A stretch of DNA of 64,000 nt. Origin: Polytrichum commune. Lineage: Eukaryota; Streptophyta; Polytrichopsida; Polytrichales; Polytrichaceae. Shown in pieces: positions 1-64,000 of this stretch (its first letter is position 1; every line of letters starts with the position of its first letter). Where the stretch lies: contig OX485807.1 in NCBI GenBank assembly GCA_950295325.1, forward strand, positions 15,589,001-15,653,000. Reading direction: 5' to 3'. A program made the position numbers and the translations under genes. Below the pieces are notes generated by a model. It had not been told where the DNA came from and searched no databases. It worked only from the letters and a program-made list of their open reading frames with translations.

Positions 1-1
1 T

Positions 2-241
2 TTCAACAGACTGCGTGACCTCCATTGTCTCCGTGGGGAATTTCGGGAGCCAATTTTCACAAGGGAGCTTCTCTCCGGAGAAATTGAAGTTGAATTTGAG
101 GTTGAATTTAAAAAGCTGAATGTGGCGCTTGCTGTTCTCGTCGATGCCAACATCTTCCGAGGATTGCTGGGAAGCCATCCCGAGGGAGCTACCAATTGCA
201 ACTCCATATCTCGTTCGATCAATCCCTCCCTTACTCCTTAA
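2..241 (+). other. Open reading frame entering from the left edge (partial, unrecognised)
   Basis: Frame 2 is open from base 2 to a TAA at 239-241, giving 79 codons without a start inside the window. The peptide alternates acidic and hydrophobic residues (for example EVEFEVEF, then ALAVLVDANIFRGLLG). I recognise no family. A degraded second copy of its middle part lies about 0.3 kb downstream, which suggests either the last exon of a gene with a duplicated tail or a pseudogene fragment. It could also be chance, since 79 codons is short. Confidence 0.22.
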
Positions 242-480
242 ACCTTACACCATAAACCTTAAACCCTCTCGACTACTGATGGAAAATACGACATGCATAT
301 GATAATTAGTAGAGACATGTGAATCGGATGACAATATCTGCAAGTGTCCGGGAAATATGCATAAAATTGAGGCGATTGAGTCCATCTAATTTGAAGTTAC
401 GTTGGAGGTTGAATTTGAAAAAACATTCGTGCATGCTGCTCTCGATGTGAACATCTTCCAAGGACTGCTGGGAAACCCTT
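75..480 (+). repeat. Diverged direct duplication, about 100 bp per copy
   Basis: Bases about 80-180 and 385-480 share long matching stretches (GGTTGAATTT..., ...AACATCTTCC, GGACTGCTGGGAA) with scattered substitutions. The two copies are about 300 bp apart. Both keep the reading frame ending in NIF(R/Q)GLLG, so the copied segment may once have been coding. Confidence 0.55.
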
Positions 481-764
481 CCTTAAATGTTGTATTCTGC
501 AAATCAAGATGGTATTTCTTACCCATTTCTCCTCTAAAAATAGCTCATCTCCCACATTTTAGAATCCTACGAATAAATCTCAATTTAACCCCAAAACTAC
601 ACTAAATATACCAATTAGCAAGGGTGGTACTAATCAAGTCACGCACACAATCTAGTTCAATCTTGAAATATCGAGGGCTGAAGTTGTTACCAAGTGACAC
701 TAAATTCATGACTACAGTAAATTCTATGCTCATTTACCATAGATTTCAAAAAAAATTAATGCAT

Positions 765-910
765 ACTTGTGATTAATGCACGCCACATGCTTGTCTGTGA
801 TTAGTGCATGCCACATGCTTGTCTATGATTAGTGCCAAGTGTCGGTACATTTAGTGGTAAGTGCCAAGCGTTGATACTTTCATGCCAAGTGCCGATACTT
901 TCAAGCCAAG
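765..910 (+). repeat. Short degenerate tandem repeats
   Basis: A unit of about 31 bp containing GCCACATGCTTGTCT occurs twice and is followed by several units of about 26 bp built on AAGTGC(C/T)GATACTTTCA. This looks like a decayed minisatellite. No gene overlaps it. Confidence 0.6.
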
Positions 911-1049
911 TGCTGATACCGTAGCACCATAGCTGGTTCGTGCACCTTGAAGCAAATATTCTTATTTTCTGAAAAATAAGGTTTGTTGGCTAAAAATAAA
1001 AAAATTGAAATTTCGTCTGCCATCTCTTAGCAGAATATGAGACCTAGGT

Positions 1050-1680
1050 TGTAGTCGCATGCTTCTTGTTTAAGACGCAACATAATCTTGTTCTCAGGGG
1101 AAAAACTTTCACCGATTGACATAGGAACTCAAGGTAACGATGGTTGTTACGTTTTTGATGCATATTCGAGGATTATCCCAGGGCCAAGAACACGAATAAG
1201 AATGAAGCAAAGTAGGTTGTAAGATCCACCCTTGATGATCATCCAATTTCCAACATACGTATAACCATGTCCAGTTCAACAAATCTCAGACACTACTTAC
1301 AACACACAATGCATGGAGCAGTGAGCTTTGACAATTATCCGCTCGTCAGGGACTATACAGGCCTTCCAATTCTCCATGATTGTCTGCCCACACATTAGTA
1401 GTATGTACCACCTCTTAGCTTCTTGTAACACGCAACTTAATCCTGCTCTCAGGAAAGACACATTCACTGACACAGGAACTCAGGGCAACGATGGCTGTTA
1501 CGTTTTTGGTTCACGTATGAGGATTACCGCCTGCCTAAAGAGCATGAATACGAATGAAGCGAAGTAGCAGGTTATAAGATCTGGTACTCTTGAAGATGCA
1601 GCTTCCAGCATGTGCAAGTATAACCACGTCTTCAACAAATCTCACACACATACTTACAACACATGATGTACGAATGAGTT
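1050..1680 (+). repeat. Tandem duplication, period about 351 bp
   Basis: Bases about 1065-1320 and 1420-1675 align throughout. Both contain AGGAACTCA(A/G)GG(T/C)AACGATGG and then GTTACGTTTTTG, and both end in a stretch with CAACAAATCTCA and TACTTACAACACA. Matching anchors at 1123 and 1474 give the period. The copies are clearly diverged. The reading frames in them are short and not conserved between copies. Confidence 0.7.
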
Positions 1681-3104
1681 GATGAACTATGCTGAAAGAT
1701 GTGACAAAAGTGTGATCTGAATACATACCTAGCCGAACTTGGGAAGCAAGTGAGGAGACCAAGATCAGCAGCAAGAAGATGGCGAAGGTTGCAGGTGTTG
1801 AGTAAGGAGTGAGGGATGAGAGGAGCCTCTCTGTAAGTAAGGATTGAGGTCAAGGCTGGGATGTAGGGGAGCTGGGATCTGGACCAACTTAGAACAGCAG
1901 ATCAGGAGCAAGTTGGAATCTTTTGTGTGAAATATTACTGTGATCTGTCCTCCATGTTCAGCGTTCCTCGTGAGTTTCACACTGAGGGACACTTACCAGT
2001 AAGGTCCCACAATCTTCGTTTTTTTTCTAATATTATTTTTGACTGGGCTCATAATTTCCGGTTTTTTACGATTTTTTTGGGGGGGGACTTATTTTTGCAC
2101 GAACCAGCTATGGTGCTATGATACTTTAAGTGAATAATGCCAAGAGCCAAGATGAACAACGCTTCCTAGTCTTAGATCTAAGATCTTTTGGTGGCACTAA
2201 TTCACAGCGTAAAGGAATTTAGTATCACCTTCACTAATTTCCCACCCTCACTAATTGGTATGTTTAGTGCAATGCATCACAACCAGCATTGAGTGAAATG
2301 CACTCGATCAACCCTTTCAACTCAGTAATGAGGAGTTTGCTCCCTGTTTTGGCTAAAAATGGAGAAATGACAGCTAGAAACGAAGAAACTATTGCAAAAA
2401 TACTCCCACAGAAGACTCCATGTACTAAAGCCGAGACTTGGGCTAGAACATCCAAGATTTCAGTGTAAATCCACTGTGATCGATCCCCTTACCAAGGCCA
2501 TTTGAAATTGTCATCATCATATCTCCTGGTCTAAATGTAGAGAGTTTCTGGCATGTGCCTGCACCAAGTCTAATAAGGTGTCCTCCTGAGCAGTAGTAAG
2601 AGCTTCACAAACTGCTCTTTTGTAATTATTTCCTAAGCCTAGTATGTGGATAGAGCAGACTGCCTTGTAGCCTATTTGCCTCCAACCCCCTGCACATCAC
2701 AAGAAAGTGAGAATCTTCCTGTAACAAAGAGTGTATGTGAACCTTGAAAAGCAATCCAACAAAAACAATCTTGCAGATGCAGAGAAGGCTATGAGTTGAC
2801 TCTTGGTTGAACTCTTGCATGACAATAGAGTTATCCTTTAACTCAATGGGACTTTTCAACGTAAATTGGCCCCCTTTGATATTTCAGTGGTTATTTTGCG
2901 TACAATATTAATAATTTCTTTCCATTTGTGGTCCATGTTTGGAGGTAGGGTCCATGGTCATTAGGGGCCAAACTCATTTTAGCACCTCAAGCAATGAATG
3001 AACCGAAATGAAACGATCTTCCTTCAAACCTCCAAGCATGTACCAAAAACCTACCAAAATGGAAGGTGTTGTATGCAAAACAACCAACGAAAAGTCATGT
3101 TGAG
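1681..3104. other. Intergenic stretch 3' of the TAF1A-like gene
   Basis: No gene is supported here. About 2820-2865 (minus) encodes a peptide with the string SPIELKDNS that recurs near-identically at about 9110-9160 (plus), so both are pieces of one dispersed repeat. G and T homopolymers lie near 2020-2090. Confidence 0.4.
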
Positions 3105-6100
3105 TTAGAGGAAAACTCTAATAGTTCTAGGGATGCAGATTATAATCTCTGGTGTCACGCACTTCAATGAACAGCCTTGAAACCAACTCTCTAGCAAAGA
3201 CTGGACCATCAAAATGAAAAGAAACTTGCCATCAATTTGTTGCTCGATGTCTACACTTCTCTCATGAAAATGTTTTTGCCTCCACCATAATTTCCTATCA
3301 CCCCACATATTCTCTCTCCAATCAGTGAAGTAACCATTCTGTGAACTACTCTGCCGCTCTACAATTTCCTTGCCCTCCTCCATAATGCCTGACGTTTGTC
3401 CCACAGTTGTGGGTTTGCCTTTTGCCAACTCTTTGTCCCATTGCTGATCCAGGTACAGTAAACAAGCTGCCAATTTTTGCCACACCTCTAACAGTCCTGC
3501 TTCGACATCCAAATGTGTTGCAATACATTCCACTAGAGCCTCCGTCTTATATTCACCTGTGCAAAAAGTAGGCTCAGATAACCTTTTCTATGGTTTTAGA
3601 CAGATTTGAGCTCAGAAATACTTACTTGCAGCTAAGAACAACTAAACTTTCCATTCTCCACGTTAGGCATGTGGTTGTGACAAACTTCAACTCATCACTT
3701 CTGATTTGAGGAAAAATAATGGGTTGAATAAATGGGTGAACATGTAAACGAACACATAAGGTATGAAATAGGCACCTGAAGTATGTAAGTCAATAAGCAC
3801 TTTGAGGGAATGTGAAGAGGATGGGTTGATGTGGAGGATGGAGGCATAACACTCTGCAAGAGGTCCTGTGTCTTTTGAACCAATTGATTCTAACAGTAGA
3901 GCCTTAATGCTGTTCAGAAATCACCAACAATAAAATGTCAATTTCTCCCTATGTGACTCCACAGGCTGTAAAGAGGTAAACCAACTGGAAACTTTGCCTA
4001 AAGATCACCTGTAAGTGCGTTACAGCACACAGACAGATGGCTATCTACCGTTCAAATCCACTTTTTGAGAGGAGACTGAGAATTAAGAAAGAGAAAAAGT
4101 TTACTGATAATTCAAAATTGCAAAAATAGTGGTCGCCATGTTAAGTAGAGCACCTGAGAGGTAGAAGATGAGGAGCATCACAGCACTTGTCAATCTCTTT
4201 AATTGCCCCCTTCACGTCCCCTGCAGCAAGCAACAACTATTCCCACAAAATGGAAACTTCAGGCTATGAAAAATAGAATTGTGGATAGCGGTTGTGGCCT
4301 GAAAATTCTTCCCAACATCAAAGAGGAAGGAAACCCCTACTTTCATCTTAACTTAAGGCCAAGTTACTGATTCAAAATATCTTGAAGACTCCAGGTAAAT
4401 CAGCACATTATTTCAAATGATACCCTCACACAGTTTGACCTATTCATGAAGGGGGAACCTACATCATAACAACTAAATTTTTAGGGAACTGTTAAAAGTG
4501 TGGACTAAGTGGACAATGTAAAAGTACCTGGACTAAGGGAAGCAGAGCAGGGGTCATGTTGGTGGCTAACGACATTGCTCGCCTAAAACACTTGATTGCA
4601 TTAACATGGGCGTCACGGGTTCGTCCATTGTCCATGGGCACTCTATACAAAGAATTTGTTCTTGTTTGTGGTAGTCGCACTGGGAACAGCCTTCGATCCA
4701 AATCTGCGAACATGATATATGATCATGAATACATATTGCATGCATTTAGTCAATATAGTCTAAACTTCAAGATCACGGTAAAGTCCTCTTCTCTCTGACA
4801 TTGGGACTACTCACCCTAAGCTTCTTGTCTTCAGTGTTTAATTTTTGCACAGATTTCAATATCATCACTTCATTGTGGTCCATACATGACTTAAATTAGC
4901 AGTGCTAGCAAGTTCCCTTTCACCATCTAAATAAATGTAGTTTTCTACTAAAGATTGAAATCTACAAAGTGTTTTGCTTGAAGGCAGAAAAAGAAGTAAA
5001 ATTCAACTTCTCAAGAAGGTCCACTTTTGCAGACACACACACACCAGGAGTCCACCGCACAACTGCTATCGTCCAAAAATCATCAAGTTCGTATTCTTCT
5101 TCATCATCTTCATAAAGCCCACGTTGAATGCCCTGGCTGCCCAAATGCCTCCCTCCTACATCCAAAGCTTCCATATCTTCACTTAACCCAAATTCAAGAT
5201 CATCCGGTTGTCCACTCACCATAGAACCCAACCAATTTTCGTCGAAGTCTTGTAGATCCATAATAGTATCATTCTCCCCACCGCCCTCTTCATAATCTTC
5301 CCGATCTGCTCCATGTTGGGGTCTTGCACCAAGGTCCTGTACAAAGTGCTTCTCGACTTCTTGGACTGCCCGATCGTACCATAGTCTGTGCAGTGTATAC
5401 CCGTGACATAGATTTATAGTTGGATCGTCACGAAATGGTGGTATATCAATAATGCTGTCACAATCTTCCCACATTTCATCAGTACTATGTTTCCAAAAGA
5501 ATGTGTATCATGTGAAAGTAACTTATGCACAAATACATCTCAGGGTGCTTTTGCACACAACCACTGTTTTAGTGGTTGGTGGTTGTAGTTTACTTTCTTT
5601 GCCCCTATATTTGAGGGATAAGGAAGGACTGAGTGCATTGATAACAACCACAACCACAAACACAACTACTCTACCATGCTCAACTATGATACAAATATAG
5701 TTAGTAGTTGCAATGATGGTTGTAGTTTACTTTCTTTGATTCTATTTTGTTAATAATTGCTATGTGACACCGCGAAAGAACTTCAAGGCCAAAGCATGGG
5801 AGAGGATTTGTAGGAGGCAACTACTCTAACACAAACTTTCCACCACAATACATAAATTGTTTGTCTCCACTTCACGGATTGCACCAGTAGGAAGGAGGGA
5901 CGATCATTGGGGTCAAATCCGCTCTTCCACTACAAGTAGTAGTCATGTGTAAATGGAAAAAAACCGTAGTCGTGGTTGAAGGTGGGGATAACCCTAACTC
6001 AACCACAGCGGTGGTTGTGTTTAAACACACCTTCAGTCTGCATTGCATAACTATGCCTTCACAAAGTCAGGCTCAAAAGATTTATATTGCTGTAGATAGT

Positions 6101-7667
6101 GAAACTTTGAATTTACTTGACATCGGGCTCTGGAACACTGATTGTGGTGTGCAAAACATAAGCTAGCAAGACACGTAAATTGACTAACTATAGCACTTCA
6201 ACTTCATACACAAAAAAGAGAGTCATGAAAGGACATACGGTCGAAGTTCATTGTATGCATCATCATATGAAGCAGAGTCACCCAAGGTCATGAAATAAAG
6301 TGCCAACTCCATTTGAACCTGCCCTCGTAGTTTCTGGTTTAAATAGGAGAATTCATCCAGCAAAATTAGTCACACAAACAAGATGCAGGTCCCTGAAGGT
6401 GACAATTCAAAAGAACGAGGTGTTTTCAGTTAAGGTGAGGATGGACTTGAAGCAAATCACAATCTACAGGCTTTCCTCAAGCTCATATTCCACAACTACT
6501 GAATTCATAGCCCTGAACCAAAGAAAACTTAAAACTTCCACAAGAGGTGTATGAATCTTGCAACGAACAAGATCTGAACAATTCCCAAACTTCTGCCTAG
6601 GCAGCTCAGAGAAAGAGCCTCCAAATGTACACACAAAACCTTTTGTTGGACAAGTGCTCATAATTAAACCCCAGGATGTGCAACATTTTGAACAAAATCA
6701 GTAAACCAACTGTTCTCCACCATGGTGTTAGCTAGCATTAAAAGACATAAGTAACTATGGACGATGACAACAGAAGGACCGGATTTGGAAAAAAGAAGTA
6801 TTAAACATACTTCACATCAGTACTGAGTGTTGTGGATAACGAAAAACCTACCGGATTGACTTGCTTTCGCTGCAGGATTCGATATAAACGCTTAAACCTC
6901 AAAATATTTGAGTTCCCTGTATCCACCTGCCTCAGAACCTCCATTGCTGCCTGAATCAATTTCACACCACATCCAAAATAAATGACTTGTATCTCAGAGA
7001 TATAGGAAACAAAAGACCAACACATGCTTCCATAACCTTACAATCCCGTTTTGTGAGTCAATAATCTCAGGGTTCCTTATGTCAGCAACTTCTATCCTCC
7101 CAAAGAAACATCGAAGCACAAATCCTGAAGTTGAAGCACAAAGTTACCCAATTCTCAAAATCCCTCAACCTTACCAAGGGAAAAATACCAACAAATGCTT
7201 CGGAAAGCTTACAATACTATTTCGTAAGTTACAAAATGATTCCCGGTGCTCTTTTGTCAGCAATTCCTGTCCTTCCAAAGAAATCATCAAAGCACAAATC
7301 CTACAGTGAAACACTAAATTACCCAATCCTCAAAAACTCTTAAATTTACCCAATAGTAAGCCGTATCACGATGTAACTCGTGATCAGCTATGGTGCCCGC
7401 TTGAAGCAACACAGACACAACGCCAGCAGCATCGGGGTACAAATGCTGCTGGAACAATGCGGACAGCACCGCTCGCAATTTGGCTCGATGGTAAGGATCC
7501 AAATCGGTTGTGCCTGCATCCTTCGCGTGTATTTTCCGCCATTGCACACCGTCACGCTTCGGTTTCAATGCTTTCGGGAGCACAAGGTTCTTCGCCCTCT
7601 TCAATCTCAATCTTCTGTCCGCTATCCTTGCGTCCAATATCTCCTGCTCCTGCTCACCCTCTTCCAT
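3105..7667 (-). CDS. TAF1A: TAF1A-like subunit of the RNA polymerase I promoter factor (SL1/TIF-IB)
   Basis: Eight exons join in frame by GT-AG sites: 7667-7350, 6950-6852, 6318-6239, 5454-5045, 4703-4528, 4236-4154, 3909-3776 and 3556-3105, giving 583 aa, in the usual size range of plant homologues. Landmarks of the plant family as I recall them: Lys/Arg-rich start then a helical LRAVLSALFQQH block (residues 60-95), FWVAMELL-like start of exon 2, acidic insert, FPVRLP (309-314), LLPLVQ-LLLAAGDVKGAI (about 355-372), a SHSL helix in exon 7 and WWRQKHF (524-530). The family is helical, TPR-like, and acts in the nucleolus with TBP to recruit Pol I to the rDNA promoter. The start at 7667 is the first ATG, but the frame stays open a little upstream. 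The C-terminal 40 residues align least well and could be mis-spliced. Confidence 0.75.
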
Positions 7668-7967
7668 GTCGATCGATGCCCTCGAAATGCTTGCGGGTCT
7701 CGAGAATCTTTGGAGTCCAGGTATTTGTTGCGAATCACGAAGATCGGGCTCTTGTCAGAGAAACCTACCGCAGAATGAAAGGTAAATTATGTTCGGGATT
7801 GAATTTCTCAGGGTTTAGAGTTTAAGGGTTCGGGCCATGAATGCAACTCGACCATTCATTGTTCTCGCAATTTCTACGTGCGAAAATTCGGTGCCTTGGA
7901 ATTCGATTGTACAGTGACAATCCATGCACAATTTTTTTCAGAAGCTCCAATTTCTGTGCACTCTGAT

Positions 7968-7975
7968 TAGGGTTT
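7968..7975 (-). promoter_or_regulatory. Telo-box upstream of the TAF1A-like gene
   Basis: TAGGGTTT (AAACCCTA on the gene strand) lies about 300 bp before the ATG. Known biology: telo-boxes are enriched in plant promoters of ribosome-biogenesis and translation genes. A related GGGTTTAGAGTTTAAGGGTT tract is at 7811-7830. Confidence 0.5.
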
Positions 7976-7999
7976 AGGCTTTTAAGAGCGTATGCTCTT

Positions 8000-10900
8000 C
8001 ACGGTATTCGTATACGTAGAGTGCGTACGCAAATAAATAATATAGAGAATGCATATATAATACGTATATTTGAGGCGTACATTTTGTTCTGTATAAATAC
8101 CATGTATTTTACTCCTTTGCTTTTCGAATACTTTTTTGGTATTCGATATCTACACGGATGTATATTCACACAATCTTGGCCACGAAGATCCTTAATTAAT
8201 TTAGGCATTCTACTAATCACCCTTCCAGTCGTCCTAATTAATATGTCTTGTACGAGAGTTGGGCTCGAAACATAAACACATACAAATAGGCAAGTGTTAG
8301 TTTTGTAGATGGATAATGTTTGGTCATCATTGCCACTTATTATCATATTATCATATTTCTTAATTTCTGCAATATGGTGTGCTTAACACGGAATCAAGTT
8401 CACATGCTCATTTAGGTTTTATTCTACTATTAATACATCGTTGTTTACAAATTTTACATTCAAATGCAATTCGGTTTCCTTTGTGTCACACGACAAACTG
8501 TATGGATGTTATCTTCAAGAAGTAGGAAAAATGAATCTTGACTAAACTAGGTTAGTCACTGCAACATATGGACACTTGAGAACTAAACAGGTGGTTGACA
8601 TCAACAAGGCACACATTTTGTACACATATGACTATTCTTGTGATTTTCTCCAAACTCAGCTTACGCCCAAGAGTTTTGTATCGATTTGGTGCATGTGTGG
8701 TTCACGAACCTAACCTCCAAGTAGCAATGCACACAACCTAAGTCAACCTAAGTTTTAGGCGTCAAATGGACAAACCGTGACAAATAATCCACACAATCCA
8801 AAACTTGTAATTTACATAAGAAGAAGATTATGCCCCCCCCCCCCCCCTTATGCCCTCCACTTGAAGTTTCTTAGGGTGACCGATACATTCAAGCACATTC
8901 CAACTCACTTCAAAAAAGCCACATGTGCTAGCAATTTGTTTACAAAGTTCTAAACAATGTGCATTATTTCTACATGCCAATTATAAAAATGAGCCGCTAG
9001 GGGCCAAAGGCCCACCGCTGGTGGGAGAAGAAGTCCACAAGGAAGTTGGCAAAGCAGGAAGTTGATGAATTTCAACCTTCGTACCAAATGGAAAATCATG
9101 GGGGACCAACTCTTGAAAAAAGTCCCATTAAATTAAAGGATAACTCTAATATGCGAAACTCAATATACATGCAGGTAATTAAATTATATTGTAGCCTTCT
9201 AATCACACTTCTATTAATTCAACAAATTGAGCTCATGCACCTTGAGTAAACCGATCTGGAAGTAATTCCATCCATAAGCATAGAAAACTGCATGAAGCAT
9301 TGATGGATTACTACTATGCTATAAAACATGCTCCCAACATCGCCACAGCCGGGCACAACATGTCACTTTACTTGGCTCCTGCAAATCATGTGAAAAGTTT
9401 TTAAATGTTAATCTTCTTACCTCAAGTGTTAAGAACCTTGTAGGTTTGGACTTACATGATTTTATTTCAGAACTTGTTTCAAAAATTATTACGAGTTACA
9501 TATCCTACAAAAAGTAGGCGCAAAGCTAAAAGTGTCCATTTAAGGCCCATTTACCTTAGGGCTGATATTGTTTCAATTTGTAAGGTATAAAAAAAAACAT
9601 TTAAAAATTATGCATCACCCACAAGATTGATACTATAACCCTAAATCCTAAAAATCTCAAAAGGATACACTTGCCTCTCCCTGCTTATCAACTTCAGCCT
9701 TGCACTCTTAAAGAAGAGGTTGTTGTGCATCCACCTTTGCCTTTTTTCTTACATTTGATCAACTTCTAAAGCCTCTGTGACAGCTGAAAATTGGTCAAGA
9801 AAATCGAATGGTATTTTTGAAACTGGGGTTGACATGATCACAAAATGCATATAATAACAACATTAAGTGAGAATTATGCTGTCAAATTCACTTACATGTC
9901 ATTTTTTACAATCAGAATGTCAGATAACCACCAAAGAATCCAAACAAGAAAACAAGTGTAGAGTTCACAATACTTTGCTTGTTCTAATTGACATTATTTC
10001 TTCATGGGATTGAGAATGAGAATTTCCCGAAGTTCACATTATTGAATGAAGACATTTTTGTTCTTGTTCTTGTGATTGTTCCAGAAATTTAAGTTGATGT
10101 GGAATTTGTAATATATTAAACCCTGAGCTAATGCCCTCAAATCTATCAACCTATTCAATTTTAATTACCCATAAATTAAAGGAGGAGAATGCAACAACAC
10201 GAATAGCTGACCAACAATTGTAAATAAGTTACTATGAGTTGTGGATTCGAGTGCCGAGTGGATGGTACAAGCTACCGTGTTAATTTCGTTGAGTTAACGT
10301 AGAAGAACATTTCATCATAACATGAGCAACTTTATTAGCGTACGGGAATAAATCGCAACTTCCATTCATATATATAACATGCACAATCTGCACTTTCGTT
10401 AGCACACAAACGTATCTAACAACATATATAATCTACATGTACAAAAAAAAGACCACAACATAATAAAAAGAAGACGGTATTTTTATTATCTATTTGTGAA
10501 TTTCTTCTTGAGCATCCAATACAAAGGGTCGGCCGATGGGCGGTCTGTCATAATATTGTAGCTTCGGAAAGGCTCAGATTGGTACATGCATATTAGTCAT
10601 TTTTCCTTCCTATCAGCCATATACTTTCGTGTAGTGGTATAGACAATGTCCATATGAAAAATGTTGTGCAAATGGAATGTATAGTCTAGCGTCGCCCCTC
10701 ATCTTGAGATGTAGGGACCGGGCGTGTTGACGTAGTCACTTGTGTGATGATATCGTTTGGCCTATATACACTCATCTATTGTCCATGACATGAATTATGC
10801 AATGTAGTGAGTATTAAGAGTTATATCCAATGTAACGATGAAGCACAAATGCGAAATTATAGACGTGATAAATAAGATGTACCTACAGGTTATAGTGTAG

Positions 10901-12134
10901 ACGTTCAAAGATCGCGCTTCCCGTTTTTTGGACGGTAAGTTTTTGCATGAGCTGGAACCGGCGCATCATCGAACCCTGGAGTAAAATTAGATTTGCAGTT
11001 GGAGGAATAAGGACCAGTGGATCGATTTGCGTCTGGATGTTTTATTCCTTCATTGCACGCAATATAGATTATGCACGATCTTAGGACAGATCGGACCATG
11101 TTGTGGTGTCGGTGAATCCAAATTCATGGTAAAAACGAAACATTTGATGTGGTGCCAAATCTCCAAAGACGACGGTCTTAAGCAATGTTTTGGCTCTCCA
11201 AGCGAAGTGTGACTTCAATGTTTGCATATTGGACATGTAACACGTCTAGAAGCACCTTCAAGTAACATGAGAATGATGTGCATTTAGAAAATTACAGTGG
11301 TAATGATATGTATATGGATGGAAACAAAATTATTTGGTAATTTAAAAAAATAGTATTACATGATGCAATGAGTGTTCGAAACAATGAGTATAGGTGCATA
11401 AGGTAGAAGGTGTTTAAACCAACACTTTAAGCCATTGCGGGTACATATGGCCATATTACGGGGGGGGAATAGTGGATCATATTATTATTTCAACCCAAAA
11501 TAGCCTCAAATAAATAAAAAATATTTTCAGTGGAAGTATAATATTTTATGAATTGTCAAAGTCAAAACTAGTAGTTTCTTAATTCCACTAGCTAGGCCAG
11601 GCGAGTAAAGTGAGTGAGGAACCCAAGGACCAACTCATTTATTATATAATCTCAACCTTTACTAAATACATATTAGGCCTACCGGGCTTATAGTCTCATT
11701 AAGCCCCACCATGCAAAGCGTTAAACCAATTTGAATCTAATCATGAGCCAAACCTAGTGGATGTGTGTCAAGATCCCAACCTACTGAGTCTACCAACCAG
11801 GCCCTACACTTTAACCACTACACCTACATGACATATTCTAACCTCCTTCGTATCATGAACCAATCCCCTTGGCTTTGTGGGCCTAATTCCTTGGCAACAA
11901 CCTTGACTTTAGGTACCAACCTGCATTTTCACCATTGGTTATCATTAGTGTAAAATATTGTTAAGTTATTAAAAATGGTAATCGCAAATATTCATTTAGA
12001 TTTAGAATGGGTTTAGACTTTCATTAAGGTAGATGGGTCTTTAATGGTTATTTCTAATAACTATTTTTTATTCTAATTGTCTAAAATAAAATTATAAAAC
12101 ACATATAAACTAATCTAGCATACCTTCTCTTGTA
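8000..12134. other. AT-rich intergenic region with decayed repeats
   Basis: No intact gene is visible. Items seen: a run of about 14 C at 8834-8847, a dispersed-repeat piece at about 9045-9165 that matches 2820-2865 in inverse orientation, and a minus-strand frame at 10587-10478 ending PLYWMLKKKFTNR and a stop. That frame could be the last exon of a lost gene or of a transposon. A minus frame at 11099-10905 might belong to the same relic. A G run is at 11461-11467. Confidence 0.35.
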
Positions 12135-12234
12135 GTTCAATTTGGAAATGATGACCCCGTTGTTAGCCACTCTCTACGAGGGGCTTCGGGATAATGCACC
12201 CAAACTGGCTCTTGCAATGGACATAAATTTTTAC

Positions 12235-12272
<38 letters not shown>
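12235..12272. repeat. (TA)n microsatellite plus poly-T
   Basis: About 11 TA dinucleotides (12235-12256) run into about 16 T. It lies close to the 3' side of the transposase relic and may be near that element's end. Confidence 0.9.
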
Positions 12273-12866
12273 CATAGTCCTTCTCCATATGCAAACTTTT
12301 TTATTCAACTTAAACAGTGGATGCATTGTACCACAACATGGGGCCCGGTATGCCCCCCTAGCAAGAGGTTTATTAGCTCTTATTTCCTTGTGCAATTTTA
12401 CCCCAATTTCAATGCATCGTTTAGTTGGCCACATTACTCCATGTTCTTCTGCACGTTCTTCGGCCCTTACTTTCTTCTCCTCTGTCTTTTGTTTTTCTTG
12501 TTTTGCCTTTCAATTTTTATTAATTTCAATGTCAGCATTTTTCTTCTATTTTTCTCTTGGTACCTCCTCACGTGTCTCTTGCTTTTGTTCTAAAACGGAA
12601 ATGTATTTATCACTAGTCATAATTATAGATTTTGAATAATCTATAAATGATGTGTCACGATTCCGTCGAGGAATCGACACGGTTTGTGGAAGGGCTAGAA
12701 TTGATGTCAACCTTAACGATGCATTTGGGTCAACTTCATCCAACTCTTGTAAAATCCTACATACCCCGTCAGTATCTTGCTCCCCCATTTCCACCCCCTC
12801 GTGCACACCCTGCATTGTATTCCCCTCATCATCTCTTAATGCCACCATATATTGAATTCCACCTAT

Positions 12867-14754
12867 TTAAGTTTGTGGTACCCTTTCTCCAATAACGTTC
12901 TCCACATGCTCATCACCTACCTCTTCTTCATTAACCACATCCAAAGCATTAACAAACATTTCGTTGGGTCCCATTTTGTCATTCATGGTTGTCCGATTTA
13001 AAGGCCAAATACCCGTCGCGATAAACCTTTTTTTAATGTTTGTTGGGGTCATGGTTTTCTTCAAGGCTAACGAAACCCATTGGGCTAGGTCTTCCTTCGC
13101 GGCACCCTTATCCTTATTTCTAAAGGTCCAAAAATCCCGATATTTTCTTAAGGCCGTTTTGAACGGTTTGAAAACACTAATGTCCAAAGGCTGGATGGCA
13201 TGAAATGTGTGGCTGGGAATGGTAAGGAGATCTAGATCTATTTTCGGGCCATGTGCGCAACATCTAGGGTAACATGGGAGTTGTGTCCATCCATTATCAG
13301 TAAGTGCCGATTCTCATTAGAAATGCCATACATTTGACCAACGTGATGTAAGAAGTGATTAATCCACTCGTTGAACAATGTTTCCGTCATCCATTTTTTT
13401 TTACATAGCCATACAAGCTCCCTCCTTACACCTAATTATGAAGTTCTGCCTAAATGACCTACCCTTAAATATATAAAAATTAGGAATGCTAGAACCGGAG
13501 GCGTTGATGCACGACAATACAGACAACCATTCTCTCTCATCCGGAGTAACAATATGTACATTTCGTATCCCTCTTTTGGCCAAAACACATTCCCCGCCAT
13601 TCTTCCATGCTTGGGCCCCGGACTCATCATAGTTCCAAATGTGAGTGACCGGATATTTGTGTCTTGTGTACATATCCAATAAATTATCATATAAAAATGC
13701 AACATTCTCATGGCATAAACCCTTCGTCCTACACTGCTCCAATCCTTGCGCCACTCTAAGTGTCAAGGTTGGATTCCTTATTTTAAACCATTTTATCCAC
13801 CTGGACCGGAAATGCCCTTTGTAAAAGGTGTGTCCCGGTCTTGGGTGATCTCAACCACCTTCAATCGGCATTGACTCAAACTAATTGGATGACCTAATAT
13901 TTGCATTTTAAGAATCCACTTTACAAGTTCATTCTCCTCTTCAAATGATAGCACCCCTGATTTGCCACGTTTTCTACCTGTAGTTTTCTCAATAACATAG
14001 TCACATAAAGATGTTGTGGGAATTCCATAAAGCCTAGCCACTGTTTTTATAGGAGCCCCATCATCAACTGCAAGCATGGCTGCATTTAGATCTTCATCCA
14101 TCCAATTTCCATTTTTCCTAAGTTTTGTACATGTGCGTTCAGAACATGTACCATTCATAGTGCTTACATCAACACCTTCATGAATATCCCCTTGTTCCCA
14201 AGGATTGTTGTGAAGTGGGGTAACATAAAAAACATGCCCTCCTAATGCAAGAGTGTGAGCCGCTCGAGCCCTAGATGCATTGGAACCAGGGGGTAATCCA
14301 TCAGTATTATGAATTTGGATACCGCTTGAACTTCCTACTACACGGGCCCTTAGACCACCAAGACGGCGACCTCGAGCAACCAACATCTCGGGAGACGCCA
14401 TAGCACCCTCCCTGATTCCACCCATATCATGATTGATGTTTTTCTTATTAAGGAGTTAAATTGAGGGATTGGCTCGGGAAGTTGTGCAAAATCAGTAAAA
14501 CAATCTCCACTACGTGGATCAAAATCAGACTCCTCTCCACTTTCTTCCTCTTCCAAATCAATAAATGGTTCAATTGCCCCTTGGGCTCCTTGAATGTGAT
14601 CAAATAATTGATCGTTTTCTTCATCCAAACTTGTAACATAATCTTCTGCATGTGATCGAGCCCCCCTCATGGTTGCATATAATGAACTCAAGACATTATT
14701 GAAAATTAATAAACATGTGCACATACAAATAATGAGAGCACTTTTTAGTGTCAA
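12867..14754 (-). pseudogene. Pogo/Tigger-like DDE transposase, frameshifted
   Basis: Read on the minus strand in three frames, the relic gives an acidic N-terminus (ORF from 14754), a helix-turn-helix of psq/CENP-B type (NWMDEDLNAAMLAV, then ARLYGIPTTSL, about 14130-13990), and a DDE_1-type catalytic core. The core shows the three acidic landmarks in order: NYDESG (about 13640), LLIMDGHNSH (about 13300) and QPLDISVFKPFK (about 13180). It ends at a TAA at 12867. The frame breaks near 13800, at the poly-A run near 13395-13402 and near 13240, and the N-terminal ORF overlaps the next in another frame (14425-14350). The element is therefore dead unless these are assembly errors. Terminal repeats were not located by eye. 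Confidence 0.8.
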
Positions 14755-14759
14755 ATCTA

Positions 14760-16200
14760 TTTAATATATATTTCCTCAAGGCCCAAACAATGCATGAGAT
14801 TCTTAAAATGTACAATTTATTATGTATGTAAGTTAAAATCTTAGTGACATAGATCTATACATATAAGATGTTTGTTTTATAAACATAAATCTAACATATA
14901 TGAAGTTTACGTGCCCTTCTTACTTGACTTTAGCTAAGCCAATGAGTTAGTTTTCAAAATAAAGCCTTTACACCATCGATACTATCTAGTCCCGAATCTA
15001 GTTGGCAAACGATGTGTCATGATTTAAAAGTGGAGGTTTGAAGTCTCGAGCACTCACCCTGCCATCAGTACCTAGACATGAGGCAAGAATGTAAGACCTT
15101 TAAAAATATCGTCTCCGGCCCTTGTAATTAGTTGCTTTTAGTCTTAGCTATGAGGGCACAAAGAGCTCCATTAACAAAAACCGATGGTATGAAAAATAAG
15201 TAGTAAGACATTAAGGGATGAGAAAAAAACTAACCAACATGTCATTGCGTGGTAGATAAAACAATGAACATGTGTGAAAACTACTTAACTAAAGTATATT
15301 CAAAAATCTCCGGAGCAAGTTCTTATAGGTTCATTGGGATAGCTGGATGCATTCCCTATAACCGAGGGAGCTTTACCTAGGTTTTAGGGAAAACTTTGGT
15401 TATTTGATAAAGTTAGGTGGGGAGGGGGCACAAGTAACCAAAATTCATGTATGCTAAGGACTAGGCTCCATGTGCTAAAGGATAGGGCCCTCATATTAAA
15501 TCTTAGGTGTCCCATACTTAGCGATAGAAGCCTTATGCTTTACTATATAACCTCAATCAACTTCAATATGGATGCCTCCACTATAACCGAGAGAATTTAA
15601 TTTGGTTTTAAGGAAATATTGTGGTTATTTGGTAAAGTCGGGTGGGAATGAAACATTAATGATATATCAAGTGATTAAAAACCTAGATTCTATATTTATA
15701 TGGGATTAAGATATAATAAATAATTATGTATGCAAATCTAGTATTTATGTAGTTTAGTTATACAATAAGTGATTAAGGGCTTAAATCTTATATTTATGTA
15801 GCCTAGTCATATAATAAATGATTAAGAACTTCAATATAACATCTATATAGCCTAATCATGCAATAAATAATCAATTAAATAGATCTCAAATTTATAGTGA
15901 TATAATAATTGATCAAAATACTAGATCTTAACATATTTATATGAGTACAAGATGCAACATACACTTAGAATGAAAACCATACATGCTAAACCATAGATCT
16001 ACTTAGGAATGAATTGAAGATGGCTAAAAAAATAACATTACCTGAATGAGAAAAGTGATGAAAATTACGATGAAAAAAAATGAATATCAATATAAATAAT
16101 AGCCAATACAAATAAATGATAATATTGGGTCGCTTAATATTGGAAAAATGATTTTTGTGACCTTGATCGCTTCGCCTTAAGCACATAAACTAGTAAATGA
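14760..16200. repeat. AT-rich DNA with local duplications
   Basis: No gene is supported. About 15345-15425 and 15575-15655 are a diverged direct duplication containing ATAACCGAG(G/A)GA and GGTTATTTG(A/G)TAAAGT. From about 15680 to 15890 there are three or four units of about 65 bp built on AGTGATTAA, TATTTATGTAG and TATATAATAAA-like blocks. Confidence 0.5.
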
Positions 16201-16224
16201 TATGTATATCTTCAATCACTTCAA

Positions 16225-16560
16225 CTTTAATCACCTTTTCATGTAAATCCACCTCTCAATCACCCCTAATCAATACCTTAATATCTCCTCAAAGTATATT
16301 ACCCTTGCATGCTAATATATGTCTTAATCACCCTTGTACATTGATCTACCTCTTAATCACCTCTACTAAACACCTTAATGAGCCTTCAAAGTACCTACAT
16401 TAATCGCCCTTGCACGCTGATCCACCTCTTAATCATTTTTTAATCAACACCTTAATGAACCCTCAAAGTACATCACTCTTGCACGTTAATCTACCTATTG
16501 ATCATTTTCTAATCAATGTCTTAATCCCTCCTCAAAGGACATGCCTTAATCAAGGTAAAA
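16225..16560 (+). repeat. Degenerate tandem repeat, unit about 85-95 bp
   Basis: At least four units carry the succession ATC(T/C)ACCTCTTAATCA, AACACCTTAATGA, CCTCAAAGTA and CCCTTGCA. Identity between neighbours is moderate, so this is an old minisatellite. Short reading frames across it are repeat artefacts. Confidence 0.65.
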
Positions 16561-16907
16561 GCAACCTCTGCCAAGCTAAACACAAAAATCACGAGATTTA
16601 CATTGAATTTCGAGACCCTTAAATACTTGTACTATCCTAGCCTAAATCTTAAACCGCCACCTCATAACTGACAATAGTAGTGGAATGAATAGTGTCGGCA
16701 CCATACCCATTTTTAAAATCCGAGATTAGCAACTTCACCTAATGCAAAGGTCGTTAATAACAATGTCCAATCTAACATCTATTGTATGGGATGGCGTGCC
16801 AGCTAATTGCCAAAACCATCACTTTGCAGGCCCAACCACAAGATAGACTGAGAGATGGTTTATGATAGGGAGAGGTTGGTAATTAGGAGGCATGTATAGA
16901 TATTGGT

Positions 16908-17216
16908 TTAGGATGGGGTAACGAGATTAGCTGTCTTTACCTTACCTGGATATGACAAGCCACCATGGATCTTCTTAAAATTCTTCTGATATTCTGCATG
17001 CTCTGTGACGAACTGATTAACTTCTCGCACAGTGTCGAAATCATGTGAGTTCAATTTTTTTTTGTAGTCGTAGACATCCAGGAGTCGTCGTTGCGCTTCG
17101 GTGTGATAGAATTTTTTTTTGCATTGCGTGGTTATTTTGGAATTGTTTCTGACAACTCCGCCTTGAGTTTGTGAGCAGGCCGAAATAGTTGATTGCATGA
17201 CGATCACTATTGGCAA
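16908..17216 (-). other. Possible orphan exon
   Basis: The frame encodes a charged, protein-like stretch (AQRRLLDVYDYKKKLNSHDF, then EHAEYQKNFKKIHGGLSYPG) followed directly by a plausible donor, CCAG|GTAAGG, near 16946. Low-complexity T runs (A on this strand) near 17055 and 17110 weaken it. I recognise no family and found no partner exon. Confidence 0.25.
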
Positions 17217-18587
17217 TGGTGGCTACCATTGTGAGCACTATATAGTAAACGTATGTTTCAGGACATTTGGAGCACCAAACTATAAAAGGTACAATAATCG
17301 CTATGGATCTATAATGACGAAATCATATGACGTTTTGTGATATTAAACGATCTCAGTTCGTTGATTCAACACAATGACATGTAGCCTTATTATTTCGATG
17401 ACCCTAAACCATCATTTCACTATCGACAACCAATACTAATTGACATATTGGTTCCTCTCAAAACATATGCATTACATAACTTACATGGGCGATTAGTTAT
17501 GTGCAAATTTCATAAATACAAAAAAATCACAACTATGTTAGAAGCTTGGATCTACATCATTTTTTACAAATAGAAAACATTGCCACAAAAGACGAAAACA
17601 TACAAAAGTTCTTACCAAAGAAATCTACAAACGTAGATATATTATTTTGACTCTGCGAGAATACGGGGAAGGCTGTTGCTGTGTGCGAAGTCTGAGAAGC
17701 TTTAAACTTATATAAAAAATTGTATAGTCAGTCACTACAGTATATGTTGAGCCATTCTTGAACTTTCACTTCGTGAACAAAATTGAGTAATGGACATGCA
17801 ACTTAAATAAAACATTTTTTGAACTTATAATCTATGGGTTGAATGTATATGTTGTATTTTTTTCGTCTGAGAAGCTTTGAAGGTACATTGTACATTGCAG
17901 GAGATAACTTCTCTATGGATCCACAAACGTAATCATTAGTGAAGAATCTATCACAAATTGAAGTCATAGTAATCTCAGCGCATGGTGGAACACTAAAGCT
18001 ATTCTTGCACTTTCGGCTTGTGAGCAAAGTTAGAGTGATAGACATGCAACTCAAGCAAACAACTAGTTCAGATTATAAAAAAGTTTTTTTCGAAATTCAA
18101 TCGACCATTACCGGTATTTTAATGAAATCTAATAAACTAAGTTCCAATGAGCCAAGTTCCAATGTGGGATAGAAGGCTTCGGATGATGGACTAGAATAGG
18201 TAGATAAAGACTTTTGAAAGGTATTTTGTTATGAATATGAGGCACTTTCTTCCCATAAAGACCTTACTAACTATAGCATGAGAATTCATGACACCTACAA
18301 TTCTCTCAGAATTTCAGAAGTTTCTAAGAACACTGGTGCTCTAAAATTATACGTTCGTTTAATGGTCAATTACGTGTTTCCAAATCACATTGCAGGAGGG
18401 AGAAATTACCTAGAAACAACTGGCCATAATAGATTAAATACAAACATACATAATGAAGTGTGTTAGAACTTTGTGTCACAAAATTCCAGCCTGTCTAAGC
18501 ATGACACAAGGCATTCTCTTTAGGCTTCTGAATAGTAGACCATGCTTTTAAAGTTTTAGTAAATAAAATTACAGCTGAAGAAAGTAG

Positions 18588-20200
18588 TCATTCTCAACAA
18601 AGTCATGTGCATTTTCCAAATGTTTTCGAATGAGCTTTAAAATAGAGTGCCGCACTCGCAAATTGGTGTTCATCTGCAAAGTGTCGATACCTGCATGCAA
18701 ACCAACCACCTGCCATCCATTGATGTGTCTGTATCCTCCTCAAAGATTCCAATTAAAGACGTTCAGCAAATGAACATTTAGCCTAAGTGAGAACATTTCA
18801 TTACCACAAGTCCTAAGAGCAGATGCAATCATTTAGTTTGATGTGACTTGCATTTAAGTTACTTTAGTCTTGTGCATCCAATGCAAGATTTAAAACTTGA
18901 GGTGAACTTTTTCAGAAGGCAGTTCTTTTTTATCGTCAGCAAGTGTCATTAAGAACGGCAGTGCCAACCCCACTTTGTTCAGGACTTGAACACTTTCTGC
19001 AACAATCTGCATAGATTCCACCTGATTTTCTTCAGAGCCAAAAACATAAGAAAAATTGTCAATATATTATAATGCCATAGTTCTGAGCAAGTCCATCATC
19101 ATTGAGACCAAGTATCAAAATGCAAATGCAGAAATAAATGCCATAGCCAAAGGTTAAGTTGGTCATTTTGTGTGAATGTTAATGAAAGAATATAAAGATG
19201 AGAATCAAACTGTACCACGACGAGCTCCAAACCATAACGAAGGTGGGTTTGTCACTCCCAAAAGGGGACATTGCTTTAGCATATGTGAGTCTTGGAAAAG
19301 GATTTGGAAGGTCGATTCCTTTTCTTTCCCTAAAAACCTGCAACATGCGAATGTTGCATGAACTGGAATCATGACCAGAGCAAAGGCATCTATGTAACAA
19401 ACATTAATAGAGAGGCAGATTAAGTAGCAGAGAATGCTATTGCAAAGGAATTCTAGGCAGAGGTAAGTATGAAGGCATACATGTCTCATAATCCCCTCAT
19501 TAACCTGCAACATATCCTCCAGTGGTGTGAAAGCCATATCCATATCCAGCTGTGTGAATTTTGGTTGCCTATCTACTCTCTAATCTTCATCGCGAAAACA
19601 CCTGTGGCATCGCAAAAACAAATTCAAAAAGTGAGGTTCTTGTCACCTCTGCAAATCAGTCTAATTCTATTTCATGGGTGTGCTAAGCGAACACAAAAAC
19701 TGAGAATCTTATGTCTTAGCATGAAATAGACTCGGGACGAGTAGTTGGGATGAGGGCTCATGAGTGACGGAAGCAAATTCACAAAACCTCCATGTAGTTC
19801 ACATCACAACATGTTGACAAAGAGAACCATTACTGTGACCTCATAACAGGGAAACAAGGCACCCTGGAGCGGCAGTGACTATTCCTAGACCTTTGAGAAT
19901 ACCTGCCAGTGTGTGTAAATAAGATTTGATTGAAATTTGAACATAGGTATGATGTTGGAGTTAGACTCAATTGACTCATGGATGCTGACTTAGGCTTTGA
20001 GAATTGCATACCAAATGTTTTTCTCAAAATTTGGATTGACAGATTACTAACCTTGCTAATTGATAGAATCTGTTGAACCCTGAATCCATGAGCATCTGCT
20101 TGAACAACTGTGGACTCTGAGGTAGGGCATAGAAATCTCCAGGTTGCCAAACCAAGTCCAATTCTTCTCGAAAATCTCTCAGCTGGATCACTGAATCATC
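18588..20200 (-). pseudogene. Organellar (bacterial-type) aspartyl-tRNA synthetase pseudogene, exons scrambled
   Basis: Five exon-like blocks match the plant organellar AspRS family as I recall it. 20200-20052 holds [16 protein letters not shown]. 19601-19481 holds CFRDED, a TAG stop at 19582-19580 where the family has Leu, then DRQPKFTQLDMDMAF and TPLEDMLQ. 19337-about 19212 holds [14 protein letters not shown] and FGSDKP, then a one-base frame loss near 19243 before LRYGLEL. Splice phases between the first three still agree. The last two blocks, 19045-about 18898 (SVQVLNKVGLALPF...) and 18690-18588 (NTNLRVRHSILKLIRKHLE), belong before the others in the protein, so the order is rearranged or two partial copies lie in tandem. 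A further frame break is near 18680. Introns are retained, so it arose by DNA duplication, not retrotransposition. Confidence 0.75.
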
Positions 20201-20336
20201 TATGAATAATGCATCAATACGTTATACGCATCTTAAATTGACCACACGTCTAAAAAATTCAGTTTTAGTTTTCCAGCAGTATCATTAAAGGTTGTGCAAG
20301 TGTTGATCATGACTCTCGTTGCATACTTAATCACCA

Positions 20337-20458
20337 ATAAATGTGCTCACACATCCACACAACCATCACGTGCCTCTGCATAGTCTTCTTCAGAGGCATC
20401 TTCATGGCCCATTGCATTTTTCAGGTACCTTACCTCTTCTTCTATCAGCCGTGCAGCC
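20337..20458 (-). other. Possible orphan exon (AARLIEEEVRYLKNAMGHED)
   Basis: After an acceptor-like GCAG, the minus strand reads through a helical, charged peptide that continues ASEEDYAEARDG and then stops. It looks like real coding sequence, but I cannot assign it. It lies upstream of the AspRS relic on the same strand and may be part of another broken gene. Confidence 0.25.
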
Positions 20459-21024
20459 TGCACCCACAAACCAAGATAAGTATCAAAACGAAATGTGAAA
20501 ATATATTCCAAATACTCATATTAAAAGAAAGCATAGCAAGTCTGCTTTGCACATGAATCCTTTTGAGTATACAAATACTGACATTATAACAATGTCTAAA
20601 GATCAGTGGTGGCACAACAGGAGATATCTTCTCTATAGATTCACAAACGTAACTGTGAGTGCAGAATCTATCACAGATTGAAGTCATGATAATTTCAAAG
20701 AAGAGATTAAAGAAGAGGGATTCAAAGAGATGTTTCCAAGGTAGAAAAGAACGACGTGGCCTCACGAGAGGCCAGAAGCTCATTTCACCTCCCATAGACT
20801 TCTTCTCGATTACATAAGGTAGGTAAAGGACATTATTGGGTGGAACCAACTCAAAGACTCCTACCACACTATTGGATCCACCCAATTGCCATAATTCTCT
20901 AGTACGTAATCCTCACTTAGTCACATTACATGCACTTCCCAAATATGTCAGTGGCAAGCTCAAATTCACAACAATTTGAGCCAATAAGCAATAAGATAGA
21001 CATCCCTCATTTGGTTACCTTTCT

Positions 21025-21320
21025 TCTTAGGACACCTACATTTGAGTGGTAAGTGGTTTGGTGTGGCAACAAGAGCATACACCAAAAAGACATGTGTTTT
21101 AAAAAGGATTGGATTGCATGCTCAAAATATAATAATAAGCTCAATAATCAACATAATTGGGGGGACTTATATGACCACTTGATGAGCACGAGAATCTTCA
21201 ACATGATAATGAATGGGATATTCATATGAGCTCTGAAAATTATGAGGAAAGTGGCTATGGCCTCCATGTGGATATGCTAATGATCTTGCACTAATCGCAT
21301 GTTTCGTATCCTAAGAGAGA
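21025..21320 (+). repeat. Dispersed repeat family R1, copy 1
   Basis: Shares ordered blocks with 47975-48215 (same orientation: GATTGGATTG, GCTCAAAATAT, TTCATATGAGCT, AGTGGCTATGGCC) and with 41340-41590 (opposite orientation: AGCTCATATGA, AGATTCTCGTGC, CCACTCAAATGTAGG). No coding capacity is seen; it is probably a decayed transposable element. Confidence 0.65.
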
Positions 21321-22406
21321 TTGGTTCACAGGATTTGAGGTATTTCCTCACAGGCAACAACAAATTTGTACGTCTTTCAGGGAGTCGATCATTTTCCGTT
21401 TCAAGAATCGAAAGAGATCCTTAATCTTGTGCAACAGAACACTTGGTGGTGTTCCACATTGAGAAGTGGATGTCAATATCAGGGGCTGGTGTGCAAGAGA
21501 AAGGTTGGTGTCCACTTTACCAGCCCTCTTAGTATTCCTCTCGTCCCGCCCTTTGCATCTTTATACATTGCATTTCAATCACACAATCTCCTCTCGTGTT
21601 GGACCCGTCAAAACCTGGCTCAATTGTGTTCGCATACTTGATCTATGTGTTATTAGGCAATTAAAGATTACCAAACCAATTCCATCTTACAAATTTTCCT
21701 AGTGAGTGGAATTTCAAAGGTGAAGGGGTCTAGTTAAAGTGTGTTTCTTGACCTAATGTTGGAGCATATTGTTCGTATGCAGTCCCAATTTGGCTCAAAA
21801 CCGTGACAGAGAAGATACCGAAGCAGACAAAGTTTGAATCCGGCAATCCAATCAATCATGTCCTTGTGAATGAGCACCTACCTGCCTGAGCAAGGGATCC
21901 CGATGGGTCCCATCTCGATACATGCTTCACTTGACAAAAAAATTACAAATCTACTTGACGAACAAACAAGTTTCTCAGGCCCACCACATAGACATGGGCC
22001 AGTTCGATCTATCATGCGAGGGTGGCAATTATCTCACTCGATTCTCCAACTCTGTTGCACTTCTCTCCTCATGGCCGGTCCAATCAAAACTCGGACATGT
22101 TGATCCACGTACTGCACTCCGAGAAGATTGATATATATCGATTTAAAGCGCTCAAGTACGAATCAGCTCTCTGCAGACAATAGGGGAGAGATTTAGGTCA
22201 CCAACCTAAACCTACGTGCTCTGTAGTACTGACTCCTGGACGTTTACTCCTGACAGAGAATAGCAGTTTCATTTGACACTCAAAAATGAGAAACTCAAAA
22301 TTCAAAATTCATGTACGAAGACATGGTAGTCTTGGCAGTTTATAAGAAGATGAGAAATCAAAGCAAGAGCCCTAAACCAGGTGCCAGTCACTTACTGTGT
22401 TAATTG

Positions 22407-23588
22407 TCATACAGCTAGTATCCCAGGGTGGTATTCTGCAGTATGAACGGCCTTTGAATAGCTTGTTAATTTTTTCGTGGCTGCCACGGATGCATTACTT
22501 TTCCTCTCGCGTTTCTTGGTCCTACACCCTGTGGTAGTTGCTGCTGCGATATGTCTACCATCAATATTGTATTCTGTATCACTATGGCCAGTCATCGAAT
22601 ACCATCTTAACATCTGGCCATTACCCGACTGATTGGAAGATCCCGCCGGTGCTCGACGTCTTCTGATATTGGATCTTTTCTGCCTCCGAATTTTTAAAGA
22701 AGTAAGGTCAACAGTACTGCTGAAGATGTCGATCTGGTCTAATTCTTTAACCGTCCGCGTCTTGCTGATGGTTTTCCTTAGCCCACGTTGCTTGTCATTT
22801 GAGAGTTCTAGAACATCTTGAGATTCTTCGGAGTTGGAACTTCTGGAGCTAAATCTACTTGTCTCATCATCAATCACATCACTACGTGGTGATGGCTTAT
22901 GTGTTACATAATCTTGCAGTAATGCGTAGCTGTTTATGGAGTCCTCATCATCACTTCCATTATGACTCTCGATATCCAAAGATTCAGCCTCCACCGTGAA
23001 GTCAGTAAGCTGGTCTAGTAATTGCAGGCTCCAATTGTTGTCCTGGACCGAATGTTCTGCTGTAATCGAAATACTATCAAACTCGAGTTGATCCTTTTCA
23101 ATCTCGTCGATGTCACAGCCACGTGGAGGATAGGCTCGCACAATATGTCGAAGATTTTCGATTTTGCATCGCGGAGTGGATGTGAAGGAATCATCAACGT
23201 CCTCGAGGACCCGGTGAGTTTTATTTTTGCTGTGACCGATATCATCACTTCGCACACTTATACTATTGTCAGTGCGGCCTCCATTCCCAGCGTGGCTTTC
23301 GTTGAAGCTTGATTTTGCCGCTCCGTGCTGAGACTTCAAATCTGACGTAGATTCCCAAACTCGATACGTTGAGAAGGTACGGTTTGAGAACCTTTCAATA
23401 AGGGTGGGGGAGTCGGTCTCTGATTCAAAAAGTTCAGGCAATAGATCTGGAAGGTTCTGAAATGCTAGATGATTAGATTCCTCCTGACTCTGCTCATCAT
23501 CATCTGAAGCCTCTTGGCTCAACATGGGAGAACCTTGAAATCTGAGCGTTAGCTCTTTTGACAATCTGATCTTGCGAGTACTGCTCAT
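22407..23588 (-). CDS. Single-exon acidic, Ser-rich protein of unknown function (393 aa)
   Basis: An uninterrupted 393-codon frame starts at an ATG with the peptide MSSTRKIRLSKELTLRF and ends GILAV-stop. It is by far the longest unspliced frame in this part of the window. The N-terminal two thirds are rich in Ser, Asp and Glu (runs such as ASDDDEQSQEESNH and NGSDDEDSINSY), so largely disordered. A basic cluster, RRQKRSNIRRRRAP, at about residues 302-315 and KKRERK near 357 look like nuclear-localisation signals. No enzyme motif or membrane segment is visible. It stands alone, with the AspRS relic on one side and repeats on the other. I do not recognise the family. A nuclear regulatory or scaffold role is a guess from composition only. 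Confidence 0.65.
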   Translation of the reverse strand: MSSTRKIRLSKELTLRFQGSPMLSQEASDDDEQSQEESNHLAFQNLPDLLPELFESETDSPTLIERFSNRTFSTYRVWESTSDLKSQHGAAKSSFNESHAGNGGRTDNSISVRSDDIGHSKNKTHRVLEDVDDSFTSTPRCKIENLRHIVRAYPPRGCDIDEIEKDQLEFDSISITAEHSVQDNNWSLQLLDQLTDFTVEAESLDIESHNGSDDEDSINSYALLQDYVTHKPSPRSDVIDDETSRFSSRSSNSEESQDVLELSNDKQRGLRKTISKTRTVKELDQIDIFSSTVDLTSLKIRRQKRSNIRRRRAPAGSSNQSGNGQMLRWYSMTGHSDTEYNIDGRHIAAATTTGCRTKKRERKSNASVAATKKLTSYSKAVHTAEYHPGILAV

Positions 23589-24059
23589 GTCAATGCCGTA
23601 GTAGGCTCAAAGCCAGTCTCCAACTAACGATTACTTGCTCCTATCTTCGCAACGAGTCGGTTTTCTTGTAAATGTAAACAGCACTAGCTCCATGTAAACA
23701 GCAGGTACAGAAACGTGCAAGTTGGCCACGGTTTCTGCTAGCAGTCCTTCCAAAATATTACTAATTCGTTCTGTAAAATTTCGTATTCCCCGTCCATCCA
23801 CAGACGCAATGCACCATTGTGAGTTTGACAGTATGCCGATTTAAAAAAATAAAATTATGTAGGCCCGGACAGGACTCGTTTGTCACTCACCGCTTGCTGA
23901 CAGAGTTAGTCTAACGGCCTTTGCAGAAGCTTCAAAGACATATTTGCAATTCTGTTTTGTAATTAAGGATTTGGTGTAGAGATAATAACCTCTGCAAAGA
24001 AGCTTAAGAGTACGCGATGCCAAAGAAGGCTAACATTGTCTCGAGATATTATGTTCGCC

Positions 24060-24730
24060 TGTCAAATTTCTACATGAGCAGGTGTTAGTGCGCCACCAGA
24101 GGCAGTTCTTTGTGTAGTACATATTGCGAATGACATCCTTCATGATCTCAGCGTCAGAGGAATATCAACTAATACCTCTGCTTCCTATGCTTCCGAGCCA
24201 AAAAATAACAGGAACTTTAAGAAAGCAGTTAGAGGAAAAATCTTAGTAAGCTAAGCTGAGTCATTAAGGAGATTCCTAAGCAATCTATGAACGAGTTTCT
24301 TTGATTAAGGTCACCTGCTTAATGTTTGATTAAGGTCAAACATCCTGACGTTGACATCTAGACTGCGTCAATCTGAGCAGAAAGAACCTACCAATTGATA
24401 GTAATTTCTTAACATGATGTGTTGTACATTTTATCGCTCAAAAATGTGTGTACATTTTACTGGATATCGAAGGCATGGACCTGAGCTCACGCAATGGGCT
24501 CCTTCTTCACTCTGTCAGCTCAGGTCCATACCTTCGATGTCCAAGTATTGGTGTTTCTACATGAGCAGGTTGGAGTGTACCAGGAGCGGCAGTTATTTCT
24601 TTCGTACATATTCCGAGTGAAATCCGTTATGGTCTGAGAGTCTTAGCAGTATCAACTAATACCTCTGATTCCTATAAATCCGAGCAAGAAAGCAACCGGA
24701 GTTCGTCTAAAAGCAGTTTATAAACGGGTT
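24060..24730 (+). repeat. Direct duplication, copies about 485 bp apart
   Basis: About 24068-24232 and 24553-24725 match: TTCTACATGAGCAGGT, GGCAGTT, GTACATATT, TATCAACTAATACCTCTG, TTCCTAT, TCCGAGC. A second short motif with ACATCC, GAGCAGA and TACCAAT recurs near 24340, 24775, 25005 and 25275, so the whole 24.0-25.3 kb region is a degenerate array upstream of the 393-aa gene. Confidence 0.6.
24461..24543. repeat. Foldback with 27-bp arms and 29-nt loop
   Basis: Arm 24461-24487 pairs with 24517-24543 over 27 bp, with one G-T wobble and one mismatch. A diverged copy of the right arm alone is near 25130-25155. It could be a tiny MITE or the stem of a small-RNA precursor. Confidence 0.7.
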
Positions 24731-25634
24731 TCTCGGGTTTCTCCGACTCAGGTCACCAGATTCTACACAAAGACACATCCCGGCATTGAAATCTAAGCGT
24801 CAATTTGACCAGCGATAATCTACCAATGCGCAGCTAAGTTTAATACTTTGACCGATGTCAAATTACGTCTCAGTAGAGTGAAAGCGATCAGCGATCAAAT
24901 GTACAAGAAATCAAAATGCACAAAATGTATTAGAAAGTTCCTACTTAAGAAACCTACCAGAACGCTTCTCCATTTGACCGTGACTACTTCCAACTGTCAA
25001 ATTATACATCCCGTAGACATGTAAATGTTAGTCAATTTGAGCAGAGACAAATTACCAATGTGCAGACATTTATTGTCGACTATGGCAGGATGATCGCGTT
25101 GTCCCACGCACTGGCTCTTCCTACAATATGTGAGCTGAGGTTCATACCTTCGATTTCCAGCAAGTATCAGTGATAAATAAAAATCACAACACATTAAGGA
25201 AGTAACGAATTAAGCAACATACCAGCAAAAAGCTTCTCCAATTGATCGTGATCACTTGCAACTTACTTGTAGAAACGTGTATACATCCCGGTGACATATA
25301 TGAGCGTCATACCTGAGCAGAGTTTCAATGTCCAAAACGACGTTTCTGGCCTTCTATGGCATCGTGCAAAAGGCTCTTCTCTCCACCAAATCCTTAATTT
25401 CAAATGTGTCGAACTGCACTGTCTTTGAAGCTTTTGCGAGCTTGGAGTTTTGCACTTGAGCAACTGGCGCGCCTCTGGAGCCTAGATGAACGTATGAATA
25501 GTATGGACGACATTCGTTGGATGATAAGGTGATCTTTGTGTTCTAAATGGCTTAGGATTCGATTAATGGTTCATCCATCCCAAATTAATCTTGCCACACT
25601 AACTTGGAGTCTCGTGCTAAGTTGGGGGCAAATA

Positions 25635-25745
25635 TGTGAAGGAATATTCCAAGGGGTGGACTCTTCAAACTGGCACATATGAACTAACGAGTGTAAGAAG
25701 TAGGCATTCACATACATGATATAGTACATAAAGGAGAGGTATTGT
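25635..25745 (+). repeat. Dispersed repeat family R2, copy 1
   Basis: Matches about 50300-50400 in the same orientation (AGGGGTGGACTCT, TATGAACTAAC, GAGTGT, AGGAGAGGTA-type blocks). No coding capacity is seen. Confidence 0.55.
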
Positions 25746-26029
25746 TTTTCTCATTAAACTTTTTACGCAAGTCCAATCAACCGACTCAAGTATGAGGATT
25801 GATTGTCATGCTATCTTCACCATTTTCACATGACATTGCCTACCTTTTCAAACTAGTGATGATATTCTACAAAAAATTCAAATAAACAAGGGAATGTGGC
25901 TTTGCCGCGAGAGGCTCTGTCCTAAAATGATCTTTTGAATATCTAGAAAATATTTATTGTTAATGACTAGCTCTTTTCATATTAATTTTAAAAAATTTAT
26001 TGAGCTTCCACTCAGCTTTTACTGAGCTC

Positions 26030-26200
26030 CACCAAACCTTATCCATTAATATATGATGTGCATTACCCAGGCCCTATTACCAATTCAATAATCTCCACAA
26101 TGCCTCTATCCCATGATATGGGACACAAACCTTATCCATTAAAATGTGACATGGCCCTATTACCACTCAAACACAGTCTCCACAACATCCATTACTTGAA
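26030..26200 (+). repeat. Short tandem duplication, period about 94 bp
   Basis: AAACCTTATCCATTAA starts both copies (about 26034 and 26128), and both continue with GGCCCTATTACCA and TCTCCACAA. The block CCTCTATCCCATGATATGGGA near 26105 is found again inverted at about 41188. Confidence 0.6.
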
Positions 26201-26389
26201 AGCAATATTTCTACAACAACAAAAAAGGGTCACCAATAATTTGTTGGTTGCACCCTCAATATTGACAATGTTCAATTCTAAGAGAATTTACAAAATTTCT
26301 TAGGGTTTAGAGTCTTGTAAATACGAAAGGAGCTCCAAAATTGTGCTCTAAAATAATGTTTTAGGAGTTTTAAACTTGGTTATGTAAGG

Positions 26390-26695
26390 TGCTACATATA
26401 CTACACTAAATATTGTATTTAGTGTCATATGGTATTCTATGTCACTATGGTATATTTTCTAGTGATAACTCTTATGACTAAATTTACAAGTATTGTCATG
26501 CCAACAAGTTACTTTTGGTTCATCCCTTTTTATTTTGGTGTATTACACATTCTAACAATTCTGTAATAAAAGATTGTCATGGATGATTCAAATTTGGATG
26601 AAAAATCACTTAGTAAGTGATAGTAATTGCAACATAATATGGTAAATCTATAATGCGGCATGCCCCTAAATGTTCGAGGAGGAGGCCTAGAGCCT
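26390..26695 (-). repeat. Inverted-repeat element R3, partial copy with empty MITE site
   Basis: The reverse complement of this stretch aligns with 42060-42109 joined to 42677-42860. Shared blocks are ATTATAGAT, AATTACT, TCACTTACTAAGTGATTTTTCAT, CTTGTAAA, ACAATATTTAGTGTA. The MITE at 42110-42676 is absent here. The end carries a 10-bp palindrome (ACACTAAATA...TATTTAGTGT). Confidence 0.65.
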
Positions 26696-29100
26696 CCTCC
26701 CGAAATGCTGGCCTCTCCTGCGGCCACGTCACCTATTCGTTTTAGGGTTAGGGTTAGTTTGCGAGTTCGAGTTTGACTTGTAGGCTCTTCGGTTCAAGTT
26801 CGAGTTTTGTGCGATGTCAGTGGCGATGGGCACGAAACATTGCGATGCTGCTGCACCCGAGCACAATCTAACGATTACGTCATTCCAGATAGCTTGCAAA
26901 GGAATTTCACAAAGAAACGGAATTTTCAGACGAAAGGGGACTTTGAATTTGCTCTTTCGAGCGACAGATCGGGTTTCATTGCACGCCTTCTGGTGACAGG
27001 TGATTCCTCCGCTTACAGGAAGATAGTGTTTCTTTTCCCGTTGTGTGTGAACTGGATGTCTTCGAATTCGAGGACTCTTGAATTCGGGATCAGGGGTTGG
27101 AATGGAAAGATGCTGATCGTGGCGTTTTTCAACGATTTTTTAAGCGTATCGAATGAAATGGAATGAAAGATTCGAGAGTCGGCGTAAAGAGAGATTTATC
27201 GTTGCCTCTTGAATCGTGCACCTGTTAGGGTTAGGGTTCGTTGGCGACTTTTGTGCCCCGAGAGCAGGAGGAAGAAGAGGGCGGGCGTCGCCCCTGTTTG
27301 TTCGTGCGTTTTTGCACAACGATTTTTTTGGTTTGGTGATTGGGTGCATTTTAGGAACCGACAGGCTGTGGTGGTGGTGATGATGATGGTGTGCTTATGG
27401 TTTTGCAACCTGTAATCCTCGAAGAAACCTAACCTATGAAACGATTTTTAAGTTTTCGTCCGCCATCCATACGAGGTCGGCAGACAATGCACCGAAGTGG
27501 GGTTAGTTGTTGCGAACAATTCGACAAACGAAGCAAACAAAACTAGGCACGGTTGTCTCACTCCTATCCTCGCATCGTCACATCCGCGACTCAAAAATCT
27601 TCGGAAAGAGTGTCGTCACTGTGGCGGTGTTTTCGTACTTATGGTTTATGGGATACTACAGATGGGGTTGTAGGAGAGGATAATTCATTCCACTCTTTCC
27701 TTGCTCAAGGTTTAGGGTGAGCATCTCGGATCATGTTGGAATCGAGCTCTGAACAATTTTCACATGTGGCCGAGCTATAAGTTTCGTGTGTACTAGTTAA
27801 TTAAGCCTGTGGGTGGGAGTAAGTGTTTGGAATAGGGCATCGTCCTGCGTTACTTCCACTCACACTTTCGATCGGGGTTGTAGAGAGTGAGAGAGTACAG
27901 AGAATTTTGCAACTCTATGTCGTTTTAGTGTAATCAAGCTTGGACAGCGCTAGGTGCGGAGGGGCTGTGGATTGTGAAGAGTTGTGATGGAGACTGGGAG
28001 GTAACAGACTTTTTACCGCAGTAGATGAAGGGTATGGTAGTGTACTATGGTCTCTGGGATGATGATGTTAACCCTAACTCCACGTGCTTCATCGAGGCTT
28101 TCTCTCGTTGGGGGAGCATTCGAGGTTAGGGAACATCGAGCTTCTCGTTTTTTGTTTGGTGTTTGTGTGCTGGTTGGAGCTTGTTCGGTTTGGGTTAACC
28201 TAAACGGTGACCTCGACTTCCTGGAGTTGCAAACTATCTGTTATTCGTGTCTTAGCAGTGAGGGAAGGGAAGGAGCAAGAGGTAATTCCGAAGGTTGAGG
28301 AGTGGACGTTGTAGAAAATGTTAAGAGAATTTAGAGCCCTGTATGTCCTAGTGTTGTTTGGATTAGGGGTTGTGATGAAGAATTTGAAGAGGATGAAGCT
28401 TCTCCTCTCTGCATTATTTTAAATCTCGTGAGAAGAAGTGGCCACATGTCTCTGGTTATCTCTCTCCGCAGATCATCTTCAGCTTATTCCATGCCAGAGT
28501 TTAACCTCTGCAAAATTCTGAACTTGGTCCCGAAAACTGTCCTGCGCAGTGCATCTTCGGTGCACGCGGTCATTGAGGTGTATGAGATGTTTGGTTCAAC
28601 CTAATGGTGACCTCAACTTCCTGGACTTGCAAAACATCGGTCTCTCGTGTCTTAGCAGTGACGGAAGGGAAGGAGCCACAGGAAAGTCTGAAGGTTGCTG
28701 CCCATTCTGGAAAATGACGAGTGGACGTTGCAGAGAACGTTAAGAGATTTCAGAACTCTGTCCTGGTGTTGTTCGATTAAAGGTTGTGGTGAAGAATCTG
28801 AAGAGAATGAAGCTCCCCCTCTGCATTTTTAATTTCATGATAAGAAATGGGCACATGTCTCTGGTTGTCTCCCGAGATCATCCTCAGCCATGGCAGAGTT
28901 TCACCTCTGCACAAATTTGATCTTAGTCGGAGCTCTTATTTAACCCCAAAATTTCTCCTGTATTAACGCTCTTCCTGTACTATTTTGTGGACTGCAACAA
29001 CAACCTCTCTTGTCGCATAATTTCCGGATTTCTCCTGCTCATCCATTCGTACCCAAGTTCAGAAATCCAAGAATCGTCCCTAATGTTTCTAATTGAAGAA
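26696..29100 (+). other. GC-richer region with a 400-bp tandem duplication, no gene assigned
   Basis: G+C rises here. Telomere-like GGGTTAGGGTTAG is at about 26746-26757 and again near 27225. About 28195-28535 and 28600-28930 are two diverged tandem copies sharing GGTGACCTC(G/A)ACTTCCTGGA, CTTAGCAGTGA, GAAGGGAAGGAGC and ACATGTCTCTGGTT. Both copies keep a frame NGDL(D/N)FL(E/D)LQ..CLSS(E/D)GREGA, so this may have been coding. Possible 5' exon or relic; no family was recognised. Confidence 0.45.
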
Positions 29101-29129
29101 AGTATTGAGTTTTGCGACTAAACAACATT

Positions 29130-29463
29130 GCAGGGTCTGATTTGGTGACCAGTCCACCACGGTTTGAACAAATAGTGCTGCCACAAAATCTCCATAAAAC
29201 GACACAATTTCCAACACAATTACACATATGAACAATATTATTACAAAGCGTCATTCCCAATTGTTCTAGCATACACAATGACCGGCCATAAATCACTAGG
29301 TGCAACAATATCAACCAAAGTTATTGTTGATATTCGGAACGCATTCGCACCCGGATTAATTTATATCATGCTCTCTAGAACAACAAATAGACAAAACCTA
29401 AAGATCGTAAGAAAACTGCTACCTTCAGATTTCATTCCATGCCCACTTCTTGACACAACATGA
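29130..29463 (+). pseudogene. Helitron/PIF1-type helicase C-terminal remnant
   Basis: Starting after an acceptor-like TGCAG, the plus strand gives SPPRFEQIVLP, then after a frame change FPIVLAYTMTGHKSLGATIS, VIVDIRNAFAPGLIYIMLSR and TTNRQNLKIVRKL, ending in TGA. The (A)MTxHKSQGATI and YVMLSRVT strings are the last helicase motifs of PIF1-family enzymes found in plant Helitrons. Only about 110 residues remain and the two parts are in different frames. It is therefore a fragment, either a captured piece or the tail of a dead Helitron. No CTRR end or 3' hairpin was confirmed. Confidence 0.75.
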
Positions 29464-29850
29464 TCCTCACCATTACGAACCACTCAAATCAAGTTGAAAA
29501 CATTGTCGCAATTGGGAATCCTCTGTGATGCAGTCATAACTCTTTGTTCTCCTAGAGGGACTGGTGAGTTTCCACAACATCCAATACCTATTCTTCCTCT
29601 TGCGAAAAATATTCTTTATTTTGTCAATAAGTTGAGCTCGAAGTGTTTAAGCCCCTCATTTGGATTTTGTGATTGGAGTTATGGATAAAATTTAAATAGT
29701 TGACAATGTTCTCATATTCAGAAATTAATCATCTGCCCTTTTCATCATCTCTGAATTGCAAAAATATTGCAGGCCCTCATAATTTTCTTAATTTTCTGCA
29801 GTTCCAGAAGAACTAGGTCAGATTGCAAGAATGCAAAAGTCCTCTTTTGA

Positions 29851-30483
29851 TACCGGGTTTGGGTGACAACAACCATTCTGGATATGCCCACTCCAACATA
29901 TAATTACCTCCCACTTCAGCAGTCTGCTAAAAATACTACATATACATTGCAGAATGCCGGTGATGAATGCGGACATGGCCATTATGGAAATGTTGTTCCT
30001 TTGGTGAAGAAAGAGACGTCTTACAGGCCAAGCATTTATGGGGCATCAACAAATTCCTTATATCGTAATGTGGAGAACACAAGTAACAGGCACGAAAATG
30101 GGAGGCTCGGAATGCTGGACAAGAACCCGTCCTACTGGGTGCCAACACATAGGGATCCCTTTGGGAAGGTTGAGATAGCAAACATAGAGAAGTTAGCTTT
30201 CACCTACTGTCAGCTGGAGAGGAATGCGTATGATGAAACAATTCCCTCTACTCCTCACATGCTCCTAGAGACAAAGCCAAGTGTTATGGCAGAATTTGAG
30301 TTTAGCCAACTCGAGCAAAGAGCTTGTACAACAGTTTGCATTCTGACATGTATAGAATGTGAACAACAATTTTCAATTATTAAAGACTTGTCATTCAATT
30401 CATTAGAGCTGAAATATTGGTCCAATTTTTACTATTTGCATACATTTTCACCTTGGCACCTTGACTTCAATTTAATGCACTAA
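29851..30483 (+). CDS. Hypothetical protein or exon, unrecognised
   Basis: The frame is open from 29851 after a stop and ends in TAA at 30483; the first ATG is at 29884 (MPTPTYNYLPLQQ). The first 150 residues look protein-like (KNPSYWVPTHRDPFGKVEIA, then LEKLAFTYCQLERNAYD-type sequence). The last 50 residues are more random, so an unseen donor may lie near 30310. A polypyrimidine stretch with CTGCAG at 29796-29801 could be an acceptor for this exon in another phase. No family is recognised. It could be a real exon of a longer gene or a relic. Confidence 0.35.
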   Translation, partial: YRVWVTTTILDMPTPTYNYLPLQQSAKNTTYTLQNAGDECGHGHYGNVVPLVKKETSYRPSIYGASTNSLYRNVENTSNRHENGRLGMLDKNPSYWVPTHRDPFGKVEIANIEKLAFTYCQLERNAYDETIPSTPHMLLETKPSVMAEFEFSQLEQRACTTVCILTCIECEQQFSIIKDLSFNSLELKYWSNFYYLHTFSPWHLDFNLMH

Positions 30484-30499
30484 AGATTAATCTTGAGGT

Positions 30500-33400
30500 A
30501 ATTTCAATTTTATTTATAATTCACTTTTTTGTTTGAATAGAGAAAAATATTCCCAACAACTCTTCTTTGGAGATAAACACCATTTGAGGATCAAAGTCAA
30601 TAGTTTTAGTAGATATAGTAATTCCATTGGGAAAACCATTCACCAGGTGGGAGATTGGCATGGTGAACCCAAATCCACTCTTCATAACATCTTTATGAAG
30701 AAAGCCAAAAAATATCCTCTTCTCACCCAGGACCTCCAACCGGTGCTAAGGGGGTGGTACTCGAATAACATTAAGGGTTAATGGGAGGTAGCTTACTAGG
30801 AAGTCCTCAAGAGGGCAAACAAGCTTTATTGCTTCATTTGAGCAATATATGAGATTAATATGAACACAAAATCCAAACTGCAAAATTAGGTGAGGAGAAG
30901 CTGATAAGATAAAGCTCAAGGAGCTATACAAAACATCTCATCATTTCATTGGAGTAAGATCAAGCACAATATAAAGTCCAGAAGATGGCTTTGGGCTACT
31001 GAGGACCTAGAGATGTGCATGTCTTCATGCTACAAGTGAGATTTGCACAATGGAAGTAACCACATATAACTTCCGTACGCTCACCAAGGCCTATCAACCC
31101 ATAAGAAAACAATGTTCAATCTTGTCATGTCTTTTAAGGAATTCAAACGAGCCCCTGGATACATGGGTACCAGATAATGCCTTGCAATTACTATGGAAAT
31201 AGACCACATCTGTTACAAGTCTTGTTCCATATGTTCAATGACATCCGGCCAGTCCAATGTATTCGCTACAAATCCACCAACATCCTATCAAGAGCCTTCA
31301 AATACAAGATGCACGTAATTTGCTTAATCACCAACTGACCAACACAATGCCTTCCTTGCAACAAAATATCAAGAGCATGCCACTTGATGTTTGTTAATAT
31401 GCAGAAAAATAAATTTGTCAAAAGAGTTGAGGTGGCACGTCCCTCCAGCCACAAGGAAATTCCCAATATTGGTTTAGTCACCACATTACCAATTCCCTGT
31501 TTGTAGAGCATGAAGTCACACAAGAGGTCACTCCAAAAAGATGCAAACATGTGTTCATAACTTCTTATATACGAGTGCCTATTTTAAACAGTGTCAGTTG
31601 ACAATTGCTTAAGTGATTGTAAAAGAGCATCCACACTCTAAAGCTCTGCTAAGTCATGCAATTGACTTGCTGATGTCCAACCACAACCCCAATGGACATG
31701 GTCACATTAAGCTCATCTTCGTACAACAATTCTAGCTAAAGGATTCACCTAATGGACTTTTTTAGTACTCCTCTGTATATAACTTTGTAGCTATGTTGTT
31801 GTGGCTTCGTACGTGGTATTTCATAATATGGATGAGCCTTGTATTCTGATGTTTGTGCTAAATCATGTATATTTAGGAGTTATGTTGCTAACAAGGTTGA
31901 AAGGTCACACACACGAAAATCCAAGTGATGCTTGAGCAACTTGAAATGTTGATTTCTTGAATGTATTTTCCTTTGGGTATGCAGAGTCCATGGTGGTTGA
32001 CCATGTAGTGTGCATGGAACCGCGGTGTGGGGAGGTATTTGTTGATGTTTCTCGGCTACAAGCACACCACGAATTGTCACATTGTCATGTCAGTTGTGAT
32101 GTATGCGGCTCATCCATGTTGAATAGATAGCTGCAGATGCACACTTTACTGCACACTGGAGGATCTCCTAGGATCCAGTTTTTAGAATTCCAATTTGGAC
32201 ACACACATCAGAGCAATTCATATGGAGTTCAAGCCTTGCAAGTGCTCACCATGCACTATGCGAACTCTATACAATGTTGTGCGTGACAAGCATGAAGCAT
32301 AAAGGAGTTAGACTAACCTAATCATAAGTTAGCATGAAATGAAAGCATGTTGTGAACAATCTACGTTGCGTTTTTTGGATGAGGAAATGTGAAGATCACA
32401 AAGCCAACATGTAATTATACCTCAAAGATATCAATTTAAGTTTTTTTTTTTGGTTATTTTTTCCCCCCGTTATTGAGCATATCATGATTGAGTTTGGTCT
32501 TAACTTCACACCCGCATACCCTCGTTGCGTTTCAAATGAACCGCCTCTCCTACGAGGGGCCTCCTCCTCCCACCAACGGAGGGGCCTCGGCCCCGAGTGG
32601 CTCGTTACAAGACATGAAAAAGAGTATCAGGTTTACAATTAGTATTGAGCAAGACAAATAGAATCGGTGACACTAAATGCAACACTAAATTTAGTATACT
32701 ACTATGGTGAGAGCGCCTGTTATGAACAACTACAATGTTATGTGCAATCAGGTTGCCAAGTTCGTGAATAGGTTGCCTCTTTTACCCATGCAAATTATTT
32801 TGGGTCAAATTCATATTATTAAAACTAAGTATAACTTTCTTTTTTCATCCGTGTAGCAATCATAGTAAAAAAAATCTTACTATGGTAATAAATCTTGAAA
32901 ATAGTGTGGAATGTCAATAAATTAGTGTGGGGCTGAACCTAATTGCACATGCATACCAATGCACATGACTTATAACAAATTCCAACATATACATACATTA
33001 TTAAGTCTAAAATGTACATATTCAAAAGAATTCAACTTTCATAGATTATCTATCAAAATTTCTAAAGATAACTTGACTCCACAAAAAAAGTAATATCAAC
33101 TCTCATATTTGTCATTTGTTGTGGTCATGTATTTTGTAATTAAACATCATATGTTAAATCAATCCAATAAATATGTAAATTATTTTCATTAATCGTTTGC
33201 AAATGTAGATACTCGAATGCACCTCTTCATGCACATGTATGACTGTAAGTATGTTTACTTCAAAAGTTGGAAACCAAAAAAAATTCAAAAATCAAAAATT
33301 CAAAAATCATATTAGTAATAATAAACTATATGAGCAGTTCATATCGGTGTTTCTTTACAACAACATGAATGGGAGACTATTCATTCATACTATGATCATG

Positions 33401-35900
33401 TTTTACCAAGCATCATGGTAGGGGTATTGCCATCCTTTTTGATGATGGCCTTCATTGGGTAAGTGTGTTTGTATGTTTGGAGGGGTGTGTGTGTTATGGT
33501 GGGTATATGGGGGCTTGTTTGTTGTCTAACTTTCTTTTATTTAGTACTAGGTATGTGAGGTATTTGATGGTTGTTTGATGTATATGTTTCATGAGTTTTT
33601 GGTTTCAATTGGTGGTATTTTAACTCGCTTGAGTGTATTTATTGATTGTTCTTGTATGACTCCTCTTACGCCAACAGTAATGGTAATGACCTGATCTTAG
33701 TACTTAGGTGTGGTTTACTTCTTTGACTTAGAATATTTGGAATAACTAGAAGATGATCTTTGCAAGGAAGTTTGCAATTGGGATGAAACCAACCACATGA
33801 CTAGATTGGCTTAATAAAGCCGATGCGTCAATAGCATCTCAAGGCCAAGAAGCATCTCAGAACACCTCTTCTTTGAATTTGTGTCGTCAGGTATGTGGCC
33901 CTATTTTGCGCACTTCCAACTCTCCATACATTTCTAGCCATCAGATCGGTTCAAGAATTGTCTCATCAAGTTTCATGTTGAAAATAGAATTGCAAAAGCT
34001 ATAGGACTTCAAAGTGAAGATGTTGATCATGTGATTCCTTAAACAACATAGGCCCTCCTTATTGTGTTCACTTTGAACCTCGAATGATTATGATATAGTT
34101 TGCACATATTTTAATCTCAACGCAACACTTGTCTGTTTGGTGTTTGTTCCGAACTAAACAAACCTTGCGGAGCTCCAACCATAGGCATTCGAATAACAAG
34201 AACGATCCATATACCTTGCAAATTCAATCAAGACTAAATTGAACATCTTGCTCTTTAGGTTGTGCCCCCACCAATCTTACCAAGATAAATGAGGGGGGTC
34301 TAGTAAAAGCTTACTCCTCCCCCAGTTATACTATTTCAGGATTTATGCTAATTTTGGAATTAAAAAAAGCTTCAAATTTGTGATAATATAGTTGACTATA
34401 TTATAACACATTTCAAGTAAGATTGGCAAGGGGCCAAATTACAGAGCAAATAATCAAAGCCTTGCCCATACACATGCACCATGTCATTTGGGGCTATGAA
34501 TGACACCTATCGTGTTATGGGCATTGTTTTGTAACATAACAAAAACCCATCAGATTCAGATCCATTTTGGAAAGTGGATAGCATCTTGTTTTTAAAAGTA
34601 TATGAACAGTGATTGTGGAGAAATATTACTAACACAAATCTGTAGATCACGTCCACATTGTTGAATAGTTCTCATTTGATCTCGTGATCTCTATGCAAGA
34701 ATATTAGAATGCGATATGAACCTTATTCTCAATGAGTGAGTCACCAACAAGATTGTCTTAGCAGTATCGTCATTCGAAGCATCTCACTCTTCATCAAACA
34801 GGCAGCCTGGGAACAAAGTCTTCGGGCATTGTGAGCATTGAAGAGTTAAAATTGTTTTCCACTTTTTACAAGACATGCTATTATTCTCAAGAAGAGAACT
34901 TTACCTTTCATGTTCTATGTGCATCTATGTAAGATTGGATCTGCTGTTGAGCTGAAATACGACATTTAAGTGCATTATAAAGGAGACAGACAAGAAACCA
35001 CATACAATCAGTACTAAGATCTGCAGCCCTATTGTGGACACTTCCAACTCTACACACAATTTTGGCTGTTGAATCAGATTGAATATTGTCTTATTTAATT
35101 AATGGTTATGAGTCAAGAAGATTGCCATTTCAAGTTTCAGATACGAGGTTGAGATTAGAAATTTGTACAAGGTCAAAGTATAGATACTCTTGCTCTTTAA
35201 GTGATCACATCGGCCCTCCCAATTCTGTTAAGTGTTGAAGTTACAAGGGTACATATATTTTGCACACATACCTTGTACAATGTCAATGTAGCACGAAGTC
35301 TTTACAGTATCCATTCTTGACAACAAGCTTCAGCACATACCTCTCAAATGTAAGTGTCTGATTAAGAAATGTGACCACATACATACCTTAGTTGACAGCC
35401 ATGATTGCCAAGTAATGCAGATTACCTTGTGCAAGTTAGCTGACAATCGTGTGCTGATTTCTCCTGATTTTTCTGAACATATAGCACATTTGGAAACTTT
35501 GATATCACCAGGACCCAATAAATTTCCACAAGGTATGCCAAAGTTGAGAGTGCTGACGTAAGACATCATGGTGATCTATATTCATACACAGTTTCATTCT
35601 ATAAAGTGACAGATGAGCACCAGGGGTGCACATCCTTTGATACCTATTTGGAGTCTACCCTTATATTGCACAAATTTGACAGTATTTGAGTTCTAAAGTA
35701 AAGAGCCCCAAGGTAGAAAAGACAAAAAAATTTAGACCTCAACCTCAAACAAGAGCGAACAAAATTCCCCAGCAGAGCCTATTCGGTGTTCCAAAGTCCT
35801 ACTTTAAAGTTCTCTGCTTCCAAAATGTGGAACTCACTTGTACCGTGTAAAACATAACCTGGCCTTGTGGAGACTTGAACAAACTAGAACCTGTACAACC
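30500..35900. other. Long intergenic region, no gene supported
   Basis: Only short frames occur. About 33890-34080 and 35020-35240 look like a diverged direct duplication (CCCTATT, ACTTCCAACTCT, CAAGTTTCA and GGCCCTCC blocks). About 32560-32608 is a GC-rich island of GGGGCCT repeats. About 32630-32710 shares a block with 41940-42010 in inverse orientation (GTTTACAATTA, GAGCAAGA). Confidence 0.45.
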
Positions 35901-35932
35901 CTAGATTAATAAGAGTAATGAAAACCTGTCGA

Positions 35933-38880
35933 TCACTTGAAACATTTTGCCTCCAATAATTTATCACCATTGATTTCATCAGGTTCCTCAAAATAAGCGT
36001 TGACCAGAGCCTTTTGTGCTGGATCGGTTATATCCACCTTTGTCCACTCATAGAGCTCAGCATCGTAGCACTCCTCAATCACCATCTGTGGAACATCGGG
36101 TCCTCTGAAAAGAAAAGATGGAAGTTAATCGCAGCATAAAGATGACACTACGTAAATGCCAGTCATCATTTAACAACATAATTTATGCAAAGGAAAATCT
36201 AGTCTTCCACAGGCCAGGAGAATGATAGAGCTATGTCACAGCCATACACAAAAATACCATGCACGGGAAGAAACAAGACTAGAGACGCAGAAAACACAAC
36301 TCAAGAAGAATCATCAAGTTCAAGCTTTGGATGCATAATCACATAAAACCATATTTCGAAGTGGGTGTCATGTATCATACCTGAAGAGCCACACGCCCTT
36401 GATCTTGTAAGGGGGTGAATCACCAAGGATGCACATTTTGCTGAAAGAATACTTGCGTGCCAAATCCATTCTTTGAAAGAATCCCCCAACCTTGTTCATT
36501 GTTACAAATGTGACTTGGTTCTCCTCATTATGCTTGTAGTCACAGAACCACAATGAATAGCCTTCTGGATCAAACATCTCCCAGAAACCTGCCAAAACAA
36601 TTTGGACAACGAAAGATGTATATGTTGATCAATTTGCACCATAGAGGCAGGGCGATATACAGTTAAAGGCAAGCACCAGAAAATTTGTGGATAATACAAT
36701 GAACCACCAGATATGTAAATTTCAGATTGTCTCAAATCTCTAAGTAACATCAAAAGAATGGTGAGATGAAGAATATTGTACAGTATCAACACGAACAAGG
36801 ATGAGAATAGCTAGTCTACTAAAGAATGCATCCCTTGTCTGGCAAGGGCAAAGCACGCACCATTGATAGCCAAATGGAAGTCCCTGGCTTTCGTATTAGA
36901 GTACAATCGCTTCCAATTATCTAAGATCATGGGGCTTGGAGGTAGCAAATCCAATGCATTTTTAGATTTCTTCACTGGCGCCTCCTCCTCTTCAACATCC
37001 GGTTCCTCTGGCTGGGGAGCAGGTTTGGGAGGTGGCACTTCCACCTTCGCCTTGGGGGTTGCTTCTGCCTTCTTTCCACCTTCCTTCTTGCCTTTTCTAT
37101 GGCCTTCAGGCCTGGAAGTGCTACCCTTGTCATTCTTATTCTTATTCTCATTCTTATTTTCATTCTTATTCTCAATCTTATTCTCAATCTTATTCTCAAT
37201 CTTAGCAGGAGGAGGTCCTAGAGGCTTAGTAGCTTGAACAAAACCATCTCCCATAATTTTCTTAAATTGTGGCTGGTTGATAACTGTCCAGAAATACCTC
37301 ATTAAATGAGGATATTCAGCAGTAAACTCCTTTGTCAAAGCCAAGTGAAGTGGCAAGGTCAGGTTGCAAACAAGAACGATATCAGCCAAGGTCACAGCAT
37401 GGCCAACCAAATACGTTCGGGACGAAAGATAACCATTAAGAGCAGTCATTGCCCTCTTCAAGTTGTACAATACGAGAGCATCCACCTTTCACACCAGACA
37501 GTCCACAAACAAAATTTAGCTCATCTTCAAGTACTGCATTTACAAGTCCAACACCGTTCTCAAAAGTCCATAAATTTTTTTAATACATACAAACAAAATT
37601 ACCTCTTTATCAAAAGCCCCCATCCCTAGTCGAGGACCTATCCATCTCATCGCATTGTTGTCGATCTCAAAGGATGCAAAATCAATCCATTGCTCCACCA
37701 AACCCTGTAAAGATATTCTACGTCATCAAAGAAAGAACACCATTTTTCTCTTCAATCCTATCAATGACAGATTTCGTCCAGCAATAATGTTCCTAAATGT
37801 TCTTAGACCAAAGATGGATGACTTAGGCTCCCACACTTGTAGGAACAATAACAATGAAGTGAGCTCCAATCCCTCGAATGTTACACTTATTATGTCTTGA
37901 CTTCTAGACAAAAACAGATCGCTTACACCACAAAAAGATCTGTGACAAGAAACTGCAAACAAAATTCATAAATACCTCCTCATAAGCTGACCCCCCAAAG
38001 AGTCCAACATCCTTAAGCCGAGCCACTGCACACAGTCCAACAATTTTGTTATATTGTGCCAGCCAAAATTTGCGCTTGACTTCCAAGTGACCCACCTGAT
38101 ACTTGTACCACCTTCATCATAAAGTTCCTACTCATCTAAGGGTCGTGGATCCAACCTGGCCAGTAAAAAGACAAATGTCGGCAAAAGAGACAGGTACAGG
38201 AATCAAACCGTAGCGGGCAATTGCATTGCTCTCAAAGATCGGACCTTCCGGAGTCTCCATTACAGGTACCTGCATAGGAACAGAAGTGTTCAAAAATTTG
38301 ATTAGCATAATTCTTTACTTCCAGAGAGGAAGCATGTATGACCAAGTTCTTTTAGGTGAATCCTCAATGAAGAAATGGAGGCCCCTTTTTCTCTGCGACT
38401 TTCAAAATGCAGGGCATTCATTGGACAGCCATTTAGATTAATGCAAAGAGATGTAGGGAACCCTATGCTTGCGAACATGACTATGAGGATCTAGAGTAAA
38501 AGTATGTTACAATCTCTAAAATGAGGACCACATGTCACTAAATACTGAAATAAACATCCCATTTCTTGCATAAATTTGAGAAGGATAAATCAAATTTTGC
38601 TAATGCTTTAGTGCAATTACACTACTCTCGCCATTTTGCATGGCTACACACCTGGATTCGCCCATGAATGGGACAGTCGTACAATCGTCCCACATCAAAA
38701 ATTTGAGAAATACATTGAGAAAAGAAGTACCTTTCCAATTGGGGTCAGCTGCATGAATTCAGGAGTTTTGTTGCTGACTCCCATCTTGAAGTCAGGGACG
38801 GTCTGCACAATAACTCCAACATATTCGGCTGCAATAAGCGCCTTGAAGGCATTTTTGTTGTTGTGCTGAGCATGAATCAT
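35933..38880 (-). CDS. EEF1G: Translation elongation factor eEF1B subunit gamma
   Basis: Seven exons join in frame: 38880-38731, 38269-38209, 38025-37976, 37704-37603, 37485-36861, 36588-36381 and 36104-35933, giving 455 aa. Residues 1-75 are the GST N-domain (KNAFKALIAAEYVGV, NKTPEF, PEGPIFESNAIARYVARLK). Residues 90-200 are the GST C-domain (LVEQWIDFASFEI, YLVGHAVTLADI). A charged linker follows at 205-295, then the EF1G domain (NALDLLPPSPMILDNWKRLY, DPEGYSLWFCDYK, LARKYSF, ending AKCFK). The protein anchors the eEF1B complex that recharges eEF1A with GTP. The linker holds an expanded (K/N)(I/N)EN repeat at 216-240, making the protein longer than the roughly 415 aa usual in plants. The ATG follows a CAG acceptor directly. 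A mini-exon at 40374-40345 (MVGDGRAGSL, donor GTACGT) would splice in phase 0 and may supply the true start. Confidence 0.95.
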
Positions 38881-38894
38881 CTGGATTAACCAAC

Positions 38895-40150
38895 ACTTCA
38901 CCTTATCAGATTCTGCACAGCTGGATAGAAATTGATCACTCGAGGCTGCTGGTCGAGTTCCCAGACTCGAGCACGACCAGTGCAGCACACATCAAGACCT
39001 GGGAATCCTTAAACAGATTCACAAAAATCCAAACCATCCCAATGAACTCTACGTGCGAACTTTTCCAGGATCAACCTATAAGCAAATCCAAATTTGAGGG
39101 AGACAGGTTCTCAACAAAGAAAACAACATACAAAGGTTTAGCTATCATTTTACACCATCAAGAATCATCCACAGCTTGATAGAAGCTTAAGACTGCTGCC
39201 GAGTCCAAACAGACTCGAGCACAACCAGTACAACAGACGTCAAGCCCTACAAACTCTCCACCTAAACTCACAGAAATTCCAGTTAGAAAGTTCCCGAATT
39301 TCGACCCATCCCGACCAACCGTGCGATAAGACTTCTTCAGCATCGTCCCATTGGCGAAGCCAAGATTTAAGGAGATAGGAACAAAAATGAACTTTTACTG
39401 CCGAATTGATAGAATCCCGATATAAAGCACGATTATCCCTCTCCAGCATCGTCCAATTGGCGAAGCCAAATTGAAGGCAGATAGGAAATCATTCAAGAAA
39501 AATCCCTGGGAAGCTTCAACACTTGACATCCTCCGAATTTTCCACAGCTGGATAGAAACGGATCGCTCAAGACTGCTGACCGAGTCGACACACTCAAGGC
39601 ATAATAACCAGCACAGTAAGCGTCAACACGCGCAGCAAAACCCTCCAAATTGATCCACAGACATGGACTGCCCGAATTGCGAACCATCCCGACCAGCCGT
39701 ACGTTTACACCTTTCCAGGATCGTCCAATTGGAAAAGCTTTAAGGAGTTTATCATGAAAGAAAACCCCATATAAAGCTTTTAACACTTCACATCCTCCGA
39801 ATTTTCCACAGCTGGATAGAAATAAGGACCGCCCAAGACTGACTGACTGCGGGCCAAATTGACAAGCGTCAACATGCGTACCAAACTCTTCAAACAGATT
39901 CACAGAATTGCGAACCGTCCCGACCAGCCGTACGAGTCCAGCACCGTCCAATTGGCGAAGCCAAATTCAAAAGAGTCAACTAAACCAATATACAGCTTCT
40001 CCCGAATCGTCCAATTGGCAAAGCCAAATTCAATTGATATAGGAATTAACCATTTAAAAAACATCCATAGAGCCTTTACCACTTCAAACATCCTCAGAAC
40101 TCTCCACAGCTGGATTAAATTTTTACAAAAGGATCACTGCTCAAGACTGC
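38895..40150 (-). repeat. Diverged tandem repeats filling the 5' intron of eEF1B-gamma
   Basis: The string CCACAGCTGGATAGAA (or close to it) occurs at about 38916, 39169, 39543, 39807 and 40104, and each is followed by AAGACTGC(T)G, GCGTCAA and CGTCC(A/C)AATTGG(C/A)(G/A)AAGCCAAA-type blocks. The spacing is about 250-375 bp. So at least four diverged units make up the intron between the mini-exon at 40345 and the exon at 38880. Confidence 0.7.
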
Positions 40151-40448
40151 GAAGCCAAATTAAGACAGACAGACAGACAGCAGATCAACTAAACATAATC
40201 ATCACCAACCATCGATCCATTAAACCAGCATGGAACATCATCATCATCATCATCATTACTTCATCACCCTCGTGCACTGACATCCCAGCAGCCATGCATG
40301 GCATACAGTCATGGCACAATTAGGATCGGAACGGCGAGACGTACCAAGCTGCCGGCGCGGCCATCGCCTACCATGGCTGGGAAGCACCAGGAGCGCAGAG
40401 CTGAGGACGACGACGAAGACGACAACAACAAGGGCGGGCGATGGTCGG

Positions 40449-40457
40449 AAACCCTAG
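40449..40457 (+). promoter_or_regulatory. Telo-box in the eEF1B-gamma promoter/leader
   Basis: AAACCCTAG lies about 75 bp 5' of the mini-exon ATG at 40374. The element is typical of plant translation-machinery genes. Confidence 0.5.
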
Positions 40458-40601
40458 CGACGAACTTCACAGAAACAGGAAGAAGAAAATGAAATGTGGA
40501 GAGCTCGCGGAGCGGAGTCGGCACACTTGCGTCCCCTGTCTCCGCGCCTCTTTCTCTGTGTCTCTCTCTCTTTCTTCTGTCTCTCTTCTTGTGCTTCGGA
40601 G

Positions 40602-40608
40602 TGGGCCC
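40602..40608 (-). promoter_or_regulatory. Site II-like element (TGGGCCC)
   Basis: TGGGCCC is about 230 bp upstream of the presumed eEF1B-gamma start. In plants, site II motifs next to a telo-box are a known pairing in ribosomal and translation gene promoters. A CT-rich tract at about 40556-40590 lies between the two. Confidence 0.4.
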
Positions 40609-41339
40609 TTGGGCATTCGGAGGCGGACCCAGTCTTCGGCCTCCTCGGTTTGCTTGCCCACCAAGCTTAGTAGACACACTAACCCAAACTCCTAAATTAG
40701 TGTGGTTACCAACTTAGGTTGACATGGATAGGTGTGTGGGTGTTCTTCCACCGTTTAGATTTACACGACGAAACTTGTGTTGCGTTACCAATCCTATGAT
40801 GAAGCGTTAGCAAAAATCGGGTTGAGAATCGGACCTCCCTTGATTTGGTTGAGGTTAGCGGAAGTGTAGGTTTGTTGATATTTCAAATTGAATGCATGTA
40901 AGGTTCTCCTGATTGTGTGTATTATTGGGTGTGGAGTAGTTGATGTAACTTGAAGACCGTAGTTCAATATCTTTAAGAAAAAGGCTTGCAGCCCAATCAA
41001 GAGATGTTGCTCTCACACGAAGCCACATCGCTCATCTAGTCTTGTGGTTTAGATTTACGAGACGAAAACTTGTGTTGCATTAGCGATTCTATGATGAAGC
41101 ATCTGAGTCAACAAATATTGGATTGAAAATTGGATTGAAAATTGAATAATTTAGTTGTGGTTAGGGCAACTGCAAGTTTGTTGGCTCCGTCCCATATCAT
41201 GGGATAGAGGCATGGAGGAAACTGCCTTTGAGGGGCAATAGTGCTTGGTTTTGTGTTAAACAAACACTTTTATTTCTACACCCGCTTCTTGTAGGATACA
41301 GAACATGCAACTTGTGAGAGAGGATTGACAAATCCAATT

Positions 41340-41590
41340 TACGGTTGTGGTCATTTTCCTCATACTTTTCAGAGCTCATATGATCCTCTTATTTGTTGTC
41401 AAATTGAAGATTCTCGTGCCCATTAAATGGTCGTATATGTCCCCTTGGTTATGTGAACTAGTAAGCTTAGATTTACTAACAAATTTTGACCTCATAGTCC
41501 ACACTCTTTTCAACACATGTCTTTTTGGTGTTTGTTCTTTCATCTACACTTAACCACATACCACTCAAATGTAGGCATCTTACTGTATTT
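41340..41590 (-). repeat. Dispersed repeat family R1, copy 2 (inverted)
   Basis: Aligns with 21025-21320 in reverse complement (AGAGCTCATATGA, AGATTCTCGTGC, CCACTCAAATGTAGG). The block ACACTTAACCA plus a CTTTTTGGTGT-like lead also occurs near 53025-53070. Confidence 0.6.
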
Positions 41591-42109
41591 AGTAACCGAA
41601 TGGGCCTGATTGCCTTATGTTTTGCCCAGACACTATGGTGTTCATGAGTTCACATGTATTGCATTTTATAATTGCACTTGCAAAATGTAATTTGGTTCAT
41701 TGGGATTGGGGTTGTGGACCTTGTTCCATTTGGGATCATTTGGGAAGCTCCAAAAATCTTTAGGAGTTGAATGGCAAGAACCAATGAGAGCAAGGGGTAG
41801 TGAGGGTATGAAAGCTAGGGATGATGTTGGGGTTATTGGGTTTGGGGACCTAATCCTTATCATGTGCACAATCCTTGGATAATCATGATCATTGAAACTA
41901 AATTGATGGATGCATATGACAATCAAGTAGTGTTTATTGTGTACACTACACTAATATTGTATGTAGTGCCACCAATTCTAATTTTCTTGCTCGATATTAA
42001 TTGTAAACCACCCATGTAGTGTCACCAACACTAAATGTAAACCTAAGATTATTTGACATTCCTTATAAATAATATTTGGGATTATAGATATTCAATTTTA
42101 TAATTACTG

Positions 42110-42676
42110 CAGACCTTGAACAACTGCCAAAATAACTATAGTTAACTAGATTTTTTCCAATACATTTTAGGTAACAACTATAGTTAACTAGAAAAAATTC
42201 AAACTGATTTGAAGAACAACTATAGTTAATTAGAAAAATTCCAAGTATTATTATGTATTCAAAGAAGTTCGCCTCTCATAACATTATTTAGATCCATAAC
42301 AATGTTATGTGGGATTGACAATATTCCACAAAATATTTGAATTTTGTTAGTCCCACATAACATTGTTATGGATCTAAATAATGTTATGCTTGATTTGCTT
42401 CAATTGAGGATCTTTAATACGCTTGGGCCATTGAGGATCATCAAGAAACGCCTTCACACCATCACTCACAATGTTGGGCTTTGAAACAACCTCCATGCAT
42501 ACCACGAACACAAATAACACACTAGTGACACTACATAAGTTGTGCTCAACTTTAGTTAACTAGATGTAACTAGAGTTAACTAGATTTTTTGGCAAGTCAA
42601 ATCGTAAACAACTATAGTTACGAAAGGCAATTAGTTAACTAATAATTGAATTAGTTGGTCAGTTGTCCAAGGTCTG
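42110..42676. mobile_element. MITE with 17-bp terminal inverted repeats
   Basis: The left end CAGACCTTGAACAACTG (42110-42126) pairs with the right end at 42660-42676, with one mismatch. The flanks read ...AATTACT before and ...ACTGTCACTTAC after, while the empty paralogue at 26.6 kb reads AATTACTATCACTTAC. This supports a 3-4 bp target duplication (ACT or TACT). The inside has several copies of the palindrome AACTATAGTT followed by AACTAG. Confidence 0.75.
42277..42388. repeat. Perfect 38-bp inverted repeat inside the MITE
   Basis: 42277-42314 is exactly complementary to 42351-42388, with a 36-nt spacer. Each arm is itself a near-palindrome that begins CATAACATT and has AATGTTATG near its end. 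The absence of any mismatch suggests recent formation or gene conversion. Confidence 0.9.
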
Positions 42677-44059
42677 AACTACTGTCACTTACTAAGTGAT
42701 TTTTCATCTAAATTTCAATCACCATTATGAGAATATTTTACCACAAAAATATTGGGATGCATAATATACCATTCTTGTAAACTTATTCATAAGAAGTGTC
42801 ATTTGAAAAGTTACCACAATGACATACAATATTTAGTGTACATAGTAGATGCATGTCTTTAATTTCTGAGCTTAATTGAACATGATGTATATGAGACCCA
42901 AGAGAAAACCCAAAAAATGTCGAGTGTAGAAATGAAGGGAGAGAGAACAAAAGAAGGGTGCAGTGGGTGAGAGGGCTGGGGGAGGGGTCTATGTAGTCAT
43001 ATTTTGCACCTCTATATGATTTTCTTCCTACAAAAATGTATAGTATATTATTAAGAGCAGTCCACTATTGAAAGCAAAGGTGAAATTAAGTAGAGGTGTT
43101 TGACTAAAAAAACCTTTCATAACCAGCAGGTGGTATTGCACTAGGCATATTATAGGATAGAGCATAATGTCTCTTTACTTTGTCAAATGATTTGGGGTTT
43201 GCACGCAATGAATAGCCGCTTGAGTAAGTTCATTGATCAACTGGGTCCTGCCAAGCTTCACAGATTGTCTACTGGGTTGACTTGAGTTGCAACTTAGATG
43301 GACGCACAGGAAAATCACTGATGGATGGACACCCATGTACCTTGGATTTCTGAGCATGCATATATTTGATAACTTAGGGCCTGGTACACAATCCAAAACA
43401 AACAGAAGGCAACGGTGGAATTATGAATGCTTACAGTTTGATCAGAAACTAATCATATTCTCGTGGAATGAAGACCCCAAATGTCAAGATTCAGTGTCCC
43501 TAATGTAGTCACACCTAGTTCGTACATTTTCAAAAATTTGGGTACTTAAGAGTGCTCAGATCAATGCGTTGATAATATCCTTAGCGGAATTATCTCTGAA
43601 AGCAGATTTGGAGGCCATGTAATTCTAAGTATTTGGATCACATGTCTATTGCTTACAAAAATTCTAAGCCATAATGTTCCAACATATTCTCATTAGTCAG
43701 AGTTAAAGTACTGAGAAGAGACCTCTGACATTTAAGATATGTGAGCCTAACAAATGTGTCAAAGCTTCACTTATCTGATAATGCTGAGATTTGATAGTGT
43801 GTAAAACTTTCGTCAAGTGTTGCAGAAATTGCTATCAAAATTGCTTAAAATTTCTACTGTAATCATGTACACGTGTCCCCAACAGATGTGGAACCATTGT
43901 AGAGACTATAATAAAACGACACTGCACTTCAAAATGGCACAGAATCTAATTCCTGGACTCCTAAAAGCATGTCCACTAGAGCATTGACTCAGTAACACAA
44001 ATTCTTCAATTTGACGACCACCTCCCCTTCCTCTCTTGGTTAGGGACAGGAAATACATA

Positions 44060-47000
44060 TTATGATGCAGCTGAACTATCAACATGGTCTGCACCGTTCT
44101 CTGCTCCTGACTTCCGTTTCCGACTGCGTCGCCTGACCTTTTGCTTCTTAGGTTGCGATTCAGTACCAGCTTCTACTACCAGTGCTTTCTGCTTCAACAA
44201 AACACCAAGAGTTCAATAAGGACCAATTTACACAATGACCAAGGGTCGTCACCATGACCTTGTGAGGGCCCTTGAAACTCAACCATAGACAATTGAGTTT
44301 GAATTTTTGTGTGGTCATGGGCCTTCAAGTGTAACGTTAAGACATATGCAACCGGGCTCTAAACCAAATGCCATTTCATTTACCATCCTATTCATGTGGT
44401 CCCTTCCACACAATAAGTTATCAAAAATTGAGGGTTGTGAGATTCTGAAGTGCCACGGTAAACGAGTTTTGTCTTAGATACACCTCTTTGAGGTCAGCTT
44501 AACACAAAAGCAGGTAGACCATGAAACATTATAAATGGCATGCCAAGAAGGACTCCATGTAGGTCTTCCATTCATGCAAACACCTTGGTCCTTTGGGCCC
44601 TCAAGCTCTAGTGTAAAGTAAAATAGGGCAGTATCTGCCTTTTCGACCAAAGAGAGGTTTTAGATTTCAATCGTCATGGTCCCTCAAGCTCTAGTGTAAA
44701 GTGCCCCTAAGATTAATCTCTAATTCCTGGGTCCCCAACGCAATTGCCTCAACATCAGCACAAAGGAGAATCACTGTGACGATGATATGTAAGAATGAGA
44801 CAATCACCATACAGGGATACATTCATGTACGAATGAATAGTCACGTATCATCAAGCCAACAAGCAGAACATGTAGGTTGAAAGTAAAGAGACTGACCTGA
44901 CCACTGCTTGTCTTTGCCACTACTTTGTTTTGTTTCTTCTTGACAGATAATGGGTTAGGTCCCTGTCAAAGCCGGAGAAGTTCATTCAGCAATTTCTAAT
45001 TTACATGTTCACTATCAATGCATTTGCACACAACTAAAAGAGATCAAAAGCTGAAAAGAGATGCAACCCCAGGCATGACAAAATAGCAGAAGATACTCAT
45101 ACAGTAGAACTTGACACTTGAAACTTACAGGCTGGAAGGAGGATTACCTTTACATGTTTCCTTTTAAATGAAGGTCGATCTGCAACTCCAAGACCCTTGT
45201 TAGGCTTTTTTACGACCATTGATTGATTGGCAGGAGATGTAGCAGCATCTTCAGCTTTCAGCATACCATCGGCTGTTAGATCATCTTTTGGCTTCTCTTC
45301 ACCATTCTCTTTCATACTGTGCTTCAGTTGCCGAATTTCCAACAAATGTCGTTCTCTTTCAGTCAGACGATTCCGCTCAGCCTCACCCATTTTGGCATAT
45401 TCTTGCTGCTTTTCTGAAGGTGGTTCCAGAACCAGGGAAGTATTATGTGCATAGATCAAAGCCCCCCCATGAACCTGCACCAAAATACAACTTCATCTTA
45501 ACTTTTATATGACACCACAAAATATATGGTACCAAGAGTTTACTATCCCTAACCACAGAAGAAAAGCTTTTCAACCAAACCAGACATGCATTGCATTTTC
45601 CTAAGTAATCTTAAGTACCACAACCGTGTATACTGAGCAACCGAAATCATCTCAAGAATAATGATATTACAACCTAAATCAAGCATACCAGTAATTACAC
45701 ACAACCACTATAGCAGCCCTCATCAGGTTTCGTAAGCACATCATCATAAGATAGTCAAATGTGCTACTTCATGCACCTGCAAATTACACAAATTTGCAAG
45801 AAAATTTCTTGTTACATTTGCAGGCCCAACTGGAAATGCAGCCATGGTGTCATTCAGCAGAAAAAGGCTATTTCAATCCAACTATGTGATAATTCACTGA
45901 TTATCCAAATTAGTGCGTGTTACTATTTGGAGTTAAGCAGTGCTATAACTATTTAATGCGAGTGTGATGTTTTACCAAGCAAAGTCAAATTTGTTCTATA
46001 ATGTCCAAACAACCTATTGAAGTTTTGTCAGTAGCAAAAGAACTCCTGAGTAAGACGTTATTGCACTGTGTAACTCCCAATAGTAGCACACACTAATTGG
46101 GATAATCAATGTAGTTAGGATTGAAACATCAACCCTAATTCGAGTATTGACTTCAATCAACACAATAGTCTCTTCCAACAAGAAACAAACATGTGTTCTG
46201 TGATCTTGGAGTCATTACTTACTCACCACATATTGTTCAGGTAACGACCCATCAACTGCAACTACACCTTCTAGGATAGGAAACCGCCAAATGTAACCTT
46301 GACTTCAGGCTTAACTGCCAGTGTAACGAAGCCAGCTTGCTTGCGTCCTAAACAATCTATACTTCAATTGTACAATTAAGCAACAAAAATTGCAGATTAC
46401 ATAACATAGAGGATGCCAAACAACCACAAAGAGGGGATAGGCCAATTTAAACAAGCACCTTTCGCAGTCGCTTGCGAAGCTCCAAATCCTGAGTGCCCAC
46501 AAAGAAGTGCTCCACATTGTGGCTACCCACCATTGTAGCCACACACTCTCCTGCTGGAAGAGACGGCTCATGTTCACACCTGATCCCATGCATTCCAATG
46601 AATTTGTTACATGCTCCAAGTAGACCCATTTCCAAATGCAAGCAAACCTATAATGACAACTACTAATACATTCCTTGAAAACTTATCCGATCCGATAAAG
46701 CCCCTAAAAGCACCTTCCCCACTCTGGTCTGATCTCCTTCCTCACACGTTTTCAAAGACATAAACTCAAACATGTGTAGAGAGCATCCATAATAACAACA
46801 CAATGCAGAATGATGAATTATAAAAATTGCTTAAGTTGATCACGTCACTCAATCACTACTACGCCCGAGAAAATGTTCAGAGAGAAATTATGAATACAGG
46901 AGTAGCGATTGTGCAATTCTCTTCAGCACATTGATGGAAGATAATATGGTCCTGAATTATGCACGGAGTTGCCACATCTTAGGAACTCTGATTTCTCTTC

Positions 47001-47638
47001 TCTGATGACTTTGTGAGGACATTTTCTCATTGAACAAGCTGTGAGAGGAATTCATTATATAGATAAGGAGAATGAAGTGACCATCGATTTCAATTACCAA
47101 GCCAATGTACAATGCCCTACTCTTTCTCCGCTTACTATATACTTAGAATTCCAGCCAAGCAACCTCGTAAATTGGAACCCCGGCTATTCGTGAAAAACTT
47201 TCAAATGTGACCTAAGGGATTGTGGAAAATACTTGGCCAAATTCAGACGTCTCGCTGCAAGTGCGGTTCCCGAGTAAGTCTCTCCAAGCTTTTTCAGCTC
47301 TGCTATCACACACCTAGTATGGAGCCACCAGAGAATGTCAATTTCAATAACAAATGGACCCCCAATTCTCTACAAAAACGTCAAGGGATTCAAATCATGG
47401 TTAAAGGATACGGAGAAAAAGAAGGAAGGTGCAGGCAATGTAAATACCTAGTGACCATAGGTTTAGCAGGAGCTCCGAGAATAGTCGAAAGTGAGTCTTG
47501 CAGAGAGCCGAGTTTTTGCGTCAGGCAGTAGTGAACGAATGTTCCATCGCAGAGAACTTTAAAAGGATCGCGGAAGCCGAAGCAGGTCTTGTAAAATCGC
47601 ACATGCCGTCGCAGCTGCTTCTGCTTCTTAACCCTCAT
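44060..47638 (-). CDS. UTP23: rRNA-processing protein UTP23 (PIN-like, SSU processome)
   Basis: Six exons join in frame: 47638-47448, 47313-47233, 46579-46459, 45474-45148, 44962-44897 and 44188-44060, giving 304 aa. The N-terminus MRVKKQKQLRRHVRFYKTCF, the PIN motif FKVLCDGTFVHY (Asp31), TRCVIAELKKLGETYSGTAL, the Cys/His cluster starting CEHE (92-95), and HFFVGTQD (second PIN acidic site) are all family hallmarks. Next come the PIN end (IYAHNTSLVLEPPS), a charged helix and a Lys/Arg-rich tail (KKQKVRRRSRKRK) suited to the nucleolus. UTP23 helps release snR30/U17 from the early 40S precursor. The exon 2 donor was set at CCAA|GTATTT because it gives the family spacing between LNLA and CEHE. 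The last exon has a tandem acceptor (GAAGCAG), so 44191 is an alternative start that adds one Gln. Confidence 0.92.
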
Positions 47639-47840
47639 TTTCTTCCCGAGAACTAGCGGTCAGAAATGCGAAATGAGTGGCCAAAGAGCGAAGAAGAAGA
47701 GAATTGATTTCAAACAAGCAAGCAGAAAAGTCAAAGAACTCCTTCGGTGAGCTCCCATAACCTCGCTCTCGGGATCGTCATCGTCATCGCCATCGCCATG
47801 GTCCACAAGAGCACGGTGAAGGGAATGGACAGCCAGGGTT

Positions 47841-47848
47841 TAGGGTTT
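47841..47848 (-). promoter_or_regulatory. Telo-box upstream of UTP23
   Basis: TAGGGTTT, within GGGTTTAGGGTTTAAGGG, is about 200 bp before the UTP23 ATG. A (CGTCAT/CGCCAT) simple repeat at 47775-47800 lies between it and the gene. Confidence 0.55.
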
Positions 47849-47974
47849 AAGGGAAGAATGAAGCACGTACTTCATCCATACAAACTTCACAAGCTTCATC
47901 CATGGCGCGCCTGATCAGCAAGAATGATGACATCACTAAGGGAAACCTACCTCGCTGTAATATGATACGGTACA

Positions 47975-48215
47975 GCCCTTATTCGGTTACTTTTCTAAAA
48001 GAAATTTGTATAAAAGAGATTGGATTGTGTGCTCAAAATATGGTAACCATTCTACATTCCATACTTGACATAATGGAGAGGTGGGGGGGGGGGGGGTAAA
48101 GATGTTCATATGAGCTTTGAAAAGTAAGAGAAAAGTGGCTATGGCCTTAATTTGGATTTGCTATCCATCTTGTCCTATCTAATTGTGTAATTCATGTCCT
48201 AGGAGACATTTGCTA
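47975..48215 (+). repeat. Dispersed repeat family R1, copy 3
   Basis: Aligns with 21100-21315 in the same orientation (GATTGGATTG, GCTCAAAATAT, TTCATATGAGCT, AGTGGCTATGGCC). It contains a G homopolymer at about 48081-48096. Confidence 0.6.
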
Positions 48216-48219
48216 GCAT

Positions 48220-51200
48220 AACATTATTCAGCTACATGATTGGGTTTCATTCTATATTTAGAATTTGACATCGACCTCCACTATCTTATCTTCATGGAAA
48301 GAAACCTATAATATAAGAAGAAAATGACAACAATATGAATAATGAATAGTGCCAGTTTGAATATTGTGAATAGTGTCGGTATATTCAATGATAATGATGT
48401 TATCAATAGTAATTTTAGGGAATAATAATAGGATGAATAGTGTTTCATGCAAATATTCACGGGATGAACAATAATTCATGTGCATAGTGCCAGGAGTATA
48501 ACTCCCTTGGGGAGTTCACTACGATAATATTAGAAAACAACGTGCGGGAAAATATAGGGTAATTTATATTCACAAAAGGAAAAACTTAGAATTTTCTTAG
48601 AAGTAATATAGGTGAGTATGTATGATAAAATTTGTATTATAAATAATATAGGCTTGATACAAATAACGCATATTTTTAAAATATTTGTAAAAATATACTG
48701 TAGGATTTAAGGATCCTAGGTTTTTTTGAAATAGGGTGTCCTTTGTGTTCAGAGGCAGGAAGATTTTGGATGAAAAACTAGGAGTTTTGGTTGGTATTGT
48801 GTCTGTGTGCTTCAAGCATGATGTTGTAGTATTAACTCTATATCCTTCTACATTATTGCATGGACCCTATTTTTGCTTGCTTTGTTGTTGGTGTTTTAAT
48901 TGTTTTTTTTTACACTCAGTACCATTGTGTTTAATTGTGCGTGTAACTTGATTGAGGAACATGGGCTGATTTTATTGTTTGAAACTATTTTTGAACACTC
49001 TTAATGTAAAACCTTGTTGTGCCTTGGATTTTGGTGACTTAGTACTTTGAATGCTCTTAAGCCCTTTGGAGCAAAATCAAATAATTATAATGAACATACC
49101 TAGCTTAAAATTAGAGCTTCATCAAATTTAAAAGTAATTATAGGGTCATTTAAAAAACAAAAAATTAGCAAATTATATAATAATATGGTACAAAAATTTA
49201 AGGACGGATAATTAAATACCCCTTGAATAAATACCCTTGTCACGCACGTGTATACATATATACATGTCTAGTGAACTCCCCGAGAGAACTCCACCCAAAT
49301 TTCCAAGTTCAACCTGAATGTATGGATAGTATATGGAGATTCCCACTTTGTTTGAGGACCCACAAAATATAATTAATGTATTCCAAGGTCATGGAACCGA
49401 CACACATGATAAAATAATGTTATGATCTAGAATATATATATATATATATATATAACCATTTAATTCCATCTACCTTTCTCTCCAAGTCCATGGCTCCTAT
49501 TAAAACTAGGCAATGCTAGGATTGTCTTGGGAATGCAAGGTTGCTTGAGTAGGGAGGGTTTATAGGATGCATAGAAAAATTGGTAATCATTGGGTGGAGT
49601 ATAGGGATGTAATTGACTTGACAAACCATCCATCAAACATGGAGATTGGTTTATGTTGGTAAAAAAAAAACAGAACCAACACTCAATAACGAAAATAATT
49701 TGGAGGACCTATATATTCAGTTAAGAAACCAACAAATTATGCACATCCAATTAACTAAATCAAGGGATGACTGAATTTCAATCCGATTTTTGTTGATGCT
49801 TCATCATAGACTTGCGAATACAAGACAAGTTCCGTTGTGTGGATCTAATTGGTAGAAGAGGAGAGCATAAAAAATGAATTGAATAACACCCACACACCTT
49901 CGATTCTCACCAAGAGTCATGGTGTTGTAGGCACCTTATAGTGAGAGGATGATGAACTTCTAGACGTTGTAACTCTTTCAAGCATTTATGTTTGGCTATG
50001 TTTTGAAAGGTTGGAAGGCGGAACATGATAATTTGGATGTCGTACATTTGTTGGCTCATGTTATAATTCCATATAGAACTTGTCTTTTAGGAATTAACTT
50101 GGTAGGTATTGTGATATGATGAGTGTCATAACTTTGAAAATATTGCATTAAGAAGATCATGAAATAATTTTTTGTTCATGCCTAGTAGGATAATATTGCA
50201 CTTTGGATTCAACTTCCAATCCATGCATTGTTAGCCTTTTGTTGGCTCTTAAATGTATAACGAGCTTGGATTCAAGTCCAGGCATGTTGAAGCCTCTAGG
50301 GGTGGACTCTCCACACTATGTATGAACTAACATGAGTGTTATAAGGGGTATTATTTGAGGCCATAGTGTACATAGTATGCATAAGGGAGAGGTAATATAT
50401 GTCTTTAGTGTGTGCATTTAAAAAGGCTATTAAGAATCTAGAAGTAAAGGTCGATTTACAAAAGGGGGCTTTAAGGTTAGAGAATTGTTTTGACAAGAGA
50501 TGTGCTAGTTTCATGTAGTTCACATTTTCATCCATTATTGTCATACAATAATAGTCCTCAATAACTACCCTATCCATTCTTGCTAGGGTTTGCAATTAGG
50601 TTCCAGGCTTTTACAAATCTAGGTTCTTGAAGCATTCATGGCTCCCTTGTGTTTTGCTCTCTAGATTGTGGCTAAGTTATTATGCTCTTGTTAATGGTAC
50701 CAAAGAACCTTCTTGATATGAGAATTGTAGAAGTGGTCGCATGTTGATATATGATGGGTATGTCACGGCGAGAGAATATCTATATTCATGAGTAACTTGT
50801 TATTTGGGTCAATGTATATCATTCTAAACCATGTTAATATTGGGGGGCAATTTTGCCTAGGTATGATGGTTCTTGCATGGTATATAGACCCGAATGGTAT
50901 TGAAAACAAATTTACAATCAAATACTTACTCATATCATATTGGTGGCAAAAAAATTGTGAAGTCCTTGTTGTATATGTTGGAATGGTATCAAAAATGACA
51001 ATACCAAACCAACATTGGTACAGACCTAAGTTGCCATCATAAAACATGTGAAATGTGGAGTTTGAATGAGCCCACTTACAACATAAACAATTCTAATTCC
51101 GTTGCTTTTCTTAATCCCAAAGCACGTGATCAAATGAGCTAGAATGAACAATTTTCGTTAACAAATGGTATTGAAAACAAAACTACCATCAAATACTCTT

Positions 51201-52050
51201 ATTTTTATTGGTGGCAAAAAAAAGAACTGAAGTCCTCACTATAGATATCGGAATGGTATTAAAATTGATGATACCAAGCCAACATTGGTATACACCCAAG
51301 CTGCCACTAGATTGCATTTGAACCTTGGAATTTGAATGAGCCTAGTTATAACTCAAATGGATACGATTTCACTGCATTTCTTAATCCCAAAGCATGTGAT
51401 CAAATGTTCTAGAACGAGCAATTTTTGTTAAAAGGTTCAAAAAATTTCTTTGTTGTAAAGCAAACAAAATAGCTAGATTATTGATATTGAGTATTTTCCA
51501 TCCTCTATTATTGTATGCAACTCATGATTTTAGCCGCTCATAACAAATCACAATCATTCATTTATTTCTAATTCATTGTTGATATATATTTTTTGGTTCT
51601 AAATTCGTGTTGTGACTATCAAGGACATTGTTGCTAATTCTAATGTTGATAGAGTCTCACAACATTTGCATACAAAGCCCACCCGAGCGTTCTTGCTTTG
51701 GGGCAACATCTTCGTGACCACAAGATACCTCAAGGGAATGTTTCTACCTTCAATTCCAATCGTCATTGAGGCCTCAATGTATTTTAGTCTTGCCATCACT
51801 ACAAAAGCTATGGTGTGAGCCTAATATTGGGCCCGCATGTCAGCTTAATCATAAAAAACATTAAGACCTTAGAATTTGTGTTTGCTTGAGTAGTCAAAAA
51901 GATAAAAGGAGTGATGTGTTAAAGTCTAGGTGGAATTGAGTTAAGTGGTGAGTTAGGAGTTATGTAGGGCAAGAGGCCGAGAAAAATTAATTATGGATCA
52001 AGTTAGTTAGGTGGGAGCCTAGGGATGGTCTCACATGGGGTTAAACATAA
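48220..52050. repeat. AT-rich intergenic DNA with a 270-bp tandem duplication
   Basis: No gene is supported. About 50893-51160 and 51165-51437 are tandem copies sharing ATGGTATTGAAAACAAA, ATTGGTGGCAAAAAAA, GCCAACATTGGTA and TTCTTAATCCCAAAGCA. An (AT)n microsatellite is at 49432-49454. About 50300-50400 is the second copy of family R2. Confidence 0.65.
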
Positions 52051-52054
52051 AATA

Positions 52055-54480
52055 AATATGGGAGGGCGAGAAAGAGCGAGCGATAAAGTCAACCCCGCCT
52101 TAAAGGTGAGAAAGAAAAAGAAAAAGAGGTGAGAACAACTAAGAGAGTGGGGAGGTGGAGTTTTGAAGAGGAAAGCCAAGGGAGGAGGCCAAATCCCATT
52201 TTTCTTTTCGGGCAGCCCGAAAGATGCCGGGCAACGCGAGAAAAAAAGGAGTGGCTTGGAGGGGTCCCGAGAGGCAAGGAGGAGAAGGCTCATTATGCAT
52301 GGATGAGGCAAGAGGAGAGGGAAAGGGGCGAAGCGCTGCCTCGGCTTTGAGTTCTGGTTGCGGAGGGTGCACACACATGTTGATGCAAATAAAATGTGGA
52401 TCCGGTAGTGGCAGTGGGGTGATGATTAGGAAAGGAGGTTGCAATGAAGGGGGAAAGCGGGGAAAGTTACAGCATGAGCGTAGAGCGGTGAGCGTCATGT
52501 TTTCGTGAATTTCTCCGCTCGCTTTTCAAAATTTTATTGAAACATAAGGATCCTATTACCACTGAATTTGGTCCGGAGAAAACTATAAATGTATATTTTT
52601 AGGGAAAAGAGTACCCCAAATCCGTGGAAGGGGGTCCTACTGCAAATTTTTGTTATTATATATATAGTGAAATTAGGGCTGACGTCATCATTTATATGAA
52701 AGGGTGATTTAAATGAGGACCGTTCAAGGTTGAAATGAAATTGTGTTTTAATTAATTAACAAATTTATTTCAGTGTTTAAGGCTAAGGGCGTAATTAGGG
52801 CTGGCATCCTCGAAACAATAATTTAAATGGCAAAGTTTATACAATCCAACAAGTGAATATTCTTGTGCTTGTTAATCGGTCATGTAGGTAGGTCCCCTCA
52901 ATCTAGAATCTCAGTGGAGAGGGTAGTGCCGACAATTTTAGTAAAGAATATTGTTTGAGAGTATTAAACATTGTGTGGTTTATTGAGGAACATTATGCCT
53001 TTCTTCCAAATCTATCAAACACGTGTCTTCTTGGTGTCCATTCTTGGATACACACTTAACCAAAGACCATTTAAACATAATTATTTTCAATCAAGATAAG
53101 TAACCAAATTAGGTTTACTTACCTCATTCTTCAACTAAGTCATTGTCAAATTCTAGACGTTGATTTCCAAATAAGTTTTCCTTATTCTGATTTATGGATA
53201 ACTTATAAAGTAATATTGCTCTATCTTCTTATAGGTGGAATCTAGAGATGACCAGTCATGATCTTAAATTTTAAAAATGCCTAGCCAATGTTAAAATTCA
53301 ACTACGAGGCTTATGGTATTTACTACGCTATTTTGCCTAATTAGTGGGGGTTATTGTTTGCAGTTACGCATTGCTATAATATTTTACAGAGAGTATAATT
53401 TTTTACCCAAATGACACAAGTATTTAGTACGCACACTGAAGAATATGATGTAATCTAGTTAGTTAAAATATAATAATGTCGGTAAAAAGTTCTAGCAATA
53501 CGTAACCCCAAATGGTAACCCACACTAATAGGACAATTTGGTGGACCACCATCTTCCTTGGGCCGGGGAATAAAGAAAGAAAAGAAAAATAAATTCGGCA
53601 CTTTAAGTTGATGTGAACGAGGGCGGTTCACTAAGGGTTGGTTCAAAAGGGGTCCCAAGTCTTAGTTCACTTAAGGTCAATATGTGCAAACTTAGTTGTT
53701 GAAAGGATAAAAATTGGGATTTATTACTTCACGTGGGGTCCTAAGTCCTATGTCCCAACTTTGATGTGGATGCTTACATCACTACATGTTATTGGAGGTT
53801 AGGTTTGGAGGTTGCGTCGAGAGTTGGGTCGAGCAACCCATAAATCTAGGTCAATTTGCTAAGCCAATCATTTATACCGTTGATCTAAATCGGCTAAGCC
53901 CTCTCGAGTGTTGGTTTATACACCCTCTAAGGTAGAGACACCTATTCATGACAATTCAAGGGAATTGGTAACCTAGGAGTGCAAAGAGCATGGAGTGAAA
54001 ATATCAATGTGTTAGCAAATCCGAAAGGAAGGATTGGGCGTTGGAATATAAATTATTGGAGGCTTGAGCAATTTAACATAAATATTTGAAGCAAGGGTGT
54101 TGTAGACACCTATTCTAAGCCATAGACTTATTCAAAACAAACAAAGGAGCAATTGTGAAGCAACAAATATGATGGCGAGAAAAATTCATGTATGTATTAA
54201 AAATTGGGAGTTCCATCTAGTGACATCTCCCAAATGTCACTAGATATGACAAAGTTTTGTTAGATAGAATCAATTCAGTGTTCAAGTTAGAAGCGTGCAC
54301 ATGCATTTCAGTGCAAATGGCATAACTCAAACTTTCAAACTTCAACTTCTTTGAACTTCTTTGACAAGTCTACAATAGCTATGACACAAAGAAACTTGTA
54401 GATGTTTTATTTTAAAAAGAAATGGCCATTTCAAATGGCTACATTATGCACGTAACAAACCAGAAACAAACATATGGATA
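52055..54480. other. Purine-rich tract, then featureless AT-rich DNA
   Basis: About 52060-52500 is strongly purine-rich on the plus strand (GGGAGGAGG, AAGAAAAAGAAAAAG), which opens long frames on both strands. None of them has protein-like composition. About 53020-53075 carries a piece of family R1. Nothing else can be supported up to 54480. Confidence 0.4.
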
Positions 54481-54487
54481 GTCTTGA

Positions 54488-55968
54488 TCAAGGTGAACCA
54501 ACATCGAAACTCTCGTCACATTGATCAGCCTCAACATCCATGAATCTAAGCACTGTAGGGTTGAAAAATTGACGTGGAAAATCTGAAAGGATTGGAGATG
54601 GGGCGCGTATGAATTCTTGTGCTATACGTTCGGCATATGAAGGTAAGGCGAATGAAGTAGGAGGACTCATGTAGACATCACCGTGGCGGATCAAACGTCT
54701 TGCGAGACCTGCGTCACTAAATAATAAAACAAAGTCAGCATGACAAATTATATGAATACATTAAATATTTGAGAGACTTAAGACATGCAGTTAAGACGCA
54801 CCGCAATATTTGCGACCCTTCTTCTTCTTTGGCGCAATGTCTTCGTCGGAATCAGAGTCTGTGGTTGAATCCGCGCGCTCTTTTGGTTGCGGGATCGCAT
54901 CCATGTAAGGCTTGAGAAGCGCCTCAAAGATTTCTGAATCCGGCTCCAATGCGATGAGGTGTCGGTTCGAACGTTGGCAAGCAATGACAGAAGCACCTGC
55001 AGTTTGGAAAACGGAATTTAGAAAGTGGAATTCAGTTTCAGTTGTTGTAAACAATGAAGGGAGATATTGAAAACCTGTACTAGGGCTCCAGTCGCAGACG
55101 ATATCATGCTCGTCTGTAAGACACTCGATGAAGCACTGAACAAAGGATGGGTCCTTCTCACGCGAGCCACGCCAAGGAAGTCCAGTAGGGCGTAGAAGCT
55201 GGGACTCGGTTGTCGTGAAGTTCGTCAAGTCATCGCGCTCTTCGGGAAGGATCTCCATTTGTACGAACTGCGGTCGCAATCGGCGAGTACGGAACTTGGA
55301 ACTAAGGCGTGCAAAGACCTTAATGTTAAAGTTATGGGTCTGTAAGAAAACCTCAAGGATTAGAATATATTGAAACTGATTGTCGGATTGAGAAATTCAA
55401 ATTATGAACATAAAAGATAATACCTCTTTCTGGTGTGGAAGGGAGGAGGCCATGGGAATGGGATTATAGCCCCACCAATCCCGGACAATCGTAAAATCAT
55501 AGATTTTGATTTTACTATCTAACTTCTTCTCGATTCGACGGTCCTTGGGATGGAAGAGGAGAATAACTCCGTCATCGGTCAAGTGACAATCTGCAAAGGC
55601 GAAGAGTTGGTCAAAGTAGTCTGTCTCTCGCTTGTTCCACGACGGTACGGACATGGGAGAGATGACAGGCACGACCAAGTCTTCTGGAGCGTCAACAATC
55701 ACGAGATCAATTCCAGGATGCCTAGGCCGCATTTGCATCGATTTACAAGGATAAGTACGGCCGACCCCGATCTGTATGAATAAGAAAAAATGGAAAGCAT
55801 GAGTTACCGATAAAAAAAAACCTCGCTAGTCCAAGACAATTTTGAAATTGATAGAGTTAGTGAGAGTTGAGAGTTGAGAGTTGCGAGTTGCGAGTTGCGA
55901 GTTGAGTTGAGAGTTGAGAGTTGAGAGTTAAGAATTAAGAGTTGAGAGTTGAGTTGAGAGTTGAGAGG

Positions 55969-56014
<46 letters not shown>

Positions 56015-56029
56015 TTGAGAGTTGAGAGG

Positions 56030-56068
<39 letters not shown>

Positions 56069-56084
56069 TTGAGAGTTGAGAGTT

Positions 56085-56119
<35 letters not shown>

Positions 56120-56191
56120 ATTGAGAGTTGAGAGTTGAATTGAGAGTTGAGGGTTGAGAGTTGAGTTGAGAGTTGAGAGGTGAGAGTTGAA

Positions 56192-56225
<34 letters not shown>

Positions 56226-59200
56226 ATTGAGAGTTGAGAGTTGAGAGTTGAGTTGAGAGTTGAGAGGTGAGAGTTAAGAGTTGAGAGTTGAGTTGGGATT
56301 GTGTGACCTTGATAATGTGGTCTACAATACGGACAAGTTGCCGATCCATGAATTTCTGGTGTTCAGACTGGTTAAGCAAGGCACAGAAGTTTCTATGCTC
56401 AAGAAACATCGGCAGGGTCGTCTTAAATGGCGAAGACGAAATGACACCTACACCTTTCGGGGGTGGTACACCACGGCCAGAGAGTGTGACACGAAGATTT
56501 TGGCTAGATTGAACATCCAAGTTGGAACGTGGGGGTGATGGCGGATTAGAAACCGTGCGTTGCGAAGTCTGAGTCGAAGCCAAAGGAGCTCCTGCAGGAA
56601 TTTGAACACCTGCAGGTGAGGCTGCCACAACGGAACCGTCGCGAGAATGAACCTTCCCTCGACGTTGAACTTTTGGCTTCGGAACATGTTCAGGCTGAGT
56701 TGCCTCGTCGTCGTCGTCGTCGTTCAAGTCAGTGACCATAGGAGCCGCTCCTCCTGCAGATGGTTCCGGGACAGGGACGAGGTGTTTCTCCTCCTCAGGA
56801 ACGAAGTTCTGTGGGCACTCGAGGAACCAACCACCTGTGAGCAACACCTCATAGGGAAATCGATTGCGTTGGTCTTCGGTCCAAAGTCCATCAATAGGCG
56901 TTTGGGTAGACGGTTTGAGCTCGACATGAGCCGGAACTTCCCAAGCCGCAAGAGCACGTTTGGCGATGAGCTCTTGCTTCATGTACCTGCATATATGCGT
57001 TACATTTAGGAAGGGTGATAGAGACAAAGAGAACACTGAATCAAACAAGAAGCCAAATCATACAAACCTGTAAAACAAGCGGCCCGCCAAAATTCCACCT
57101 TCAATCTTAAGGAGCTCTAAACCTTTGAGAAACCTTGGGCTTGCATTTTCCGAGAGGTAGAAGGGGAAGGCCTTCTTCCACAATAGCGATCTCCATTTCT
57201 CCACGTATTCCGCCGGCTTGAGAACAACGGAGCTCCACTCAATGTTGATCTTAAGTTTAGCGACATAGTTGTCCATGTGGTCTTTAAGGAAAGTAGACAA
57301 CTGACATACATTATGAAACGATGGGTGTTAGAAGTAACGACAATTTCAACGGATTAAAAATGAAGAGCCTAGAGGAAGTAAGTATCGTCATACCTGAGCC
57401 CAAAGAGAAGCCCTTGGCAACCAGACGTCGAGGAATTTGTCCTTCATTGGACGATCTAGTGGAAATCGGTAGGCTGCCCGTTCCTCGTCCGTTCCGTTCC
57501 ACAATTGCAACCATTTCCCTTTGAAGTCAGGATGGACCTTGGTGGTTGCAATTTTATGAAGTCGCTCAACGGTCAAGTCCAATGATTTCCCGCTAGTATA
57601 GTGTTTATTGAGCTGCGTGGAAAATGGAGAGTTGAGGGTTGAGAGTTGAGTTGAGAGTTGAGTTGAAAGTTGAAAGTTGAGTTGAGAGTTGAGAATTGAG
57701 AATTGAGAATTGAGAATTGAATTGAGAGTTGAGAATTGAGAATTGAGAATTGAGAATTGAATTGAGAGTTCAGAGTTCAGAGTTCAGAATTGAGAATTGA
57801 GAATTGAGAATTGAGAATTGAGAATTGAGAATTGAGAATTGAGAATTGAATTGAGAGTTCAGAGTTCAGAGTTCAGAGTTCAGAATTGAGAGTTGAGAGT
57901 TGAGAATTGAGAATTGAGAGTTGAGAGTTGAGAATTGAGAATTGAGAGTTGAGAATTGAGAATTGAGAGTTGAGAACTGAGAATTGAGAGTTGAGAATTG
58001 AGAATTGAGAATTGAGAATTGAGAATTGAGAACTGAGAGTTGAGTTGATAGTTGATAGTTGAGAGGTGAGAGTTGAATTGAGAGTTGAGAGTTGAGAATT
58101 GAGAATTGAATTGAGAGTTGAGAATACCTCTTGTTCAAATAACTCTCCATTGGCTGGGTTGGCGATTGCAACCATCTTGTCGAACCTTTGGCTGCGCCAA
58201 TGCTTGACACACTTCGTGATGGCCTTGTCCATCGCACTCCAGACTCCAGGCCCAGTCCTCTCATTCTCGGGCACAGTCTCATAATAGTTCGAGCAAACAG
58301 CGTCGGATGCAACAACGCATTGTCTCTGTATGACAATAATTAAGATGTAAGAAACGCATGATGCACTTCATAATATGAAAACGATAAGCACATAACTTTA
58401 GAAAACTTACCGCGTGGAGGAATTTAACAAAAATGTCCATTGTGAGTGGATACCATGACGGTAGACGGGGTTTATAAGCCTCGCAAATAGCCATGTCCTC
58501 TTTGCTAATAAGACCTTTGAAATCAGAAAGTTTGAAGGAGCCGAAGGTTCGAATTCTTTGCAACTTGGCAATAGTACTGTCTTGAACATGATCATGTTCC
58601 GTCGACCTGTGAATGAAGATATGAGTATTAAAAAAAAGCTTCCATGGGTAAATGGAATATGAAATTAATGGAAATGGATTTGCAAGTATACTACCAGTTT
58701 ATGTCGTTCATGGCGTTGAGAAGCATTGAGCATTGCCCACGTGCGTCGAGAACAATACAGTCAACCGAAATGTACCAGTCATGATTATTGGAATGGTACT
58801 TGTGGCTGTAATCCATCCAAGCCGTCACGCGGTGATTACCTTCGTAGACATAAAAGTATTTGTTCCGAAACTGATGGAGATCAGGATCAGACGACAAGTA
58901 CTCTTCGAACTCATTATTAGCAGACTTCCATAGTGGGTTAGACCAGATGGCGTCATCCTCTCGAACCACTAGGTCCTTGTCCGTGATGTCGAAAGGAGAC
59001 ACATACAAAACTCGATCTCCTTCTCGATACCCTTTGACGAACTCGTTCGCCAACATCTCGACGTCGAAATCGACAATTGGACGCACCTTCGGGTAGGTCT
59101 TGAGACAGCAAAAAGAAATAAGGAATCGAGACTTCTTAATGGGTTTGGTGCGAAGATTGGAGATGACAGTATTGTAGTCACTCTTCTGCAGCAATCTCAT

Positions 59201-62200
59201 CTCATTTGTGCTCCACATGGGGTCCTTGTCCTGCAGATGAGGGGGCATGTGAACAATGCCAAGTTCAACACCACCAGGAGGACGTAAGGGATTTGACGAG
59301 CGTTTGTCGCTTGAATCGGGCGCTTCTTGGGTGGCCTCTTGTGTGGTATCGGCAGCATGTTGATCGGAGGATGGGACATCCTCCTCCAAGTCGGCAACAT
59401 CTAGGATTGAAGAATGTTGAGGGGGAATGCCACAATCCTCCTCCAAGGAATCTATCGAGGGAGGTGGGACTTGCTCGGGTACGGGAACATCGGATAATGT
59501 CATCTGGAAGGTAGGTAAATGAAACACAATACACTTAGGAAAAAAATATGAAGTACTATAAACGACGACTAGCTAAGTTATAGCAAGTAAACCTATGACT
59601 AAACGACGACTAGCTAAGACAATGTTGAAACCACTAAGCATCTCGGACAAGTAACTGTTGTACTCGGCTCCATGTACTCTCTGTGAAGAAACCTACAAAA
59701 AAAATGAATATGGATTAGAATAAATAGGCCATCATCACATGACAAAAAATACTCATATAACCTATAGCAGAAAGGACCCCTGGGGTCACCCAATTTCCTA
59801 AAGCAAACGGCAAAAAATCAAACTATATACCCTATCCTGCCTCTGAACCACAAGCTCATCATCGGCGCACAAATTCATCAAGGCAGAAAGGACCCCTGCG
59901 CCAACGCAGGGGTCACCCAATTTTCTAAAGCAAACTGCCGAAAATCAAATTATATACCCTATCTTGCCTCAGAGCCAGAAGCTCATCATCGGCGCACAAA
60001 TTCATCAAGGCAGAAAGGACCCCTGCGCCAACGCAGGGGTCACCCAATTTTCTAAAGCAAACTACCGAAAATCAAATTATATACCCTATCTTGCCTCAGA
60101 GCCAGAAGCTCATCATCGGCGCACAAATTCATCAAGGCAGAAATGACCCCTGCGCCAACGCAGGGGTCACCCATTTTCCTAAAGCAAACTGCCGAAAATC
60201 AAACTATATACCCTATCCTGCCTCTGAACCACAAGCTCATCATCGGCACACAAATTCATCAAGGCAAAAAGGACCCCTGCGCCAACGCAGGGGTCACCCA
60301 TTTTTCTAAAGCAAACTGCCGAAAATCAAATTATATACCCTATCTTGCCTCAGAGCCAGAAGCTCATCATCGGCGCACAAATTCATCAAGGCAGAAATGA
60401 CCCCTGCGCCAACGCAGGGGTCACCCATTTTCCTAAAGCAAACTGCCGAAAATCAAACTATATACCCTATCTTGCCTCTGAACCACAAGCTCATCATCGG
60501 CGCACAAATTCATCAAGGCAGAAAAGACCCCTGCGTCAACGCAGGGGTCACCCAATTTCCTAAAGCAAACTGCCAAAAATCAAATTATATACCCTATCCT
60601 GCCTCAGAGCCAGAAGCTCATCATCGGCGCACATATTCATCAAGGCAGAAAGGACCCCTGCGCCAACGCAGGGGTCACCCATTTTCCTAAAGCAAACTGC
60701 CGAAAAACAAACTATATACCCTAACCTGCCTCTGAACCACGAGCTTATCATCGGCGCACAAATTCATCAAGGCAGAAAAGACCCCTGCGCCAACGCAGGG
60801 GTCACCCAATTTCCTAAAGCAAACTGCCGAAAATCAAATTATATACCCTATCCTGCCTCAGAGCCAGAAGCTCATCATCGGCCCACAAATTCATAAAGGC
60901 AACAATGACCCCTGCGCCAACGCAGGGGTCACCCATTTTCCTAAAGCAAACTGCCAAAAATCAAACTATATACCCTATCCTGCCTCAGAGCCAGAAGCTC
61001 ATCATCGGCGCACAAATTCATCAAGGCAGAAAGGACCCCTGCGCCAACGCAGGGGTCACCCAATTTCCTAAAGCAAACTGCCGAAAATCAAATTATATAC
61101 CCTATCCTGCCTCAGAGCCAGAAGCTCATCATCGGCGCACAAATTCATCAAGGCAGAAAGGACCCCTGCGCCAACGCAGGGGTCACCCATTTTCCTAAAG
61201 CAAACTGCCGAAAATCAAACTATATACCCTATTCTGCCTCAGAGCCAGAAGCTCATCATCGGCGCACAAATTCATCAAGGCAGAGGGTATAGCAGAAAAA
61301 TGTACCGCAAAAACAAACCCTACTAGCCTCTGAGCCGCGAATGGTCTTCATCGGCACTTGACAACCACCAGGCAGATGGGTCTCACAAATTCAATCACAA
61401 CTTGGTTCAGAAGCATCGTGACAATCCGCCATCTCATTGCAACTATCAACAGATAATATTTTAGGGTTTTAAAATCACACTTACCTCACAATGCTCCCTT
61501 CACAATGGACCCATTGAAATAACTCGATGAAGATGAAGGACTTACGTTCTCCAAATCTTCGTCGACGTTTTCGGGGGTGCCCTCCAACCTTGTAACTGCA
61601 CATCCTCCTTCAGCTGCCATTTCCTAGTAACATATATTGCAAATTCAATTCAATCAAAGGCGGTCATTTGCAATAAGATCTGTTATGGAGACCTTCCCAA
61701 ACAATCCATCGCTACCCGACCTGCTCGGAGGGTCCCGCTCTGTCGGATCAGTCTACCAGGTGGGTTGGAGGTGTCTGCCCGAACTGCCGAGTGTTCCCAG
61801 TTATCCAGCCATTTTGACTCCCACGTTCATTAATTTTTTCGTTTATAATTGAATATCTGACTGCCAATATTGAGGGTCATGTAGATTGATTTTTTATTAA
61901 TGTGTCGTTTCATCGTCAAGTGCCACTTACTTATACTAAGACGTTATCAACACGTACATACAACAGGCAACAATCAGGTGACAAACAAATTTTAGAAACT
62001 AATTCCTAGATATTAAGTTCCTAGAACAAATTCCTAGAACAAACGTCTATGACATAAGTTTGTATGATATTATAGGCATCATAAGCCATAATTTATCTTT
62101 GTAACATCTACCCTTTGCCTCTGTTAGGTTCACCCCACGGGATCGCACGATAAGCAAGTAAGACTATGACTGAAGTTTACTACTCATTTTCAAGGTTTTA

Positions 62201-62606
62201 GGGTCTTGGAACTTACAACTTTATCGATCCCTTCTTCGTCACTGTCGTTTTCGAATCCCAAAGAATCACTCCTCGATGATGAGGGCCTTCTACATTCTTG
62301 CTCTTCAATTGCATTGTCCTTTTCCCCTCCATCGTCTTCTTTTTCACCATCAACATTTTCTACAACTGCATCCAAGTTCAACGGCCGCATCGTGATAGTC
62401 TTTCTGAACATTCCTGGCTCGTCCTCATCGTTCTTATCTTCTTCATCTACTATTCGATCGTCTTCGCAAGAACCCGGGGCATCCCTCTTCCGCAACACGT
62501 TCCGTCGCAAAGCCTTGGCCCCACTGAATTTTATACCACCTCTCTTCTTCTTCCTCCCCCGCCCTACCTCATTCACTTTGTCTGTTTTACTACTCGTAGC
62601 CTCCAT
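54488..62606 (-). CDS. ParB/Srx-like domain fused to a degenerate DNA amino-methyltransferase-like domain
   Basis: Twelve exons join in frame by GT-AG sites: 62606-62217, 61623-61546, 59503-58695, 58606-58411, 58325-58128, 57612-57394, 57300-57068, 56986-56308, 55771-55424, 55339-55075, 54996-54802 and 54708-54488, giving 1276 aa. Residues 1-130 are basic then acidic (NLS GRGRKKKRGG). Residues about 290-430 resemble ParB/sulfiredoxin folds: VRPIVDFDVEMLANEFVKG, then YVYEGNHRVTAW (GNHR 378-381), then LLNAMNDIN. Residues 430-760 are Trp-rich, unrecognised. About 790-900 are Pro/Ser-rich. The C-terminal part follows permuted amino-methyltransferase order: motif IV-like DLVIVDAPEDL (DAPE 961-964), DDGVILLF, RDWWGYNPI, then motif I-like DWSPSTG (1133-1139), SNRHLIALEPD (Glu1156). 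DPPY and FxGxG are both altered, so catalysis is doubtful. A Lys-rich run ends exon 11. The domain calls rest on motifs; exon structure is well supported by phase. Confidence 0.8.
55851..56293 (-). repeat. Heptamer minisatellite filling intron 8 of the ParB-methyltransferase-like gene
   Basis: On the gene strand the unit is AACTCTC, repeated dozens of times with shortened units (CTCAACT) mixed in. It begins about 14 bp after the donor AAG|GTCACA at 56307 and fills most of the 536-bp intron. Because 7 and 3 are coprime, all frames read a 7-residue peptide repeat (LNSQLST), an artefact. Confidence 0.9.
57627..58122 (-). repeat. Related heptamer minisatellite filling intron 5
   Basis: Units are AACTCTC and the variant AATTCTC, with some AACTCTG. 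The array starts about 5 bp after the donor GAG|GTATTC and runs to within about 15 bp of the acceptor at 57613. It clearly belongs to the same motif family as the array in intron 8 but has a variant of its own. Confidence 0.9.
59766..61290 (+). repeat. Tandem array of about twelve 127-bp hairpin-bearing units in intron 2
   Basis: Identical anchors recur every 127 bp (for example at 59964, 60091 and 60345). Each unit has a perfect hairpin (arm GACCCCTGCG, loop CCAA, complementary arm) followed by CACCCA, CCTAAAGCAAACTGCC, TATATACCCTAT and GCTCATCATCGGCGCACA. Units come in two alternating flavours (GCCTCAGAGCCAGAAG and GCCTCTGAACCACAAG). The first unit at about 59768 has lost its hairpin loop. 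The array lies inside the 2042-bp intron 61545-59504. Confidence 0.95.
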
Positions 62607-63221
62607 GGTTGGATACTTCGATCAATGAACACAAATTTGTAAAACAACAATAACACCCTAACCCAACTACAACACAACTTGTATTTGAATGACCTAGTCC
62701 TCCGAATCCCTTTCCTTTATATTTAATTTCTAGCAAGCTATGTCATCGAGTTATAATCCCGCGTTTAATAAAAACGCGGAATCCGAGATTAGATATCTTA
62801 CAACACTGACATCAATTACTAATCTCTTTCGAATTTGTCAATATATTTACGCATCTCCCCTGACAATGTCGGCCTCCAGAAATTTTTGAATTGTCATGTT
62901 TTTCCATTTAAGGTACAGACACCTTTAGGGTTTAACTTCAGCATTTCGGCATAGCATATATTGGGTTATTTTTGGGTGCGTATAAAAATTAATCTATACC
63001 GACATGTATCATATTTGGTGGTCAGGAAGTAATGACTATTACTGGAGTTCATTCTAATCCTACATGAAACATGTTGTCCAGAATTTACATGAATAAATAT
63101 TGACTATTAATTGATCTAATAAGTTGTCAATTATTCGGGTATTGTTGTCTACCCAAATTGTATATAATACCCGATTATTGCTACATTTTTCCTTCATGTC
63201 ATCTCATCAATATCTTCTCCA
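62607..63221. promoter_or_regulatory. Divergent promoter region
   Basis: This 615-bp gap separates the minus-strand gene (start 62606) from the plus-strand gene (start 63222). A telo-box TAGGGTTT is at 62926-62933. A TATA box, TATATAATA, is at about 63170-63178, about 45 bp before the plus-strand ATG. Confidence 0.45.
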
Positions 63222-63659
63222 ATGGGTACTGACTCACGTCTCCTAAGCCTTGCTCCATTAGGTGCTTCTAGTTCATCTCAAATTCACACAACGTTGTCCA
63301 TCGATGGTTCTGCAGACGTCAAGAACATGAAGAATGCCAACCCACCTGACTGCTCAGTTACTCCTGCGGTCGTGGTTCCCACTCCTCAACCACAGACTCC
63401 ATCTTTGCAGGCAGTTGATGCATCACTGATACAGAACAAGTCTACTTTCAAGATTCATCCCTATTCTAGAGCAGGGGTTATTAAACCTGGCATTTACTCT
63501 AGATCCATATTGAGGAGTGCCAAAGGTCAGAAACTCGATTGCGCAGGATGCACTGCAGTTCGTAGTTTAGGGATTGATCATTGTCATAAACATGACAATG
63601 ACAAATATGGCAAAGGGCCCCATATGGCAAAGGCCCCATTTTTGTCTCCCACTCCATGA
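63222..63659 (+). CDS. Small intronless gene, Cys/His cluster protein (145 aa), unknown function
   Basis: The 145-codon frame starts at ATG in a good context (CTCCAATGGG), about 45 bp after a TATA box and a pyrimidine-rich leader, as expected of a short transcription unit. The N-terminal 70 residues are Ser/Pro/Thr-rich (PAVVVPTPQPQTPS). The C-terminal part is basic and has a possible metal-binding cluster, CAGCTAVRSLGIDHCHKH (C-x2-C-x9-HCHKH). I recognise no family and see no signal peptide. It is divergent from the ParB-methyltransferase-like gene, so co-expression is possible. Alternatively it is the first exon of a spliced gene that includes the frame beginning at 63853. Confidence 0.5.
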   Translation: MGTDSRLLSLAPLGASSSSQIHTTLSIDGSADVKNMKNANPPDCSVTPAVVVPTPQPQTPSLQAVDASLIQNKSTFKIHPYSRAGVIKPGIYSRSILRSAKGQKLDCAGCTAVRSLGIDHCHKHDNDKYGKGPHMAKAPFLSPTP

Positions 63660-63852
63660 TGTATTGTTCACACTACTGTTTATACAGATTATTAATATTT
63701 CTCATGATTAACCAAACATTTTCTGACTACATTCTGTACATGTTTTGGATGTCCAACGTCTTCATCAACCTCTCATGTATATATCCCATTGTTTCTTTTC
63801 GATCCCCCTTTTGCAAATTCCTTCTCACATAGCATTGTCAAATTGTTTCTCA

Positions 63853-64000
63853 ATGTCTTCCGCTGCTGTCCAAGCTCCACTCGTCGATGTTATCGAACTT
63901 GTTTCTCTTGGATCTCTTATCCCTACATGCATACCTCCTGGCCCTGATGGAACCGCTGATCTCACTCCCCAGTGGCTATCCATTCGTTTTGGTTTCGATG
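63853..64000 (+). CDS. Start of a gene running off the right edge (partial)
   Basis: An open frame begins with ATG at 63853 (peptide MSSAAVQAPLVDVIELVSLG, then PTCIPPGPDGTADLTPQWLS) and is still open at the window end, 49 codons. TGTATATATCCC at 63775-63786 is a possible TATA box, followed by a T/C-rich leader, the same layout as the gene 0.6 kb upstream. The composition is protein-like. No family can be named from so short a piece. It could be a second exon of the 63222 gene. Confidence 0.5.
   Translation, partial: MSSAAVQAPLVDVIELVSLGSLIPTCIPPGPDGTADLTPQWLSIRFGFD

Follow-up and report, generated by a model that had tools for sequence, protein, structure and literature searches.

A ParB-like and methyltransferase-like gene carried by a large, high-copy DNA transposon of the moss Polytrichum commune

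A 64,000-nucleotide stretch of the Polytrichum commune genome (the window) contains a series of minus-strand reading frames that a sequence-only reading had joined into one plant gene, combining a ParB-like with a DNA amino-methyltransferase-like domain and proposed to be a domesticated nuclear gene. The locus raises the question of whether this gene is real, what its two domains are, and whether it belongs to the moss or to a mobile element.

Gene structure and domain homology

Joined at their splice sites, 12 minus-strand exons between positions 62606 and 54488 yield a protein of exactly 1276 amino acids, with the frame kept throughout and a single terminal stop. All 11 introns are of the GT-AG type, and the G+C content of the coding sequence is 49%, versus 27 to 46% in the introns. 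The exons and the two key motifs are as follows, with the basis of each assignment in parentheses.

62217..62606, minus strand: exon 1, basic and acidic N-terminus (splice reconstruction and sister copies)
61546..61623, minus strand: exon 2, the least certain exon (splice reconstruction)
58695..59503, minus strand: exon 3, ParB-like domain (splice reconstruction and relatives)
58829..58843, minus strand: EGNHR motif within exon 3 (conserved among relatives)
58411..58606, minus strand: exon 4 (splice reconstruction)
58128..58325, minus strand: exon 5 (splice reconstruction and Ceratodon proteins)
57394..57612, minus strand: exon 6 (splice reconstruction and Ceratodon proteins)
57068..57300, minus strand: exon 7 (splice reconstruction and Ceratodon proteins)
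56308..56986, minus strand: exon 8, including a poorly conserved linker (splice reconstruction and Ceratodon proteins)
55424..55771, minus strand: exon 9, methyltransferase-like domain, motif IV side (reconstruction, Ceratodon, profile comparison)
55682..55693, minus strand: motif IV position, DAPE replacing DPPY (copies compared)
55075..55339, minus strand: exon 10, motif X side and start of motif I, DWSPST (reconstruction, Ceratodon, profile comparison)
54802..54996, minus strand: exon 11, end of motif I and motif II side (reconstruction, Ceratodon, profile comparison)
54488..54708, minus strand: exon 12 and stop codon (splice reconstruction and Ceratodon proteins)

Relatives were found in the moss Ceratodon purpureus, as three proteins (P0001 to P0003) that are approximately 50% identical and start in exon 5. 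P0001 runs gap-free across seven of the eleven joins, 5/6 to 11/12; P0002 and P0003 are interrupted by a gap at joins 5/6 and 7/8, respectively, and follow the other joins. The four upstream joins have no match in these three proteins, which begin in exon 5. In the same genome, family A, the family of the window copy, has 15 other ParB exons, and 12 of them have exon 1 no more than 20 kb away (two of these 12 sister copies carry a stop and one is split in two pieces); exon 1 also occurs at 7 further places with 30 to 32% identity. A chance join of frames is ruled out by the intact frame and GT-AG introns, the Ceratodon joins, and the recurrence of exon 1. Together, these comparisons confirm the predicted 12-exon spliced gene as real, in agreement with the sequence-only reading. 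In protein database searches, in which the best 8000 and best 7999 candidates were scored, the matches listed, apart from the Ceratodon proteins, were only short frames, most of them unnamed.

The C-terminal part has a permuted motif order, DAPE followed by the motif-I-like DWSPSTG. The sequence-only reading was right about this order but not about the motif itself, which is DAPE rather than DxPP-like. It had also proposed a PF01555 search: the window domain alone scores 12.8 bits and P0001 scores 18.3 bits, both below the 26.7-bit cut-off, but four of five sister frames of the same genome pass it (32.4 bits over positions 1 to 216 of 221; 35.3, 29.9, and 29.8 bits over shorter stretches). A blastp match (E 3e-27) connects these sister frames with the window protein. 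When aligned by hhalign against seven phage methylases, the A and Ceratodon sequences alone gave 95.0% over 53 columns, and 97.7% over 193 columns was reached with families B and D added; the hhalign E-values come from one comparison each with few sequences. PDB sequence searches with the methyltransferase part led no further than DpnA at E 0.14 to 0.65. The PF01555, blastp, and hhalign comparisons establish the predicted C-terminal domain as a homologue of permuted (beta-order) N6/N4 DNA amino-methyltransferases, the class originally suggested.

The catalytic consensus of beta-class N6/N4 methyltransferases is [DNS]PP[YFW]. None of the copies examined from A, B, or Ceratodon has it: motif IV reads DAPE in all eight A copies and all three Ceratodon proteins and DIPE in all three B copies, while the D-family frames have DIPD (four of five) or DIPY (one of five). 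With DxPE in place of a DPPY-type motif in both families and in Ceratodon, as far as copies were examined, methylation by the protein is doubtful. Exons 9 and 10 show a pN/pS of approximately 0.2 over eight A copies, and stops occur in exon 9 or 10 in three of the seven other A copies checked.

In the first half of the protein, the GNHR signature noted earlier is borne out as EGNHR, which is kept in 48 of 54 relatives of the ParB exon. Among these relatives, 13 match phrog_1033, a 'ParB-like partition protein' (best E 0.0021; the window's own exon is not among them), and four match DUF6551 (best E 0.028). A PHROG search with the window's own ParB exon returned nothing up to E 0.5, and a PDB profile search gave no ParB support, its sole match being a ribosomal protein (E 0.83). 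An hhalign comparison with seven ParB domains from prokaryotes or phages detected no profile similarity, and tblastn against phages with two ParB exons gave one record each at E ~10. ParB homology of exon 3 is supported but not shown on these comparisons, and appears weaker than the methyltransferase homology. Median dN/dS values of the ParB exon are 0.21 and 0.09, with values of up to 1.88 in some A-A pairs.

A DNA transposon as the carrier of the gene

The gene is accessory cargo of a large, high-copy, two-gene DNA transposon. The element extends from 52459 to 66384 (13,926 bp), past the end of the window, and has the following features.

52449..52458, plus strand: 10-bp target-site duplication, copy at the low-coordinate end (its partner lies at 66385-66394, beyond the window)
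52459..64000, no strand: part of the transposon inside the window (end common to two other copies, to the base)
52459..52494, plus strand: terminal sequence, an imperfect inverted repeat of the other end, with GCATGAGCGTAGAGC in common
63799..64000, plus strand: start of the transposase-like gene, continuing to ~66026 beyond the window and oriented away from the ParB gene

The two 10-bp target duplications of the window element match perfectly. Transposon copies are 99% identical, with sharp common ends and unrelated flanks, and end sequences were located at at least 101, 238, and 32 genome places (0, 0, and 2 with reversed controls); the last of these is the 52459 end of the window element, with 31 exact matches. 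In family B, where the two ends were paired by nearness, 10 of 12 elements have 9- to 11-bp duplications and two have no matching duplication. ParB-like places number at least 143, dispersed over all seven large contigs; copy counts from the genome search are lower bounds. The defined ends, target duplications, and dispersed copies place the gene inside a transposon.

The window element's transposase is divergent and broken, with one stop, one frame break, and the last part missing. Genome-wide, a ParB exon is listed within 30 kb of 35 of the 59 scored transposase loci (random mean, 1.2; maximum, 5), and all 35 pairs are divergent, as in the window element. The other 24 loci have no listed ParB exon, the lists being lower bounds. 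Transposase loci are 97 to 100% identical in 34 of 59 cases. Mutator-like transposons (MULEs) are characterized by 9- to 11-bp duplications and a SWIM-like motif. The moss elements resemble them in duplication length and in having such a motif, CxCx19CxH, in the frame following the transposase frame; unlike MULEs, they carry a ParB-methyltransferase gene, and their transposase matches no transposase or SWIM model in Pfam up to E 1.

These observations refute the proposed domestication of a nuclear gene. The intact frame of the window copy beside a broken transposase would suit a gene retained by the host, but at least 143 dispersed ParB-like places, and a location enclosed by transposon ends and a perfect duplication, make host domestication very improbable; a single-copy host gene is refuted for the window copy by copy number and transposon ends. 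A remnant of an endogenous virus is, if anything, even less credible: phage and prokaryotic ParB-methylase fusions do exist, but the architecture is that of a DNA transposon. One scan of viral_contigs, run with two short peptide patterns taken from the protein's central region, gave 48 pattern matches, none of which was confirmed as a relative; this one scan and the transposon structure make a viral identity unlikely. The suggested descent from a phage or giant virus is not demonstrated.

Palindrome arrays and the possible role of the protein

Intron 2 contains a repeat array, and palindrome arrays lie just 5' of the ParB exon in both families examined, A and B.

59782..61284, no strand: tandem array of period 127 inside intron 2, with 11 copies of the palindrome GACCCCTGCGccaaCGCAGGGGTC at 59891-61184

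Against these 11 copies in the window element, three B elements have 28, 28, and 50. Of the A palindromes listed in the genome, not every one lies beside an A-family ParB locus. The A and B repeat units are unlike outside the palindrome, and a common origin of the arrays is therefore not claimed. The array palindromes are candidate binding sites. Words of the terminal repeats match the A arrays and spacer no better than shuffles do (53/60, 25/25, 24/60, and 5/60 shuffles reach the observed score). The B repeat unit also contains AGTATGTGAG of the terminal repeats, which would suit the transposase as a user of the array too; the array could alternatively serve the transposase or be a neutral satellite.

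The best overall explanation, to which we give slightly better than an even chance, is a palindrome-binding accessory protein of the transposon built on a methyltransferase-derived scaffold. The ParB-like domain would recognize the palindromes of the array in the 5' region of its gene, in a manner similar to that of ParB or iteron-binding proteins at repeated sites. Binding at the array, and perhaps also at the ends, may mark and organize the element DNA, and the bound protein may regulate the divergent gene pair or assist transposition. In A and B, the C-terminal domain appears to keep a motif-I-like SAM site, but its catalytic motif no longer has the aromatic residue, which makes a SAM-sensing or DNA-binding scaffold likelier than an active methylase. 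A more specific version, entertained tentatively, is a eukaryotic counterpart of ParB-parS, in which the protein loads at the tandem palindromes of the element that encodes it, the palindrome being specific to each family, and then spreads or forms a clamp that organizes, regulates, or marks this DNA, the methyltransferase-derived domain now being a SAM-dependent or catalytically dead module.

Active self-methylation, a role proposed for algal proteins in PMC12477816, is possible but on the improbable side. Here, the protein would bind its element and deposit N4-methylcytosine or N6-methyladenine to escape silencing or license transposition. The beta-order homology with a partly kept motif I, the constraint on the methyltransferase-like domain, and DIPY in one of five D-family frames point this way; the missing aromatic (motif IV is DxPE in every examined copy from A, B, or Ceratodon and DIPD in the other four D frames) points against it. 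Less likely again is a catalytic ParB-like domain acting as an NTP-regulated nicking DNase that aids excision or replication, an activity discussed for phage polyvalent proteins and ParB-methylases in PMC5512222. The strong conservation of the GNHR-type motif speaks for it, but the ParB fold itself is unproven. If palindrome binding holds, the palindrome-binding scaffold protein would constitute a eukaryotic ParB-parS-like system. Methylation despite the altered motif would mean a transposon writing 4mC or 6mA in a plant genome, and its absence a methyltransferase retained for another function.

Related proteins in algae and phages

PMC12477816 describes a 1104-amino-acid protein with ParB and DNA methyltransferase domains in Sola1-1_Ec32, a 21.5-kb transposon of Ectocarpus, and cites similar proteins in transposons of green and red algae (Iyer et al. 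2011; Petroll et al. 2025). The statement that no plant counterpart is described thus stands for land plants, within the open-access papers among the matches listed, and fails for algae. An apparent mention of ParB beside the moss Physcomitrium in two of the papers listed proved to be Parbu, the short form of a virus name. Both the moss element and Sola1-1_Ec32 are large DNA transposons in which a single protein, of comparable length in the two, combines ParB-like and N4/N6-type methyltransferase domains and has its gene on the strand opposite to the transposase. Compared by description and not by sequence, the algal element differs in its host, a brown alga, and in belonging to the Sola-1 superfamily. 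Relative to the passages on algal transposons in PMC12477816, the moss host, giant elements with 10-bp duplications, palindrome arrays, and altered motif are new here. The arrays, not mentioned in those passages, offer a concrete candidate target, and ParB-methyltransferase proteins of eukaryotic transposons become testable in a moss, where copy number is high and some copies are young.

Phage and prokaryotic ParB-N6_N4_Mtase fusions are described in PMC12704722, and we found ParB-methylase fusion frames in contig C12, Halorubrum virus HRTV-28, and a Desulfofustis phage. Unlike the moss copies, the frames of C12 and HRTV-28 retain DPPY; the Desulfofustis phage protein is without PPY. The phage and prokaryotic fusions share the moss domain order, ParB followed by a beta-order methyltransferase.

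Gene model of the ParB-methyltransferase-like protein

Twelve minus-strand exons, running from 62606 to 54488 in the window with the reading frame kept and GT-AG introns, yield a protein of 1,276 aa. A 5.8-billion protein database was searched twice, and three proteins of the moss Ceratodon purpureus (P0001 to P0003) were the only matches among the best 8,000 and 7,999 candidates. Their alignment starts in exon 5. P0001 is gapless across the seven joins downstream of exon 5; a segment at join 5/6 is missing from P0002 and another at join 7/8 from P0003, the remaining joins being followed by both. When exons 3 and 4 served as the query, 59 of the 211 candidate proteins had an E value of 10 or less. 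They were mainly unnamed short-contig frames, and Ceratodon KC19_VG030900 (P0023) was the sole match with a named organism. This ParB-like model carries EGNHM in place of the ParB-like signature EGNHR, and its locus tag name suggests a location on the V sex chromosome.

Exon 1 was found at 14 other genomic places (75 to 98% identity), and 12 of the 15 other ParB exons of family A, the group of close copies to which the window gene belongs, have an exon 1 copy within 20 kb. More distant matches to exon 1 occur at seven places (30 to 32% identity). Exon 2 is the least supported exon. Satellite-like 7-bp arrays (TGAGAGT, GAGAGTT) at 55861-56292 and 57627-58123 occupy most of introns 8 and 5. Elsewhere in the window, two further features were detected:

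36811-37488, minus strand, elongation factor 1B gamma gene (GST_C and EF1G domains)
13793-14455, minus strand, Tc5-transposase DNA-binding match (weak, under the cut-off)

Transposon ends, copies and transposase

The ParB exon search yielded at least 148 matches at at least 143 places (143 of 1,189 candidates scored). These places comprise family A, with 16 close copies (the window's among them), and a further 127 of 42 to 53% identity, which are family B and others. Up to one common right end, three B copies share 99% identity; beyond it they diverge. This right end was detected at 101 places, the left one at 238 (controls, 0). When ends were paired by nearness, 12 B elements of 12.6 to 23.4 kb were obtained (16 to 20 kb in nine), of which ten have 9- to 11-bp duplications and two have none. 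The right end of the A element, at window position 52459, matches that of two other copies to the exact base and occurs at 31 exact places and one with three mismatches; the reversed control gave two matches, with up to three mismatches allowed. The other end lies at 66384, on the contig beyond the window. The two ends, flanked by a perfect 10-bp duplication, GGGGGAAAGC, give the window element a length of 13,926 bp.

The B elements also contain a 766-aa transposase frame, divergent from the ParB gene. At least 59 transposase loci were found (59 of 2,424 candidates scored), and the 97 to 100% identity of 34 of them points to recent movement. A listed ParB exon lies within 30 kb of 35 of the 59 loci, divergently in all 35, compared to a mean of 1.2 and a maximum of 5 under random placement. 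The window element has a homologous transposase in two pieces (52% and 71% identical), with a stop, a frame break and the last part missing. No Pfam transposase model matched the transposase. The frame that follows it contains a CxCx19CxH motif, which, together with the duplication length, suggests a MULE-like element.

Domain comparisons and probable selection

Passages of PMC12704722 report ParB-N6_N4 fusions in phages and name sulfiredoxin as the commonest eukaryotic representative, and phage ParB domains are discussed as nucleases in PMC5512222. No land-plant ParB-methyltransferase case was found in the part of the open-access literature surveyed. Bacterial-looking ParB and ParB-methyltransferase genes are present on the short contigs C10, C12 and C23 of genome G000 (L085 to L091), which are probably assembly contaminants.

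In the ParB-like part, 48 of 54 relatives carry EGNHR; the others show DGNHR (three), EGNHM, KDNHH or a gap at this position. Among the 16 PHROG families matched by these relatives, phrog_1033 ("ParB-like partition protein") is the most frequent (13 of 54; best E value, 0.0021). The window's own ParB exon matched no PHROG family up to an E value of 0.5, and is one of four of the 54 that match DUF6551 (best E value, 0.028). Neither a PDB profile search nor hhalign against seven ParB domains returned anything for the ParB-like part.

The methyltransferase part of the window protein matches phrog_3008 (DNA methyltransferase; E value, 1.7e-4). PF01555 matches it under the cut-off, at the end of the profile (E value, 0.11), and P0001 also stays under the cut-off (0.0024). 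Family D of the same genome has 577-aa methyltransferase-like frames at several chromosomal places (L092 to L094, L096 and L097). Four of five scanned D frames pass the PF01555 cut-off, one covering positions 1 to 216 of 221; the fifth, which ends ahead of motif I, gave no PF01555 match. A D-family copy carries the same ParB-like region upstream in two adjacent, unjoined frames, with DGNHP replacing DGNHR. D aligns with the window protein over 584 columns (24% identity; E value, 3e-27). Against seven phage methylases, a profile of A and Ceratodon sequences scored 95.0% over 53 columns, and one of seven sequences from A, Ceratodon, B and D scored 97.7% over 193 columns, placing DxPE opposite DPPY and DLPY. 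Based on the D-frame PF01555 matches, the D-window alignment and the phage methylase comparison, the C-terminal domain is an amino-methyltransferase homologue in the beta order proposed by the sequence-only reading. The aromatic residue of the catalytic motif IV is required for catalysis. This motif reads DAPE in all eight A copies and all three Ceratodon proteins examined, and DIPE in all three B copies examined (one with a stop shortly downstream); of the five D frames, one has DIPY and the other four have DIPD.

Eight A copies, compared in 28 pairs, give a summed pN/pS of 0.20 in exon 9 and 0.19 in exon 10; introns 9 and 10 of these copies are 88 to 100% identical to those of the window. 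Stops occur in four exon-copy combinations of exons 9 and 10, in three A copies. Of 30 ParB exon copies retrieved, 27 could be used, giving a median dN/dS of 0.21 in A pairs (range, 0.05 to 1.88; 87 of 91 pairs) and 0.09 in B pairs (0.08 to 0.67; 29 of 78 pairs); dS reached saturation in all 182 A-B pairs and in 41 of the B pairs. Because of these low pN/pS and median dN/dS values, selection has probably maintained the protein in the lineage of active elements.

Palindrome arrays beside the ParB exon

Intron 2 harbors a tandem array of a 127-bp unit with 11 copies of the palindrome GACCCCTGCGccaaCGCAGGGGTC, ten of them identical and the eleventh deviating in the loop only. Of the 25 inverted repeats in the window element with a stem of at least 9, 23 lie inside this array, compared to a mean of 0.5 and a maximum of 3 in mononucleotide shuffles, the array copies being non-independent events. 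Genome-wide, the A palindrome has 169 matches with up to two mismatches (control, 0). Most of the 100 matches listed have an A-family ParB exon no more than some 30 kb away; those at C3:16.2M have an A-type end and no ParB exon among the matches listed.

The B palindrome, GAGGCCTCGGATCCGAGGCCTC, is perfect, 22 nt long and unlike that of A. It is located between both genes, with 28, 28 and 50 copies in three elements (up to three mismatches), and has 1,903 exact sites in the genome (control, 0). Comparison of the A and B repeat units revealed no likeness outside the palindrome. The array lies 279 bp from the ParB exon in A and some 400 bp in the B element B1, and each palindrome folds as a single strand better than 199 of 200 shuffles. 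The palindromes are candidate sites that the ParB-like domain may bind.

The palindrome spacings in the arrays of the window, C2:69.44M and the B elements show a weak agreement with whole turns of 10.5 bp (96, 117, 127, 169, 179 and 274 bp, with 246 bp off). In B1 (L053 and L039), a 307-bp array unit around 9157-11966 shares the 10-mer AGTATGTGAG with the terminal repeats, a match reached by none of 60 shuffles.
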